NCBI GenBank assembly: GCA_023150915.1 | Contig: JAKLKA010000068.1 | Coordinates: 1 to 56,749 of the forward strand | Reading direction: 5' to 3' | DNA from: Polyangiaceae bacterium | GTDB taxonomy: Bacteria > Myxococcota_A > Polyangia > Polyangiales > Polyangiaceae | DNA length: 56,749 bases | Shown here: piece by piece, positions 1 through 56,749 of the stretch | Layout: each line of letters starts with the position of its first letter | Position numbering within the stretch: position 1 is the stretch's first letter | The notes under the pieces: generated by a model | The model's database searches: none | Told to the model about the DNA's origin: nothing | Seen by the model: the letters and a program-made list of their open reading frames with translations, nothing else | Made by a program: the position numbers and the translations under genes

Positions 1-96
1 GGCGGCGGCGGCGGCGGCGGTGGCCGCGGCGGCGGCGGCGGTGGTGGCGATCGCGGCGGCCGTGGCGGCCGTGGCGACCGCGGCGACCGCTGGTGA
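1..96 (+). CDS. C-terminal tail of an RGG-box (probably RNA-binding) protein, 5' end outside window
   Basis: Only the last 31 codons are present. They read as a Gly run with interspersed Arg and Asp (GGRGGRGDRGDRW) and end in TGA. Gly/Arg tails like this are common at the C terminus of RRM-type RNA-binding proteins and some DEAD-box helicases, where the tail adds non-specific RNA affinity. The body that would tell them apart lies upstream of the window, so the family is inferred. A terminator follows 25 bases after the stop, so this is the last gene of its transcript. Confidence 0.7.
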   Translation, partial: GGGGGGGGRGGGGGGGDRGGRGGRGDRGDRW

Positions 97-355
97 GCTG
101 AAGCGCACCCGCACGAGAAGAGCGAGTCGGCCTCCGGTCGGCTCGCTTTTTCTTTTCTCAGTCGCCGAGCGCGTGCCCCTCCATGATGTCCTGGTCGGGA
201 CAAGCTCTCGGCACGCACCGGGCGTGCCCTCGCCGAAGAGTCCGGTGAGCGAATCGACCACGCCCGAGCCCCGAAGGGCACGTGATGACGTCTGCCATGC
301 GCTGCCTCCTCGGGGGCAAAGCCGCACGGGAGGCGCGAGGGGGACACGTGCGCCG
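97..355. other. Intergenic junction between RGG-tail gene and accessory region
   Basis: Apart from the terminator at 122-156 I see no gene, tRNA or copy of the tRNA-Asn repeat found at 7991 and 13950. The accessory region therefore has no visible left attachment site here. Confidence 0.5.
122..156 (+). terminator. Rho-independent terminator after the RGG-tail gene
   Basis: A 10-bp stem (122-131 with 137-146, two G-U type pairs) with a 5-base loop is followed at once by a T-rich run (147-156). It sits just downstream of the stop codon at 96. Confidence 0.75.
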
Positions 356-952
356 TCAGGTGCGCGCGTGCCCCGAGGCTGCATAGAGGGCCGCCGCCCA
401 GGGGGGCCCCTTGGTCTTCGCGGCACGCCACGCAGCTTCGAACTCGTGCTCGTCGACGCAGTAGAGCGCCGGGTTCCAGGGATGTGGGTCAGCGACCACG
501 AACACGCGCTCGTCGGGGATGTGCTCCAGGACGAGCACGTAGTGCTTCTCCACGTAGCTCTCCCCGCCGGTGGGTGGCACGAAGCGGACGAGCGCGAGTG
601 CCATCCACAGCCCGCCGGGCTCGCGGAACTGCGCCACGTCGTGGGTGTTCGGTCGGTAGACGGCCAGGCCAGCCGCGTGCGCGAGGGCGCGTACGTCCTT
701 CTCGAAGAGCCCGACCTTTGGAAGCCGCGCCTCGACCCGAGCTCGGGTGGCGGCATCAAGACCCGCGAGCAGGACGGTTGCGCCGACTCTGGCTGAGGTC
801 GCTCTCAGCTTCCGTGCCGCGGTGATCAGCGCGAAGAGCCCGCAGGCGTAGTCGCCCTCACCCTGCTTTGCGACTCGCAGCTCTTGCAGCGCCGAGGGCA
901 CGGTCGCCGTCGAGCGGGTCGGCTCGATGAACGGCCCGCGCCTTCCCGTCAC
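356..952 (-). CDS. C39-like (papain-fold) cysteine peptidase, third gene of the HTH-PIN operon
   Basis: 198 residues with the signature of a papain-like/C39 peptidase: Gln30 (oxyanion hole candidate), Cys37 in GDYACGLF at the start of a hydrophobic helix, His137 in EKHYVLVL, and Asp155 in VVADPHPWNP. The order, spacing and surrounding pattern (hydrophobic strand after His, DP turn after Asp) match the C39 peptidases that process double-glycine leaders and their stand-alone relatives. There is no signal peptide, ABC transporter or leader peptide nearby, so a bacteriocin role is not supported. The GTG start at 952 overlaps the stop of the PIN gene (GTGA), so it is translated with the toxin candidate. 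Substrate unknown; cleavage of the antitoxin or of a cell target is speculation. Confidence 0.6.
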   Translation of the reverse strand: MTGRRGPFIEPTRSTATVPSALQELRVAKQGEGDYACGLFALITAARKLRATSARVGATVLLAGLDAATRARVEARLPKVGLFEKDVRALAHAAGLAVYRPNTHDVAQFREPGGLWMALALVRFVPPTGGESYVEKHYVLVLEHIPDERVFVVADPHPWNPALYCVDEHEFEAAWRAAKTKGPPWAAALYAASGHART

Positions 953-1515
953 CGTGTGCCTGCTGCCTGGCCGTGTTGGCGCACGGCGGCGACGAGATCG
1001 GGCACGACGCGTCCGAGCCGCTCGAGCAACTCATCGAAGGTCACGGGGGGCTTCACGAGATCGGCCGCCTGCTCGCGCAGCATCGCCACGAAGCCTTCGG
1101 GATCGAGGTCGAAGAGGTTGCAGAGGAACTCGTCGGGCGACTGAGCTTCGAGCCCCTCCGGGAGAGGTGCGAAGTCTTTGAGGTTCGACGTCGTGATCAC
1201 CTGCGCGCCGGCCTTGACCGCGGCAGCGACAACGTGGCGGTCCTTCTCGTCGTTCTGAAGTCCGGCGACGAGCGACGAGTAGCCAGTGACCTCCGCTTCG
1301 GGGAAGTACTTCTCCATCGTCGCCCGCAGCCTCGCGGCCTTGTCGGCGGCCATCGTGCCAGTCGAGACGAGGTTGCGCTCCATCTCGTCGAGAATCTCGG
1401 CGCTCCATCGGAGCTGGTAGAAGCCCGCGGCAGCGGCGCGCAAGACCGTGTCCCGGAGCGTGAGCGGGAACAGCACGTTGGCGTCGACGACGACGATGAA
1501 GGGCGCCGGGACCAT
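949..1515 (-). CDS. PIN-domain nuclease (VapC-like toxin candidate)
   Basis: 188 residues. The PIN acidic residues are visible: Asp11 in VVVDANVLFP, Glu44 in ILDEMERN, Asp92 in NDEKDRHVV, and a fourth in TTSNLKDF. These coordinate the metal of a single-strand RNase. The first ~125 residues are the PIN fold. A C-terminal helical extension of ~60 residues makes it longer than a classical VapC (~130). It lies 21 bases downstream of the HTH gene and overlaps the peptidase gene by 4 bases. By family it should cleave RNA when freed from its partner. The HTH protein is the natural antitoxin/regulator candidate, though it is not a standard VapB. Confidence 0.8.
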   Translation of the reverse strand: MVPAPFIVVVDANVLFPLTLRDTVLRAAAAGFYQLRWSAEILDEMERNLVSTGTMAADKAARLRATMEKYFPEAEVTGYSSLVAGLQNDEKDRHVVAAAVKAGAQVITTSNLKDFAPLPEGLEAQSPDEFLCNLFDLDPEGFVAMLREQAADLVKPPVTFDELLERLGRVVPDLVAAVRQHGQAAGTR

Positions 1516-1536
1516 GAAACCTCGAGCCGAACCCTA

Positions 1537-2034
1537 CTACTTCAGCTCGGAATCGTACCCGCCGAACTCCTGCGTCATCTGCGAAAGCTCGCGAAGACCT
1601 GCGCGCCGATCCTTGTCACGCTTGTCCTTGAACTCGAGCACGTCTTCGATCCGCAGCCGCCGATGCTTGCCGGTCTTGCGGAAGGCGATGCGCCCCTCGT
1701 CGAGAAGTCGCACGAGGTACTGCCGCGACACGTTGAGGAGATCCGCCGCCTGCTGCGTGGTCACCTCGCGGCCAACAGGCACGACGGTGATCGAGTCGCC
1801 GCGAGCGAGAACCTCAGCCACGCGCTCGAGCACGTAGAAGACCGACTCGGGAAGCGCGATCGTCTCCCCCTTCGGACCGACGAGCTGGCACTTGGGCGCT
1901 CGTCGCTTCGGCTGGTGGACCATCCCCTCGAGCGCCCTGGACAGCGCGGCCACCTGAGCCTGCTGCTCGGGCGGGGCGGCGACCGGGGTCATCCGGCGGA
2001 TCAGGTCTTCCATCGTGTGCGCTGCGGCTTCCAT
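1537..2034 (-). CDS. Excisionase-family helix-turn-helix protein, antitoxin/regulator candidate of the PIN gene
   Basis: 165 residues. Residues ~90-135 are an excisionase/MerR-like HTH_17 domain: TTQQAADLLNVSRQYLVRLL, then a DEGRIAFRKTGKHRRLRIEDV wing. The N-terminal ~85 residues are helical with no recognised domain. The ATG at 2034 was chosen over an upstream in-frame ATG (2103) because GGAGG stands 7 bases before it. It is the first gene of a leftward operon with the PIN nuclease and C39-like peptidase. HTH_17-PIN pairs are a known type II toxin-antitoxin arrangement, so autoregulation of its own promoter is expected (inference). Confidence 0.75.
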   Translation of the reverse strand: MEAAAHTMEDLIRRMTPVAAPPEQQAQVAALSRALEGMVHQPKRRAPKCQLVGPKGETIALPESVFYVLERVAEVLARGDSITVVPVGREVTTQQAADLLNVSRQYLVRLLDEGRIAFRKTGKHRRLRIEDVLEFKDKRDKDRRAGLRELSQMTQEFGGYDSELK

Positions 2035-2392
2035 GGCGGAACCTCCACGAAAGAAGGTAGCGCCCATTCGCCGCAAACGCAACCCTGGCCGACGCATCCG
2101 CAACTGCGCTCCGGTAGAATCCTCGTCTTTTCAAGCAGGCTCGCCTTCACGCGCGTCGTGCTCCCAGCGCGATCGCCATCCCGGCGCGCGCAGCGCTCGC
2201 CGACGCGCGAACCAGCGGGGCGTCCTGCCCACGGCGTGTCCTCCGCAGCGGGCGGGCCTCGGCATCGCTAGTAACGATGTCTTGATTAACAGCTTCCACT
2301 GGTAAAGGATTCATTCCTAGCGCGCGAGCCTAGTCACGCCGGCTTTCCCAGCCTGCGCAACTGGTCAAGCGGGCGTTCCCAGCGGAGCCGAC
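2035..2392. other. Divergent intergenic region between the HTH-PIN operon and fic
   Basis: 358 bases holding the control regions of two divergent units. The HTH gene has a clear GGAGG site. Fic has GGAG seven bases before its ATG. I could not pick convincing -35/-10 pairs; a TTGATT at 2282-2287 upstream of fic has no well-spaced -10. No repeats or RNA genes seen. Confidence 0.4.
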
Positions 2393-3592
2393 ATGCCCAA
2401 ACGAACCACCGGACGATACGAGCGGACCGCCGTGGGAGGGGAGGAGGTCGCGGCCTTCGTCCCGCACGCGCTGCCGCCCGTGGATCCGCCCATCGTCGTC
2501 GACGCCGTCCTGGCCGAGCGCCTCCGTGCAGCCGAGCAAGCCCTCGTGCGCCTCGAGCTGGCCGGGGAGATGGTCCCCTCGCTCGACTGGTTCATCTACG
2601 CGTTCGTCCGTAAAGAGGCCGTGCTCTCGTCGCAGATCGAGGGAACGCAGGCGACCCTGGTCGACTTGCTCACGTTCGAGGCGCAGGACGGCGGCGAACA
2701 CAGCGCCGCACCCAACGCCGACGTCGAAGAGGTGTGCAACTACCTCGACGCGATCGCCTACGCGCGCACGCAGCTCGCGGAACCGACGGGCCTGCCGCTT
2801 TCGATGCGCCTGTTGAGCGAGACGCACTCGCGACTCATGCGCGGCGTCCGCGGCGCCGAGAAGCTGCCCGGCGAGGTTCGTCGCAGCCAGAACTGGATCG
2901 GTGGAAGCCGGCCCGGCAACGCTGCGTACGTGCCGCCGCCTCCGCACGCGCTCGCCGAGGTGCTGGGCGCGTTCGAGAAGTACCTGCACGCAAGCGACGC
3001 GCTGCCGCCGCTCGTGCGCGCCGGGCTCCTGCACGTGCAGTTCGAGTCCATCCACCCGTACCTCGACGGCAACGGCCGCATCGGACGCCTGCTCGTGACG
3101 CTGCTCCTCGAGCACTGGAAGCTGCTCACCAAGCCGCTCCTGTACCTGAGCCTCTTCTTCAAGCGGCATCGCGAGGACTACTACCGTCGGCTCAACAACG
3201 TCCGCATCGACGGCGACTGGGAGGGCTGGCTCGATTTCTTCCTCGATGGCGTCGCGACGATCGCCGACGAAGCGGTCGCCTCCGCACGGGAGCTGTTCGC
3301 GCTCGTGGCGGTGGACCGCACGCGCGTGCTCGCGCACGAAGGGATGTCGGTGGTTGCGCTGCGCCTCTTCGAGCTCCTGCCGCGCCACCCCGTCGTGACT
3401 GTCGCATCGGTGATGAAGCTCGTGGAGACGACCAAGCCCACCGCGGGAAGGGCGGTCGACCTGCTCGTGGCCGCGGGCGTTCTCGTCGAGACGACCGGCA
3501 AGAAGCGCGACCGCTCCTTCGTGTACCGGAGCTATCTCGATCGACTTCGGGTCGGCACCGAGCTCGGTGGCGGACAGGTCCCCCGTCGCTGA
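2393..3592 (+). CDS. Fic-family protein AMP-transferase with N-terminal inhibitory helix
   Basis: 399 residues. The catalytic Fic motif is intact, HPYLDGNGRIGR at 221-232: His221 acts as base, and Asn227 with Arg229/Arg232 handles the nucleotide phosphates. An N-terminal inhibitory motif SSQIEG (79-84, Glu83) marks a class II Fic protein that blocks its own ATP site. The C terminus (~330-385) is a winged-helix domain. It would transfer AMP (or another nucleotide part) from ATP to a Ser, Thr or Tyr of a target protein. The start is supported by a GGAG ribosome site. It stands alone between two regulated cassettes, 216 bases before the next gene. Target unknown. Confidence 0.9.
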   Translation: MPKRTTGRYERTAVGGEEVAAFVPHALPPVDPPIVVDAVLAERLRAAEQALVRLELAGEMVPSLDWFIYAFVRKEAVLSSQIEGTQATLVDLLTFEAQDGGEHSAAPNADVEEVCNYLDAIAYARTQLAEPTGLPLSMRLLSETHSRLMRGVRGAEKLPGEVRRSQNWIGGSRPGNAAYVPPPPHALAEVLGAFEKYLHASDALPPLVRAGLLHVQFESIHPYLDGNGRIGRLLVTLLLEHWKLLTKPLLYLSLFFKRHREDYYRRLNNVRIDGDWEGWLDFFLDGVATIADEAVASARELFALVAVDRTRVLAHEGMSVVALRLFELLPRHPVVTVASVMKLVETTKPTAGRAVDLLVAAGVLVETTGKKRDRSFVYRSYLDRLRVGTELGGGQVPRR

Positions 3593-3730
3593 AGAAATCG
3601 TCGCGGGGCTCCGGGGCACGGGTCCTCGGTGAGTGGCCGCCGAAGCCCTCTCGCGGGGTAGGTGTCGCTTCACGGGGGGGAGGAGCCTTGGCGCCAACGT
3701 GGGCGATGCGCCGGCCACTTCACAGTCCTC

Positions 3731-3759
3731 TTCACAAATCCCGCCCGGTGCACTATGTT
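3731..3759 (+). promoter_or_regulatory. Predicted sigma-70-type promoter of the TIGR04255/XRE operon
   Basis: TTCACA (3731-3736, 5 of 6 to the -35 consensus), a 17-base spacer, and TATGTT (3754-3759, 4 of 6 to the -10). It lies about 50 bases before the GTG start at 3809. Confidence 0.5.
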
Positions 3760-3808
3760 CTACGCATGGGTGCCGACGCGCCCATGTCCAACGGAGGAGA
3801 CACGACCC

Positions 3809-4609
3809 GTGAACACGCCGCAGACCCCGCTTGTGGGGCCTCCACCAGCTGAGGTGCCTCTGGCCACGCCGCCGCTCGTGCGCGTGATCGCCCAGGTGCG
3901 GTTCCCGGTCATCGCGTCAGTCGAGAAGCGAGAGTTCATCGCCCCGTTTCAGGAGGCCATCCGGAGAGACTACCCCGTCCTCCGGCCCGAACAGAGCCGG
4001 AGCGTGGTGCTTGGTCCCGACGGCGTCCGCGACGCGCGGGCCACGACGGCGTGGCGCTTCCACGACGTGGGCTCGGACTGGAGGGTGACGCTCGCCCCCG
4101 ACTTCCTGGCGCTCGAGACGGGCCGCTACACCAGCCGCGACGACTTCCTGGCGCGCTTCCGCAGCGTCCTCCTCGCCCTCGAGGAGCACGTCGACCCGAA
4201 GGTGATCGACCGGCTGGGCGTCCGCTACATCGATCGGGTCACCGGAGCGAACCTCGCCGACCTCCCTGCGCTGGTGCGTCCAGAGGTGAGCGGAGTCCTC
4301 TCGACCCCGCTCGCGGATCTCGTGCGGCACGCGCTCTCGGAGCACGTGTTCGTCCTGCCAGAGGGGGCGGGGCTGGTGACGGCTCGGTGGGGTCTGGTCC
4401 CCGGCCGATCCACCGTGGACCCAGCGGCGGTCGAGCCCATCGAGGAGCCGAGCTGGCTGCTCGACGTCGACGCCTTCCAGGGAGACACACGCGCGCTCGA
4501 CGTCGACGCCACGGTCGCGCAGGCGCGGAGCTTCGCCGAGCGGATCTACAGCATCTTCCGGTGGGCGGTCACCGACGAGTTCCTGCGGCGCTACGGAGGA
4601 CAGCCATGA
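3809..4609 (+). CDS. TIGR04255-family-like protein, first gene of a four-gene coupled operon
   Basis: 266 residues. The pattern (an N-terminal PLATPPLVRVIAQVRFP strand, a central basic/aromatic sandwich, and RLGVRYIDRV) resembles the sporadically distributed TIGR04255 family, whose function is not established. I recognise it by general resemblance, not by a catalytic motif. The GTG at 3809 is chosen because GGAGGAG stands ~10 bases before it; the frame is open further upstream but lacks a good ribosome site. Its stop overlaps the next start (ATGA, 4606-4609), so it is coupled to the XRE gene. TIGR04255 genes are often found next to XRE-like regulators, which fits. Confidence 0.6.
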   Translation: MNTPQTPLVGPPPAEVPLATPPLVRVIAQVRFPVIASVEKREFIAPFQEAIRRDYPVLRPEQSRSVVLGPDGVRDARATTAWRFHDVGSDWRVTLAPDFLALETGRYTSRDDFLARFRSVLLALEEHVDPKVIDRLGVRYIDRVTGANLADLPALVRPEVSGVLSTPLADLVRHALSEHVFVLPEGAGLVTARWGLVPGRSTVDPAAVEPIEEPSWLLDVDAFQGDTRALDVDATVAQARSFAERIYSIFRWAVTDEFLRRYGGQP

Positions 4610-5319
4610 ACCTCCAGACCATCGACAGCAGTGGGCCTCTGTACGAGGTCACCACGTCGGCATCGATCTTCGGGCGGGAGCGGCTCCCCCGCCTGTCGGT
4701 GATCGTCGTCAGCGGTGCGCTCTCCGTGTCGGGCACGTCGTCGGCGGAGCCCAACCGTGTCTGGGAGGCGCCTTACGTCCACGAGTACGACGCGACCGCG
4801 AGCGGCGAGGGCTGGGTCGAGCCCGAACGCGAAGGCGCCGAGCAGCCGCACGAGGCCACGCGTGAGGCCGTCTCGGAGCTACGGCGCATCTCGGGCCTGA
4901 CCTGGGAGCAGCTTGGGCAGCTCTTCGCGGTCTCCCGCCGGAGCATTCACTTCTGGGCGAGCGGCAAACCCCTCAACGCGGAGAACGAGACGCGCCTCCT
5001 CCAGGTGCTCGACATCGTCCGAACCGCCGATCGGGGCGACGCGCGCTCCACACGCTCGGCGCTCCTCGACGTCCACGATGGATCTTCTGCCTTCGACCTG
5101 CTCGTGGAGGAGCGGTTCGACGAGGCGCGCGCGCGGCTCGGCGTAGGCGCAGGGCGTCCTCGCCCCGTGCTCGGGGAACTCAGCGCGGAGGCGAAGGCTG
5201 CACGTGCACCGCTTCGCCCGGAGGAGCTGGTCGAGGCGCAGCACGACCGCGTGCATCGGGACCCCGGGCGTGCACGCGCCGCCCGCACCGTGAGGAACTC
5301 GCGGCGTGGAACCACTTGA
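4606..5319 (+). CDS. XRE-like helix-turn-helix regulator, partner of the TIGR04255 gene
   Basis: 237 residues. A Cro/C1-type HTH lies at ~85-140 (AVSELRRISGLTWEQLGQLF, then VSRRSIHFWASGKPLN and a final helix). The N-terminal ~80 residues are beta-rich (PRLSVIVVSGALSVSG). The C terminus (~160-237) is charged and probably flexible. It overlaps the upstream gene by 4 bases and the downstream gene by 14, so the four proteins are probably made together. It could regulate the operon or serve as the DNA-binding subunit of a complex with the TIGR04255 protein. Confidence 0.7.
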   Translation: MNLQTIDSSGPLYEVTTSASIFGRERLPRLSVIVVSGALSVSGTSSAEPNRVWEAPYVHEYDATASGEGWVEPEREGAEQPHEATREAVSELRRISGLTWEQLGQLFAVSRRSIHFWASGKPLNAENETRLLQVLDIVRTADRGDARSTRSALLDVHDGSSAFDLLVEERFDEARARLGVGAGRPRPVLGELSAEAKAARAPLRPEELVEAQHDRVHRDPGRARAARTVRNSRRGTT

Positions 5320-6154
5320 TGCCGATGGCTGCGCTTCAGTCGACGCTGCGCTCCTGACTTGGCGGCAGGGCGACTGCGTCGTGGGCGAGCAGTGGTTCGT
5401 GTTCCGCACGGACCTCGAACGGCCGCTGACGCTGGACGGCGCGGCAGCGTCCGCGGAGGGCGTCGACACGGCTGAGTCCGAGGTCTTCGGCTTCATGGTG
5501 CTCACGCAGACGTGCGACCTCGTGAGGAAGTGCAGCGAGCGGCCTTTCGTCGAGGTGTGCCCGCTCGTCGAGGTCGACGAGGCCCAGCACCGGGAGATCG
5601 AGCGGGGCCGCCGACCGAACTACGCGTTCGTCCCCGCGCTGGCGGACCGGCGCCTCGTCGGAGACCTTGATCGTGTGATGACCATCGAGAAGGCGGTCGT
5701 CGCCGGCTGGGATCGCGTGGCCGGCTGGCAGACCGACGCCGAGGCCCGCCGGCTCGCGCTCGCCCTCGCGAGAAAGCGGGCGCGCGTCGCGTTTCCAGAC
5801 GACTTCGTTGCGTTCGCCACGCCCCTCATGAGCCGGATGTCGTCGAAGCACGACAAGCAGAGCGACGAGGGCCGGGCGCTGCGAGCCCTGCGGGAGATTC
5901 GTGTTCGCGCGGAGCCGTCTTGGGATGCCGACGCGGTGAAGCTCGCGTTCTGGTTCATCCGGGACGCGGACGACGCGACGTTCGAGGGCAAGCGCTGGGA
6001 TCAGTTCCTCGAGGAGTGGCAGAAGCGGATTCCGAAGGGCGGACGCTTCGTCGACGTCCAGGCGGTGGTGCAGACGCTCGACGACCTGACCGCCCGCGAG
6101 TACGTCGAGAGCGACCCGCTGGACCTCGACTACCTCAGCACGCGTGATGGCTGA
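5306..6154 (+). CDS. Conserved-looking protein of unknown function with a QTCDLV motif
   Basis: 282 residues, no family name I can give with confidence. Early sequence has LTWRQGDCVVGEQWFVF, then a hydrophobic strand running into LTQTCDLVRK (near residues 66-75). The middle is rich in Arg/Lys helices. The C terminus has a second alpha/beta block (AVKLAFWFIRDADDATFEG). The VLTQTCDLV strand with a Cys-Asp pair looks like a functional site. GTG start at 5306 with GAGGA about 10 bases upstream; it overlaps the XRE gene by 14 bases and the next gene by ~11. Function unknown; co-translation with an XRE/TIGR04255 pair suggests an effector or sensor in that module. Confidence 0.55.
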   Translation: MEPLDADGCASVDAALLTWRQGDCVVGEQWFVFRTDLERPLTLDGAAASAEGVDTAESEVFGFMVLTQTCDLVRKCSERPFVEVCPLVEVDEAQHREIERGRRPNYAFVPALADRRLVGDLDRVMTIEKAVVAGWDRVAGWQTDAEARRLALALARKRARVAFPDDFVAFATPLMSRMSSKHDKQSDEGRALRALREIRVRAEPSWDADAVKLAFWFIRDADDATFEGKRWDQFLEEWQKRIPKGGRFVDVQAVVQTLDDLTAREYVESDPLDLDYLSTRDG

Positions 6155-7658
6155 GCCGACGACCACGAACGACTGGTGCCAGACCCTCGGCATCACGCCG
6201 CCGAAGCTCGAGGCGGTCGCGGGCCATCGCGAGGCGAACACGTTCGCGCTCCTGCTCGTGGCGTTGCTCGAGCGCGGCGAGCCGATGACGCTGGCCGAGG
6301 TGGCGGCCCGCTTCGAGGAGGCCGACATCGCGGAACGCTCGCGGGCGCTGCTCTCGCTGCAGCGCTGCAAGCCAGGGCGGCCGCCGGTCTACCGCGAGGG
6401 CGACCTCTACCACCTCGGCCCGCACGACGACGAGCTCGACCTCTGGGTGTTCCGGCTCGGGCTGCGCCCACCGAGGGTCGCTCGGACTCCGCCGAAGGAA
6501 ATCGAGGCCGCGCCGCTCCCCGGGCCCGACACCGCGCTCACCGTCGGCGAGCTGGACGAGGCGTGGAAGGACGCGAGCCTCTCCAGCTGGTCGGCCCAGC
6601 GCCTGGCGGTCGCGGTGCTCGACGCCCACGACGGGCCGCTCACGCCCGCCGAGGTCGTGGCGGCCGTCGCGGCGCGCACGAAGTGGCATGGCCTCAAGGA
6701 GGACGCCGCGAAGTTCAAGCGTCGCGGCAGCGCCGTCGAGGTGCTCGCGGACGGCCGGTGGGCGATCGCCCCGGACGCAGACGCGACCGTGAACCAGGCG
6801 CGGTCAGCCGTGCGCGACCGCGTCGCCCTCGCACGCCGGTACGCGACGGTGCGCACCGACCCTGCCGTCGTCGAGCAGCGGCGCGCGGAGTGGGAGAAGA
6901 AGCGCGCCGCACACGGGGCCGAGCTCGCGAGCCTCTCTCGGGCGCTGCTCGTCGCGTTCCCGCCGGCCCGGCCCGAGGCGGTGGCGCTCCTCGATGTCGG
7001 CGAGCACGGGATCACGACCTTCGTCGGCGACGAGCTCTCGTCGCTGCCGTCGCGGCTCGCCGCGTTCGACATCCTCGGCGCCATGGACGTGCGCGGGCTC
7101 TTGCGCGCGCTCGGCTTCGATCCCGGCGAGCGCCGGCTCGCCGAGCTTGGGCCGCCGCAGAAGACCAAGAAGCTCAACCAGCGGGGGCGCACGCTGAAGA
7201 TCACGACCGCGCTTCTCGTTCAGGGCTCGTGCGGCATCGGCAAGCCCTTCGGCGACGAGAAGAAGCTCGCCGAGTACCTGGCCAAGGGCGACGAGACCAA
7301 GCTGCGTCGCCGGCTCGAAGCCGACGTGAAGTCGCTCTACGCGCTCTACGAGTACGGCCGCCTCCACGGCGCGGTGCGGCTGCGCTGGGGCTTCCTCGAC
7401 GAGCGCATCCCCGCGCCGTGGGTCCACCGCGACGAGCCGATGCTCCACGACCTGAAGCGGTCCGCGCTGGCGATGAACGTGCCGCTCGAGGTCGTGGTCG
7501 GCAGCGCGCCGGGGTGGGGCGAGCCGTGGTCGCGCGTCCGCCTCGCGCACGTCGAGCAGGACGCGAATGGCTGGCGCACGTGGCTGGTCGACGAGGACGG
7601 CTTTCCGATCGACGAGGACGAGGTGCAGCGCGCCAGGCTGCCGGTGGCGCTCCACTGA
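6144..7658 (+). CDS. Large winged-helix protein of unknown function, last gene of the TIGR04255 operon
   Basis: 504 residues (GTG 6144; an ATG follows directly at 6147). Residues ~30-110 look like a winged helix: NTFALLLVALLERGEPMTLA, then a paired-Arg helix and the YREGDLYHLG hairpin. Residues ~145-225 look like a second, HARE-HTH-like one: LAVAVLDAHDGPLTPAEVVA and a VLADGRWAI wing. The C-terminal ~100 residues form a small beta-rich domain (VPLEVVVG, WSRVRLAHV, GWRTWLVDEDGFPI) that could be a WYL/SH3-like ligand-binding fold; this is a weak inference. No catalytic motif seen. The start is inside the preceding gene. It may be a DNA-binding sensor controlling the module or its largest structural subunit. 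Confidence 0.5.
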   Translation: MMAEPTTTNDWCQTLGITPPKLEAVAGHREANTFALLLVALLERGEPMTLAEVAARFEEADIAERSRALLSLQRCKPGRPPVYREGDLYHLGPHDDELDLWVFRLGLRPPRVARTPPKEIEAAPLPGPDTALTVGELDEAWKDASLSSWSAQRLAVAVLDAHDGPLTPAEVVAAVAARTKWHGLKEDAAKFKRRGSAVEVLADGRWAIAPDADATVNQARSAVRDRVALARRYATVRTDPAVVEQRRAEWEKKRAAHGAELASLSRALLVAFPPARPEAVALLDVGEHGITTFVGDELSSLPSRLAAFDILGAMDVRGLLRALGFDPGERRLAELGPPQKTKKLNQRGRTLKITTALLVQGSCGIGKPFGDEKKLAEYLAKGDETKLRRRLEADVKSLYALYEYGRLHGAVRLRWGFLDERIPAPWVHRDEPMLHDLKRSALAMNVPLEVVVGSAPGWGEPWSRVRLAHVEQDANGWRTWLVDEDGFPIDEDEVQRARLPVALH

Positions 7659-7962
7659 CGCGCGCCGAGAGCGTGCGCGCGGCGCCAGATTTCCGCCCGC
7701 CGCGTGTCCCACTCGCCAGAGTCAACCAGGTGCTCTTTGGTGTTAAGCGCCGCGGAGGCGTCTCTGGGTGTCTCTCGACGCGCGAGAGCCCAGAACGATC
7801 CCGAGAGCACCTCGTCGATGGTCTCCGACGAGACGCGCGCGCTCTCGACGAGAGCACCGCGGCACCTGGTCGCCGATGCTGCGTCGCGCGGAAGCCCGGG
7901 AAGAACAGGGCCTAAACGGCGAGAGCCCCGACGGCAGGACTGGCGAGGCTCTCTGTAAACCG

Positions 7963-7987
7963 CCCACCGTCGATGACTCGCGGTGGG
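7963..7987 (-). terminator. Possible terminator abutting the distal tRNA-Asn repeat
   Basis: A 7-bp stem (CCCACCG at 7963-7969 with CGGTGGG at 7981-7987), 11-base loop, and a short TTT on the minus strand downstream. It sits just past the stranded tRNA 3' end, where the native tRNA terminator would be before insertion of the element. The T run is weak. Confidence 0.35.
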
Positions 7988-7990
7988 GTA

Positions 7991-8015
7991 AAATGGCTCC
8001 AGCTCCTGGACTCGA
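7991..8015. repeat. Attachment-site repeat (distal): 25-bp copy of the tRNA-Asn 3' end
   Basis: Identical over 25 bases to 13950-13974, the T-arm/acceptor end of the complete tRNA-Asn gene, in the same orientation. The flanking bases differ on both sides (7990 a versus 13949 g; 8016 c versus 13975 a). No tRNA body adjoins this copy. This is the typical scar of site-specific integration into the 3' end of a tRNA gene. Confidence 0.85.
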
Positions 8016-8155
8016 CACCGAAGGTGCGAGGAAGCAGGTCCGGGGAGAAGCTTGCTTCGACTGTGCTCCGGGACAGTTAAACAAACCTCGTACCGTCCCG
8101 TTAACCACCCGAACCAAAAACCGCAGCAAATACATCCACATGTGACGCGCCTGCC

Positions 8156-8187
8156 GTCAAAATCTATCCGCCATGCGTGGCGGATAG
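8156..8187 (-). terminator. Hairpin terminator of the leftward four-gene operon
   Basis: A perfect 10-bp inverted repeat (CTATCCGCCA 8164-8173 with TGGCGGATAG 8178-8187, 4-base loop) is followed on the minus strand by ATTTTG. It lies 110 bases beyond the last gene of the operon (stop at 8298). The T tract is short, so termination efficiency is uncertain. Confidence 0.5.
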
Positions 8188-8297
8188 TTGGCGGTAAGCG
8201 GCGAATGGACTCCCACGGCCGCTCGACGCGTGGCGCTCTCCGTCGCTCTCCGCTCGGCCCTTCGGGACGCATTCTCTCTGCTCGCTCAGTCCCGGCC

Positions 8298-9464
8298 TCA
8301 CTCCTGCGTCTCGCGGTCGGCCAACGCATACACGGCGTTCTTGCGGGCGCCGCGCTTGGTCAGGACGCCGTCGCTCACCAGCTTCTGCAGCCGCCGCTGC
8401 ACGGTGCGCAGAGGGGGCGCACCAGACCCGAGCGCCTCGATGATCGCTGCGCTGCCGCCGTGGCCGAGCCGCTCGAGCACCTCGTGGAGCCGCGCGTCGA
8501 GCTCGTCCGGCGGCGCCACGATCTTCCACGGCAGGTGGGACTCGTTGTCTTGCACGCGCCCGAGCTGCTCGAGCCGTTCCCAGAGCACACGCATCAGCGC
8601 TGACGAGAACTCCTCGAAGTAGGTCGTGAGGTCGCCATCGTCGGCGCGCACCATGCGGTGCGAGGGCGTCGTGAGCAGCTCGTGCTGCTCCACGGTCGCC
8701 TCCGTCAACATCAAGAAGCCGTTCGCGTCGACGTCGCCGACCCGAAACTCGTGATGCAGGACGACGCTGACCGACCTCCAGTCCGGATAGAGCAGCGTCA
8801 GCCCCCAGAAGAGCGTCGCCCCGCGCAGCACCGCCGACTGGGAAACGAGTGGATCCTGGTCCGCCCAGTCGAAGAGCGCCTTCACCTCGGGTGGCACGCG
8901 CGTGGCTTCCTTCTGGAGCTCGAGGAGCTTGGTGCGCTCGCGAGCCGAGAAGAGCTTCCAGTTGGGCGCGGTGCCCCACCAGGTTCCCTTCGGCGGCGGC
9001 ACTCCGGGTGTCGAGAAGCCCGAGCTGCAGAACCAGTAGACCATCGCGACCTCGGGCGTGAGCCGTCGGTCGGCTGGGCCCGTCGCCGTGAACTGCGCGA
9101 GCGCATCCTCGACGAGCGCTGCACGCGCGATGGCTTCTCCCGTGGACCTTCGCCGGTCGACCAGGCGCAGCCCCTTCAAGACGGCCTCGATCTCCTCGTG
9201 CGTGACATTCCCGTGGAGCTCACTGACGTTCCACAGGATGCGCATGCGCTTAGCGCGCGCGGCGAGCTCCTTCTGGCGGTAGTACGAGAGCGGCGAGGCG
9301 CGCATCTGGCCGGCCGCATCCGCGACGCGGGTGAGGTTGAGCACGAGCCTCGGCGTGAGGGTGTACCGCCAGGGCTGCGGAGGAAGGTTCTCCGGGCGGA
9401 ACAGCTCGCGGAACTGCTCGTCCGTCAGCGTGGGGTAGCGACGCCGGTCGCGAGCGCGGGTCAC
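8298..9464 (-). CDS. Degenerate Fic-like protein with C-terminal winged helix, last gene of the element operon
   Basis: 388 residues from a GTG at 9464 that overlaps the stop of the previous gene (GTGA). I see no assignable catalytic motif. The layout follows a Fic protein: residues ~75-120 match the N-terminal Fic region (SELHGN at 81-86 where an inhibitory helix would read S-x-x-x-E-G/N, then VTHEEIEAVLKG). A middle helical part has VPPEVKALFDW and DPLVSQSAVLRG, and a C-terminal winged helix spans ~325-385. Where HPFxDGNGR should stand there is only LLYPDWRSVSVVLHHEFRVG, so any Fic activity is lost or the resemblance is structural. The next best reading is an uncharacterised helical protein. 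Context: co-translated with a DUF1016 nuclease operon. Confidence 0.5.
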   Translation of the reverse strand: MTRARDRRRYPTLTDEQFRELFRPENLPPQPWRYTLTPRLVLNLTRVADAAGQMRASPLSYYRQKELAARAKRMRILWNVSELHGNVTHEEIEAVLKGLRLVDRRRSTGEAIARAALVEDALAQFTATGPADRRLTPEVAMVYWFCSSGFSTPGVPPPKGTWWGTAPNWKLFSARERTKLLELQKEATRVPPEVKALFDWADQDPLVSQSAVLRGATLFWGLTLLYPDWRSVSVVLHHEFRVGDVDANGFLMLTEATVEQHELLTTPSHRMVRADDGDLTTYFEEFSSALMRVLWERLEQLGRVQDNESHLPWKIVAPPDELDARLHEVLERLGHGGSAAIIEALGSGAPPLRTVQRRLQKLVSDGVLTKRGARKNAVYALADRETQE

Positions 9465-10696
9465 AGCCCAAGCTCCCGGCCGAGCACCTTCGCAACGAAG
9501 CCACCGGCGTGCTCGCCGGCCATCAGCTTGCGAATCCGCTCTTTCACCTCGGCGCCCGCGCCTCGACGTTCTGCCGCGGCAATCGTCGCGCGGTAGGCGT
9601 CCCACACGTCGGCGCCGGTGATCTCGTAGCCGTAGCCCTGGACGAGCCAGTGGAGCGAGAGCAGGCCCGCGCCGATCGCGAAAGAAGGCTCCTTCTCGCC
9701 AAAGTCGCGCGCTGCGCGTGCGAGCGTCTTCGGGTCACACGGCGTGCGGCTCGCGAGCGCGAGTGCGTCGTCATAGAGCCCTGCGTCCTTCGCCGCAGCG
9801 AACCATTTGCCCTCGTCGCCGGGTGTCGTCTTCACGAGGTCCCCAAGGATCTCGCTCGCAGGCTTATGCGGGTACTTCTTCGCGACCGCACGGAAGGTCG
9901 CGAGGTACGTGCCGGCCTGGTTCGCCTCGAGCCCGTAGCGCTTGTACGCCTCGTCGATGAGCCCCGAGGAGAGCAGCACCTCCTCGCAAGCGCGCGCGAT
10001 GGCGATAGAGCTGTCATTCAGACCGCGGCCTTCTTCGGCGTACCGGATAGCCTCGGCCTTCTCTCCCTTGGCGGCGAGCGCCTTCACGCCGTACTGGCGG
10101 TAGTGCCACATCTTGTAGGGCGCGAGCTCGAGCAGCGCGAGCACGTCGTCGTAGCGCTCGGCGGCGACCAGCGCGCTCAGGCAGTTAGTCGTGCCCTTGA
10201 AGAAGCCGCGCAGGCTCGGATCCGGGCTCCACGCAACCTTCACCGTATCGATGAGCCGATCGGCCCACGCCGAGGCGACCTCCTTGGACGCGCAGAGCGT
10301 GCCCCAATGATCGCCCAGCCACTCGATGTAGGGGATGCCGTCGTCCTGATACGCGTCGAATAGCCGCTCGAGCCACGCCTCGCGCGTCTTGGTGTCGACA
10401 GGGGCGTCCGCGATGATCGGCACCAGCTCCGCGATGGCGTTGTTCACTGCAGTGCCGATGGAGCCAGACGATCCGTCCACCTGCTCGATGGCGGGCGACA
10501 CACGCTCGAGGAACGCGATGGCTCCCTCGGCGGCGAGCACCGGATCCTTCTTCGCGACCTTCTTGATCTCGGCGACCGCCTGCTTGATGCGCGTGATCGC
10601 CGGCTGCGACTTCCAGCCGAAGGCGTGACGACGAAAGCGCGCCTTGAACTCCCACTTGTGCGTCTCGCCCGAAGGCGGTTTGCGCTTCGCCGTCAT
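9461..10696 (-). CDS. Helical-repeat protein resembling DUF6880-type proteins
   Basis: 411 residues, all alpha. The stretch HAFGWKSQPAITRIKQAV, then DPVLAAEGAIAFLERVSPAI and EQVDGSSGSIG, resembles the core of DUF6880-type proteins, which are TPR-like scaffolds usually beside SWIM zinc-finger or other helical-repeat proteins; the match is from memory and moderate. The rest consists of paired helices (YDDVLALLELAPYKMWHYRQ, AEAIRYAEEGRGL). The ATG at 10696 overlaps the upstream stop (ATGA, 10693-10696). No enzyme motif. It is probably a binding or scaffold subunit of the DUF1016 operon. Confidence 0.6.
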   Translation of the reverse strand: MTAKRKPPSGETHKWEFKARFRRHAFGWKSQPAITRIKQAVAEIKKVAKKDPVLAAEGAIAFLERVSPAIEQVDGSSGSIGTAVNNAIAELVPIIADAPVDTKTREAWLERLFDAYQDDGIPYIEWLGDHWGTLCASKEVASAWADRLIDTVKVAWSPDPSLRGFFKGTTNCLSALVAAERYDDVLALLELAPYKMWHYRQYGVKALAAKGEKAEAIRYAEEGRGLNDSSIAIARACEEVLLSSGLIDEAYKRYGLEANQAGTYLATFRAVAKKYPHKPASEILGDLVKTTPGDEGKWFAAAKDAGLYDDALALASRTPCDPKTLARAARDFGEKEPSFAIGAGLLSLHWLVQGYGYEITGADVWDAYRATIAAAERRGAGAEVKERIRKLMAGEHAGGFVAKVLGRELGL

Positions 10697-12294
10697 CGCG
10701 CCCCCAAGGCTCGCTCGAGATCGTCGCGAAGTGCAGGGAAGCGCTTGTACTCGGCCTGGAGCGCCGCCGCCCAACGCTTGGTCTCGTCCGTCTTGTCGCA
10801 CGCGGCGCAGGTAGCGACGAGCTCGGCGGCGTGGCCGTAGTGCCTGCGCCGCTTCTGCTCGGTCACGCCGGCGACTCGACTCTCTGCGGCCTTCTTCATC
10901 GCAGCGAGCACGGCCCTTCGCGAGGTCGCATCGGAGATGCCCGCAACACCAGCCAGCCCGAGGAGCGCATCGACCTCCGGCGTCGTGAGGCGCGGTTCCT
11001 CGGGATCGGTCGTCATCGCCTCGAGCTCGTCGAGGTCCGCCCCGCGGTGGAACATCGGATCGAGGTCGCGCCGCGCGGGCGTGCGCGATGCTCCGAGAAG
11101 CTGCGCGAGCAGCGGAAAGAGCAGGTGTCCAGGGTGCTCACCGTTCGACCAGCCAAGGCCTGGCGCGCTCGCCAGCAGCTTCGCCGCGGCTGCGAAGTCG
11201 TGCGAGAGCACGTGGAGCAGCGCCCGTTGTCGCGTAGCCTGCTTGGGGCACGCTTCGAGCGCTTCACCGACCCGCTTGCCGAGCGCTGGCTTGGTACTCG
11301 CGGAGCCGAGCCAGCGGCGAAGGCGCGACATGCTCGGGCTCGCGCGCCACGCTCGCTCGAAATACGAAGCCAGGTCCCTCCGCTCGAGTCTGTGTGCTGC
11401 GAGCGCTGCACCATCGAGGAACTCGCCGCGCGCGTAGTCCTTGTCGGTGACGAGCTCGGCCGCCTCGCCGAACGCCTTCAGCGCGGCCTGCCAATCCTTC
11501 GCCTCGACGAGGCTGTTGCACCACGCGCGAAGGTCGTCGGCTCGCTTCGTCGTGCGCGCTACCTTCGCCAGCCCCTCGGCTCCCTCGAGCCGCTGCACGA
11601 CTTCGCGAAGCCAGCGGTCCTCCTCCGTGTCCCAATCGCTGGTGCGCTGGGTGGCGGGCTTGCTCGCGATCAGCGTTCGCCACCGCGGAAGGAACGCAGC
11701 AAGGTCGGGGAGCGGCTCCACGGCGACGCGCTCCATCTCGCGCAGCGGCTCCCAGAAGTGCCCGACGCTGTCCACCTCGTCGATCGCCGCTCGGACTGCT
11801 TCTGCACGCTCAGCGACCGGAGCGAGCATGTACGCGGACACGACGTACTGCGTGGCGCACTCCGCGACGTCGGTGCCGAGCACCTCGTCGACCAGCTCGT
11901 GCTGTCCCAGGTCGATGTTGCCCTCGCCGATGGGCGGAAGCAGCGCGCCGAAGATGTTGTGCGCGGACGCGTAGTCGTTGCGGAGAAACGCCGCCGACCC
12001 GCGCCGAAGGTACTCATCGACCTCCGATGGATCGGCCTGGCCGACCTGTTCGGCGGCTTTCACGAACGCGAGCACCTCGGCCACCTGCTCGTCGGTCACT
12101 GGCGCTGGCGCCCAGCCCACGCCAGTGCGCGCCGCCCGAGCGATGAGCGATGCGACGACCCGGGCGTGCGCGCGGTCGTCCAGCTCGAGCAATACCTCGT
12201 GCACGACCTCCCGTAGCGCCTCGGCGGACATCGTGCCGAGCGCAGTGTCGAGATCAGAGGACACCTTCTCCACGACCTTCGGCGAGCGTCTCAT
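10693..12294 (-). CDS. TPR-like helical scaffold protein of the element operon
   Basis: 533 residues, almost entirely helical, with repeated paired-helix units such as LRRGSAAFLRNDYASAHNIF, LRAWCNSLVEAKDWQAALKAFG and LAAHRLERRDLASYFERAW. The C terminus (RRRHYGHAAELVATCAACDK, then RFPALRDDLERALG) is of a type often paired with DUF6880-like proteins. ATG at 12294 with GAGGG six bases upstream. It begins 8 bases after the DUF1016 gene and overlaps the next gene by 4. A structural or target-sensing role is inferred only from fold and operon. Confidence 0.6.
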   Translation of the reverse strand: MRRSPKVVEKVSSDLDTALGTMSAEALREVVHEVLLELDDRAHARVVASLIARAARTGVGWAPAPVTDEQVAEVLAFVKAAEQVGQADPSEVDEYLRRGSAAFLRNDYASAHNIFGALLPPIGEGNIDLGQHELVDEVLGTDVAECATQYVVSAYMLAPVAERAEAVRAAIDEVDSVGHFWEPLREMERVAVEPLPDLAAFLPRWRTLIASKPATQRTSDWDTEEDRWLREVVQRLEGAEGLAKVARTTKRADDLRAWCNSLVEAKDWQAALKAFGEAAELVTDKDYARGEFLDGAALAAHRLERRDLASYFERAWRASPSMSRLRRWLGSASTKPALGKRVGEALEACPKQATRQRALLHVLSHDFAAAAKLLASAPGLGWSNGEHPGHLLFPLLAQLLGASRTPARRDLDPMFHRGADLDELEAMTTDPEEPRLTTPEVDALLGLAGVAGISDATSRRAVLAAMKKAAESRVAGVTEQKRRRHYGHAAELVATCAACDKTDETKRWAAALQAEYKRFPALRDDLERALGAR

Positions 12295-12302
12295 CGCGAC
12301 CC

Positions 12303-13478
12303 TCAGCCTTCGCTGTTCGCGGAGCCCTCATCGGGCGCCGTGAGCCGCAGCACGCGCTCGGCCTCCTGACGCTCGCGCTCCAGCTCGGCGCGCAGCTCCT
12401 CCTCGGTCGGCAGGTACATCTGGTAGCGCGCCGCGAGGACTTGTTCGTTCTCGTCGGGCAGCGTGATGCGCACCATCGCGTCGTTCTTGTCGGAGCAGAG
12501 CACGATGCCGATCGTCTTCGCCTCGTGTTCTTCCCGTTGGAAGCGGTCGAAGTAGTTCACGTACATCTGCATCTGCCCGAGGTCCTGGTGCGTGAGCTTG
12601 CCCATCTTGAGATCGACGAGCACGAAGCACCGGAGCAAGCGGTTGTAGAAGACGAGGTCCACGTAGAAGTGGTCGCCCTCGAGCGTCATCCTCTTCTGCC
12701 GGGCTACGAAGCAGAAGCCCTTGCCCATCTCGAGGAGGAAGTCCTCGAGTCGGTCGATGATCGCCTGCTCGAGATCGCGCTCCTGCGCGGCCGGATTCTC
12801 GCGGAGGTCCGCGAACTCGAGGACGAATGGGTCCTTGAGGACGTCGCTCGGCACCGAGACCTGGTGGCCCCTCCGCGCGAGGGCGAGCACCTCCTCGGGG
12901 CTCTTGTTCTTCGTGAGCCGATCGAAGAGCAGCGCGCCCACCTGGCGCTCGAGCTCGCGCACCGACCAGCTCTCACGCGCCGCCTCGATCTCGTAGAACG
13001 CGCGCGCCTCGGGGCGCGTGACGCGCAGGAGCACGAGGTAGTGCGACCAGGCCAGAGAGGGCGGGAAGAGGAGCGACGACGCCGGCGAAAGGCTCAACAC
13101 CGCCGAGCCTTTCTCGAGGCCGTCCGCGTCCGCAGAAAGGCTCAACAGCGTTGAGCCTTTTCGGTCGCCAGCCCCAACCAGCGAGGAGCCACCGGGGAAG
13201 GCGAGGTAGAACTGCTTCATGCGCTTGAGGCTGGCGAGGCTGAAGCCCTTGCCGAACCGAGCGGAGAGGCGCTTGGCCACGCGCTTCATCAGCCCCTCGC
13301 CGTAGCCCGCACGCTCGGCGCCGTGCTGCTCGACCTCGACGATCTCGCGCCCGATGTGCCAGTAGGCGTGGACCATCGCCGTGTTGATCGAACGCGCGAC
13401 GCGCGAGCGCGACTCGTCGAGGATCGCGGCAATGCGCTCGTAGAGGTGTTCTTCGGGTTCCGGCTGGAGCTCGCTCAT
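12303..13478 (-). CDS. PDDEXK nuclease of the DUF1016/YhcG family, first gene of the element operon
   Basis: 391 residues. The N-terminal DUF1016_N region has INTAMVHAYWHIGREIVEVE and LSARFGKGFSLASLKRMKQF, the C-terminal part a PDDEXK core: Asp274 in FYVDLVFYNR and Asp289-x-Lys291 in FVLVDLKMG (family usually E/D-x-K), followed by QMQMYVNYFD. It should bind and cut nucleic acid; family members occur in mobile and defence loci. Between FYLAFP (~95) and LAWSHYLVLL (~142) there is a ~45-residue insert encoded by two palindromic 25-bp repeats, unusual for the family. The ATG at 13478 is the likely start (MSELQ), but a GTG at 13520 is open in frame. Confidence 0.85.
   Translation of the reverse strand: MSELQPEPEEHLYERIAAILDESRSRVARSINTAMVHAYWHIGREIVEVEQHGAERAGYGEGLMKRVAKRLSARFGKGFSLASLKRMKQFYLAFPGGSSLVGAGDRKGSTLLSLSADADGLEKGSAVLSLSPASSLLFPPSLAWSHYLVLLRVTRPEARAFYEIEAARESWSVRELERQVGALLFDRLTKNKSPEEVLALARRGHQVSVPSDVLKDPFVLEFADLRENPAAQERDLEQAIIDRLEDFLLEMGKGFCFVARQKRMTLEGDHFYVDLVFYNRLLRCFVLVDLKMGKLTHQDLGQMQMYVNYFDRFQREEHEAKTIGIVLCSDKNDAMVRITLPDENEQVLAARYQMYLPTEEELRAELERERQEAERVLRLTAPDEGSANSEG
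13088..13112. repeat. Intragenic palindromic repeat, copy 1
   Basis: Begins AAAGGCTCAA and ends GAGCCTTT. It is an imperfect hairpin inside the DUF1016 gene that shares most bases with the copy at 13136-13160. Confidence 0.8.
13136..13160. repeat. Intragenic palindromic repeat, copy 2 (perfect 10-bp stem)
   Basis: AAAGGCTCAA, 5-base spacer, TTGAGCCTTT: a perfect inverted repeat lying 23 bases from copy 1, in frame within the DUF1016 coding sequence. Confidence 0.85.
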
Positions 13479-13667
13479 GCGCTTGGTGACCCGAGGGAGC
13501 TCACCTCGCGCAGATCCCACGAAATCAGGGACTTGGCGTCGCGGCGCTCTCCGTCTCTCTCTGATTGGCTCGCTTTATACGCCAACTGAGTGGCGGACAC
13601 CAGGCGGAAAGAACACCAGGCGCCCGGTCGGGACGCCGCCCCGATGATCAACAGTCCACCCCCACGC

Positions 13668-13696
13668 GGGACAGTTGACCACCGGGTCACTGTCCC
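13668..13696. repeat. Imperfect inverted repeat with GGGACAG ends, possible operator or recombination-protein site
   Basis: GGGACAGT pairs with ACTGTCCC, then GACC with GGTC around a 4-base loop, with one bulged T. It lies ~190 bases upstream of the operon start. GGGACAG also occurs at 8070 at the other end of the element and, inverted, at 13770-13776. Confidence 0.45.
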
Positions 13697-13872
13697 GGAA
13701 ACGGAGGGTCGGCTGTTAACTGCGTCTCGGCTTCTCTCTCCCCGCGGGACCGAGGAGAGAGCGCAAATGCTGTCCCGCGCGAGGGAAAGTTGGCGTCGGG
13801 CGCTCTCTCGGCGCTCTCCGCGCGAACGCCGTCCTGGCGCGCACGAAGCGCGAAGAACGCGCGGGCGCGTTG

Positions 13873-13911
13873 GAAAAAGGCAACGGCCCCGAGGATCGCT
13901 CCTGGGGGCCG
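13873..13911 (-). terminator. Terminator downstream of tRNA-Asn
   Basis: Minus-strand stem CGGCCCC / GGGGCCG extended past one mismatch by AGGA / TCCT with a GCGA loop, then TTGCCTTTTT. It lies ~45 bases past the tRNA 3' end, on the element side of the attachment repeat, so the element brings its own terminator for the tRNA transcript. Confidence 0.7.
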
Positions 13912-13949
13912 CTGTTCACTGTGCGGTCGTCGAAGTTCGCACGACCGAT

Positions 13950-13974
13950 GAAATGGCTCCAGCTCCTGGACTCG
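13950..13974. repeat. Attachment-site repeat (proximal): 3' end of tRNA-Asn
   Basis: Identical 25 bases to 7991-8015. This copy is part of the intact tRNA-Asn gene (acceptor stem, CCA and part of the T arm) and marks the tRNA-side end of the 6-kb element. Confidence 0.85.
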
Positions 13975-14029
13975 AACCAGGGACCCGGCGGTTAACAGCC
14001 GCCTGCTCTACCGACTGAGCTAAGCTGGA
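13953..14029 (-). tRNA. tRNA-Asn (anticodon GTT), CCA encoded
   Basis: Full cloverleaf on the minus strand: acceptor TCCAGCT / AGCTGGA, D arm GCTC-AGTCGGTA-GAGC, anticodon arm GGCGG-CTGTTAA-CCGCC with GTT at the centre, a 6-base variable loop, T arm CCTGG-TTCGAGT-CCAGG, discriminator G and encoded CCA. The 3' end is duplicated at 7991-8015 as an integration scar. Confidence 0.95.
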
Positions 14030-14040
14030 ATGGGGCCGCA

Positions 14041-14068
14041 AGAGTATTCAGGACGACTTCACCGTCAA
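14041..14068 (-). promoter_or_regulatory. Predicted promoter of tRNA-Asn
   Basis: On the minus strand TTGACG (14068-14063), 16-base spacer, and TACTCT (14046-14041), placed about 12 bases before the mature 5' end. The -10 match is modest. Confidence 0.4.
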
Positions 14069-14075
14069 GCTGTAA

Positions 14076-15644
14076 CTAGGGGCACTTGGAATAACGGGCC
14101 AGAAGCAGGTTCGCTCCGCTGCCGTAGACCCAGCCGGCGTCGCCGTTCGGGTAGCTGAAGAAGTCGTCCTTGGCGCGGAAGGCGCTGGTGGTGGTGACCG
14201 GCGCGCCCACGGGGTTGCCGGTGTTCACGTCCACCTCTTGCAGCGTCCGCGTGCCACCGCTGCGCCACGCCGCGAGCAGGCCCCCCTTGAACGCGACCAG
14301 GTGGGCCGAGTCGTCGTCGACGCCGTTGCTGGTGAGCCAGACCTTGGTCGAAACGTTGCCCGCGGTGTCGAGCTTGGCGATGGCCACGTCCTTGTTGGGG
14401 CGGCCCTCGGGCGAAACGTAGGTGAGCCAGTACCCCGAGGCCACCGACACGAAGCCGCCCAGCGCCGCGCCGCTGGTGCCGGCGCAGTTGCCGCTGGGCT
14501 CGCTCGAGATGACCTTGCTGTCGGCCCACAAGATCGACTTCGAAGCGTAACAGTCCGAGAGGCACACCGGGCCGACGGTGGTCCCGTTCTGGGCCAGGCG
14601 CACATCCAGCGAGTGACTGCAGCCCCACCCCCACCCCGCAACGCTGCCCGATCCGGCGTTGCCGGACAGATCGAGGTGGCGCAGCGTGTCGCCGGTGTGC
14701 GCAATGTTGTCGGGCCAGCGGCGGTAGATGGGGAAATACGCGACGTAACCGGTGCCCTTGAAGTGCAAGCGCCCGCCCTCGGCCGCGAACGTGCTCGAAT
14801 AGCTGTACCACTCGCAGCCGATGGTCGCCTGATTGCAGCCACCGATGAGGTCCTTGTCCACCACCACCGCCCCAGTGGTGCTCAGCTTGACGAAGTAGAG
14901 GTGGTCGGGGCTTCGCGCCACGAGCAGACCGTAGCCGTCGCTCGACGCGGTGAGCCCGTGCACGTGGAGGCCTGGCACGCTGTAGTCGGCGCCGAGCTTC
15001 GTGCCCGCGGCGTTGACCCGCGTGACGTACACGTTGCCGCCGTTGGCCCACGCGATGGCGGTGTCGCCGCTCGGCATCACGGCGCCGTACATCGGCGTGC
15101 CGCCCAGTGAGCCCGCCGCAGCGATGGTCTTCTCGGTGACGCCGCCGGTGCAAGTTCCGCCGCTGCCGCCCGATCCGCCGGTGCTCCCGCCGGTGCCGCC
15201 ACCTCCGCCGCCGACGCTGCCGCCGCTGCCACCGCCACCGGTCACGCTGCCGCCGGTGCCACCGCCACCGGTCACGCTGCCGCCGCTGCCACCGCCGCCG
15301 GTCACGCTGCCGCCGCTGCCACCGCCGCCGGACGGCGATCCACCGCTGCCACCGCCGCCGGTCACGCTGCCGCCGCTGCCACCGCCGCCGGTCACGCTGC
15401 CGCCGCTGCCACCGCCGCCGGACGGCGATCCGCCCGCGCCGGCCGTTCCGCCGCTCGGCGCACCCCCCAGCGAGCCACCGGCGCCGCCACCGTCGGCCCC
15501 ACCGCTCGCGGCGCCGCCAACGCCGCCGGTCTGCGCCGCTCCGCCGGTCGCATCGAAAGAGACGTCGTCATAGCCGAGCACGTCACTGCACGCGGCCGCG
15601 GCCACCACCGCCGCGAAACCCCAAAAGCGCGGTCTTCCCAGCAT
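14076..15644 (-). CDS. Secreted lipoprotein with Gly/Ser/Thr-rich tandem linker and beta-propeller-like C terminus
   Basis: 522 residues from the ATG at 15644. N terminus MLGRPRFWGFAAVVAAAACS is a signal peptide with lipobox ending at Cys19-20. It is followed by ~150 residues of low-complexity linker built of repeated GGGGSGGSVT units. The remaining ~310 residues are beta-rich blades (GYGLLVARSPDHLYFVKLST, VWLTSNGVDDDSAHLV) of the kind seen in propeller-like surface proteins. No catalytic motif. Probably anchored to the outer membrane with the linker as a stalk. The next gene is divergent and starts 41 bases away, so the two share a control region. Confidence 0.7.
   Translation of the reverse strand: MLGRPRFWGFAAVVAAAACSDVLGYDDVSFDATGGAAQTGGVGGAASGGADGGGAGGSLGGAPSGGTAGAGGSPSGGGGSGGSVTGGGGSGGSVTGGGGSGGSPSGGGGSGGSVTGGGGSGGSVTGGGGTGGSVTGGGGSGGSVGGGGGGTGGSTGGSGGSGGTCTGGVTEKTIAAAGSLGGTPMYGAVMPSGDTAIAWANGGNVYVTRVNAAGTKLGADYSVPGLHVHGLTASSDGYGLLVARSPDHLYFVKLSTTGAVVVDKDLIGGCNQATIGCEWYSYSSTFAAEGGRLHFKGTGYVAYFPIYRRWPDNIAHTGDTLRHLDLSGNAGSGSVAGWGWGCSHSLDVRLAQNGTTVGPVCLSDCYASKSILWADSKVISSEPSGNCAGTSGAALGGFVSVASGYWLTYVSPEGRPNKDVAIAKLDTAGNVSTKVWLTSNGVDDDSAHLVAFKGGLLAAWRSGGTRTLQEVDVNTGNPVGAPVTTTSAFRAKDDFFSYPNGDAGWVYGSGANLLLARYSKCP
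15211..15420. repeat. 30-bp tandem repeats encoding the lipoprotein linker
   Basis: Units of exactly 30 bases begin at 15241, 15271, 15301, 15331, 15361 and 15391, with a diverged unit at 15211. Most start GTCACGCTGCCGCC; the unit at 15331 starts GACGGCGATCC. Each encodes ten residues (GGGGSGGSVT type) on the minus strand, so copy-number change keeps the frame. Confidence 0.9.
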
Positions 15645-15684
15645 CCGACGAGGGTCGCTCCGAACACCCGCTCTGTCACGAGAT

Positions 15685-17298
15685 TTGACGCAGGCCCGCA
15701 CGCTGGGAGACAAGGCCCCGGTGACCCTCCGCGAAAGCCCCGATCCGCCGGCAGCAAAGGCGTCGGCCGACGTGACGCGCAGCGCCGGACGGGGCGGCCT
15801 GGCGGTGGCGTTCGCCAAGATCTACTTCATCCTGGTCGGGCTGGTGCAGCAGATCATTCTGCCACTGGTGCTCGGGCTCGACGGTTACGGCGCGCTCTCG
15901 AGCGTGATGAGCATCTCGAGCATCGCCTATAACCCCATCGTCTCGACCAGCATCCAGGGCGTGAGTCGCGCCGTGGCCCAGTCGCCCGATGCCGAACAAG
16001 GCCAGGCCATCCGGCGCACGCTCGGGATCCACGCGACCTTCGCGTTCCCGCTGGGGCTCGGGTTCTTCTTGCTGGCCGGCCCCATCGGACGAGCCGCTGG
16101 GGCGCCGCACCTGGTCGGCGCGCTGCGCATCGTCAGCGGGGTGGTGCTCTTCTACAGCCTGTACACCCCGTTCGTGGGGGTGCTGAACGGTCAGAAACGC
16201 TTCGTGTGGCAGGCGGGGCTCGACATGCTCTACGCCACCCTACGCACCGCGGCGCTCGTCGGCGGCGCCCTCGCGCTCGCGGGCCCGCTCGGCGGCAAGG
16301 TGTCCGGCGCTGCCGCGGGGTTCGTGGCGGCCTCGGGCCTGATCTGCGCGATCGCGCTCGGGCTGGTCGGCATCGGCAAGCGCGGCCGGGGCGGGCCCGG
16401 CGTTGCACAGCACCTGAAGTTCATCGCGCCGCTCTTGCTCGGGCAGACGTTGCTCAACCTGCTCTTGCAGGCCGACCTCACGCTGCTACGAGCTTTCGCT
16501 TCCGACTCGGCCAAGGTGGCGGGGCTCGGCCCCGAGGCAGCCGACCCGCTGGTGGGCGCCTACCGCGCGACGCAGCTGTTCAGCTTCTTGCCGTATCAGC
16601 TGCTCTTGGCGGTGACTTTCATCCTGTTCCCGATGCTGGCCACCGCGTACCGCGACGGCGATCGCGACGCGGTGAAGCGCTACGTGAGCGCCGGCGTGCG
16701 GCTGGCCCTGGTGCTCGCGGGGCTGATGGTGAGCGTGACCTCGGGGCTCTCTGGCCCGCTGATGCGGCTCGTGTTTCCGCCCGAGGCGGCCGAGCTCGGC
16801 GCGCGCTCGATGCAGCTTCTCACCCTGGGATTCGGGGCCTTCGCGGTCTTCGGCATCTTGACCACCGCGCTCACCAGCCTGAAGCGCGAGGTCGCCAGCA
16901 TGGCCATCACTGCCGTGGCATTCGCGCTGGTCGTGGCGCTGTCGTTCTTGCGGGTGCGCGGCACACCCTTCGGGGCCGAGCTGCTCTGGCGCACGGCCAC
17001 CGCGACCACCAGCGGCCTGGTGCTGGCCACCCTGGCCGCAGCGATCTTGCTGCACCGCACGGCGGGCGCCGTCGCCCCGCTCTTCAGCCTGCTGCGGGTG
17101 GTGGCCGCCATGGCAATCACCATTGCCATTGGTCGCTTCCTGCCCCACCCCGGCAAGGTGATGACGCTGGCGTACTCCGCTGGGCTCGGAGCGCTCTACG
17201 TGACGCTCTTGCTGGTCAGCCGCGAGCTTGGCCGGGCCGACCTGGCCACGGTGCGGGCCGTCTTGGGTAAGAGAGCTCAGCCCGGCCCGGCGAAGTAG
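15685..17298 (+). CDS. Polysaccharide/oligosaccharide flippase (MATE/Wzx-like superfamily)
   Basis: Up to 537 residues with about 12-14 hydrophobic helices: IYFILVGLVQQIILPLVLGL, LGIHATFAFPLGLGFFLL, LRIVSGVVLFYSLYTPFVGV and others. Family members flip lipid-linked saccharides across the inner membrane for capsule, O-antigen or exopolysaccharide assembly. No glycosyltransferase genes adjoin it, so the substrate is unknown. The start is uncertain: a TTG at 15685 gives the longest frame, a GTG at 15721 is equally possible and leaves more room for the divergent promoter. The 3' end overlaps the convergent lipoprotein gene by 22 bases. Confidence 0.8.
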   Translation: MTQARTLGDKAPVTLRESPDPPAAKASADVTRSAGRGGLAVAFAKIYFILVGLVQQIILPLVLGLDGYGALSSVMSISSIAYNPIVSTSIQGVSRAVAQSPDAEQGQAIRRTLGIHATFAFPLGLGFFLLAGPIGRAAGAPHLVGALRIVSGVVLFYSLYTPFVGVLNGQKRFVWQAGLDMLYATLRTAALVGGALALAGPLGGKVSGAAAGFVAASGLICAIALGLVGIGKRGRGGPGVAQHLKFIAPLLLGQTLLNLLLQADLTLLRAFASDSAKVAGLGPEAADPLVGAYRATQLFSFLPYQLLLAVTFILFPMLATAYRDGDRDAVKRYVSAGVRLALVLAGLMVSVTSGLSGPLMRLVFPPEAAELGARSMQLLTLGFGAFAVFGILTTALTSLKREVASMAITAVAFALVVALSFLRVRGTPFGAELLWRTATATTSGLVLATLAAAILLHRTAGAVAPLFSLLRVVAAMAITIAIGRFLPHPGKVMTLAYSAGLGALYVTLLLVSRELGRADLATVRAVLGKRAQPGPAK

Positions 17299-18269
17299 GC
17301 GCGGTTCAGCTTGGCGTCGAACCAGGCGGCGCGCATCTTCATCGGGTCGGGCGCATTGGGCTTGGCGGCGAAGAACGGCATCGATGCAGCGGGCCACTGC
17401 TTCCAGACAGCGGCGCCGTCGAGCTGGTAGACGGTGCCGTTCGAATAGGCGATCCACACACGGAACCAATCGCCGGACTTCAGGTAGAGCGAGGGGTCGC
17501 GGACTTCGAAGTCCCAGAGCGACGAACCCGTGCCCTGGGGGGCGCCCGGCGCCGGCTCGTCTTTCAACGGCACCTTCACGTTGAACGCGACGCTGTCGTC
17601 TGCGCCATAGTCGTAAAGCACGGCGGTCGGGTTCGAGACGATGGTGATCGACTCGGCAACCTTCGTCGGAGAGGCCACGTGATACGTCGCCTGCGGTGTG
17701 AGTCCGCCGAGCTCGGGGAACTTGTTGCTGGTCGCCACCGGCGGCTTCCAGGTCGTGCCGCTGCGCACATGGAACTGTCCGGCGTCGGTGAACACCAGCA
17801 ACTTGTCGAAGTGCTCGAGCTGCACGACCGACGCGATGCCCGTGGCGGGCGGCGCATTCGCGCCGCTCCACGCGAGCTCGAGCGCCGTCGGTGCCGACCA
17901 GGCGCCGCTGGCCCAGTTGTAGGCGTACAGCGTCCAACCCGGCGTGCCACCGCCACCGCTTGGCGCACCACCACCGCTCGGCGCACCGCCGCCGCCGCTG
18001 GGCGCGCCGCCGGTGCCGCCGCCACTGGGCGTGCCGCCGCCGCCGCTGGGCGCACCACCGCCGCCCGGCGCACCGCCGCCGCCACTGGGCGCACCGCCGC
18101 CGCCCGGCGCACCGCCGCCGCCCGGTCCGTCGGGCCAGCTGCCGTCACCGATCGCGCCGCCGCTACCGCCGCCGCCGCTACCGGACGGGCCCGGGTCGCT
18201 CTCTTCGCCCAGCACCAGGCACCCGCTCGCCAGCGCAAACGCCGAGACCGAGAGAAAGACCGCGCGCAT
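17277..18269 (-). CDS. Lipoprotein with long Gly/Pro/Ala/Ser linker and beta-rich C terminus
   Basis: 330 residues. MRAVFLSVSAFALASGCLVLG is a short signal peptide with lipobox ASGC (Cys17). A ~75-residue linker of GGGGAPGGG and GGGGTPSGG units follows. The C-terminal ~220 residues are propeller-like (TLYAYNWASGAWSAP, LLVFTDAGQFHVRSGTTWKP, WFRVWIAYSNGTVYQLDG). It shares its plan with the lipoprotein at 14076-15644. No enzyme motif. ATG at 18269; overlaps the flippase gene tail-to-tail by 22 bases. Surface location is inferred. Confidence 0.7.
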   Translation of the reverse strand: MRAVFLSVSAFALASGCLVLGEESDPGPSGSGGGGSGGAIGDGSWPDGPGGGGAPGGGGAPSGGGGAPGGGGAPSGGGGTPSGGGTGGAPSGGGGAPSGGGAPSGGGGTPGWTLYAYNWASGAWSAPTALELAWSGANAPPATGIASVVQLEHFDKLLVFTDAGQFHVRSGTTWKPPVATSNKFPELGGLTPQATYHVASPTKVAESITIVSNPTAVLYDYGADDSVAFNVKVPLKDEPAPGAPQGTGSSLWDFEVRDPSLYLKSGDWFRVWIAYSNGTVYQLDGAAVWKQWPAASMPFFAAKPNAPDPMKMRAAWFDAKLNRAYFAGPG

Positions 18270-18301
18270 GCTCCCCAGCGTACGCCATGGCGGGGGCAAT
18301 T

Positions 18302-19258
18302 TCACCCCGTGGCCCGGCGTTCGCCGCTCTTTTCGTCGATCGCCTCGCGCACGAACAGGTCCTCGAGGGTCTCGTGGCGCGGCGCCACTTCGACCACGGT
18401 CACGCCGGCGTCGAGCGCCGCCCGCAAGAAGTCCCCCACCTGCGCCTGCCCTTCGATCTCGACGATCAGGCGATCGGCGGCCCGGCGCGCTCGGTGCCCG
18501 AGCTCGGTGGCCTTGGCCTCGAAGGCCTCGTCGGCGCCCAAGAGGACCAGATCGGTGCGCTTCACTTCGCTCTTCAAGAGCTCGGCCAGACGCCCGCTCA
18601 CGACCACCAGGCCCTGCCGCAAGATGGTCACGTGATCGCAGAGCGTCTCGACGTCGCTCAAGATGTGGGTCGAAAAGAAGATCGTGCGGCCGGCCTTGCG
18701 CTCTTCGAAGATCAGATCGCGCACCTCTTTCCGACCCACCGGGTCGAGCCCGCTCATCGGCTCGTCGAGGATCAGGAGCTCGGGGTCGGCGACCAGCGCC
18801 GCGGCGAGCCCGGTGCGCTGCAGCATGCCCTTCGACAGGCGGCGCACCGGCCGATCGGCGGCGTACCAGATGCCAACCTGTTCGAGCACCGCGCGGGACC
18901 GATCGCGGACCTTCTTGCCGCTGAGCCCCGAGAGGCGCGCGCACATCTCGACGAACTCGAGCGGCGTCAGATAGGGATACACGTACGGGTTCTCGGGCAT
19001 GAACCCCACGCGCTGCATGGCCTTGGCGCTGGGAATGGGATGACCGAAGAGGGTCGCCGTGCCGCCGGAGGGCGCGATGAGCCCGGTGAGCATTTTGATG
19101 GTGGTGGTCTTGCCGGCGCCGTTCGGCCCGAGGAAGCCGAAGATGTCCCCGCGCTGAACCTGGAAGCTCACGCCCTTCACGGCGTGGACGCGCCGGCGGA
19201 GGAAGCCTTGCCGGAAGACCTTCTCGAGGCCCTGCACACCGATCAGCACGTCGCTCAC
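18302..19258 (-). CDS. ABC transporter ATP-binding subunit (ABC-2 type), permease not adjacent
   Basis: 318 residues from GTG 19258 (another GTG at 19288 is open). Walker [13 protein letters not shown]-loop near [11 protein letters not shown], signature LSKGMLQR (family LSGGQ-like), Walker [15 protein letters not shown]-loop FFSTHIL. The C-terminal ~80 residues form an ABC-2 accessory domain ([37 protein letters not shown]). It would power export through an ABC-2 permease, but neither neighbour is a membrane protein of that class, so the partner is encoded elsewhere. Transcribed toward the lipoprotein, 32 bases away. Confidence 0.85.
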
Positions 19259-19495
19259 GCAGCGGGAGGTTATCTCGCGCCGGCTCACATATCCAACTAG
19301 CTAGATTCCCAAAGGAAATGTCGAGGCGGCGGGGCCGGGAAAGAACGCGCCCGGACAAACGCCGGAAACGCCGCGACGAGCCGAGTGAAATCGCGCATTT
19401 CGACCGCGTCCCAAAGGGTGATAAAACGCGGCCCGGCCGTGGCACGACGCGAGCAAACGGGCCCGCTCGGCCACGCGGCTTCTGAACGAGGGAAC

Positions 19496-21923
19496 ATGAA
19501 AAGCTCCGGTCTTGCCTCTCTCTCCCTACTCGGCTCGCTCACCTTGGCTTCCACGGTCTTCGCGCAAGAGCCGCTGCCGCCGCCGCCGGCGCAGCCCGGC
19601 GTTGCGCCTGCACCGGCGCCCGGTGCGCCGGCCCCCGGCGCGCCCGCACCCGGAGCGCCTGCACCCGCGCCCGGAGCTCCGGCAGCCGGCCCCGGTTGGG
19701 GTGCGCCACCGACAGGGGCCCCCGCCGGCGATCCGAACCAGCTGGTCACTGGGTGGTGGGGCGCAAGCCGGCGGCGACGCGCAAGCACCCGCCGCGGCAG
19801 AGATGGATCCCGAGACCGAGCGTCAGTGGCGCCGCACGTCGCTGATGATCCAGAACAACCTCAACGCTTCGACCGGCCTGCTCCACACCTCGTACGCCGG
19901 CTCGGGCGCCCCGGGCTCGCTGCGGGTCGGGTTCGTCACCAGCTACTTCAAGGGCTCGGGCTTCCTCTGCGCGGGCGGCAAGTGCAACTACAACACCGCC
20001 ACCAATCCGGAAGGCAAGAACGACGACGAGGTCACGCGGATCGGCGCTCACCTCAGCATGAACGCCACGCTCTTGCCGTTCCTCGAGGCTTATTTGGGCT
20101 TCCACGCCTCGGCCACCGAGAACGACCAGAGCCGCCCGCGGCTGCTGCAGGTGCTCGGCGACACCAACATCGGCCTCAAGGGCTTCATGCCTTACCAGCC
20201 CGATTCGATCTTCTCGGTGGGCGGTGAGCTGCAGCTCTGGCTGCTCAACGGCACCGGCGGTGTCGGGCTCGACGGCTCGGGCACCAGCTACGCAATCCGC
20301 GGTCTGGCGACCGCCGATCTCTCGAATCGCACCAACCCCGACGACCGCGTGCCGCTGCGCTTCAACGCCAACGTGGGCTACCTGTTCGACAACTCGGGTG
20401 AGCTGGTGGCCGACACCGAGACGGCCCGCAAGGGACAGAAGATCACGCGCATCGAGCGCTACGGCCTGGACATCAACCGAGTCGACAGCTTCCAGATCGG
20501 GCTCGGGCTCGAGGGCGTGTTCGATTACGTCCACCCGTTCGCCGAGTGGACCATCGACGTGCCGATGAACCGCCAAGACTACGTGTGCAACGAGAGCCGC
20601 CTCGAGTCGGGCGACGGCTGCCTGGGCACCGACGCCGGCTTCTCGAGCTCGCCGTCCCGCGTGACGCTGGGCGCGCGCGCCTACCCGGGCATCGACGGGC
20701 TCAGCCTGCTCGCGGGCTTCGACATCGGCACCGGCGCCACCTCGAACTTCATCCAAGAGGTCGCCCCGCAGGCGCCGTGGACGCTCTACCTGGGCCTGGG
20801 CTGGGCGGCGGACACCAAGAAAGAGCCGCCGATCATCAAGGAAGTGCAGGTCGACAAGCCCGCGGCCGCACCGGTCTCTGCCGACAGCTACGTCTCGGGC
20901 AAGGTGGTCGAGAAGGGCAGCAACGCCCCGGTCGGCGGCGCCGTGATCCGCTTCGACGGGCGCAACCTGACCGGCATGGTGGCCGCCGACGACGGCAGCT
21001 TCCGCACCATCGACCTCGATCCGGGCACCTACACCTTCACGGTCAAGGCCGCCGGGTACCGCGACGGTCAGTGCCAGGCCACCATCCCGACCGCAGGCGC
21101 TGCCGCCACGCCGCCGGGCTACACGGCGCCGGCCTACCCCGGGGCCCCTGCGGGCGCACCGGGCGCCGCTCCCGGCGCCGCGCCGGGCATGGCTCCGATG
21201 GGTCCCGGGCCGACCATGGCCCCCGCCCCCGCGGGCAACCAGCCCACGATCGTGAACATCACCTGCGAGCTCGAGGCGCTGCCGAAGGTCGGCAACATCG
21301 TGGGCGGCCTGGTGGACGGCGAGAGCAACCAGCCGGTGTCCACCGCCAGCGTGAAGATCACCGACAAGCTGAACCGCGAGCTCGAGCTCTCGGCCGACGC
21401 CACCGGGGCCTTCCGCTTCGAGAACGTGCCGCCGGGTGCGGCCAAGATCACGGTGACCGCCCAGGGCTACTTCACCAGCGTGACCGAGCTCGAGGTCAAA
21501 CCCCAAGAGGACCTCAAGGCCACCATCTCGCTGAACAAGCGCCCCAAGACGCCGAACGTGACCGTGGCGGCCAACGAGGTGAAGCTGAAGAAGCAGGTCC
21601 ACTTCGCCCACGACGCGGCGACCATCGAGCCCGACTCGCAGTCGCTGCTGGAAGAGATCGCGGACGTGCTCAAGACCCGTACCGAGATCGCCAAGCTGGA
21701 AATCCAGGGCCACACCGACAACACCGGTTCGCCAGTGTACAACCAGCGCCTCAGCCAGCAGCGCGCCGACGCCGTGCGCGACGCGCTGCTCAAGCTGGGC
21801 GTGGACGGCAGCCGGATGGAGGCGAAGGGCTACGGGCAAGACAAGCCCCTGGTTCCCAACGTGTCACCCGCCAACCGCGCGCGGAACCGCCGCGTGCAGC
21901 TGATGATCACGCAGAAGAACTGA
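19496..21923 (+). CDS. OmpA-family outer-membrane protein with two carboxypeptidase-regulatory repeats; reading frame broken near 19750
   Basis: ATG 19496 opens a clean signal peptide (LGSLTLASTVFAQE) and a Pro/Ala linker, but the frame then runs into Arg-rich nonsense after DPNQLVTG. The continuing protein (GGGAQAGGDAQAPAAAEMDP...) lies in the next frame. A single base change in the GGGTGGTGGGG tract at 19751-19761 would restore one ~808-residue protein. Domains after the break: a beta-barrel-like region, two CarboxypepD_reg folds (GKVVEKGSNAPVGGAVIRFD; GNIVGGLVDGESNQPVSTAS), and a C-terminal OmpA peptidoglycan-binding domain (IQGHTDNTGSPVYNQRLSQQ, NRRV). Either a sequencing indel or a real frameshift. 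It should tether the outer membrane to peptidoglycan. Confidence 0.8.
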
Positions 21924-21950
21924 CGGCCTGCCGCGCGTCGGCGCCCAAGA

Positions 21951-21980
21951 CGCCCGCGTCACCCGACGCGGGCGTTTTCT
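21951..21980 (+). terminator. Rho-independent terminator of the OmpA gene
   Basis: Perfect 10-bp stem CGCCCGCGTC / GACGCGGGCG with an ACCC loop, followed by TTTTCTTT. Confidence 0.9.
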
Positions 21981-22040
21981 TTGTCCGCCGGCGCCCCGGC
22001 GCCCAAGCACGGCACGCGCAGGGCCGGCGAGGGCGCGCCG

Positions 22041-22418
22041 TCACTTCGGCTCGCGACCCTGCTGCTCGTCGGCGATCTCGTGAAGCAGCTCGTCCACGCG
22101 CCGAACGGCGTCGTGGCCCAGGTCGTATTCGAAGCGCAGCTCGGGCAGCTTACGCAGATCCAGCCGCGGGCCCAGGCCGCGGCGCAGCCGGCTCGACGCC
22201 TGCGACAGCGAGCGCAAGAGCGCCTTGCGCTGCTTGGGGTCGGGCTGGTCCAAGAGCGAGCGCACCGCGATGGTCGCCACCGAGAGATCGTCGCTCACCT
22301 TCACGTCGGTGACCACCAGGGTGGCCAGGCGCTCGTCCCCCAGATCGCGGAGCAGCTCGGTCAGGTGCATGCGCAAGAGGCCCGACACGCGGTCCGAACG
22401 ACGCCCGGCGCGGCTCAT
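22041..22418 (-). CDS. rbfA: 30S ribosome-binding factor A
   Basis: 125 residues, the usual RbfA length. KH-like fold elements are visible: RVSGLLRMHLTELLRDLGDE, LATLVVTDVKVSDDLSVATI, LPELRFEYDLGHDAVRRVDELL. It binds immature 30S subunits and helps 16S rRNA 5'-end maturation. ATG 22418 is preferred over an in-frame ATG at 22430 because GGGGG stands before it and it overlaps the upstream stop (ATGA). Last gene of the rimP-nusA-infB cluster. Confidence 0.92.
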   Translation of the reverse strand: MSRAGRRSDRVSGLLRMHLTELLRDLGDERLATLVVTDVKVSDDLSVATIAVRSLLDQPDPKQRKALLRSLSQASSRLRRGLGPRLDLRKLPELRFEYDLGHDAVRRVDELLHEIADEQQGREPK

Positions 22419-22810
22419 CCGCGCCCCCACTTCTCGGCCAGATCCGTGAAGTCGCCCGGCGGGTTCGAGCGAGAGCCCTCGGTGAGTGTCTCGATGCCAC
22501 CGCCCAGCCCCTCGCCCCCCTCGCCGAACGAGAGGACCTCGGTGCGGACGTCGGCCAGCACCCCGTCGGGAAGCGAGCCTGCCATCTCGGTGAGCTGCGC
22601 GATCACGCTGGTGCAGTGGGCGGACTCGCGCGCCACGGTGACCGCCCCGAGGGTCGCCACCTGGTGGCGCTCGACGTCGCCCACCTCCGAGATGCTGACC
22701 GGCAGCCGGGCGCGGGCCCGCTCTTTGAAGCTCTTCACGACCTGACGGCGGTCCTTCAGCGACCGGGCCCCGGGGATCTGCAGAACCAGTCGCGCAACAC
22801 CAACGAACAT
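22415..22810 (-). CDS. ylxP: YlxP/DUF503 family protein
   Basis: 131 residues beginning MFVGVARLVLQIPGARSLKD. The RSLKDRRQVVKS motif and the VSISEVGD / VARESAHCTSVIAQL pattern are those of DUF503 (YlxP), a small protein found between infB and rbfA in many bacteria and implicated in 30S maturation. Overlaps rbfA by 4 bases. The C terminus has a ~25-residue Gly-rich extension (GEGGEGLGGG) beyond the usual family length. Confidence 0.88.
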   Translation of the reverse strand: MFVGVARLVLQIPGARSLKDRRQVVKSFKERARARLPVSISEVGDVERHQVATLGAVTVARESAHCTSVIAQLTEMAGSLPDGVLADVRTEVLSFGEGGEGLGGGIETLTEGSRSNPPGDFTDLAEKWGRG

Positions 22811-22929
22811 AGGACAGAAAACTAGGTTATCGGTCACCCTCGGCCGGAGGCTGGAATCGACTCCTTGGGGCTCGGCAAGATCGGATCACGGTCGCCAGGC
22901 GCCACCGCAAGGCAACACGGAAGTGAGAA

Positions 22930-25584
22930 TCAAAGCGTCTGCTTGACCTCTTCCATCTCGAAGAACTCGATGAAGTCGCCTTCCTTGAGATCGTTGAAGC
23001 CCTCGAGCCCAATGCCGCAGTCGAAGCCCTCTTTGACCTCGCGGGCGTCGTCCTTGAAGCGCTTGAGGCTCGAGACCTTGCCGCTCCAGATGACGGTGGC
23101 GTCGCGCACCAGCCGCGCCGTGGCGCTGCGCCGCACCAGGCCCTGCACCACCATGCAGCCGGCAATCACGCCGGCCTTGCTGAGCTTGAAGACCTGACGA
23201 ACCTCGGCCTTGCCCAGCTCTTTTTCCACCAGGGTCGGCGCCAGCAGGCCTTCCATCGCGGCCTTCACGTCGTCGACCACGTTGTAGATGATGCTGTACT
23301 GGCGGATCTGCACGCCCTCTTGCTGGGCCAGGCCAGTGGCCTTGCCGGCAGGGCGCACGTTGAAGCCGATGATGATGCCCTTGGCGGCGACCGCCAGGTT
23401 CACGTCGCCTTCGGTGATGGCGCCGACGGCCGCGTGCACCACGCTGACCTTGACCTTGGCCGTGGTGAGCTTCATCAGCGCGTCGCGCAGTGCCTCGACC
23501 GAGCCTTGCACGTCGGCCTTGATGATCAGCTTGAGCTCGAGCTGATCGGTCTCGGACATGGCCTTGGCCAGGTCCTCGAGCGAGATCCGAGCCGTGCCGG
23601 GCATCAGGCTGCGCCGCTCTTTGGTCTTGCGGCTCTCGGCGATCTCTTGCGCCTTCTTCACGTCCTTGATCACGTGAACCGGGTCGCCCGCCGACGGAAC
23701 GTCGTCGAGCCCGATGATCGACACGGGGGTGGCCGGCCCGGCCGACGCGACGTTGCGGCCGCGATCGTCGAGCATGGCGCGGACCTTGCCCCAGGCGGCG
23801 CCCGCCAGGATGGTGTCGCCACGGTTCAACGTGCCGTCTTGCACCAAGATGGTGGCCACCGGGCCGCGACCACGGTCGAGCTCGGCTTCGACCACCACGC
23901 CGGTGGCGGGTTTCTCGGGGTTGGCCTTCAGCTCGAGCACCTCGGACTGGACCACCACCTTCTCGAGCAGCTCGTCGATGCCCTGGCCGGTGTGCGCGCT
24001 GACCTCGGCGAACATGGTGTCGCCGCCCCACTCTTCGGGGACCAGGCCTTGCTCGGAGAGCTCGCGCCGCGCCCGCTCGGGCTGGGCGTCGGGCTTGTCG
24101 CACTTGTTGACGGCGACGATGATCGGAACCTGGGCGGCCTTCGCGTGATTCAGCGCCTCGATGGTCTGCGGCATCACGCCGTCGTCGGCCGCAACCACCA
24201 AGATCACCACGTCGGTGGTCTGAGCGCCGCGGGCACGCATGGCGGTGAACGCCTCGTGGCCCGGCGTGTCGAGGAAGGTCAGCTTGCCGTGGGGGGTGTC
24301 GACCGAATAGGCGCCGATGTGCTGGGTGATGCCGCCGGCCTCGCCGGCCACCACGTTCGACTTGCGGATCTTGTCGAGCAGGCTGGTCTTGCCGTGGTCG
24401 ACGTGGCCCATCACGGTGACCACCGGGGGGCGGATCACGCTGTTCAGGTCCTCTTCGACGTCCAGCCCCTGGGCCGCGACCAGCGCGTCCTCTTCACTGA
24501 CGGCGACGTCCGACACTTCCCAGCCGAACTCGCTGGCGACGATCTTGGCGGTGTCCGCGTCGAGCGTGCTGTTGATGTTCACGCCGGTCATGCCCAGGCG
24601 CATCAGCTTCATCAGCACCTCGGTGGCCTTGATGCCCATGCGACCCGCGAGGATCTGCAGGTTCACCGAGCCCTCGATCTTGACCACCTTCTTGTGGGCC
24701 GAGCGCTCTTGGGTGACGACCTGACCGGTGCCCTTGGGCTTGGAGAACTGGCCGATGCCACGGCCGCGCATGCCCGGGCCGGACCGGCCGCCCATGGGGC
24801 CGCGGCCCATGCCGCCCGCCATCCCTGGGCCGCCCCGCTGACCGCGGGCACCAAGACCGGCGCCGGCCTTGGCGTCGTACTGCACGCGGCGCGGCGTGGG
24901 CTGGGTGCGCGGCGGCATGGTCACGCCGGGTCGACCCTCCCAGACCTCGATGCCGGTCTTGGGCGGGCTCGAAGGACGGGGCGCCGGCGGAGGCGTCGGG
25001 CTGGGCGCGGGCGGCGGAGCCACCTCGGCCACCGGGGGCGGGGCCTCGACGGACGGCGGAGGCGCCACGACCTCGATCGGTGCGGGAGGGGGCGGCGTGG
25101 GCTCGATCGGCGCCGGTGCAGCGCGCGGCGCCGAGGGCGGCGGCGCGGTCATGACGGGCGGCGCCTCTTCCACCACCGGCGGCGGCTCCATCGCCGGCGG
25201 CGGCGGCTCGTGCCGGGGGGCGCTGGGCAGCGGGGCCGGCGCCGAGACCGGCGCCGACTTGAGCATGACCTCGGAAGCCCGGGGCGACGAGGCGGCCATC
25301 GGCGACGACCGCATCACGTCGGTCGCGGCCTCGCTGACCTTCACGTCGGCGCTCGAGCTGGCGGGGCGCGCCGGAGCACGGCGCTTGACCACGGTGGGTC
25401 GAATGCGCTCCTCGGCGGCCTTGGGTGCGGCCTGCTTCTCGAGATGGCGCTTCACGCGCTCGACGGCGTCGGGCCCGACGACGCTCATGTGGTTGCGCAC
25501 GTCGGCGACCCCAATCGACTGGAGCAAGGCCACCAGGGCCTTGTTCTCGATGCCCAGATCGCGGGCGATCTCGTAGACACGCAT
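22930..25584 (-). CDS. infB: Translation initiation factor IF-2
   Basis: 884 residues. IF2_N at the start ([20 protein letters not shown]), then ~270 residues of Pro/Ala-rich linker, a second IF2_N ([20 protein letters not shown]), and the G domain with G1 [18 protein letters not shown] (G3) and NKCD (G4). Domain II, an IF-2 C1 domain and the fMet-tRNA-binding C2 domain end at MEEVKQTL. It recruits fMet-tRNA to the 30S subunit in a GTP-dependent way. ATG 25584 lies 10 bases after GGAGG; an ATG at 25593 is too close to it. Overlap-free, 5 bases after the ylxR stop. Confidence 0.97.
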
Positions 25585-25589
25585 CTTCG

Positions 25590-26225
25590 TCATTCCTCCG
25601 TGGGCAGGTGTTCCACGACCGGTCGTCGTGGCCCTGGCTCCGGCGTGTGAGCCCAATCAATTGCCGTGGATAGCGCCCGGCCGAGCCCGGAATCGAGCAC
25701 GGCCACGATGGCCGTCTCGGTTCGGTGCGTCGCTCGCCCGAGCTCCGTCTTCGTCCCCCATGCGCGCGCGCGACCGCTGCTGATCGCTTGCTCGACCTCG
25801 CGGGTGCCGGCCGCGGCCCGGGCGTCGGTGGCGACCACCACCAAGCGCGCCTTGCCCGTTCGCAGTGCCTCGTCGACCTCGGCCCCGCCAATCACCAGCC
25901 GCTTCGAGCCGGCGGCCGCCGCCAAGAGCCCCACCACGCGACGCGACGCGGCCGCGCGAATCAGCTCGGCCAGCTCGGCCCCGCTGGTGCGGATGGCCGT
26001 GCGGAAGCTCTTGGAGAACCCCCGCTCGGCGGCCGGCGCCAGGCAGGCCGCCGTGGGGTGGACCCACGCCCCGCGACCGACGGCCGCGCCGGTCAGCACC
26101 GGCAGCACCGCACCGTCGGGCCCCAGCACGAAACGCACGAGCTCGCCCGGGGCGGCCTCTTTCTGGCAGCCCACGCAGGTGCGGATCGACCCGCGGTTTT
26201 CTGCTGATTCGGACATCGCGAGCAT
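25590..26225 (-). CDS. ylxR: YlxR (DUF448) fused to an L7Ae-like (YlxQ) domain
   Basis: 211 residues. Residues ~14-85 are YlxR: RTCVGCQKEAAPGELVRFVL and the GRGAWVHPTAACL motif. Residues ~95-190 are an L7Ae/L30e-like RNA-binding fold: VVGLLAAAAGSKRLVIGGAE, ARLVVVATDA, WGTKTELGRATHR. In Firmicutes these are two adjacent genes, ylxR and ylxQ, between nusA and infB. Here they are one chain. YlxR has been linked to RNase P function and expression control. The start could be ATG 26225 or 26216. Confidence 0.88.
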   Translation of the reverse strand: MLAMSESAENRGSIRTCVGCQKEAAPGELVRFVLGPDGAVLPVLTGAAVGRGAWVHPTAACLAPAAERGFSKSFRTAIRTSGAELAELIRAAASRRVVGLLAAAAGSKRLVIGGAEVDEALRTGKARLVVVATDARAAAGTREVEQAISSGRARAWGTKTELGRATHRTETAIVAVLDSGLGRALSTAIDWAHTPEPGPRRPVVEHLPTEE

Positions 26226-26241
26226 CGGCGCCGTACTCTTC

Positions 26242-27903
<1,662 letters not shown>

Positions 27904-27933
27904 TGTCGTTGTCTCCGTGAGCTGAGCCCCGGG

Positions 27934-28506
27934 TCAGCGCCCGTGGCCGGATGCCCGCCGTGCGGGCCCCTTCCCTTTCGGCTTTCCCTTGCGCGGCGCG
28001 CCCCCCCAAGAAAAGGTGAGGCACCCGCTTTCAATCTGTTCGAAGTCGAGCAGCAAGAGCCCCTTGTCGGTCTCGAGCTGCACCTGCCCCGCTTCGGTCA
28101 GGCCGTGCAGCGTTCCGTGGACCACACGCTGGCCCTCCAGTGCGTCGCGCAGCTTCAACTTGGCGGATTGCCCGGCAAAGCGGGCGTAGTCTTTGGTCGA
28201 GTAGAGCGCGCGGTCCAGACCGGGCGAGCCCACCTCGAGCCGATAGGCGTGGGTCATCACCCCAGCCACGTCGAGGGCCGCCGAGAGGTCCCGCGACACG
28301 TCGGTGCACAGGTCGATGGTGACCCCCTCGCCGGGGATGCGCGTTTCCGGTCGCTCGATGGTCAGCTGCAGCAGCCAGCCGCTCCGATCCGTGCGCCACA
28401 CCAGCTCGACCCCCTCGACGCCGTGCGCACGCAGCACGGGCTCTACCGCGGCGAGCACGCGCTCGCGGTCGAGACCAGGCAGACGTTCATGGGCGACTAG
28501 GGTCAT
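27934..28506 (-). CDS. rimP: Ribosome maturation factor RimP
   Basis: 190 residues. RimP_N (GVEGVELVWRTDRSGWLLQLTI, TIDLCTDVSRDLSAALDVAG, YRLEVGSPGLDRALYSTKDY) and the SH3-like C-terminal domain (AGQSAKLKLRDALEGQRVVH). It is needed for 30S assembly. The basic C-terminal tail (RKGKPKGKGPARRASGHGR) extends past the family norm. First gene of the nusA-infB operon; ATG 28506. Confidence 0.92.
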   Translation of the reverse strand: MTLVAHERLPGLDRERVLAAVEPVLRAHGVEGVELVWRTDRSGWLLQLTIERPETRIPGEGVTIDLCTDVSRDLSAALDVAGVMTHAYRLEVGSPGLDRALYSTKDYARFAGQSAKLKLRDALEGQRVVHGTLHGLTEAGQVQLETDKGLLLLDFEQIESGCLTFSWGGAPRKGKPKGKGPARRASGHGR

Positions 28507-28594
28507 GGAGCTCTCGCGACTCGCGAGGCAGGCCACGGCCCTACCCCGCGCTCGAGTGGACCGAGTTTTTTGGCCGAGATCGCGGGACCCGACC

Positions 28595-28624
28595 AAAAAA
28601 AAACGGACCCTGGTAGGGGGTCCG
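28595..28624 (-). terminator. Strong rho-independent terminator of serA
   Basis: On the minus strand CGGACCC / GGGTCCG with a 7-base loop followed by nine T (28603-28595). It separates serA from the rimP operon. Confidence 0.9.
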
Positions 28625-28766
28625 TCAGGATCCACCCGAGTTGTCGGCGGGCTATTTAGCCGAGGGTGGCGGTGAGCGCAAGCTGCGCGAAAAACCGTGA
28701 AATTGCCGGCAGTCCGCGGCGGCCCCGGGCCCGGGGGGCCCCCTGGGCCCCCCGATCGGTCGGGCC

Positions 28767-29978
28767 TCACGCCAGATTGGGCAAAGTCACCAGGTTGACG
28801 TGCAGCACCTCGTCGCTGAACGCCATCATCTCGGACAGGCAGGCCTCGCTCGGCCGGGTGTCGGTGCGGATCTTGGCACAACCGGCCCGCCCGCCCTCGA
28901 ACACGGTGTTTTCGAGCTCTTGGATGTTGATGGCGTGGCGCTTGAGCACCCCCAGCACGTTGGCCAGCGCGCCGACCTTGTCGAGGAAGCGCACCACCAG
29001 CACGTAGCGACCTCGGGTGCTGGCGGCGATGTTCACCACGTTCGGCACCTCACCCTTGACCATGAAGCTACGCAAGATGCGGACCGTCTCGGCCGCGATG
29101 GCGATCTGCGCCTCGTCGGTCGAGGCGCCGATGTGCGGCGTGGCGTACACCAGGCCGGCGTGCAAGATGGCGTGGTCGTAGTCGGCGACCCGGGTGTCGG
29201 GCTCGCTGGGAAGCACGTCGAGCCCGACGCGCAGCTCTTTCATCGGCGCCAGCTCGACCAGCGCGGGCCAGTCCACGAGGCCCGAGTCCGCCGTGTTGAC
29301 CAGCATGGCGCCGTTCGGCAGCGCCGAGATCACCTCGCGGGAAATGATGCCGCGCGTCCGCTCGGTCAGCTCGAGGTGAACGCACAAGATGTCCGACCGC
29401 TTGGCCAGCTCGAGGACGTTCGGCGCCCAGCCCACGCCGAGCTCGGCGGCCGCGGCCGGCATGAGCGAACGGCTGTAGGCGTGCACGTCGAGCCCGTAGG
29501 CCAGGCCGAGCTTGGCGACCGCGCGCCCCACGTGGCCGAAGCCCACGATGCCCAGGCTGCGCCCGCGAAGGCCCTTGGCTTTGGCGAACTCTTGCTTGTC
29601 CCACTTGCCGGCGCGCAGGCTGCCCACCGCGTCGGGCACGCGGCGATCGAGGCAGCCGATCAGGGTCATGGTCAGCTCGGCCACCCCCGAAGCGTTCTTC
29701 CCCGGGCAATTCGCGACGTAGATGCCGCGCTCGCTGGCGGTCTTGACGTCGATGTTCCGGACCCCGGCGCCGGCGCGGATGATCAAGTTGAGCATCACCC
29801 CCGCCTTCATCGCGTCGGCGCGCACCTGCGTGCCGCGCACGATCAGCACGTTGACGTCCCGGACCGCCGCCGGCAGGGCCTCGGCGTCGAGCTCGGGCTG
29901 ATACGTCAGCTCCACCCCCAGCGTGCGCATTTCGTCGAGCGCGGCCGGATCCAGCTTGTCCGCGACCAGAACTTTCAT
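28767..29978 (-). CDS. serA: D-3-phosphoglycerate dehydrogenase-like protein with ACT domain; catalytic Arg replaced
   Basis: 403 residues: 2-hydroxyacid dehydrogenase fold with Rossmann motif GIVGFGHVGRA (143-153) and a C-terminal ACT domain (~325-400, VLVVRFLDKVGALANVLGVL) for amino-acid sensing. It is the first step of serine synthesis in the family. The catalytic Glu259 (LPSEP) and His282 (TPHIGAS) are present, but the conserved Arg of N-x-x-R-G is Asp231 here (VNTADSGLVDWPAL). The fold and coenzyme site are intact, so activity on phosphoglycerate is uncertain. It is the last gene of a leftward string (lipoprotein, DUF1285-like, serA) and ends in a strong terminator. Confidence 0.82.
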   Translation of the reverse strand: MKVLVADKLDPAALDEMRTLGVELTYQPELDAEALPAAVRDVNVLIVRGTQVRADAMKAGVMLNLIIRAGAGVRNIDVKTASERGIYVANCPGKNASGVAELTMTLIGCLDRRVPDAVGSLRAGKWDKQEFAKAKGLRGRSLGIVGFGHVGRAVAKLGLAYGLDVHAYSRSLMPAAAAELGVGWAPNVLELAKRSDILCVHLELTERTRGIISREVISALPNGAMLVNTADSGLVDWPALVELAPMKELRVGLDVLPSEPDTRVADYDHAILHAGLVYATPHIGASTDEAQIAIAAETVRILRSFMVKGEVPNVVNIAASTRGRYVLVVRFLDKVGALANVLGVLKRHAINIQELENTVFEGGRAGCAKIRTDTRPSEACLSEMMAFSDEVLHVNLVTLPNLA

Positions 29979-30015
29979 GAGGGCGTTGCTTTTATCACGG
30001 CCGGCCCCGGTTGTG

Positions 30016-30510
30016 TCACTCCCGCGGCCGGATGGGGTAAGTCGCCCCGCCCCAGAGCAGGGCGGGCTCGCCGGCTTGGGTCTCGATCAGCAGCGGGGCG
30101 AGCTGGGTCTGGGCCTCGGGCGTCAGGCGGGCCTCGAAGCGACCACCCTTGACCCGCAGGTAGACCGCGTCGTTCTCGCCCACCGCGAGCGAGGCCGGAT
30201 CGAGGGCCTCTTCGCTGTCGTCCGACAAGAGCACGCTGACGCCGGCATCGGTCACCCGGATCGCCCGGACGAAGAACGGCACGTCGTCGACGCTGAAGTA
30301 GGTCCAGTCGTAGCCGTTTTGGAGGATGAAGCGCCCGTCGTCGGGGTGGCGATCGATCCACGACGCGAACGCGCGCTGCATGCCCGGGTGCTCGACCCGC
30401 ACCCCGTCGTGCCAGAAGCGACCTTCGCGATCGAGGCGGATGGTGCTCTCGCGCGAGCGGCCCTCGGGCGCCGGCCAGCGGAAGAACTCGGGGTGCTCGC
30501 CGGGCTTCAC
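30016..30510 (-). CDS. DUF1285-like protein
   Basis: 164 residues. The pattern IRLDREGRFWHDGVRVEHPG, FILQNGYDWTYFSVDDVPFF and ENDAVYLRVKGGRFEARL agrees with DUF1285, small cytosolic beta-rich proteins of unknown role. Assignment is from pattern only. Its ATG overlaps the stop of the upstream lipoprotein gene (30507-30510), and serA begins 37 bases downstream. Confidence 0.6.
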   Translation of the reverse strand: MKPGEHPEFFRWPAPEGRSRESTIRLDREGRFWHDGVRVEHPGMQRAFASWIDRHPDDGRFILQNGYDWTYFSVDDVPFFVRAIRVTDAGVSVLLSDDSEEALDPASLAVGENDAVYLRVKGGRFEARLTPEAQTQLAPLLIETQAGEPALLWGGATYPIRPRE

Positions 30511-32438
30511 TTGCCCTGTTCGACGTCCAGCACGCTACCCGAGGCGATCACGCCCCGCTGCTCGACGCTGAGCGGCGAGTCGGGCCAGCGCACCTCGAGG
30601 CCCACGGCCTCGCAGGCGCCCACGCCGAAGTGCACGACCAGATCGTTCTGCATGCCGAAGTGGCCGTAGCCGCCCCCCACCTCGCGCACCAGTTTGGTGC
30701 CGCCGGCGTCGACGGTGACGCGCGCGCCGATCGCGGCGGTGTTGGTGCCCGGACCGCCTTTCAGTCTGACCTCGACCCACTTGCCCTTGGTCGAGGCGTC
30801 GCTCTCGTAGAAGTGCACCTCGTTGGCCTTCCAGATCTTGCCGCAGTCGCGGGCCGTGCCCGAGCCGACCACCACGTCTTGATCGCCGTCGCGATCGAAG
30901 TCGGCCACGACCAGCCCGCTGGCGCAGGGGTGCTGAAGCCCGAACGCCTTGCCCTTCTCGGCAAACCCACCGCCAGCCTTCTGCTGGAACACGTACAGGT
31001 ACTGATCGGCGTAGTCGCTGGTGGCGAGCACGATCTCGGAGCGCCCGTCGTTGTCGAGATCGGCAATCGCGCTCATCAACCCGCCCTCGTTCCAGCTGCT
31101 GGTCGGATGCGGCAGCCCCAGCCCCTGATCGGCCAGCGCCGGCCGCGTGTACTTGATGCTGCCGCCGGAGACGTCGCCGACCAGAAGCGCGCTGCCGTCG
31201 CTGGACTGCCCCGCCCAGAAGTGGCGGATCTCGGCGTTGTACAGGTCCATGACGCCGTCACCGGTGACGTCACCGCAGGCGGTGGCGAAGGTGTTGCCGT
31301 TGTTGCGCCAGGGCTTGCTGTCGTTGGGGCTCCAGCCGGTGTTCTGGCAGCTGATCACCGGCTGCGGATTGGCGGGGCAGCTGGGGTCGCTGCTGCTGGT
31401 GCAATAGCAGAGGAACATCTGGTTGTCGGTGAAGTCGTGGTTGTCGTCCCCGGCAAAGCCGCTCGCCTTGCCCTGCTCGGTGAACTTGCCGCTGCCATCG
31501 TTGACGTACAGCAAGTTCCACTGCCGGCCGTAGGCGCTGACCATCAGATCCGTGTCGCCGTCGCCGTCCACGTCGCACGACGTGGCGCCGTAGGCCGGGC
31601 GATGATTGGTGCCCTCTTCGAGGCCGAAGTCGTCGGTGGTGAGGCCGGCGCCGTCGGTGACCTCGGTGAACGTTCCGTCGCCGTTGCCCAGGTGCAGGCG
31701 CGCCTGCGTACCGATGTACGACGTACCGTAGCTCTCGTACCAACCGACCACGAACAGGTCGATCTTTCCGTCGCGGTTGACGTCGGCGAAGGTGGCGCCG
31801 CTGGTCGGAAGCCCCTGGCTGGCGTGGGGCTCGAGCTTCGGCCCCAGGGTGAAGTGACCCTTGCCGTCGTTGAGCAAGACCTCGCTCCGGTCGAGGTCGC
31901 CGGGGGTGGGCGGGGAAGCCACCTTCTTGTTGTCGGTGAAGGTCCCGCTGAAGAGGTCGACGTCGCCGTCGTTGTCGACGTCGGCAGCCACCACCAGGTG
32001 AGCCGAGCGCAGCTGCGTGGCGCCGTCGCGGGTGGCGCCGTAGCCGCTGGCCAAGGTCTCGTCCACGAAGGTGCGCTTGCCGTTCTGCCCCGGCCGGTTC
32101 ATCAGCACCCGCATCAGCTTGGGCTTGCCGCCGTCCAGCGGGTCGCGGGTGTTGGTGCTCAACGAGTGCACCAAGAGGTCGGGGTACCCGTCGTGGTCGA
32201 GGTCTGCGGCGATCAGGCGATTGCCCACCACACCGTCGAGCCCCCACTCGCTGGTGCGCTTCTGGAAGCTCGGATCGCCGCTCACCGCGTGGGCGTCACA
32301 CGCCGGCGGTGCGCCGCCGGCCCCGCCGGCGCCCCCGGCCCCGGCCGCCCCGCCCGTGCCGACGGCTCCGCCGCCGCCCGAATCGGAGCCACAAGATCCC
32401 AGGAGCAAAGCCAACACCGAAACGAAGATCCGCCGCAT
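30507..32438 (-). CDS. FG-GAP/VCBS repeat lipoprotein with ASPIC/UnbV C-terminal domain
   Basis: 643 residues. MRRIFVSVLALLLGSCGS is a signal peptide with lipobox LGSC (Cys16), followed by a short Gly-rich linker. Seven or so FG-GAP/VCBS blades carry the Ca-binding DxDxDG type motif (DLDHDGYPDLLV, DVDNDGDVDLFS, DVNRDGKIDLFV, DVDGDGDTDLMV). The last ~100 residues (VEVRLKGGPGTNTAAIGARV, HFGVGACEAVGLEVRWPD) are an ASPIC/UnbV domain. It resembles CRTAC1-like extracellular proteins and is probably surface-anchored and Ca-stabilised. ATG 32438 gives a proper signal peptide. Confidence 0.85.
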   Translation of the reverse strand: MRRIFVSVLALLLGSCGSDSGGGGAVGTGGAAGAGGAGGAGGAPPACDAHAVSGDPSFQKRTSEWGLDGVVGNRLIAADLDHDGYPDLLVHSLSTNTRDPLDGGKPKLMRVLMNRPGQNGKRTFVDETLASGYGATRDGATQLRSAHLVVAADVDNDGDVDLFSGTFTDNKKVASPPTPGDLDRSEVLLNDGKGHFTLGPKLEPHASQGLPTSGATFADVNRDGKIDLFVVGWYESYGTSYIGTQARLHLGNGDGTFTEVTDGAGLTTDDFGLEEGTNHRPAYGATSCDVDGDGDTDLMVSAYGRQWNLLYVNDGSGKFTEQGKASGFAGDDNHDFTDNQMFLCYCTSSSDPSCPANPQPVISCQNTGWSPNDSKPWRNNGNTFATACGDVTGDGVMDLYNAEIRHFWAGQSSDGSALLVGDVSGGSIKYTRPALADQGLGLPHPTSSWNEGGLMSAIADLDNDGRSEIVLATSDYADQYLYVFQQKAGGGFAEKGKAFGLQHPCASGLVVADFDRDGDQDVVVGSGTARDCGKIWKANEVHFYESDASTKGKWVEVRLKGGPGTNTAAIGARVTVDAGGTKLVREVGGGYGHFGMQNDLVVHFGVGACEAVGLEVRWPDSPLSVEQRGVIASGSVLDVEQGK

Positions 32439-32555
32439 GTCCCTACCTGACCGCGGGCATAGCACCAGGCAGGCGCCGTCTCAAATACCCGCCCAGACGC
32501 GCGGGACCGGCAACCCGCGCTTGGCACCGCGCGGTTGCGCGCGGGCCGCCGCTGC

Positions 32556-34280
32556 TCAGTGCGCCACCAGCGCGCCACGCCGCATCAGGCCCGCCAGCAT
32601 GCGGATCACGTCCCGGCGGGGGATGCCGCTGGCGTCGATCACCTCTTGAAGGGTGGCGCCGTTCTCGGCGCACGACAGCACGAACGCGGCCTTGCTCGAG
32701 AGGTTGATCTTCTTCGGATCGCGCGCGGTCGGCGTGACCTCGAGCTTGCGGTCCAGCGGGCCGAGCCGGGCCTCGAAGATGTGATCGACCACCGGCATGC
32801 CGCCGCGAAGCACCGCGTAGACGGCGGTGTCTTTGCCGAACACCGCCAGCTCGAGCAGCTGCTCGGCGTGCTTGACCGCGTCGTCCAGCCGCCCCAGCTT
32901 GAGGGCGGCACGGGCCTCTTCCAGCTCTTGCTGCGCGCGCAGCACGTTGGGGTCGCCCGAGCTCGGGGTCGAGATGCGGGCCCGGCTCTCGGGCGGATTA
33001 CTGGGCGGGGACGACGGCGCTCGCGACACGCGGTCGTAAGGCGGGACGCTGGGCGGCGGCTCGGGCGTGGCCCGCACGGGCACGGCGTTCGACGGCTGCG
33101 ACACCGGCGTGAGCGAGGGGCGCGAGAGGCGGCGGCTGAGCGGCGCGATCCGCTCGACGCGATGCTCTTCGGGAGTGGGCGGCGGCGTTCGACCGGACTC
33201 GAGCAGCGGCCGCTTGGGCGCCGGGGTCGAGTGGCGCTTGGCAGGCTCTTGCGGCCGCGTGGCCTTCTCGCCCCGGGCCACCGACGTCGGCGGGCCGGGC
33301 GGGGGTGAACTCGAGAGGGCCGCCGGCGCGGTGCGGCGCTCGTCCGGCGGTAAGGTGGTCGCGAACTCGGCCCCGGTCATCGCGTGTTCGAGCGACGCGG
33401 CGTATTCGGACACGCTGGGGAAGCGATCGGCCGGGAGCTTCTGCATGCCACGGGCGACCACCGCCGCCACCGGCGCCGGGATCCACGGCGCCACGTCGGT
33501 GAGCGGCATCGGGCTGGCGGCGATCACCCGGGTCATGATCTCGACCGGATCGTCCCCCGGGAACGCCGACTGCCCGGCGAGCATCTCGTAGGTCATGGCG
33601 GCGAGGGCGAACTGATCGACGCGGTGGTCCAGCTCGCGCTCACCCCGGGCCTGCTCGGGCGCCATGTAGGCGGGCGTGCCGATCACCATGTTCTGCTGCG
33701 TGAGCCGCGGACCGCCGCCCCCGCGCACCTTGCTGATGCCGAAGTCGAGCACCTTGGCGAACTCTTTCTCGCCGGTGACCCGCACCAGAAACACGTTCTC
33801 GGGCTTGAGGTCCCGGTGGACGATCTCTTTCTCGTGGGTGCTGGTGAGCGCCGAGGCCACTTGCGTGGCGATGCGCACGGCGGTGGCCAGCGGCAGACGT
33901 GGCTCGCGCTCCAGCCGCTCGGCCAGCGTCTCGCCGTCGAGGTACTCCATCACCAAGAACGGCTCTTTCTTCTCGGTCTCGTCGACGTCGAAGACTTGCA
34001 CGATGTGCGGGTGGCCCAGGCTGCCCACCACCTCGGCCTCGCGCCGGAAGCGCGCCAGCACCTCGGGGTGCCGCGCGTATTGCGAGAGCAGCACCTTGAT
34101 CGCCACGCGACGCTTGAGCCGCACGTGCTCGCCCTCGTAGACGATGCCCATGCCGCCTTCCGCAATTTTTCGGACAACCTGATAGGTGCCCTTGAGCGTG
34201 GTGCCGACCACCGGATCGGCCGGGCGCGGCCCGGTGTCGGCCGTCAAGCCGGCATCGTGCGCGTGCCCTTCGTCGCTCAC
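32556..34280 (-). CDS. Eukaryote-like Ser/Thr protein kinase with Pro/Arg-rich linker and C-terminal winged-helix-like domain
   Basis: 574 residues. Kinase domain ~30-300 with glycine loop IAEGGMGIVYEG, VAIKVLL lysine, HRDLKPENV catalytic loop, VLDFGIS and YMAPEQA. Then ~150 residues of Pro/Ser/Arg-rich linker and a C-terminal part (~430-574) with coiled repeats (VLRAQQELEEARAALKLGRL) and SKAAFVLSCAENGATLQEVI, a small helical domain of unknown function. No transmembrane segment, so cytosolic. GTG 34280 is preceded by AGGGGG at six bases. Divergent from the radical SAM gene. Confidence 0.9.
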   Translation of the reverse strand: MSDEGHAHDAGLTADTGPRPADPVVGTTLKGTYQVVRKIAEGGMGIVYEGEHVRLKRRVAIKVLLSQYARHPEVLARFRREAEVVGSLGHPHIVQVFDVDETEKKEPFLVMEYLDGETLAERLEREPRLPLATAVRIATQVASALTSTHEKEIVHRDLKPENVFLVRVTGEKEFAKVLDFGISKVRGGGGPRLTQQNMVIGTPAYMAPEQARGERELDHRVDQFALAAMTYEMLAGQSAFPGDDPVEIMTRVIAASPMPLTDVAPWIPAPVAAVVARGMQKLPADRFPSVSEYAASLEHAMTGAEFATTLPPDERRTAPAALSSSPPPGPPTSVARGEKATRPQEPAKRHSTPAPKRPLLESGRTPPPTPEEHRVERIAPLSRRLSRPSLTPVSQPSNAVPVRATPEPPPSVPPYDRVSRAPSSPPSNPPESRARISTPSSGDPNVLRAQQELEEARAALKLGRLDDAVKHAEQLLELAVFGKDTAVYAVLRGGMPVVDHIFEARLGPLDRKLEVTPTARDPKKINLSSKAAFVLSCAENGATLQEVIDASGIPRRDVIRMLAGLMRRGALVAH

Positions 34281-34398
34281 GCCAACCCCCTGGTGTCCGC
34301 CTCGCCGCCCATGAGCTGGGCACCAGGAAAGCACGCTGAGCGCTGGGATCAAGCGCACGCCGGGAAGTTCCGGGTTTTCCGCCTAGACTGGGGTGACC

Positions 34399-35268
34399 AT
34401 GGCGTCGAAGCTGGAGCGCATCGGCACCCTGTCGGTGGCCGACCACGACCGCGACGTCACCGGGATGAGGTACGTCTACCCGGTGGTGTCGCGCCGCGCC
34501 GGCGGCGTGAGCATCGGTGTGAACCTGAATCCGAACAACGCCTGCAACTGGCGCTGCGTGTACTGCCAGGTTCCCGGGCTGACCTTCGGCAAGGGCCCGC
34601 CGGTGGATCTGGCGCTGCTCGAGCGCGAGCTCGAAGAGACGCTCGAGGCGGTGGTCCACGGCGACTTCCTCGAGCGCCACGCGCCCGCGGGCGCACGGCG
34701 ACTGAACGACATCGCGCTCTCGGGCAACGGCGAGCCGACCACGTGCCCGGACTTCGGTGCCACGCTCGAGGTGATCGCCCGAGCGCTCGACCGTCATCGG
34801 CTGCGCGGCCGCATCAAGCTGGTGCTGATCACCAACGGCTCGATGCTGAACAAGCCCGAGATCCAGGCCAACCTCCGGCGCATGGCCGAGCTCGGCGGCG
34901 AGGTCTGGTTCAAGCTCGACAGCGCCACCGGCCCCGGGGCCCTGGCGATCAACAACTGCCACGCCAGCCCGGACGAGCATTTCGAGAAGCTCCGCGCCGC
35001 CGCGGCCGCGTGCCCGACGTGGCTCCAAACCTGCTGGTTTCGGCGCCTGGGCCAGCCGCCGTCGCCCCTGGAACAGGCCGCCTATCTGGCAACCCTCGAA
35101 CGGGTGCGGCGCGAAGCGGTGCCGGTGCAGGGCGTGCACCTCTACACGCTGGCGCGGCCGTCGCTTCAGCCCGAAGCCGGCGAGCTCGCGCCGCTCGAGG
35201 CCGAGTGGCTGAACGCGTTCGCGGCGCGCATCCAGGCCCTGGGGCTGCCAGTCACGGTCAGCGCCTGA
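34399..35268 (+). CDS. Radical SAM protein
   Basis: 289 residues. The [4Fe-4S] motif is the standard CxxxCxxC, here CNWRCVYC (near residues 50-57), followed by a radical SAM barrel with SGNGEPT (SAM-binding GGE-like motif) and KLVLITNGSMLNK. The family resembles small radical SAM enzymes with wide substrate use; no auxiliary cluster motif is clear. ATG 34399 has GGGGTG just before it; a GTG six bases upstream is also in frame. Overlaps rsmE tail-to-tail by 11 bases. Reaction unknown. Confidence 0.88.
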   Translation: MASKLERIGTLSVADHDRDVTGMRYVYPVVSRRAGGVSIGVNLNPNNACNWRCVYCQVPGLTFGKGPPVDLALLERELEETLEAVVHGDFLERHAPAGARRLNDIALSGNGEPTTCPDFGATLEVIARALDRHRLRGRIKLVLITNGSMLNKPEIQANLRRMAELGGEVWFKLDSATGPGALAINNCHASPDEHFEKLRAAAAACPTWLQTCWFRRLGQPPSPLEQAAYLATLERVRREAVPVQGVHLYTLARPSLQPEAGELAPLEAEWLNAFAARIQALGLPVTVSA

Positions 35269-35986
35269 GCGCGTCGTGCACCAACCCCAGCGCCACCAGA
35301 CAGGCGACGTCGCTCGGCAGCACCCGCCCGCCGAGCCCGACGGCCAGGAAACCGTGCCGAGCGAGCAGCGCGCGCTCCGCGTCGACCCACCCGCCCTCGG
35401 GGCCAATCGCCACGATCACGCGGCCCTGTGCGGGGCAAGCCTGGGCCACGCGGGGAAGGCTGGGATCGAGATCGGCAACCAGGCGTGTCGCCGCCGCGGG
35501 CAGCAAGCCCTCGAGCAACTGCCCGAGCGAGCGGTGCACGGTCACCTCGGGCAGGCGGGTGTCGCGCGCTTGCTCGAGCCCGTCGAGCAGGTGTCGGCGG
35601 ATCTCGCCGGGCTCGAGCTGATGGCAGTCGAAGTAGTACCGCTCCACCCGGGTGGCGCCGGTAATCCACACCTGGCCGACGCCGACCGACGCGATCGCCG
35701 AGAGCAGCCGGGCAAACACCTTGGGTCGAGGCATGGCCAGGAGCAGATCGACCCGACAGCGCTCGGGCACGGGGGCGCCGGCCAGCGTGCGGGCGTCGAG
35801 CTGGACGCGGTCGGGATGCACCTCGACCACCGTCACCGCGCCGAGCGGGCCGTCGATCACGCCGGCCCGGACGGCCTGCCCGGGGACCACCCGCAGCACC
35901 TCGCGCAGGTGCCGCGCGCGCTCACCGCGCACCGTGACCGGTGAGCCCGAGGCGATCTCGGCCGGCTCGAGCAAGAGCAGGTTCAC
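35258..35986 (-). CDS. rsmE: 16S rRNA (uracil1498-N3)-methyltransferase
   Basis: 242 residues. An N-terminal PUA-like beta domain (HLREVLRVVPGQAVRAGVID) is followed by a SPOUT fold with the trefoil-knot motifs IVAIGPEGGWVDAE and LGGRVLPSDVA (family GLGxRILRxETA). It methylates U1498 of 16S rRNA. The family Arg-x-Glu-Thr-Ala end is changed to LPSDVA here. GTG 35986 overlaps the stop of the giant gene upstream (GTGA). Confidence 0.9.
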   Translation of the reverse strand: MNLLLLEPAEIASGSPVTVRGERARHLREVLRVVPGQAVRAGVIDGPLGAVTVVEVHPDRVQLDARTLAGAPVPERCRVDLLLAMPRPKVFARLLSAIASVGVGQVWITGATRVERYYFDCHQLEPGEIRRHLLDGLEQARDTRLPEVTVHRSLGQLLEGLLPAAATRLVADLDPSLPRVAQACPAQGRVIVAIGPEGGWVDAERALLARHGFLAVGLGGRVLPSDVACLVALGLVHDALRR

Positions 35987-38900
35987 AGCGCAGCTTCGCT
36001 GCTGGCCTTCGGCAGCTCGACGAGCTTGGACGAGATCTGGAACTCTTTGCCGTTCCAGACGGCGTCGTGGCGCTCGAGCTTCACCGGCACGTCCTTCTTG
36101 GGGCTGCGCAGCCGTGCGACGAAGCTGGCGCGCGTCGCGTCGGCGGTGGTGAGCAGCACCGACGAGAGCCCCGCCTTGGCGGCGTCGGTCGGTTCGCCCA
36201 AGCCGACGTCTTTGCCGTCGAGCTGGGTCACCAGCAGCAGGTCGGCCGAGAGGTCTTCCCAGGTCAAGAGCACCAAGGAGCCGGCCCCGCTGAAGATCTG
36301 CAGCTCTTTGAGCTCGCGCTTCATCGCCTCGGGGTTGGTGCCCGCCGGCGGCTTCTCGATCAGCCGCGCCAGGCGGGCGGCCGACAGCATGCGCGCCCAG
36401 CGCCGCGGATCGCTCGGCCCCGGCGTGCCCTGGGCGCCGGCGATCTTGCGCTCGAGGCGCAGGGCCTCGTCCACCCGGCCGGTGCCGGCCGCCGCGGCCG
36501 CCAGTCGAAGCCAGCCCAGCGCATCGTCCTTCGCCGACTCGGTCAGCGTGCGGTATTGCCGATAGGCGGGCTCGTACCAGCCGTGGCCCAGGTAGATGTC
36601 TCCGAGCAGCCGGCGCGAGTCGATGCCGTCGGGATCGAACTCGACGATCTCGGAATAGGTGCGGACCGCCTCGTCGGCCAGGCCGGCGCGGGACAGCACG
36701 TCGCCGATCTGGCGGGCGATGCTCGGCGTGAGGAAGCCCTGGTCCCGAAGGCGACGACCCAGCGCCACGGCTTCGTCCTTCTTGTCGGCCTCGACCAAGA
36801 GCTTGACCAGCCGCACGCCGCCGTTGGGATCTTCGGGCGCCTTGGCGATGGCCTCGCGCACCTGCTCGATGCGCTTGCTCACGTCGTCGATCTCGGACAG
36901 CGCGAGATCGAGCTTGGCCCAGTCCACCGCGCTGCCGAACAGAGCGCGCTCTACGGCGGCCACCAGACGTGGGTCGACCGCCCGGCGCAAGATCAGCTTG
37001 GCCAGGAACTTCTGCACCTCGGGCCGAGCCGCGAAGAACCCCAGCACCACGCCGGCGGAACCCTCGCCGTCGATGCGCTTCTGGAGCAGATCGAGGAAGG
37101 TGCGCTCGGCGCGCCAGTCGGCCAGCTCGCACGACCCGGCCGCCGCCGTATAGCGCCCGATCAGCTCGGTGGGGCCCTTGGCGGTCTTGAGCCGCTTCTG
37201 CCAGAGCAGCACCCGCTGCGCGATGGGGCGCGCCGCCGCGTCGCTGCAGATCTTGGGCATGGCTTGGGCCAGCTCCACCTTCTTGTCCGCTTCTCGCTGG
37301 TCCTTCGCCACCAGCTTGCCGCCGGGGGGCTGATCGGCGTCGTCCAGGCGCACCGGCGCTGCTACCGCCTTCTTGGCAAACGCCTGGGGCATGGGCTTCG
37401 CCGCCACGGCCGCGCGCGGCAGGGCCGAACGATCGCCCTCGTCGTCGCCCTTGGCGCGACCCATGGCGCCGCGGGCCGGGCCGCCGGGGCCCGGGGCGGC
37501 GCCGCCCGCCAGCGCGGGCTCGGCAGGCATCACCGTGGGCGCGGGGGGTGGTGCCGCCACGGTCTCTGCCTTCTGCTCGGACTGCTCTTCTTGCGCGGCC
37601 CCCAGCTGGATCGGCGCCGGCGATGCCGGCGCGGCCTTGCCGGCAGCGGACTCGCGGTCGCCGAAGCTGGGCGCATCGGACTTGCTGCAGCCGAGCGGCA
37701 TGAAGGCCGGGGGCAAGACCGCCGCGTGGCGCTCGGCGACTCGTCGCTCGGTGTCGTGGTCGATGTCGAGCAGGCTGAGCTGGCGCTTGCCGCGCAGCTT
37801 GCTGCGTTTGCGCTGGATCCCCATCTGGTAATACGCGCCCTCGCTCTCGAGCGCCAAGATGCTGGTGAAGGGCGTGAGCAGGCCATATTCGAGGCCCAGC
37901 GCCACGATGCGACCGCGCTCGGCATCGGGGCCCTGCGCCCCGCCCAGCAAGCGGCGCACGTATTCCGCCGCCCACAGCCGCGGCACCAGCTCGGCGATCA
38001 CGCTCTTCTCGCGCTCGGGCTCGTACTCTTTGGTGAACTGCTCGCCCCCCACCCGCCCCTTCACCTTCACCCGCTTCGGCAGGTCGTGGTGCGTGCGCGC
38101 CAGCACCACCACCTCTTGCCCGCGGCTGACCTTGCCGCTGGCGGTCGAGAACGGCTCGTCGAGCCCGGCACCGAGATCCAGCTCCAGATCGGTGATGGTC
38201 GGCACCTTCAGCGCGGCGGTCAGCTCCAGCGCCCGCGCCGTGGTCTGCTCGGCCTCGTCCACGCGGAAGGCGGTTCCGCCGCCGGCCCGCGCCAGCTCCG
38301 AGAGCAACGGGTGATTGGCCTCGGTGCCCACGCCCACGGTGAACAGCCGCGCGCGCGAAGTGCCCAGGGCGCGCCGCAGGCGTTCGACGATCTGCTCGCC
38401 GCTCAGCTCGCCGCTGGTCGCCACGCCGTCGCCCACGTAGACCACCGCCGGCTGCTCGGCGCCGTGCAGGCGCTGCAGCGACACGTCGAACATGGACGAG
38501 AGGTCGGTGGCGCCGCCGGCGGTGTGGCCGGCCAGCGCCTCGAGCGCCTTGGCGATCTCACCCTCGCTGGCCGCGGCCATGCCGTCTTTCGGGTGAAGCA
38601 CCGTGGGCCGCACGTCGAGCGCCACCAGGGCGAAGCGATCGTCGTCCGACAGCGCACGCAAGATCGACTCGGCGGCGGCGGTCTTGATCTGGCGAGAGGC
38701 CTCGTCGCCGGCGGCCGAGGTGTCGACCACCACCACCACGTCCCCCCGCTGTTCTTTCACGCCCTTCCAGTCCAGATCCGGCGTGTACCGCACCATCACG
38801 TAGTCGGCGCTCTCGCCGTCGGCCTTGAAGCGCGACACCGCCAGCGGGGGCCGTCGCTCGGGCAGGGTCGCCTCGAGCTGGAAGTCGGCGCGCGGGGTGT

Positions 38901-40146
38901 AGCCGCTGCGCCGCATGGTGACGCTCTTCCCGCTGTCTTCGACCCGGGCATCTGCCAGGGTCGAGAGCTTCATCTTCGGTCCGCTCTCGCCCAGATCCAC
39001 GCGCAGCGCGAACTCGCCGATGCGCACCGGGTCGCCGCGACCCATGGGGTAGAGGTAGCTCAGCTTGCCGTCGCTCGAGGGATTGACCTGCACGTAGCGC
39101 AGCACCACGCGGCGCGTGCCGCCGGCTCGGATCGGGTAGATCCGCGCGCGGTAGCTGCGGGCGTCCACCCACTCGAGAATGGCGGGGGCGTGCCCCGAGC
39201 TCTTGGCGGCGGCGTACTGCGCGGCGGCCTCTTTCGACTCGATGAACTCACCCTCGACCAGGACACCATTGGTCTCGAGCGCGAAGCTGGTCACGCTGGC
39301 GTCGTCGGGAACGGTGAACCAGTACCAACCCTCGACGTCGCGCTCCCCGGGGTTGAAGAAGGCTTGATCGACCTCGGTCTCGCTCAGCCCCTCGCGCACC
39401 ACGGCCCGCACGCTCTGCCGGGCGATTTCCAGGCGGCGCGCCGGGCTGCCCGCGGAGGCTCCCACGTCGACGCCGTAGATCGTCCCCGAGCCGGCGCCGG
39501 GCACGCCGCTGCCCGAAGCAAAGTCCGCCATGCCGCCGGTCCAGTCGTCCCAGAACGCCAGCGCCGCGACGGCCGGGGCGGCGTCGCCCTGGACCACCGC
39601 TTGCTCGCCCGCCTTCACCTCGGCCCGGCCGCCCTTGCCGGTGACCGTGGCCATGCCCCGCGCCACGTAGATGGTGGCGTCGGCGCCGCTGCGCTTGATG
39701 GCCACGCCGGTCTCGGCTGCGGTCACGCTGGTGCCCGCCACCGAGTGGACGATGGGCTTGCGGTCGGTGGGGGGTGCGTCCACGAAGTACTCGCCCTGCT
39801 CGAGCACCACCGACTCGGCGCCCAGCGTGATGCGACTGTCCGAGCGCATGAACAGCCGCGAACCGTCCGGCAAGCGGACCAGCGCCCGGGCGCCCTTGTG
39901 GGTCGCGATCTTGGCATCGGCCAAGAGCGGCGCACCGCTCACGGCTCGGGCCGGACCCTGCCCCAGATCCACGCTCACCTCGCCGGCGGCCAGCTCGAGC
40001 CGGGCCTGGATGGGAGCGGCCTTGCTGGGCGGCGGCTTCCGCAGCGCCACGGCCAGCAGCACGGCGACGAACAGCCCCAGGGCGAGCAGCGCCAGCACCA
40101 ATCGGGTCAGCGTGCGCCCGCGCGCCGCTTTCAGGGATTCACTCAT
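35983..40146 (-). CDS. Giant FecR-VIT-VWA-TPR membrane-anchored protein
   Basis: 1387 residues. One N-terminal transmembrane helix (~16-35, LVLALLALGLFVAVLLAVAL), then a FecR-like beta domain (~50-190, VRLPDGSRLFMRSDSRITLG), a VIT domain (~235-370, VREGLSETEVDQAFFNPGER), and a VWA domain (~470-640, VVVVDTSAAGD MIDAS-type DxS, and DLSSMFDVSLQRLHG). A low-complexity Ala/Pro segment and a C-terminal TPR region (~1100-1250, AVRTYSEIVEFDPDGIDSRR) follow. Most of the chain would be periplasmic. VIT-VWA proteins act in adhesion and protein assembly. ATG 40146 has an ideal GGAGG site. Overlaps rsmE by 4 bases. Confidence 0.85.
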   Translation of the reverse strand: MSESLKAARGRTLTRLVLALLALGLFVAVLLAVALRKPPPSKAAPIQARLELAAGEVSVDLGQGPARAVSGAPLLADAKIATHKGARALVRLPDGSRLFMRSDSRITLGAESVVLEQGEYFVDAPPTDRKPIVHSVAGTSVTAAETGVAIKRSGADATIYVARGMATVTGKGGRAEVKAGEQAVVQGDAAPAVAALAFWDDWTGGMADFASGSGVPGAGSGTIYGVDVGASAGSPARRLEIARQSVRAVVREGLSETEVDQAFFNPGERDVEGWYWFTVPDDASVTSFALETNGVLVEGEFIESKEAAAQYAAAKSSGHAPAILEWVDARSYRARIYPIRAGGTRRVVLRYVQVNPSSDGKLSYLYPMGRGDPVRIGEFALRVDLGESGPKMKLSTLADARVEDSGKSVTMRRSGYTPRADFQLEATLPERRPPLAVSRFKADGESADYVMVRYTPDLDWKGVKEQRGDVVVVVDTSAAGDEASRQIKTAAAESILRALSDDDRFALVALDVRPTVLHPKDGMAAASEGEIAKALEALAGHTAGGATDLSSMFDVSLQRLHGAEQPAVVYVGDGVATSGELSGEQIVERLRRALGTSRARLFTVGVGTEANHPLLSELARAGGGTAFRVDEAEQTTARALELTAALKVPTITDLELDLGAGLDEPFSTASGKVSRGQEVVVLARTHHDLPKRVKVKGRVGGEQFTKEYEPEREKSVIAELVPRLWAAEYVRRLLGGAQGPDAERGRIVALGLEYGLLTPFTSILALESEGAYYQMGIQRKRSKLRGKRQLSLLDIDHDTERRVAERHAAVLPPAFMPLGCSKSDAPSFGDRESAAGKAAPASPAPIQLGAAQEEQSEQKAETVAAPPPAPTVMPAEPALAGGAAPGPGGPARGAMGRAKGDDEGDRSALPRAAVAAKPMPQAFAKKAVAAPVRLDDADQPPGGKLVAKDQREADKKVELAQAMPKICSDAAARPIAQRVLLWQKRLKTAKGPTELIGRYTAAAGSCELADWRAERTFLDLLQKRIDGEGSAGVVLGFFAARPEVQKFLAKLILRRAVDPRLVAAVERALFGSAVDWAKLDLALSEIDDVSKRIEQVREAIAKAPEDPNGGVRLVKLLVEADKKDEAVALGRRLRDQGFLTPSIARQIGDVLSRAGLADEAVRTYSEIVEFDPDGIDSRRLLGDIYLGHGWYEPAYRQYRTLTESAKDDALGWLRLAAAAAGTGRVDEALRLERKIAGAQGTPGPSDPRRWARMLSAARLARLIEKPPAGTNPEAMKRELKELQIFSGAGSLVLLTWEDLSADLLLVTQLDGKDVGLGEPTDAAKAGLSSVLLTTADATRASFVARLRSPKKDVPVKLERHDAVWNGKEFQISSKLVELPKASSEAAL

Positions 40147-40303
40147 CTCTTCCTCCGCCGGTTCGTAGCAGGCGTCCCAGGCTGCCGATGTTCCTGCGCC
40201 TTGGGCGTTTCCACAAGGGCGCGCGGGTCCGCCGGGGAAACGCACGGCGGGACCGGCTGCTTACGGCTCTTCCCCCGAATACGGCCCAGCGGGCGGTTCG
40301 ATC

Positions 40304-41488
40304 TCAGCCGGCGCTCTGGGTCCGCGCACGGCGGGCGCGCCGAACGCGCGCGTGCCGAAGGTACCCCTTCAGGGTCAGGTGCTTGCCGAAGCAGAGCAGC
40401 ACGTCGCCGGCCAAGATCTGCCGGTCGCCCCTGGGATTGGGGAGGGTCAGACCACCGCGCAAGATGCTGAGCACCATCACGTCTCGGTCCCGCAGCCCCG
40501 CCTCGCGCAGGGTCTGCCCGGCCAGGGTCGAGTCGGCGGTGATCTGCAGCTCGGCCACGCCGTAGCCGGCCTTCAGCGTGAGCCGTTGCCGCAGATCGAC
40601 CTCGGGGAACGCCACCTGCTCTTCCAGGTGCTCCACGATGTGATCGGCGACGTCGACGCCGGTCGTGGTCTCGATGCCCTCGAGCCCCGGGGACGAGTTG
40701 ACCTCGAGCACCTGGGGCCCGTCGACCGTCTCGAGCAAGTCCACCCCGGCCACCCGCAGCCCCATGATCTGCGCGGCGTGGATGGCGGCGCGCTCGTAGG
40801 CCGGCTCGAGCTTCACTGGCTCGGCACGGGCGCCGCGGTGCACGTTGGCGCGGTACTCTTCTTCGCCGGCGAAGCGTCGCATGGCGGCCACCACCCGGTC
40901 GCCCACCACCAGCGCGCGCACGTCCCGACCCCGGCTCTCGCTCACGAACTTCTGGATGAGCACGTTCTGACGCGCGCTCTGCAAGGTCTCGATGATCGCC
41001 TCGGCGACCTTGGTGGTGTCGGCCAAGATCACCCCGATGCCCTGGGTGCCCTCGAGCAGCTTGATGATCACCGGGGCCCCACCCACCTGCTCGATGGCAT
41101 GCAGCACGCTGCGCCGATCGCGCACGAACGCCGTCGGCGGGATCCCCAGATTGTGGCGCGACAAGATCTGCACGCTTCTCAGCTTGTCGCGCGAGACACT
41201 GATGGCATTGCTCGAGGCCAGGGTGAACACGCCCATTTGCTCGAACTGGCGCACCACGGCGGTGCCATACATGGTGATCGACGCGCCGATCCGGGGGATC
41301 ACCGCGTCGTACCGCCGGATGGGCCGGTTCTTGAAGAACAGCTTGGGGTGGCCCCGCTCGACCTCCATGCTGAAGCGCAGGGTGTTCAGCACCTTGGGCT
41401 GATGGCCGCGCCCCAGGCAGGCCTCGCGCAGGCGGCGCGTGCTGTAAGCGCGGGGGCTCCGCGACAGGATCACGATCCGCAAGCTCAC
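40304..41488 (-). CDS. rimK: RimK-family ATP-grasp ligase with C-terminal RCK_C (TrkA-C) domain
   Basis: 394 residues. RimK pre-ATP-grasp (RIVILSRSPRAYSTRRLREA, YDAVIPRIGASITMYG) and ATP-grasp (IKLLEGTQGIGVILAD, QKFVSESRGRDVRALVVGDR, LEVNSSPGLEGIE). Residues ~310-380 add an RCK_C fold (YGVAELQITADSTLAGQTLR, GDRQILAGDVLLCFGKH), the module that senses nucleotides or ions in K+ channels. RimK enzymes add glutamate to the C terminus of proteins such as S6. GTG 41488 overlaps the stop of the protease gene (GTGA), so ligase and protease are co-translated. Confidence 0.88.
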   Translation of the reverse strand: MSLRIVILSRSPRAYSTRRLREACLGRGHQPKVLNTLRFSMEVERGHPKLFFKNRPIRRYDAVIPRIGASITMYGTAVVRQFEQMGVFTLASSNAISVSRDKLRSVQILSRHNLGIPPTAFVRDRRSVLHAIEQVGGAPVIIKLLEGTQGIGVILADTTKVAEAIIETLQSARQNVLIQKFVSESRGRDVRALVVGDRVVAAMRRFAGEEEYRANVHRGARAEPVKLEPAYERAAIHAAQIMGLRVAGVDLLETVDGPQVLEVNSSPGLEGIETTTGVDVADHIVEHLEEQVAFPEVDLRQRLTLKAGYGVAELQITADSTLAGQTLREAGLRDRDVMVLSILRGGLTLPNPRGDRQILAGDVLLCFGKHLTLKGYLRHARVRRARRARTQSAG

Positions 41489-41949
41489 GCCGCGCCTCGC
41501 CGCTTGCCCTTCTGCGACAGCACGTACGAGCGACCGGCGTCGACCAAGAAGCGGCGCGCCAGCGCCGAGCGCCCGAGCAGCATGCGAAACAGCATGCGCT
41601 CGCGGCTGACCAGGCTCATCTCCACCTCTTCGGACACCGGGCCGAGCTTCACCGTGGCGCGGACGAACAGTCGATACTCGGAGACCCCGCTCGACGCCCG
41701 CACCCGAGCACGCCGCACCACCTTGGCCTCGACCGTCACGCGCCGGTCGAGCTTCTTGCGGTGTAGCCGCACGTCGAAGCGCACGCGGCCGTGGGGCAGC
41801 TCTTGCACGTTCTCGACGTGAAGCGCGCTGCTGCGCGCTCCGGTGTCCAGCTTGGCCCGCAGGCGGCGCACGTTCCACTCGGGAATGTCGACCAACTCGG
41901 CAAAGCCCACGACCAACGGCAGGCGAAGTGAACGCAGTGGTTCGTGCAC
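41485..41949 (-). CDS. Retropepsin-like ATP-dependent zinc protease family protein (PF05618), RimK partner
   Basis: 154 residues from GTG 41949. GFAELVDIPEWNVRRLRAKLDTGARSSAL-type segment with the Asp-Thr-Gly triad of retropepsin folds (KLDTGARSS), then VRFDVRLHRKKLDRRVTVEA and LFRMLLGRSAL. Annotated in databases as a putative zinc protease but the DTG loop suggests an aspartic fold. These genes commonly sit with rimK, as here. The upstream frame is open to 42069 but that would cover the divergent methyltransferase promoter, so the shorter start is preferred. Confidence 0.82.
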   Translation of the reverse strand: MHEPLRSLRLPLVVGFAELVDIPEWNVRRLRAKLDTGARSSALHVENVQELPHGRVRFDVRLHRKKLDRRVTVEAKVVRRARVRASSGVSEYRLFVRATVKLGPVSEEVEMSLVSRERMLFRMLLGRSALARRFLVDAGRSYVLSQKGKRRGAA

Positions 41950-42058
41950 GTGAGCTCGCCCCCGGGGCCCCGGGACTTTGCCCGAGGCGGCGGCAGAAAT
42001 CACCGGACAATCGACAGGGCCTTGCTCGCGCGCCGTTTCGGCGACAGGTTTCGCCGCG

Positions 42059-42799
42059 ATGGACGCCACCGGCAGCCACGAGTCGAACCGGGCCTATTAC
42101 GACGCCTTCAGCCAGGGCTATGAAGACCACCGCGGCGAGAACGACCCCGGCGGCTACCACGACCTGCTCGACGAGCTCGAGGCGGACTTCGTCGAGCGCT
42201 TCGGGCGCGGCCGCGACGTGCTCGAGATCGGCTGCGGCACGGGCCTGGTCCTTTCGCGCATCGCGCGCTTCGCCCGCTCGGCCCAGGGGCTCGATCTGTC
42301 GCCGGGCATGCTCGAGAAGGCGCGGGCCCGGGGCCTGTGCGTGGTCGAAGGCTCGGCCACCGAGCTGCCGTTTCCCCACGCCAGCTTCGACGTCACCTGC
42401 TCGTTCAAGGTGCTGGCGCACATCCCCGACATCCGCATCGCGCTCTCGGAGATGGCCCGCGTCACCCGCCCCGGCGGCTTCTTGATCGCCGAGTTCTACA
42501 ACCCGCTCAGCCTGCGCGGCCTGGCCAAGACCCTGGCGCCCCACGGCAAGATCGCCGACGCTGCCCACGAAGGCCACGTCTACACCCGGTTCGACTCACC
42601 GCTCTCGGTGGCGCGGCTCTTGCCGCCGGGCTGCGACGTGGTCGACTCGCGGGGGGTCCGCATTGCCACGCCCACCGCCAAGCTCATGCGGCACCCCCTG
42701 GGGCGCCGGGTGTTCGGCGCCGCCGAGCGCGCGCTGTGCGACAGCCCCCTGAAGTACGTCGGCGGCTTCTTCATCGTGGCCGCGCAGAAGCGCGCCTGA
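42059..42799 (+). CDS. Class I SAM-dependent methyltransferase
   Basis: 246 residues. SAM motif I VLEIGCGTGLVLSRIA, motif II acidic end QGLDLSPGM, VVEGSATELPFPHASFDVTC and the post-II region MARVTRPGGFLIAEFYN. N terminus MDATGSHESNRAYYDAFSQG is typical of UbiE-like proteins acting on small molecules. No pathway partner next to it, so the substrate is unknown. The ATG at 42059 lies 110 bases from the divergent protease start. Confidence 0.85.
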   Translation: MDATGSHESNRAYYDAFSQGYEDHRGENDPGGYHDLLDELEADFVERFGRGRDVLEIGCGTGLVLSRIARFARSAQGLDLSPGMLEKARARGLCVVEGSATELPFPHASFDVTCSFKVLAHIPDIRIALSEMARVTRPGGFLIAEFYNPLSLRGLAKTLAPHGKIADAAHEGHVYTRFDSPLSVARLLPPGCDVVDSRGVRIATPTAKLMRHPLGRRVFGAAERALCDSPLKYVGGFFIVAAQKRA

Positions 42800-42869
42800 C
42801 GTCAGCGCGTCTCGACTCGCGCAGCTCGGGCAGCGTGATCGGATCAGGGCAAGACGGCCCAAGGCGAGA

Positions 42870-44408
42870 CTACTTCTTCCGGGCCTTCCACTTCCCGTCC
42901 CCGTCGGCGTCCACGTAGATCGGGTTGGTGATCGCCACCGGAAACAGCGTCTCGGCCGGCGGCCCGCCCACCACCGGGGGCAGCGGCCGATCGCCGTCCA
43001 CCCGCACCACCACGAAGGCGTCGTCCGGCGTGTCGAGGGTGATCTCACCGGCGAAGCGCTCGGTCTCGTTGCTCGGGGCAATGGGCAGCTCCTTCGCCAC
43101 GCGCCCGTTCACGTAGGCACGCAGGCGCGCCACGCTCACCCAGGCCGCCGCGCGGATCTTCACCGAGAGCGTGACCTTCTTTTCCACGGCGCGGGCCACC
43201 TCGCCCAGCGATTTGTCACCGATGGTGGCCTCGACGAACGGACCCGAGCTGAAGAACGCGGCGCCCTCGCGCAGCGCCGCCGCCAGGCGCTCGCCGTCCA
43301 CGGTGGGGTCGGTCAGTCGCACGTAGTTGCGGGGGTAGCCGGCGTAGCTGGTGAGCAGCTCGTGGGTGTCCGAGTTGCCCATCGCGGTGATCCGCCGCCC
43401 GTCGGTCAGCAAGCCGAACCAATCGCCCATCACCTGGTCGACTGCCTCGAGCGAGCCGTGCTTGGCGCCGTTCATCACCTCGACGGCGTCGAAGTCGAAG
43501 CTCACGTGTGCGTGGGCGAAGCGGGCGGACTTGGGCTCGAAGCCGCCGACGTTGAAGTAGCCCAGCTTCCCCAGCCGCGGGTGATTCACCGTGACCAGCG
43601 CCGTGGGACCGTGCCGCCGCACCGCGCGGAGCAGCTGGTCGGCGGGGGTGCCGGTCATGCGCACGCCGTGCAAGACCCACCAGTCTTGCTCGTGCTTCAG
43701 GGGGAACGCCCCGAAATGCCCCCAGTCGGTGGTGCTGAGCTCGCTGCCGAGCACGGTCTCGAGCAGCCCCTTTGCGCCGGCGCGCTCGATCTCGGGCCGG
43801 TAGTCGGTGACTACGTTGTGGTCCGTGGCGATCAGCACGTCCACGCCTTCGCTCGCGAACTCGTGCACGCGGGCCGCGAGCGGCACCTTCGAGTCCCACG
43901 ACGGGTCGGCGTGAACGTGAGCGTCGGCACTGACCCAACCCTCGCGGGTGATCAGCCGGGTGAGCGTCACGTTCAACGTCTGCGGCTCCGGGCGCACGCT
44001 CAGCGCCTGCTGATGCAGGCTCCACTCGGGGCCGCGGCTCACGAACAGGTCGTAGCTGCCCGAGGGCACCGAGATCGCGCCCTGCCCCGTGAGCGAGAAC
44101 ACGCGATGGTGCGCCGCCAGGCCACCTTCGACGCTGCGGGTGGGGCGGCCAAAGCCCAGATCCGGCGTGGGCGTGCCGTCACGCCCGATCCAGGTCAGCT
44201 TGCACGGAATGCTGCGGCCACTGGCGTCGCTCACGCGGAAGGTCACGTTCGCAGAGGGCGCCGGCGGCTCCGGGGCGCTGCTCGAGCTGGCGGCGGCGTC
44301 GGCGACCTGCTGCCCAGCAGGCGCGCGACGCCGGCAGCCGTGCGCCGCCACGCCGAACGCCAGCGCCAGCGCCAGCCCAGGGACGATCCAGCTGGCCCGC
44401 TGCCGCAT
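42870..44408 (-). CDS. CehA/McbA-family PHP-domain metallohydrolase, lipoprotein
   Basis: 512 residues. Signal peptide MRQRASWIVPGLALALAFGV with lipobox AAHGC (Cys25) and a Ser/Ala/Pro linker. A beta domain (~55-150) precedes a PHP metal site: SADAHVHAD (~162), ATDHNVVTDY, SELSTTDWGHFGAF, NHPRLG and GNSDTHE. A C-terminal beta domain follows. CehA/McbA members are carbaryl-type hydrolases and phosphoesterases; the true substrate is unknown. Exported, probably periplasm- or outer-membrane-anchored. It overlaps the upstream gene by one base (TGATG). Confidence 0.8.
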   Translation of the reverse strand: MRQRASWIVPGLALALAFGVAAHGCRRRAPAGQQVADAAASSSSAPEPPAPSANVTFRVSDASGRSIPCKLTWIGRDGTPTPDLGFGRPTRSVEGGLAAHHRVFSLTGQGAISVPSGSYDLFVSRGPEWSLHQQALSVRPEPQTLNVTLTRLITREGWVSADAHVHADPSWDSKVPLAARVHEFASEGVDVLIATDHNVVTDYRPEIERAGAKGLLETVLGSELSTTDWGHFGAFPLKHEQDWWVLHGVRMTGTPADQLLRAVRRHGPTALVTVNHPRLGKLGYFNVGGFEPKSARFAHAHVSFDFDAVEVMNGAKHGSLEAVDQVMGDWFGLLTDGRRITAMGNSDTHELLTSYAGYPRNYVRLTDPTVDGERLAAALREGAAFFSSGPFVEATIGDKSLGEVARAVEKKVTLSVKIRAAAWVSVARLRAYVNGRVAKELPIAPSNETERFAGEITLDTPDDAFVVVRVDGDRPLPPVVGGPPAETLFPVAITNPIYVDADGDGKWKARKK

Positions 44409-45367
44409 CAGAAGCGACCGACGACCCCGAAGGCGCCCCCGCCCCGCGTGGGATGGGCCATGGGCAAGAGCGACACGCCGGGCTTCTCTGCCGGCGGGCG
44501 CAGCTCCGGGCTCAGGGGTTTCTTCACCGAGCGTTTCAGCTCGGGCACGAACGCGAGCTGCGCCTGGAGCACGCCGACCGCGGCCACGCCGATGAAGCCC
44601 CAGGTCGCGATCACCATCGTCTGGTGCGCCGCATCGAGCTTGGGGTTCAGATCGGCGGGATCGGGCGGCGGGTCGTCGTCGGCGCGGGCGTTCAGATCGA
44701 GCTGGATCACCATGGCGCCGATGGCGGTCCCGGCCAGGAGCACCTCCGAGCCCAAGAACAGGTAGCCGAGCAGTGGGTCGCGGTTCTGGAACTGCCCTGC
44801 GCCGAAGGGGATGGCGGCGACCCAGCGGCTATTCTTCTCGACCTGCACCTCTTGGCTCGCCAGCTCTTCCAGGCGTGCGACCCGGCGCTTCTCGGCAGCG
44901 GTGCGAGCGGCAGCGGCGGCGGCGGCAGCCCGCGCCGCTTCGCGCTTCTTGGCCTCGGCGGCGGCCAGCTCGACCTTCAACGCGTCCTTCACCTGAAGGA
45001 AGCGGTCGATGACCGGTCCGGGGAACACCAGGCTGTCGGGGCGCATGGTCGGGTTCTGCCGAAGCGCCGCGCGCATCTGCTCTTCCGCATCGGCGGTCTG
45101 TCCGTTCCCGATCAGGCACGCGGCGTAGTACATCCGCGCGCGCTCCAGCACGTCGGGGTCGCTGATCTGGCGGGGCTCGGCCCCGATCAGGCCCGAGAAG
45201 GCCTTCACGCAGTCGCCGTACTTGCCGGTCTCGTAGAGCGTGATGACCCGGGCCAGCTTGGCGTCGTCACTCAGGCCCGCCGCGGGCTGCGCCAGCGCCG
45301 GCCCCGAGAGACACGCGAGCCCCACCAGGAAGCCGAGGATCAGGAGACTGGATCTTGCCGGGGGCAT
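44408..45367 (-). CDS. Exported protein with TPR-like N-terminal part, coiled coil and membrane segments
   Basis: 319 residues from ATG 45367; signal peptide SSLLILGFLVGLACLSGPAL, AQ. Residues ~30-130 are TPR-like (LARVITLYETGKYGDCVKAF, LERARMYYAACLIGNGQTAD). A ~50-residue Ala/Lys/Arg/Glu coiled coil (EAKKREAARAAAAAAAARTA) follows, then two hydrophobic segments (LLGYLFLGSEVLLAGTAIGA; TMVIATWGFIGVAAVGVLQA). Not recognised as a named family. Its place between a kinase and a PHP hydrolase suggests an envelope-associated function. Confidence 0.65.
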   Translation of the reverse strand: MPPARSSLLILGFLVGLACLSGPALAQPAAGLSDDAKLARVITLYETGKYGDCVKAFSGLIGAEPRQISDPDVLERARMYYAACLIGNGQTADAEEQMRAALRQNPTMRPDSLVFPGPVIDRFLQVKDALKVELAAAEAKKREAARAAAAAAAARTAAEKRRVARLEELASQEVQVEKNSRWVAAIPFGAGQFQNRDPLLGYLFLGSEVLLAGTAIGAMVIQLDLNARADDDPPPDPADLNPKLDAAHQTMVIATWGFIGVAAVGVLQAQLAFVPELKRSVKKPLSPELRPPAEKPGVSLLPMAHPTRGGGAFGVVGRF

Positions 45368-45428
45368 CGGGGCCGCGGCGGACGCGCCGAGCGAGAGGTT
45401 CGACCGCGCCCGCCACCGCGTCAACTGC

Positions 45429-47249
45429 TTACCAGGAAAGCTGGGTGGACTTGCCTGCTTCGAGCGTGAGCTTCCGGACCTTCGGATCGGCGCCCGGGCT
45501 GTAGAGCGTACATTCGCCCTGCACCGAGCGCGAAGATCCCGGGAACTTGACGCTGAGCACCCGCCCGACGCGCAGCTCGCCCGGGAAGTGGTCCGGGCAG
45601 GTGGCGTGCGTGCCCTCGGGGCCCACTAGCGACACGGTGGCGTCCTTGAACGGGGCCTCGCCGGTGATGGTCTGGACGCCAGGAACCACCGTGAACCCCT
45701 GCGCGCCCTTGGCGATGCAGCAGTAGCTGTCGGGTGGCACCACCTCGAGCGTGTGGGCCCCGACCGCGAGCTCGAAGTCTCTACCGAACCAATCGGCGTG
45801 GGGCGTGCCGTCGATGCGCACGATCCCGCCGCCTGCGCCGCGCACCAGGATCCGGACGGTCCCGGTCTTGCCGTTCGGGGCGGCGCTCGGCAGCGGGCCG
45901 AGCACCGGCTTGGCCACCCGGCTGTGCGACGCAGAAGGGTTGGCGGTGACCGTGGGCGGCGCAACGATCGACGGCGTGAGCACCGGCTGCCCGCTGGGCG
46001 CTTCCACCGGTTGATCGGGCTCGGGGGTCAGCACCGGCGTCTGCGCGCGGCGACTCACGCCGTAGGCCGCCGCCCCGAGCACCACGCTCATTCCGAGCAG
46101 CGCCCCGGCGCGCGCGCCCAGGCGACGGCGCCGCTCGCTCTGGGCGAGCCCTGCCACCTGCTTGAGCAACTCGGCGTCGTCGGGGCGGAACGCCAGGGCA
46201 CGATTGAAGTGCGCCGCAGCGGTGGGCGCCTGCTTCGCCGACCGGGCCGTCTTGCCCAGCTCGACCAGCCTCGGAACGATGCGCCGCTCGTAGTCTGCGG
46301 TGTAGCTCTGGGCCGAGAGCAAGTACTCGAGCAGCTCGCGGCGCGGATTGTCGAACCCGAGCTGGCTGAGCTCGCTGCGCAGCGCGTCGCACAGCTCTTC
46401 GCAGCTCTCGTAGCGGCCCGCCGGCTCGCGGCTGAGCGCGCGCTCGACGATCCGGCTGAACCCGCTGCCGACCGTCGGCCGGGCGCGTTCCGGCGGCGTG
46501 AAGGTGCCGTCCAGCACCTTGCGCAACACCTGCGCCGGGTTCTTCCCGTCGAACGGCAATCGCCCGACCATGCACTCGTAGAGCAAGACACCGAGCCCGA
46601 ACACGTCGGCGCGGGCAGTGACGTCGCCGCCTTCGATCTGCTCCGGCGCCATGTGGGCCGGCGAGCCCAGCACCTGCCCGGTGCTGGTCACGCCCTGCGC
46701 GTCGAGCAGCTTGGCGATGCCGAAATCGGTGATCTTCACCCGGCCCGCTTCGGCGTCGGCGGGGCGTTCCTGCGAGGCGCCGCGCTTGCTGGGCGTGCGA
46801 TCCGAGAGATCGACCAGCACGTTTTCGGGCTTCACGTCCCGGTGGATCACGCCCTGGCGGTGCGCGTGCTCGAGCGCGGTACCCAGCTCGATGCCCAGCG
46901 CGGCGGCGACCTCGGCAGGCATGTGGCCGCGGTCCGAGATCAACTTGCGCAGCGTGGTGCCGGGCACCAACTCGACCACCAGATAGCGCTCGGCGTCGTC
47001 TTCTTCCGAAACGTCGTAGACCTCGACGATGTTCGGGTGCTTCAGCTTGGCAACGGCCCGCGCCTCGCTGACGAAACGCAGCGCGACCTCTTTGTTCTCG
47101 CGCAGGTGCTTGTGGATCACCTTGATGGCAACGTCGCGCGCCAGGCGCCGATCGCGCGCGCGGTAGACCGTGGCCATGCCGCCGTGCCCGATCTCTTCGA
47201 GCACCTCGTACTTCTGGATCTTCGGGATCTGCTCGGCGACCAGCGGCAT
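45429..47249 (-). CDS. Eukaryote-like Ser/Thr protein kinase with transmembrane helix and PEGA-like extracytoplasmic part
   Basis: 606 residues. Kinase domain ~14-275: IGHGGMATVYRA glycine loop, VAIKVIH, IHRDVKPENVLV, ITDFGIAKL and HMAPEQI. Residues ~345-380 look TPR-like. One transmembrane helix (GALLGMSVVLGAAAYGV, ~395). Outside: a Pro/Ser-rich stalk and beta-rich PEGA-like domain (GTVRILVRGAGGGIVRIDGT, DFELAVGAHTLEVVPPDSYC). It would signal from the envelope into the cytoplasm. The ATG at 47249 is chosen because GGAGA is ~10 bases upstream. Confidence 0.9.
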   Translation of the reverse strand: MPLVAEQIPKIQKYEVLEEIGHGGMATVYRARDRRLARDVAIKVIHKHLRENKEVALRFVSEARAVAKLKHPNIVEVYDVSEEDDAERYLVVELVPGTTLRKLISDRGHMPAEVAAALGIELGTALEHAHRQGVIHRDVKPENVLVDLSDRTPSKRGASQERPADAEAGRVKITDFGIAKLLDAQGVTSTGQVLGSPAHMAPEQIEGGDVTARADVFGLGVLLYECMVGRLPFDGKNPAQVLRKVLDGTFTPPERARPTVGSGFSRIVERALSREPAGRYESCEELCDALRSELSQLGFDNPRRELLEYLLSAQSYTADYERRIVPRLVELGKTARSAKQAPTAAAHFNRALAFRPDDAELLKQVAGLAQSERRRRLGARAGALLGMSVVLGAAAYGVSRRAQTPVLTPEPDQPVEAPSGQPVLTPSIVAPPTVTANPSASHSRVAKPVLGPLPSAAPNGKTGTVRILVRGAGGGIVRIDGTPHADWFGRDFELAVGAHTLEVVPPDSYCCIAKGAQGFTVVPGVQTITGEAPFKDATVSLVGPEGTHATCPDHFPGELRVGRVLSVKFPGSSRSVQGECTLYSPGADPKVRKLTLEAGKSTQLSW

Positions 47250-47271
47250 GCCGTTCACTCTCCGCGCCCGG

Positions 47272-48672
47272 TCACTTCACGACCTCGACCCGAAGCGCGT
47301 TGGTCGACCCCCTGCCCCCGACCGGCGCCCCATACACGATCACGAACCGGTCCCCTGGCCCCACCGCCTTGCGATCGACCAAGAGCTCGCGGGTCCGCAG
47401 GGCGAGCAATTCCAGATCGGTCACGACTTCCAGCGGCTCCGGCGACACGCCCCAGAATAGCGCGAGCCTTCGTAGTGTCCGCTGGTCGGGCGAAAGTGCC
47501 ACGATCGGCACCCGGGGCCGGGCCTTCGAGACCAGCCGGGCGGTTCCCCCGCTCTCGGTCAGGGCCACGATCACCTTGGCGCCGACCTCGCGGGCGATGT
47601 TGCAGGCGGCGTGGGCGATGGCCTCGGCGGTCTCGACCCCCGGTTCGGACGGCAGCGGCGCGAAGAACGGGCTGGCCTCGGCCTCGCGGATGATGCGGTC
47701 CATCATCTGGCAGGCCCGGATCGGGTATTTTCCGCTCGCCGTCTCGCCCGAGAGCATGACCGCATCGGCGCCGCCGAACACCGCACCGGCGACATCGCTG
47801 GCCTCGGCGCGCGTGGGGCGCGGCGAGTCGACCATCGACTGAAGCATCTCGGTGGCCACGATCACCGGCCGGCGGAGCGCGCGACAGGTCCCGATGATCT
47901 GGCGTTGCACCACCGGCACGCGCTCGGGCGGCAGCTCCACACCCAGATCGCCACGGGCCACCATCACCGCGTCCGAGGCCGCGGCGATGGCCTCGATGCC
48001 GTCGACCGCGCTGGGCGTCTCGATCTTGGCGACAATCGGCGTCGGACGACCCAGCCGCTCACACAGCGCGCGCAGCTCGTCCACGTCTTTGGCGGCGCGC
48101 ACGAACGAGAGCGCGACATAGTCCACCCCAATGCTCAGCCCCAGCTCGAGGTCGTCGCGGTCTTTGTCGGTCAGCGCGCTCTGGCGCACGCGGTGCGAGG
48201 GCAGGTTCACCCCCATGCGCGCGCGCAGCGCGCCGCCGTGCTCGACCTTGGCGGTGACCCGCTCGGCGGTGACCCGCTCGACCCGCAGCTCGACCTGGCC
48301 GTCCCCGAGCAGAATGCGATCGCCAGCGTGGAGATCTTCGTGCAGCCCGTCATATTCCACCCCGATCGTGGCGTCGTCGCCCGCCGCGCGGGACACCAGG
48401 TCGATGCTCTGCCCGACCTCGACCGCCGGGGGCACCACCGTGCTGGTCCGGATCTTCGGGCCGCACAGATCCTGCAAGATGGCCACGGGCTTTCGGGCCC
48501 GTTCGCTCTCCGAGCGGATCAGCTCGACCATTCGCCCGTGATCGTCGTGGGTGCCATGCGAGAAGTTCAGGCGCGCCACGTCCATCCCCGCGGCGATCAG
48601 CTCTGCCACACGCTCGCGGGTGCTGACCGCGGGCCCCAGGGTGCAGACGATCTTGGCGCGGCGGGCGGACAT
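47272..48672 (-). CDS. pyk: Pyruvate kinase
   Basis: 466 residues. RAKIVCTLGPAVSTRERVAE at the start, GMDVARLNFSHGTHDDH, DLCGPKIRT, the substrate/cation site VAKIETPSAVDGIEAI with the MVARGDLGVELP signature, and the C-terminal allosteric domain (VALTESGGTARLVSKARPRV). Converts phosphoenolpyruvate plus ADP to pyruvate plus ATP. ATG 48672 has GGAGGCGG just upstream. Divergent from lysA, with 65 bases between the start codons. Confidence 0.96.
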   Translation of the reverse strand: MSARRAKIVCTLGPAVSTRERVAELIAAGMDVARLNFSHGTHDDHGRMVELIRSESERARKPVAILQDLCGPKIRTSTVVPPAVEVGQSIDLVSRAAGDDATIGVEYDGLHEDLHAGDRILLGDGQVELRVERVTAERVTAKVEHGGALRARMGVNLPSHRVRQSALTDKDRDDLELGLSIGVDYVALSFVRAAKDVDELRALCERLGRPTPIVAKIETPSAVDGIEAIAAASDAVMVARGDLGVELPPERVPVVQRQIIGTCRALRRPVIVATEMLQSMVDSPRPTRAEASDVAGAVFGGADAVMLSGETASGKYPIRACQMMDRIIREAEASPFFAPLPSEPGVETAEAIAHAACNIAREVGAKVIVALTESGGTARLVSKARPRVPIVALSPDQRTLRRLALFWGVSPEPLEVVTDLELLALRTRELLVDRKAVGPGDRFVIVYGAPVGGRGSTNALRVEVVK

Positions 48673-48737
48673 CCGCCTCCATGGTGCCACACCACGGGCC
48701 GAACCGGGACCCACAGCAGAGCGCGCGAAAATGGGCT

Positions 48738-50006
48738 ATGAGGCCGCCCATGTCGGGTTTCGGACGGGACGGAAGCGGGCGCGCCACGCTGGGCGGCAGG
48801 CTGCTCAGCGAGCTTCGGGCAGAGGCCGGGGTGGGCACGCCGGCGTACTTCTACGACCTCGATGCCATCACCCAGGCCACTCGCGAGCTGGTCGCCGCGT
48901 TCGGCGCGGCGCCGGGCTTCGTCGCCTACGCCGTCAAGGCGAACACTGCCGGCAGCATCGTGCGCGCGGTGGCGCAGGCGGGGGGCGGCGCCGACGTGGT
49001 CAGCGGCGGCGAGCTGGCGGTGGCGCTGGGCGCCGGCGTGGGCCCCGAGCGGATCGTGATGAGCGGCGTGGCCAAGCAAGATTGGGAGCTCGATCGGGCC
49101 ATCGGCCACGGCATCCGGGCGATCCAGCTCGAGAGCGTCGAAGAGATCCCGCGGGTCGCGGCCCGCGCGCTGGCCGTGGGCAAGGCGGCGCGGGTCAGCC
49201 TGCGCATCAACCCCGACGTCGCGATCGACTCGCACGCCCACATCGCCACCGGGCACGACGAAGCCAAGTTCGGCATCGTCGCTCGGGACTTGCCGGCCGC
49301 CTTCGGCGAGGTCGCGCGGGCGGGGGCGGCGCTGCGGCTCGACGGGCTCTCCACCCACGTCGGGTCCATGCTGACCACGCCGGGGCCCTATCTGGAGAGC
49401 GCGCGGGTGGTGTGCGCGGCCGCGCGCGAGCTCCGGGCCAGCGGCCAAGAGCTCGCATTCGTCGACTTCGGCGGGGGCTTCGGCATCGACTATGGCGGGG
49501 CACCCGTCGAGCCGCCGCCGGCGTTCGTGCGCGCGGCCTTGAGGCTGCTCCCCGAGCAAGGGCTGGCCGATCTGGCGCTGGCCATCGAGCCCGGGCGCTC
49601 GCTCGTGGCGCCCTTTGGCGTCCTGGTCGCGTCGGTGGTGCAGTCGAAGACCAGCGGCTCGCGCCGCTGGTGCATGATCGACGCGGGCATGAACGATCTG
49701 TTGCGCCCCGCGCTGTACGGCGCGCGCCACCGCATCGAGCCCATCGAGCACGCGCCGTCGAGCCCCGAGTGGCAGGTGGTGGGCCCGGTGTGCGAGAGCG
49801 CCGACGACTTCGGCCTGCACGCCCTCGGGCCCGATTTGCCGCAGGCGGTCGCGCTGCGCGACGCCGGCGCCTATGGTTTCACCATGGCCAGCGAGTACAA
49901 CGGTCGGGCGCTGCCCGCCGAAGTGTTCGTGGCCGGCGGCCGGGTCGCCCACGTGTCGCGCTCGCCGGGCGTCGAGGCCTGGGTCGAGCGCCGGCTGGGC
50001 GCGTGA
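48738..50006 (+). CDS. lysA: Diaminopimelate decarboxylase
   Basis: 422 residues. PLP lysine Lys67 in YAVKANT, DVVSGGELAVALGAG, HVGSMLTTPGPY, DFGGGFGIDYG, AIEPGRSLVAPFGVLV and GPVCESADDFG complete the alanine-racemase-fold/DAPDC pattern. Final step of lysine synthesis (meso-diaminopimelate to lysine plus CO2). The start at 48738 gives MRPPMSGFG; a second ATG follows at 48750. Confidence 0.95.
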   Translation: MRPPMSGFGRDGSGRATLGGRLLSELRAEAGVGTPAYFYDLDAITQATRELVAAFGAAPGFVAYAVKANTAGSIVRAVAQAGGGADVVSGGELAVALGAGVGPERIVMSGVAKQDWELDRAIGHGIRAIQLESVEEIPRVAARALAVGKAARVSLRINPDVAIDSHAHIATGHDEAKFGIVARDLPAAFGEVARAGAALRLDGLSTHVGSMLTTPGPYLESARVVCAAARELRASGQELAFVDFGGGFGIDYGGAPVEPPPAFVRAALRLLPEQGLADLALAIEPGRSLVAPFGVLVASVVQSKTSGSRRWCMIDAGMNDLLRPALYGARHRIEPIEHAPSSPEWQVVGPVCESADDFGLHALGPDLPQAVALRDAGAYGFTMASEYNGRALPAEVFVAGGRVAHVSRSPGVEAWVERRLGA

Positions 50007-50010
50007 GCCC

Positions 50011-52188
50011 TCAGGGCTTCCGCTTGTAGACCGCGGGCGTCTGCGACGACGAGCGGCGGCGAGTGCCGGTCTGCTTGCGGCTCAGCGTGCTCGACGGCGG
50101 CTCGGTGCGGCGGTGCGTGGCGGTGTTGCGCGGCGGCGGGGTCAGGCTGCGCGTGCGATACACCTCGCCGTCCACCACCACCTCGATGCCCAGCGCGCGG
50201 CAGCGGCGCGCCACCCGCTCGATGTCGGTGCCGGGCATCAGCAAGAGGCCCGCCGGCGGCGACGGGTCGACGAACAGATCGGCGGTCTGGCGCCGGGTCC
50301 GCAGCATCTCGCGGATCTCGGTGTCCTCCACCCACAAGAAGCCCTGGGTCTGGACGAACTCGGCCCGGCCCAGCACGGCCGACGCCTGGGTCAGCATGCG
50401 CTCGATCGGATCGGGCAGCTGGGCCACGGTCTCGAGCCGCAGCTTGATGTTCTCGGCCTCGAAGCCGGCGGCCAGCGCCAGCGACAGGGTGTGGGGCGTC
50501 ACGCTCACGTCCAGCGTGCCCGTCACCGAGCCGATCTCGATCAGCGGATACAGCGCCACGACGTTGCCGATCTTGTCGGCGGGGCCCAGGCGCAGCACCT
50601 GCCCGTCGATGAACCGGCTGGGCTCACGCTGCGCGTCCGCGTTCGCGAGCGCAGTGCCGGTGATGAAGGCGCGCCCCCGAGGCGTGATGCGCAGGGTCGG
50701 CTGGATCGAGTCATCGGCGGGATCGCCCAGGTCGACCACGCCCAAGGCGTGCAGCGTTTCGCAGGCGATGCGGCGCGCGATCTCGGCGGGGGTGGTGACC
50801 TCGACCCCGGCGCGGCCGGCCCAGCGCTCGAGCAGTCGCGCCAGCCCCGGCGTGCGCGAGTCGGCCCGCACGAACGCTGCCACCGCCTCCCACGGTGCCC
50901 AGCGACCGTCGCCCAGCTCGCGCAGCGCATCGAGCACGATCTGGCGGAGCACGCCCACGGCGCTGGCCTCTCGCGACTCGGTGGACACACGCAACACTTC
51001 ACCGTCCGGGCGCGCTTCGTCCCAGGCGCCGCCGCGCAGCCAGGTCTCGAACAACAGGCGGCCCAGATCCCCGACCCGGCTGGCACCGGGCGGCGACGAC
51101 ACACTGACCACCGAGGCTTCCCACAGGCCCATGGCGCGTGAGAGCGCGGCGATCAGCGCCACGGCTTCGGGGTTCTTGCCGAAGCGCGTGGCAAGCTTCG
51201 AGGTCAACGAGCGCGGGGTGCCCACGCCGGGTCGAACGTCCACCGACGGGTCGCGCACGGCCAGCGCCATGGCCAGAGCCAGCGGCACCGGATCTTCTGC
51301 GAACCGCGCACGGCGCGGGGCATGATCTTCGGCCAGCACGAAGCTCAAGATCTCGCGACGCTGGGCCTCGCGCTCGGCGCGACGCTGGGCGCCGACCAGC
51401 ACCGCCACCTCGCTGGGGATCACGTGGCGGTTCGGATAGACCGGAATCAAGAAGCCCCGGCGCTCGAGCGCGAAGCCGACCCCGCGGCGCGACGGGCTGG
51501 CGCCGGTGGCGCCGCGCAGGCGCATGGGCTCACGCTCGAGATCCAGCAGCTCTTCGGTCTCGACCTCACCGCCGACCTTCTCGACCGTCTTGAGCAGCTT
51601 CCGCTCGAGCGGCGCCAGCGCGTCGACCTCTTGGGCGAGCGCCTGGGGATCGTTCATCATCTCCCACGCCGCCTCGAGCGACAGCGCCAGCGGCGGGGTA
51701 GCCGGGCGGCCCAGGTAGTGCGAGGCAATGCTACTGGCGACCTCGGGGCTGGCCTGGGCGAGCAGCGCCCGGGCGCCGCGCGGGTCGTCGCCTTGCCAGC
51801 TCTTCACCTGCACCATGTAGGCGATGGGCAAGATCAGCTCGACCCCGCCGTGAGCGCCGCGCCGGGCGAACACCATGCCGCGATGCACCAGCGGCGCAAC
51901 CGCCGAGGGCAGCGCGTCGAGCACCAGCGCACCCTTCGCCTCGGCGATGCGGAAGAACAGCTCTGCGGTCGCCGCCGGAAGGTACGCCGCCGGATCCCGC
52001 ACCTCGGGCAGCGACACCAGGGCCCGGGCAACCTGCGATGCGACGTCGATCCGCTTGGCCTGGTCCACGCTGATCTCGAGCCGATCGATCAGCGACGAGA
52101 GCTCGCGGTCGGGAAGCTGCCGCAGTACGTCCGCGAGGCGGAGCGCATGATGCGATCGTGCGCTCCTGCCGGTGCCTGGTGCGTCCAT
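50011..52188 (-). CDS. XPB/Ssl2-like helicase-associated (N-terminal) domain protein
   Basis: 725 residues. The N-terminal 500 residues consist of several winged-helix-like helical repeats ([40 protein letters not shown]). The C-terminal part ([60 protein letters not shown]) matches the XPB/Ssl2-N 'helicase_C_3'-type domain found alone or joined to XPB helicase. No helicase motor motifs are present. It ends in a basic tail ([14 protein letters not shown]). Convergent with lysA, 5 bases apart. A partner for an XPB-type helicase elsewhere is inferred. Confidence 0.75.
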
Positions 52189-52358
52189 GCGGGTGCTCCA
52201 GCGAGAGTGGGGGTTCTCGCTAGGTGGAAGCAAACCGTGAATCGGCCAGGTTGTCCAGGGTGGGCAGCGAACGCACACCGGCCCCGGACCCGGTCGCGTT
52301 TTGATCGTGGCCTTGCTAAGTCGAGGCTAAGTCATCGAGAGCGCTCGCGGAGGCAGGC

Positions 52359-53651
52359 TTGATCCTCAGAGATCCCGTCCACGGACTGGTCGAATTTGAG
52401 ACAGACGAGGAAGACATCGTCGCGGCGTTGCTCGAGGCGGGCGAGCTGCAGCGCTTGCGCCGGATCCGGCAGCTGGGGCTGGCGTCGTTGGCCTACCCCG
52501 GCGCCGACCACACGCGCTTCTCCCACGCCATCGGCGCCGCCTTCGTGATGACGCGCTTCATCCGGCGCATGCGACAGGTCCACGACCAGCTCCCGTTCTG
52601 GCAGCGCGTGACCACCGAGCGCGCGCGGGACGCGCTGGCCGCGGCCTTGCTGCACGACGTTGGGCACGGCCCGTTCTCGCACCTGTTCGAAGAGGCCATG
52701 CCGAACGGCCCACGTCACGAGACCTGGACCAGCCGCATCATCATGGACCCGGGGACCGATGTGCATCGGATCTTGTCGCGCTACGACGCGACCCTGCCCG
52801 GCCGGGTCGCCGAGCTGGTGCACGGCCGGCACGAGCTCACCTTCCTGGCGCGCGCGGTGAGCGGCACCTTCGACGTCGACCGCTGCGACTACCTGCTCCG
52901 CGACGCGTATTTCACCGGCGTGGGCTACGGCTCGTTCGACCTGGACTGGCTGCTTCGCAGCTTGCGCCTGGGCGTGGCCCCGGCAAACGGCGGGCCGCCG
53001 CCGCTGGCCATCGACGGCGCCAAAGGTCTGCCCGCCATCGAGTCGTTCATCTTGGCGCGCCTGTTCATGTTCCAGCAGGTCTACTTCCACAAGACATGCC
53101 GCGCGAGCGAGTGGCTGATGGCGCGCATCTTGGGGCGGGTGCGCGAGCTGCTGGTCGACGGCACGCGTTTGCCGGCGGTGCCGGCGGCCATCGCCACCCT
53201 GGCGCGCGACGCCGACGCCGATCTGCACGCGTACCTCACCCTCGACGACGCGCTCTTGTGGACGGCGATCGCCGAGTGGCAGACCGCGGCGGACCCCGTG
53301 CTCGGCGATCTGTGCCAGCGCATGGTCAAGCGCCAGCTGTTCAAGACGCTCGAGCTGTATGGCAGCGACGCCGAGCCCGACAGTCGCCGCGAGCTGCTCG
53401 AGCGCGCGCGCGAGGTGGCCCGTCACGCAGGCCTCGATCCGGACGTCTACGTGGGCCTCGACTGCGCCTCCGACCTGCCGTTCGACGACTCGGATGGATC
53501 GCTGTCCGTGATCTTCCCGACCGGGGCACCCCGCCGCCCGGGTGACGTCTCTTACCTGCTTGGTCGCCTGCGCGGGCAACGGCTGTCGCGCGTGCGGCTG
53601 GTGTTCGCGGAAGAGCTGCGCGAGGCCATCGCCCGGGCCGTGGAAGGCTGA
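52359..53651 (+). CDS. HD-domain phosphohydrolase (SAMHD1/dGTPase-like)
   Basis: 430 residues. The metal-binding HD set is visible: DHTRFSHAIG (first His), LLHDVGHGPFSH (HD pair plus His), and SGTFDVDRCDYLLRDAYFTG (late Asp). This is the SAMHD1-like family, which hydrolyses dNTPs. The C terminus is a regulatory alpha/beta part. A TTG start at 52359 is placed directly after GGAGG. A signal-peptide gene starts two bases after its stop. Confidence 0.88.
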   Translation: MILRDPVHGLVEFETDEEDIVAALLEAGELQRLRRIRQLGLASLAYPGADHTRFSHAIGAAFVMTRFIRRMRQVHDQLPFWQRVTTERARDALAAALLHDVGHGPFSHLFEEAMPNGPRHETWTSRIIMDPGTDVHRILSRYDATLPGRVAELVHGRHELTFLARAVSGTFDVDRCDYLLRDAYFTGVGYGSFDLDWLLRSLRLGVAPANGGPPPLAIDGAKGLPAIESFILARLFMFQQVYFHKTCRASEWLMARILGRVRELLVDGTRLPAVPAAIATLARDADADLHAYLTLDDALLWTAIAEWQTAADPVLGDLCQRMVKRQLFKTLELYGSDAEPDSRRELLERAREVARHAGLDPDVYVGLDCASDLPFDDSDGSLSVIFPTGAPRRPGDVSYLLGRLRGQRLSRVRLVFAEELREAIARAVEG

Positions 53652-53652
53652 G

Positions 53653-54306
53653 ATGCGGCTCGCCGGCGTGCTCGCCCTGGTGCTCTGGCCGGCCCTCTCG
53701 GGTGCCCAGACCGAGCGCTGGGAGCCGGGCGAGGCCACCGCCGCGACCGTCCGCGGCGAAGTGGCGGGTGCTCGCCGCGGCAGCGGCGACGGCGTGTACG
53801 GGCGATTCGAGGGCGATCTCGACGTGGGATTCGGCCTCGGGGTGACCACGGTGTCCGAGCAGGCGCTCGGGGCAATGCGGGCGTCGCTCACCTACTACGC
53901 CACCCTGGGCCTGTACGCGGGCTACGCCGACGCCCTGGGGCGTGATCACGACCTGCGCCGCGCGGTCGAGTTCGGCGTCGAGCTGAGGCCACTGTTCCTG
54001 CTTCGGTGGTCGCGCGACGCCGAGCAAGGTCCCGCCACGCTCGACCTGTGCATCGACTCGCTCTCGCTCGGGGCCGGTGCGTTCGTCGCGCAGCCGGCCG
54101 GGGGCGACTTCGGGACCACGCGCGGAATCGAGCTGCCCGTCGGCCTGGGTCTGCCTTTGGCCGGCAAGGCTCAGGGGCCATGGCTCGAGGCGCGCTACGT
54201 CTGGCGCTGGTCGAACCCGGGCGAGGGTGACGCGGCGAGCACCGAGCACGCCGTGCTGGCGGTGCTGTCGTGGCACGCGCTGTTCCTCAGCGGCATCGGC
54301 GACTGA
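53653..54306 (+). CDS. Small exported beta-rich protein of unknown function
   Basis: 217 residues. MRLAGVLALVLWPALSGAQ is a signal peptide. The rest has alternating strands (FEGDLDVGFGLGVTTVSEQA, RASLTYYATLGLYAGYADAL, AQGPWLEARYVWRWS) suggesting an eight-strand beta barrel or lipocalin-like outer-membrane protein. Starts at 53653, with its ATG two bases after the HD gene stop. Overlaps the acyltransferase tail-to-tail by 20 bases. Family not recognised. Confidence 0.6.
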   Translation: MRLAGVLALVLWPALSGAQTERWEPGEATAATVRGEVAGARRGSGDGVYGRFEGDLDVGFGLGVTTVSEQALGAMRASLTYYATLGLYAGYADALGRDHDLRRAVEFGVELRPLFLLRWSRDAEQGPATLDLCIDSLSLGAGAFVAQPAGGDFGTTRGIELPVGLGLPLAGKAQGPWLEARYVWRWSNPGEGDAASTEHAVLAVLSWHALFLSGIGD

Positions 54307-55429
54307 GGTCGCGCTCGCGGGCCACGTGCTCCACCACGGCCGCCCGCTCGCGCTGGACGAAGTCGCGCACCGCCCGGTCCAGCCGCGGATCGAGCACGCT
54401 GTGGCAGCTGTGCGTCACGGTCGGGGCGAAGCCCCGCGCCGCCTTGTGCTCGCCGCCGGCGCCGGGTTCGAAGCGCACGAGCCCGCGGGCAATGCACTCG
54501 TCGATCCCGCGGTAGTAGCAGACCTCGAAGTGCAAGAACCGTCGCTCTTGGTGCGCGCCCCAGTAGCGCCCGTAGAGCGTGTCCGAGCCCAGCAGGTTGA
54601 ACGCGCCGGCGAGCGGCGCACTTTTGCCCGGTTCGCGGGCGAAGACCAAGAGCACCTGATCGCCCATGGTCGAGCAGATCTCGTGGAAGAACTCGCGGTT
54701 CAGGTAACGCCGGCCCCACACGAACTTGTCGACCGTGGTCAGATACAGCTCGTAAGCGGCGTCGATGCGGGCCGCGTCGAGGGCGCTCCCGAGCAGCGAC
54801 TCGAACACCAGCCCTTCCTGGGCGACCTCGCGCCGCTCGCGCCGCAGCTGGTGGCGGCGTTTGGCGGTGAAGCCCGCGAGGAAGTCGTCGAAGCAGGTGT
54901 AGCCGGCGTTCTCCCAGTGGAACTGCAGCCCGGCACGGTGCGCCATGCCCGCCGCCTCGAGCCGGTCGGCCTCGGCAGCGGTCGGAAAGAGCACGTGCGC
55001 GCTCGACGCGCCGATGCGTTCGGCCAGGGCCGGAAGCCCCTCCGCGAACGCCCGGGCCACGCGCGCTGCGTCCACGCCGGGCGCGATCAGCAGGCGCGGC
55101 CCGGTGGCCGGCGTGAAGGGCACCGCGACCACGAGCTTGGGATAGTAGTCGATGCCCAGGCGCCCTTCGGCGTGGCTCGCCCAGGCGTAGTCGAAGACGA
55201 ACTCGCCTTCGCTGTTTCCCTTAACGTAGGCGGGGGCGGCCGCGAGGACCTGCCCGCCCTCTTCCAGGGTGAGGTGCAGCGGCAACCAGCCGCGCTCGGC
55301 GCCCACGCAGCCCGTGGCCTCGAGGGCGTCCAACCAGGCAAACGACAGGAACGGGTAGCGGGGATCGGCGAGCGCGCGCCAGGTGGGCTCGCCGACCGCG
55401 CGCATCGATTCGTGGGTTCGGAGCTCCAA
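54287..55429 (-). CDS. FemAB-like/GNAT-superfamily acyltransferase (PF04339-type)
   Basis: 380 residues. The repeated GNAT halves are visible: LSFAWLDALEATGCVGAERG, YVKGNSEGEFVFDYAWASHA, YPKLVVAVPFTPATGPRLL, FTAKRRHQLRRERREVAQEG, and the family ending FEPGAGGEHKAARGFAPTVT. This is DUF482, FemAB-like, proposed to acyltransfer amino acids or build peptidoglycan-linked compounds; true substrate unknown. It runs convergent to the exported protein gene. Confidence 0.82.
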   Translation of the reverse strand: MELRTHESMRAVGEPTWRALADPRYPFLSFAWLDALEATGCVGAERGWLPLHLTLEEGGQVLAAAPAYVKGNSEGEFVFDYAWASHAEGRLGIDYYPKLVVAVPFTPATGPRLLIAPGVDAARVARAFAEGLPALAERIGASSAHVLFPTAAEADRLEAAGMAHRAGLQFHWENAGYTCFDDFLAGFTAKRRHQLRRERREVAQEGLVFESLLGSALDAARIDAAYELYLTTVDKFVWGRRYLNREFFHEICSTMGDQVLLVFAREPGKSAPLAGAFNLLGSDTLYGRYWGAHQERRFLHFEVCYYRGIDECIARGLVRFEPGAGGEHKAARGFAPTVTHSCHSVLDPRLDRAVRDFVQRERAAVVEHVARERDLSRRCR

Positions 55430-55538
55430 GCGCCCGAAGCATAGTGACCCCCTGGCGAAATCGCCGGCGGGGAAGCCCCGGGCGGGCCCCCGCGTAGATG
55501 GATTCGGGATGATCCGCCGCGCCTGCTACGCTTCCGCC

Positions 55539-56615
55539 ATGACTCGCGCTTTCGCCCTGGTCTTTGCCTGCCTCGGTGTCACGACCGCCGGGTGCGAGAT
55601 GGAGAGCGGCAATTCGCGCCCGCAGTACCCCCAGCAACCGGGCTACTACGGCGGGTACCCGCCGGGGCAGCCGCCCCCACCCGGCTACGGGCAGCCGCCC
55701 CCGCCCGGTTACGGCCAGCCGCCGCAGCCGGGGCAGCCGCCCCCGCCCGGAACTGCGCCAGGCAAGCCGGCACAGCCGCCCCTGCCGCCGGTGGCCTACG
55801 ACCCGATCAACTCGACCGACATCCTGTTCCTCCGGGGTCGCGCCCAGGCCGTGATCCAGGAGCTGATCGCCGCGCTCGAGCCCGCCAACTCGCAGAAGGT
55901 GGCGGGCATCCCCCTGATCGTGGACGACCGGGTGGGTGAAGTGAACGCCTTCGCCGCCTGCACCAAGGGCGGCAAGAGCGTGATGGCAATCAGCGATGGC
56001 CTGCTGGACATCGAGTCGCACCTGGCACGCACCAAGGCCACCGACGAGATCTTCGGTACTCAGAAGACCGGCCAGTACATCCAGCTGATCGCCAAGAACC
56101 AGAAGCCCGGGCAGCCCATCGTGCGGCCCGCGCCCGGCTTCTTCGATCCCGGTCAAGACGCCGACGGGCGCAAGGTCAAGCGCCAGCACGAGATCTTGGA
56201 CGAGCAGATCGCGTTCGTGCTCGGGCACGAGCTGGGCCACCACTACCTGGGCCACCTGCCCTGCACCGCCAGCGGCGGCGGCGGGGTGACCGCCGCCGAG
56301 GTGAGCCACGTGCTGTCGAACGTGATCCCGATCTTCAACCAGCCGAACGAGCTCGGGGCCGACGTCTCGGGCACGAACAACGTGCTCGCCGCCGGCAAGC
56401 GCCGGGCCCCCGCCTATCACTGGACCGAGGGCGGCGGCCTGCTCACCATGCAGTTTTTCGCCGGGCTCGACTCGATGTCACCCATCGACATCGTGTTCGG
56501 CTTCGAGCGCTCGCACCCGCCCCCGCAGCTCCGCACGCCGGTGATCCAGCAGACGGCCAGCCAGTGGCGCTCGAGCGGCGGGCAGGGCTGGAAGTTCCCC
56601 GGGCTGCCGTTCTGA
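55539..56615 (+). CDS. Zinc-metallopeptidase-like lipoprotein (M48-like)
   Basis: 358 residues. MTRAFALVFACLGVTTAGCE is a signal peptide with lipobox TAGC (Cys19). A Pro/Gly/Tyr-rich linker (~25-85) follows. The zinc site is HELGHHYLGH (HExxH) with the third ligand candidate in NELGADVSG, the M48 order. The middle (LFLRGRAQAVIQELIAALEP) is helical. A soluble, outer-membrane-anchored peptidase is expected. An ATG 30 bases upstream is also in frame but gives no better signal peptide. It is followed by a long hairpin. Confidence 0.82.
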   Translation: MTRAFALVFACLGVTTAGCEMESGNSRPQYPQQPGYYGGYPPGQPPPPGYGQPPPPGYGQPPQPGQPPPPGTAPGKPAQPPLPPVAYDPINSTDILFLRGRAQAVIQELIAALEPANSQKVAGIPLIVDDRVGEVNAFAACTKGGKSVMAISDGLLDIESHLARTKATDEIFGTQKTGQYIQLIAKNQKPGQPIVRPAPGFFDPGQDADGRKVKRQHEILDEQIAFVLGHELGHHYLGHLPCTASGGGGVTAAEVSHVLSNVIPIFNQPNELGADVSGTNNVLAAGKRRAPAYHWTEGGGLLTMQFFAGLDSMSPIDIVFGFERSHPPPQLRTPVIQQTASQWRSSGGQGWKFPGLPF

Positions 56616-56647
56616 CTCGGCTTTCGCCCTTTCGGGCGAAAGCCGAG
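56616..56647 (+). terminator. Long perfect hairpin after the metallopeptidase gene
   Basis: A 14-bp perfect stem (56616-56629 with 56634-56647) and a TTTC loop begin directly after the stop codon. No T tract follows, so it may act as an mRNA-stabilising or REP-type element rather than a classic terminator. Confidence 0.6.
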
Positions 56648-56671
56648 GCTACAGACTTCAGGCTGCAGGCT

Positions 56672-56749
56672 TCAGGAGGTCCAGTCGCGCGGGCGGCTTC
56701 GGTGGAGGCAGAAGATGGCGACCTGGCGGGCGTAAAGGTTGTTGCAAGT
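56672..56749 (-). CDS. Possible C-terminal end of a leftward gene, mostly outside window
   Basis: On the minus strand 25 codons are open and end in TGA at 56672-56674, reading ...NNLYARQVAIFCLHRSRP. The composition looks protein-like, but the fragment is too short to support a family or to exclude a chance frame. Confidence 0.25.
   Translation of the reverse strand, partial: TCNNLYARQVAIFCLHRSRPRDWTS

Follow-up and report, generated by a model that had tools for sequence, protein, structure and literature searches.

The window analysed here, a 56,749-nucleotide stretch (the whole of contig JAKLKA010000068.1) from a Polyangiaceae bacterium, carries at 8298-13478 a confirmed operon of four co-directional genes on the minus strand, which we call A, B, C and D (Table 1). 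Genes A and B are separated by an 8-base gap, and the B/C and C/D junctions are 4-base overlaps (ATGA and GTGA, respectively); the first-pass annotation had reported the gap correctly but counted three overlaps where there are only two. The terminator-like hairpin downstream of D falls under the T-run threshold of the terminator scan, and a promoter scan found no sigma-70 promoters, a result that is uninformative in a GC-rich genome such as this one. The palindromes of gene A were considered as a dispersed repeat and discarded, as the genome holds just these two copies.

Table 1. Features of the operon, its bounding repeats and the nearby SoFic gene.
Feature	Position	Strand	Description
SoFic gene	2432..3592		PADLOC model, E 5.5e-111; 5 kb from the operon
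25-bp direct repeat, tRNA-Asn 3' end	7991..8015		outer attachment-site copy
Terminator-like hairpin downstream of D	8164..8187	-	10-bp stem, then ATTTTG; z -4.3
Gene D	8298..9464	-	388 aa, GTG start; pseudo-Fic protein with predicted C-terminal winged helix
Gene C	9461..10696	-	411 aa; predicted all-alpha TPR-like solenoid; promiscuous, widespread partner of toxin/nuclease genes
Gene B	10693..12294	-	533 aa; no known family; optional
Gene A	12303..13478	-	391 aa; DUF1016/YhcG PD-(D/E)XK nuclease
25-bp direct repeat, 3' end of tRNA-Asn	13951..13975		attachment-site copy at the tRNA gene
tRNA-Asn(GTT)	13954..14029	-	insertion hotspot in the genus

A tRNA-bounded unit within accessory DNA

The two repeat copies are exact over 25 bp and lie 5960 bp apart, delimiting an operon-bearing unit of 5.96 kb. 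This unit has the far-boundary copy of the tRNA 3' end that marks a tRNA-associated integrative element, but no integrase of its own. Homology to two genomes of the same genus (L108 and L109) resumes exactly at 13950/13951; both part from the window at the 3' end of the tRNA, where they carry different DNA, so that an exact empty site was not seen. The hotspot has alternative occupants in the genus. A PF00589 search of the genome placed no tyrosine integrase anywhere in the window, the unit included, and the left flank, as far as the end of the contig, also looks accessory, with the SoFic gene and PIN/HTH genes; we rejected the idea that this flank is native chromosome, given that its genes scatter across the genomes of relatives. 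Therefore, the earlier proposal that the four genes make up all of the element's cargo is correct for the repeat-bounded unit, and not necessarily for the whole island.

The exact repeats and the missing integrase could also mean that the genes serve the movement of the element itself, the YhcG nuclease aiding excision or integration in trans, and low-scoring fold recognition has tied YhcG to archaeal Holliday-junction-resolvase-like templates (PMC1189080). We regard this as very unlikely, since a different occupant of the same tRNA-Asn comes with tyrosine and serine recombinases of its own and lacks A-C-D, and A-C-D loci occur in several contexts with no tRNA in view.

The nuclease and the pseudo-Fic protein

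The assignment of A as a PDDEXK nuclease is borne out by Pfam matches to DUF1016_N (132.9 bits, cut-off 32.8; E 1e-38) and YhcG_C (194.7 bits, cut-off 32.5; E 1e-57), and by the presence of D274 and K291 as originally named. The catalytic residues D274 and D289-L-K291 are invariant in six proteins, and E237/E245 and Q302 are likewise invariant in relatives. Gene A also fits, over nearly its full length, the PADLOC models of PDC-S02 (E 8e-139), a solitary DUF1016/YhcG phage defence candidate for which we found no report of anti-phage activity in the literature searched. However, the PDC-S02 models seen describe one nuclease, whereas here A shares an operon with C and D, and in the window also with B. 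None of B, C and D has a match above curated cut-offs in PADLOC, Pfam or NCBIfam; C is absent from PHROGs as well and D gives no PADLOC SoFic hit. Thus, the statement that no described system has this gene set stands as far as B, C and D are concerned, but A alone corresponds to a named candidate. Mobile DNA often carries DUF1016 nucleases, with 458 plasmid records matching gene A; few papers mention the family, and we found none describing a partner or mechanism.

The designation of D as a Fic fold without its active motif was upheld on both counts. With the predicted structure of D, the top 11 Foldseek matches are all Fic proteins (E from 1.6e-5); VIA gives Z 17.8 against Fic proteins over 282 residues (rmsd 8.3), and when restricted to the Fic domain Z is 17.2 over 230 residues (rmsd 3.1). 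There is also a profile match to 4rgl (E 3e-4). In its predicted structure D is a Fic fold plus a C-terminal winged helix, the architecture shared by SoFic and other winged-helix Fic proteins (4rgl, 3zcn, 3eqx). Unlike these, all seven D members are without the catalytic motif HxFx(D/E)GNGR and likewise without the inhibitory motif (S/T)xxxE(G/N), so D should not AMPylate, the activity through which SoFic causes abortive infection (PMC12249575). The possibility that D is a partner or decoy of the SoFic of the window was dismissed, their sequence relation being not beyond chance, and no Fic gene adjoining D was noticed at the other D loci, the neighbours of which were partly Pfam-scanned.

D is rare, with 6 loci among 84,980 species and none on plasmids or viral contigs. 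At two loci, L097 (cut by a contig end) and L101, neither A nor C is in view. In 6 of 10 locus pairs D is only 37-42% identical, as opposed to 64-73% for A and C; it is thus diverging far faster than its operon partners, as expected for a sensor or a phage-facing part.

A conserved core and a promiscuous predicted solenoid

The exact A-B-C-D set was found only in the window. The genes A, C and D, in the same order and on the same strand, are present at five loci, each in a different Myxococcota genus (the window, G006, G027, G357 and G209), and a fifth other genus (G080) holds decayed A'-C-D' remnants. Such a repeated gene order outside this genus places the operon beyond chance. Of the other four intact loci, three lack B and one retains a remnant of it; the conserved core is A-C-D and B is optional, so the conserved co-occurrence expected of the four genes applies to this core and not to the full set. 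B also pairs with C where A and D are lacking, a B that is 76% identical adjoins C near another tRNA-Asn, and no B was found on plasmids. B and C were compared as possible paralogues and their profiles show no relation (probability 0.2%).

Of the two helical-repeat proteins proposed previously, at least one is a likely solenoid. The predicted structure of C is all-helical (pLDDT 88.7), and many of its best structure matches are TPR proteins, although Z does not exceed 9.4, a level that generic helical matches also reach; the model suggests a TPR-like solenoid. B may be helical as well. C has weak N-terminal similarity to DUF6880 (Pfam PF21810; E 1e-3), but its 18.7 bits fall short of the cut-off of 27.3, thus it is not a DUF6880 member by Pfam's rule. 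We found no mention of DUF6880 in the literature searched.

Relatives of C are located on prophages, plasmids and chromosomes, including 38 IMG/VR contigs and none of the deposited phage genomes, and C proteins from Myxococcota and those from prophage contigs share about 60% identity. They are coupled to genes for HipA (HipBA at L156/157), AbiEii (AbiEi/AbiEii at L068 and L088), PIN (PIN and HTH_17 in the L137 group), RelE/ParE (L159), a true Fic protein (L075), ImmA/IrrE and Tn3 TnpC. The HipBA-C, AbiEi/ii-C, PIN-HTH-C and ImmA/IrrE-C modules thus have the same C family after a toxin or regulator gene, whereas the operon of the window has a DUF1016 nuclease as its effector and ends with a gene for a pseudo-Fic protein. 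With so many unrelated partners, one of them a Tn3 regulator gene, the presence of C alone is no proof of defence. As C follows these families either after a short gap or with a small overlap, and B-C and D also occur separated from the remaining operon genes, C might be a promiscuous translation-coupled hitch-hiker, and the four genes neighbours in a mosaic island that share no one function. We consider this improbable: the A-C-D order is kept in five genera, and 6 of the 28 C loci have a YhcG_C gene no more than 5 kb from C, where 0.04 would be expected (about 150-fold; P about 5e-12, a Poisson estimate that ignores relatedness). DUF1016-X-C is found independently on Paraburkholderia plasmids, with a nuclease 40% identical.

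A conceivable reading, which we advance tentatively, is that C founds a "toxin companion" family, in which a conserved TPR-like solenoid would be attached by translational coupling to unrelated effectors (DUF1016 nuclease, HipA, AbiEii, PIN, RelE/ParE, ImmA/IrrE and Fic) to serve universally as holder, sensor or delivery subunit; the nuclease version of the family would be A-C-D, with the pseudo-Fic protein as a dedicated regulator.

Defence or addiction

Defence genes were seen around these loci, with SoFic in the window, BREX adjoining the decayed A'-C-D' of G080, Cas3/Cas7 adjoining B-C in G154 and AbiEii adjoining a solo D; these are individual observations at several loci. Since A, C and D are found together again in related bacteria, they probably form an anti-phage (or toxin-type) system not yet described, the anti-phage function being suggested by this context.

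The main rival is a toxin-antitoxin (addiction) module stabilising the island, with A as toxin nuclease, D or C as antitoxin or autorepressor, and defence absent or a by-product. C is coupled elsewhere to classic toxin genes (HipBA, AbiEi/AbiEii, PIN with HTH_17, RelE/ParE and true Fic), and the operon is alone in a tRNA-bounded unit lacking an integrase. On the other hand, A is large and first, D is last, B and D are dispensable at some loci, and the middle genes of DUF1016-C loci vary (none, B, AbiEi, a SEC-C pair or X), a variability that a tight toxin-antitoxin pair would not usually show. We judge this explanation rather unlikely.

The reading we prefer, at roughly even odds, makes A-(B)-C-D an abortive or anti-phage module built on a nuclease, with the solenoid as adaptor and the pseudo-Fic protein as regulator. 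Such a horizontally moving module would most likely be of an abortive or DNA-degrading type. A would be the effector nuclease, presumably acting on DNA, and C, together with B where present, could be a TPR-like adaptor that keeps A and its partners inactive in a complex and/or brings A to its target. D, as a catalytically dead, Fic-fold, winged-helix regulator or sensor, may bind DNA or a nucleotide-type ligand and either repress the operon or license A; when infection altered the ligand or a host target, D would let A act. We infer each of these steps: the complex, its inhibition and release, the ligand of D, the DNA substrate and the protection against phage.

The reach of C over prophage and plasmid toxin modules was unexpected, and suggests an accessory subunit common to them, which PADLOC, PHROGs and Pfam lack. 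D, having lost Fic catalysis and kept the winged helix, looks like the conversion of an enzyme into a regulator in a defence setting. For the DUF1016 nucleases, the conserved operon of nuclease, predicted solenoid and pseudo-Fic protein offers the family a testable complex.

Operon layout and insertion site

The four genes of the operon, A (DUF1016/YhcG nuclease), B, C (helical protein) and D (pseudo-Fic), were also chosen by a purpose-written codon-usage gene caller, which was seeded with these genes among others. A gap of 8 bases separates A from B, and 4-base overlaps join B to C (ATGA) and C to D (GTGA). The strong hairpin downstream of D looks like the transcript end of the operon.

Features of the operon and its surroundings in the window
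Feature	Position	Strand	Remarks
Gene A	13478-12303	-	gene calling
Gene B	12294-10693	-	gene calling
Gene C	10696-9461	-	gene calling
Gene D	9464-8298	-	gene calling
Hairpin then ATTTTG, downstream of D	8164-8187	-	-17.2 kcal/mol, z -4.3
tRNA-Asn gene	13954-14029		
25-base tRNA-Asn 3'-end stretch	13951-13975		exact second copy at 7991-8015
AAAGGCTCAACnnnGTTGAGCCTTT palindromes	13088-13112, 13136-13160		25 nt each, near-perfect
GGCGCTCTC motif	8229-8258, 13540-13569, 13799-13820		
Left flank	1-7990		
Dispersed repeat	1-97		contig start
PIN_3 and HTH_17 genes	949-2034	-	left flank
SoFic gene	2432-3592	+	PADLOC SoFic, E 5.5e-111
504-aa gene without known family	6144-7658	+	

The two copies of the tRNA-Asn 3'-end stretch lie 5960 bp apart. 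In two same-genus genomes homology to the window starts at 13950/13951 and different DNA lies beyond that point, indicating that the tRNA-Asn gene is an insertion hotspot of which A-B-C-D is one occupant. In genome G276, the far side of this breakpoint carries a serine recombinase and a tyrosine integrase; no tyrosine integrase was found in the 5.96-kb unit or in the remainder of the window. The GGCGCTCTC motif is repeated close to both ends of the unit, possibly as recombinase arm-type sites.

The left flank also appears to be accessory DNA, and its segments match scattered positions in the genomes of relatives. This end of the contig forms a defence-type island, with a SoFic gene of intact Fic motif 5 kb from the operon and a PIN_3/HTH_17 pair that is toxin-antitoxin-like. 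The 504-aa gene has an 80% identical second copy in its own genome (G000:C5:23247-24738). The first 97 bases match dozens of positions in relatives at about 75-95% and form a dispersed repeat, which likely explains the assembly break there.

Nuclease, helical partner and pseudo-Fic proteins

Gene A carries the DUF1016_N and YhcG_C domains at full length and matches the PADLOC candidate PDC-S02; A alone is already a known candidate. YhcG was placed in the PD-(D/E)XK superfamily in 2005 (PMC1189080), and COG4804 appears in a list of restriction endonucleases carried as cargo by Tn7-like transposons (PMC8649781). An alignment of six proteins, one of them proteobacterial, shows no variation at D274 or D289-L-K291. 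The linker of gene A holds the two AAAGGCTCAACnnnGTTGAGCCTTT palindromes; even when up to 3 mismatches are allowed, the genome contains no further copy.

Gene B gave nothing above cut-off in Pfam, PADLOC, NCBIfam or PHROGs and has no relative among solved structures. C matches DUF6880 weakly, below threshold, and its predicted structure is all-helical with high confidence (pLDDT 88.7); the resemblance to TPR solenoids is no more than generic (Z at most 9.4). Profile comparison finds B and C unrelated.

No family model in Pfam, PADLOC or NCBIfam matched D above cut-off. A profile built from seven D homologues hits 4rgl, a Fic protein (E 3e-4), and the top 11 Foldseek matches of the predicted structure (pLDDT 77.7) are all Fic proteins. 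The VIA-align comparison gave Z 17.8 against 4rgl and 17.5 against Fic structures from Shewanella; the alignments span about 300 residues and include the winged helix (PLRTLQRRLQ...GARK), the most conserved part of D. Since both the catalytic and the inhibitory Fic motifs are absent from all seven homologues, D is a pseudo-Fic protein, as the first-pass annotation had guessed. SoFic is reported to work through abortive infection, with its toxicity under the control of its C-terminal domain (PMC12249575); by analogy, a regulatory reuse of this Fic and winged-helix architecture in D is plausible.

Conservation of the gene set

A sample of 377 genomes from the same phylum yielded D in 8 (the window's own included; two matches are partial, of which that in G263, within a larger gene, is doubtful), C in 34 and B in 17. 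Gene calling around the matches revealed co-directional A-C-D in four genomes (G006, G027, G357 and G209), with two additional genes between A and C in G357 and a B remnant in G209. Elsewhere, an intact C is flanked by A and D remnants (G080), and in G159 an A remnant precedes C. Several genomes have the B-C pair without A or D; in G154 the pair is 76-78% identical to the window's, has another tRNA-Asn about 2.6 kb away and adjoins Cas3/Cas7 genes. D stands alone at L101 and also at L097, where it lies at the end of a contig; this second solo copy (L097:6947-8017, Archangium MAG) has AbiEii and an SNF2-type helicase in its vicinity. When 84,980 species were scanned, D turned up at just six loci, each of them in a MAG labelled Myxococcales, Archangium or Deltaproteobacteria. 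Across five intact loci, A and C identities are 64-81%, and D falls to 37-42% in 6 of 10 pairs.

Of the 28 C loci in 27 genomes that bear C or B, 6 have a YhcG_C gene within 5 kb, against 0.04 expected from YhcG_C gene number and genome sizes (Poisson P about 5e-12, which is optimistic as the kinship of the loci is ignored). Two Paraburkholderia plasmids carry DUF1016, a 286-290-aa protein without known family, and then C, which is a separate recurrence.

The likeliest reading is that A-(B)-C-D is a nuclease-effector defence module, in which A would cut nucleic acid, C (plus B) would hold or deliver A, and D, with its dead Fic fold and winged helix, would act as regulator or sensor. The fast divergence of D fits a component facing changing phage signals. 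No system with these four genes was found in the libraries searched, and the arrangement varies a known plan, namely nuclease, helical partner and regulator on a small island.

Other partners of gene C

The most surprising result, which was not part of the first-pass finding, is that C is a promiscuous partner of unrelated genes, its start codon often overlapping or abutting the preceding stop. Thirty-eight IMG/VR contigs contain C, mostly at about 60% identity to that of the window. In 31 of them C is downstream of an ImmA/IrrE gene, usually with an HTH gene ahead, and DUF2924 and a serine recombinase come after C wherever the contig extends far enough; these represent few independent events, since most belong to one prophage lineage. 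In this order (within L120-L154) C lies at about 5990-7205. Four contigs (L137, L148, L150 and L151) have HTH_17, PIN and a 750-aa gene in place of the HTH-ImmA pair, with C kept; their HTH_17/PIN genes resemble the pair in the window's left flank. Two others have HipB-HipA before C. The position upstream of C in the prophages behaves like an interchangeable slot.

In Myxococcota genomes, AbiEi, AbiEii or Fic genes precede C, present either whole or as an N-terminal fragment. The copies at L087, L088, L089 and L090 comprise only the N-terminal part (about 130-180 aa), one directly behind AbiEi-AbiEii. On plasmids, C is downstream of Tn3 TnpC, overlaps a RelE/ParE-type gene or is near a SWIM/helicase pair; in Burkholderiaceae plasmids L158 and L165 it is translationally coupled to tnpC, with a site-specific integrase next.

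Such company favors the main rival explanation, that A-B-C-D is an addiction module; a defence module is still the most likely reading. From its gene neighbourhoods, the C family may be a shared companion of unrelated toxins and, if true, this would be more novel than the operon arrangement itself.
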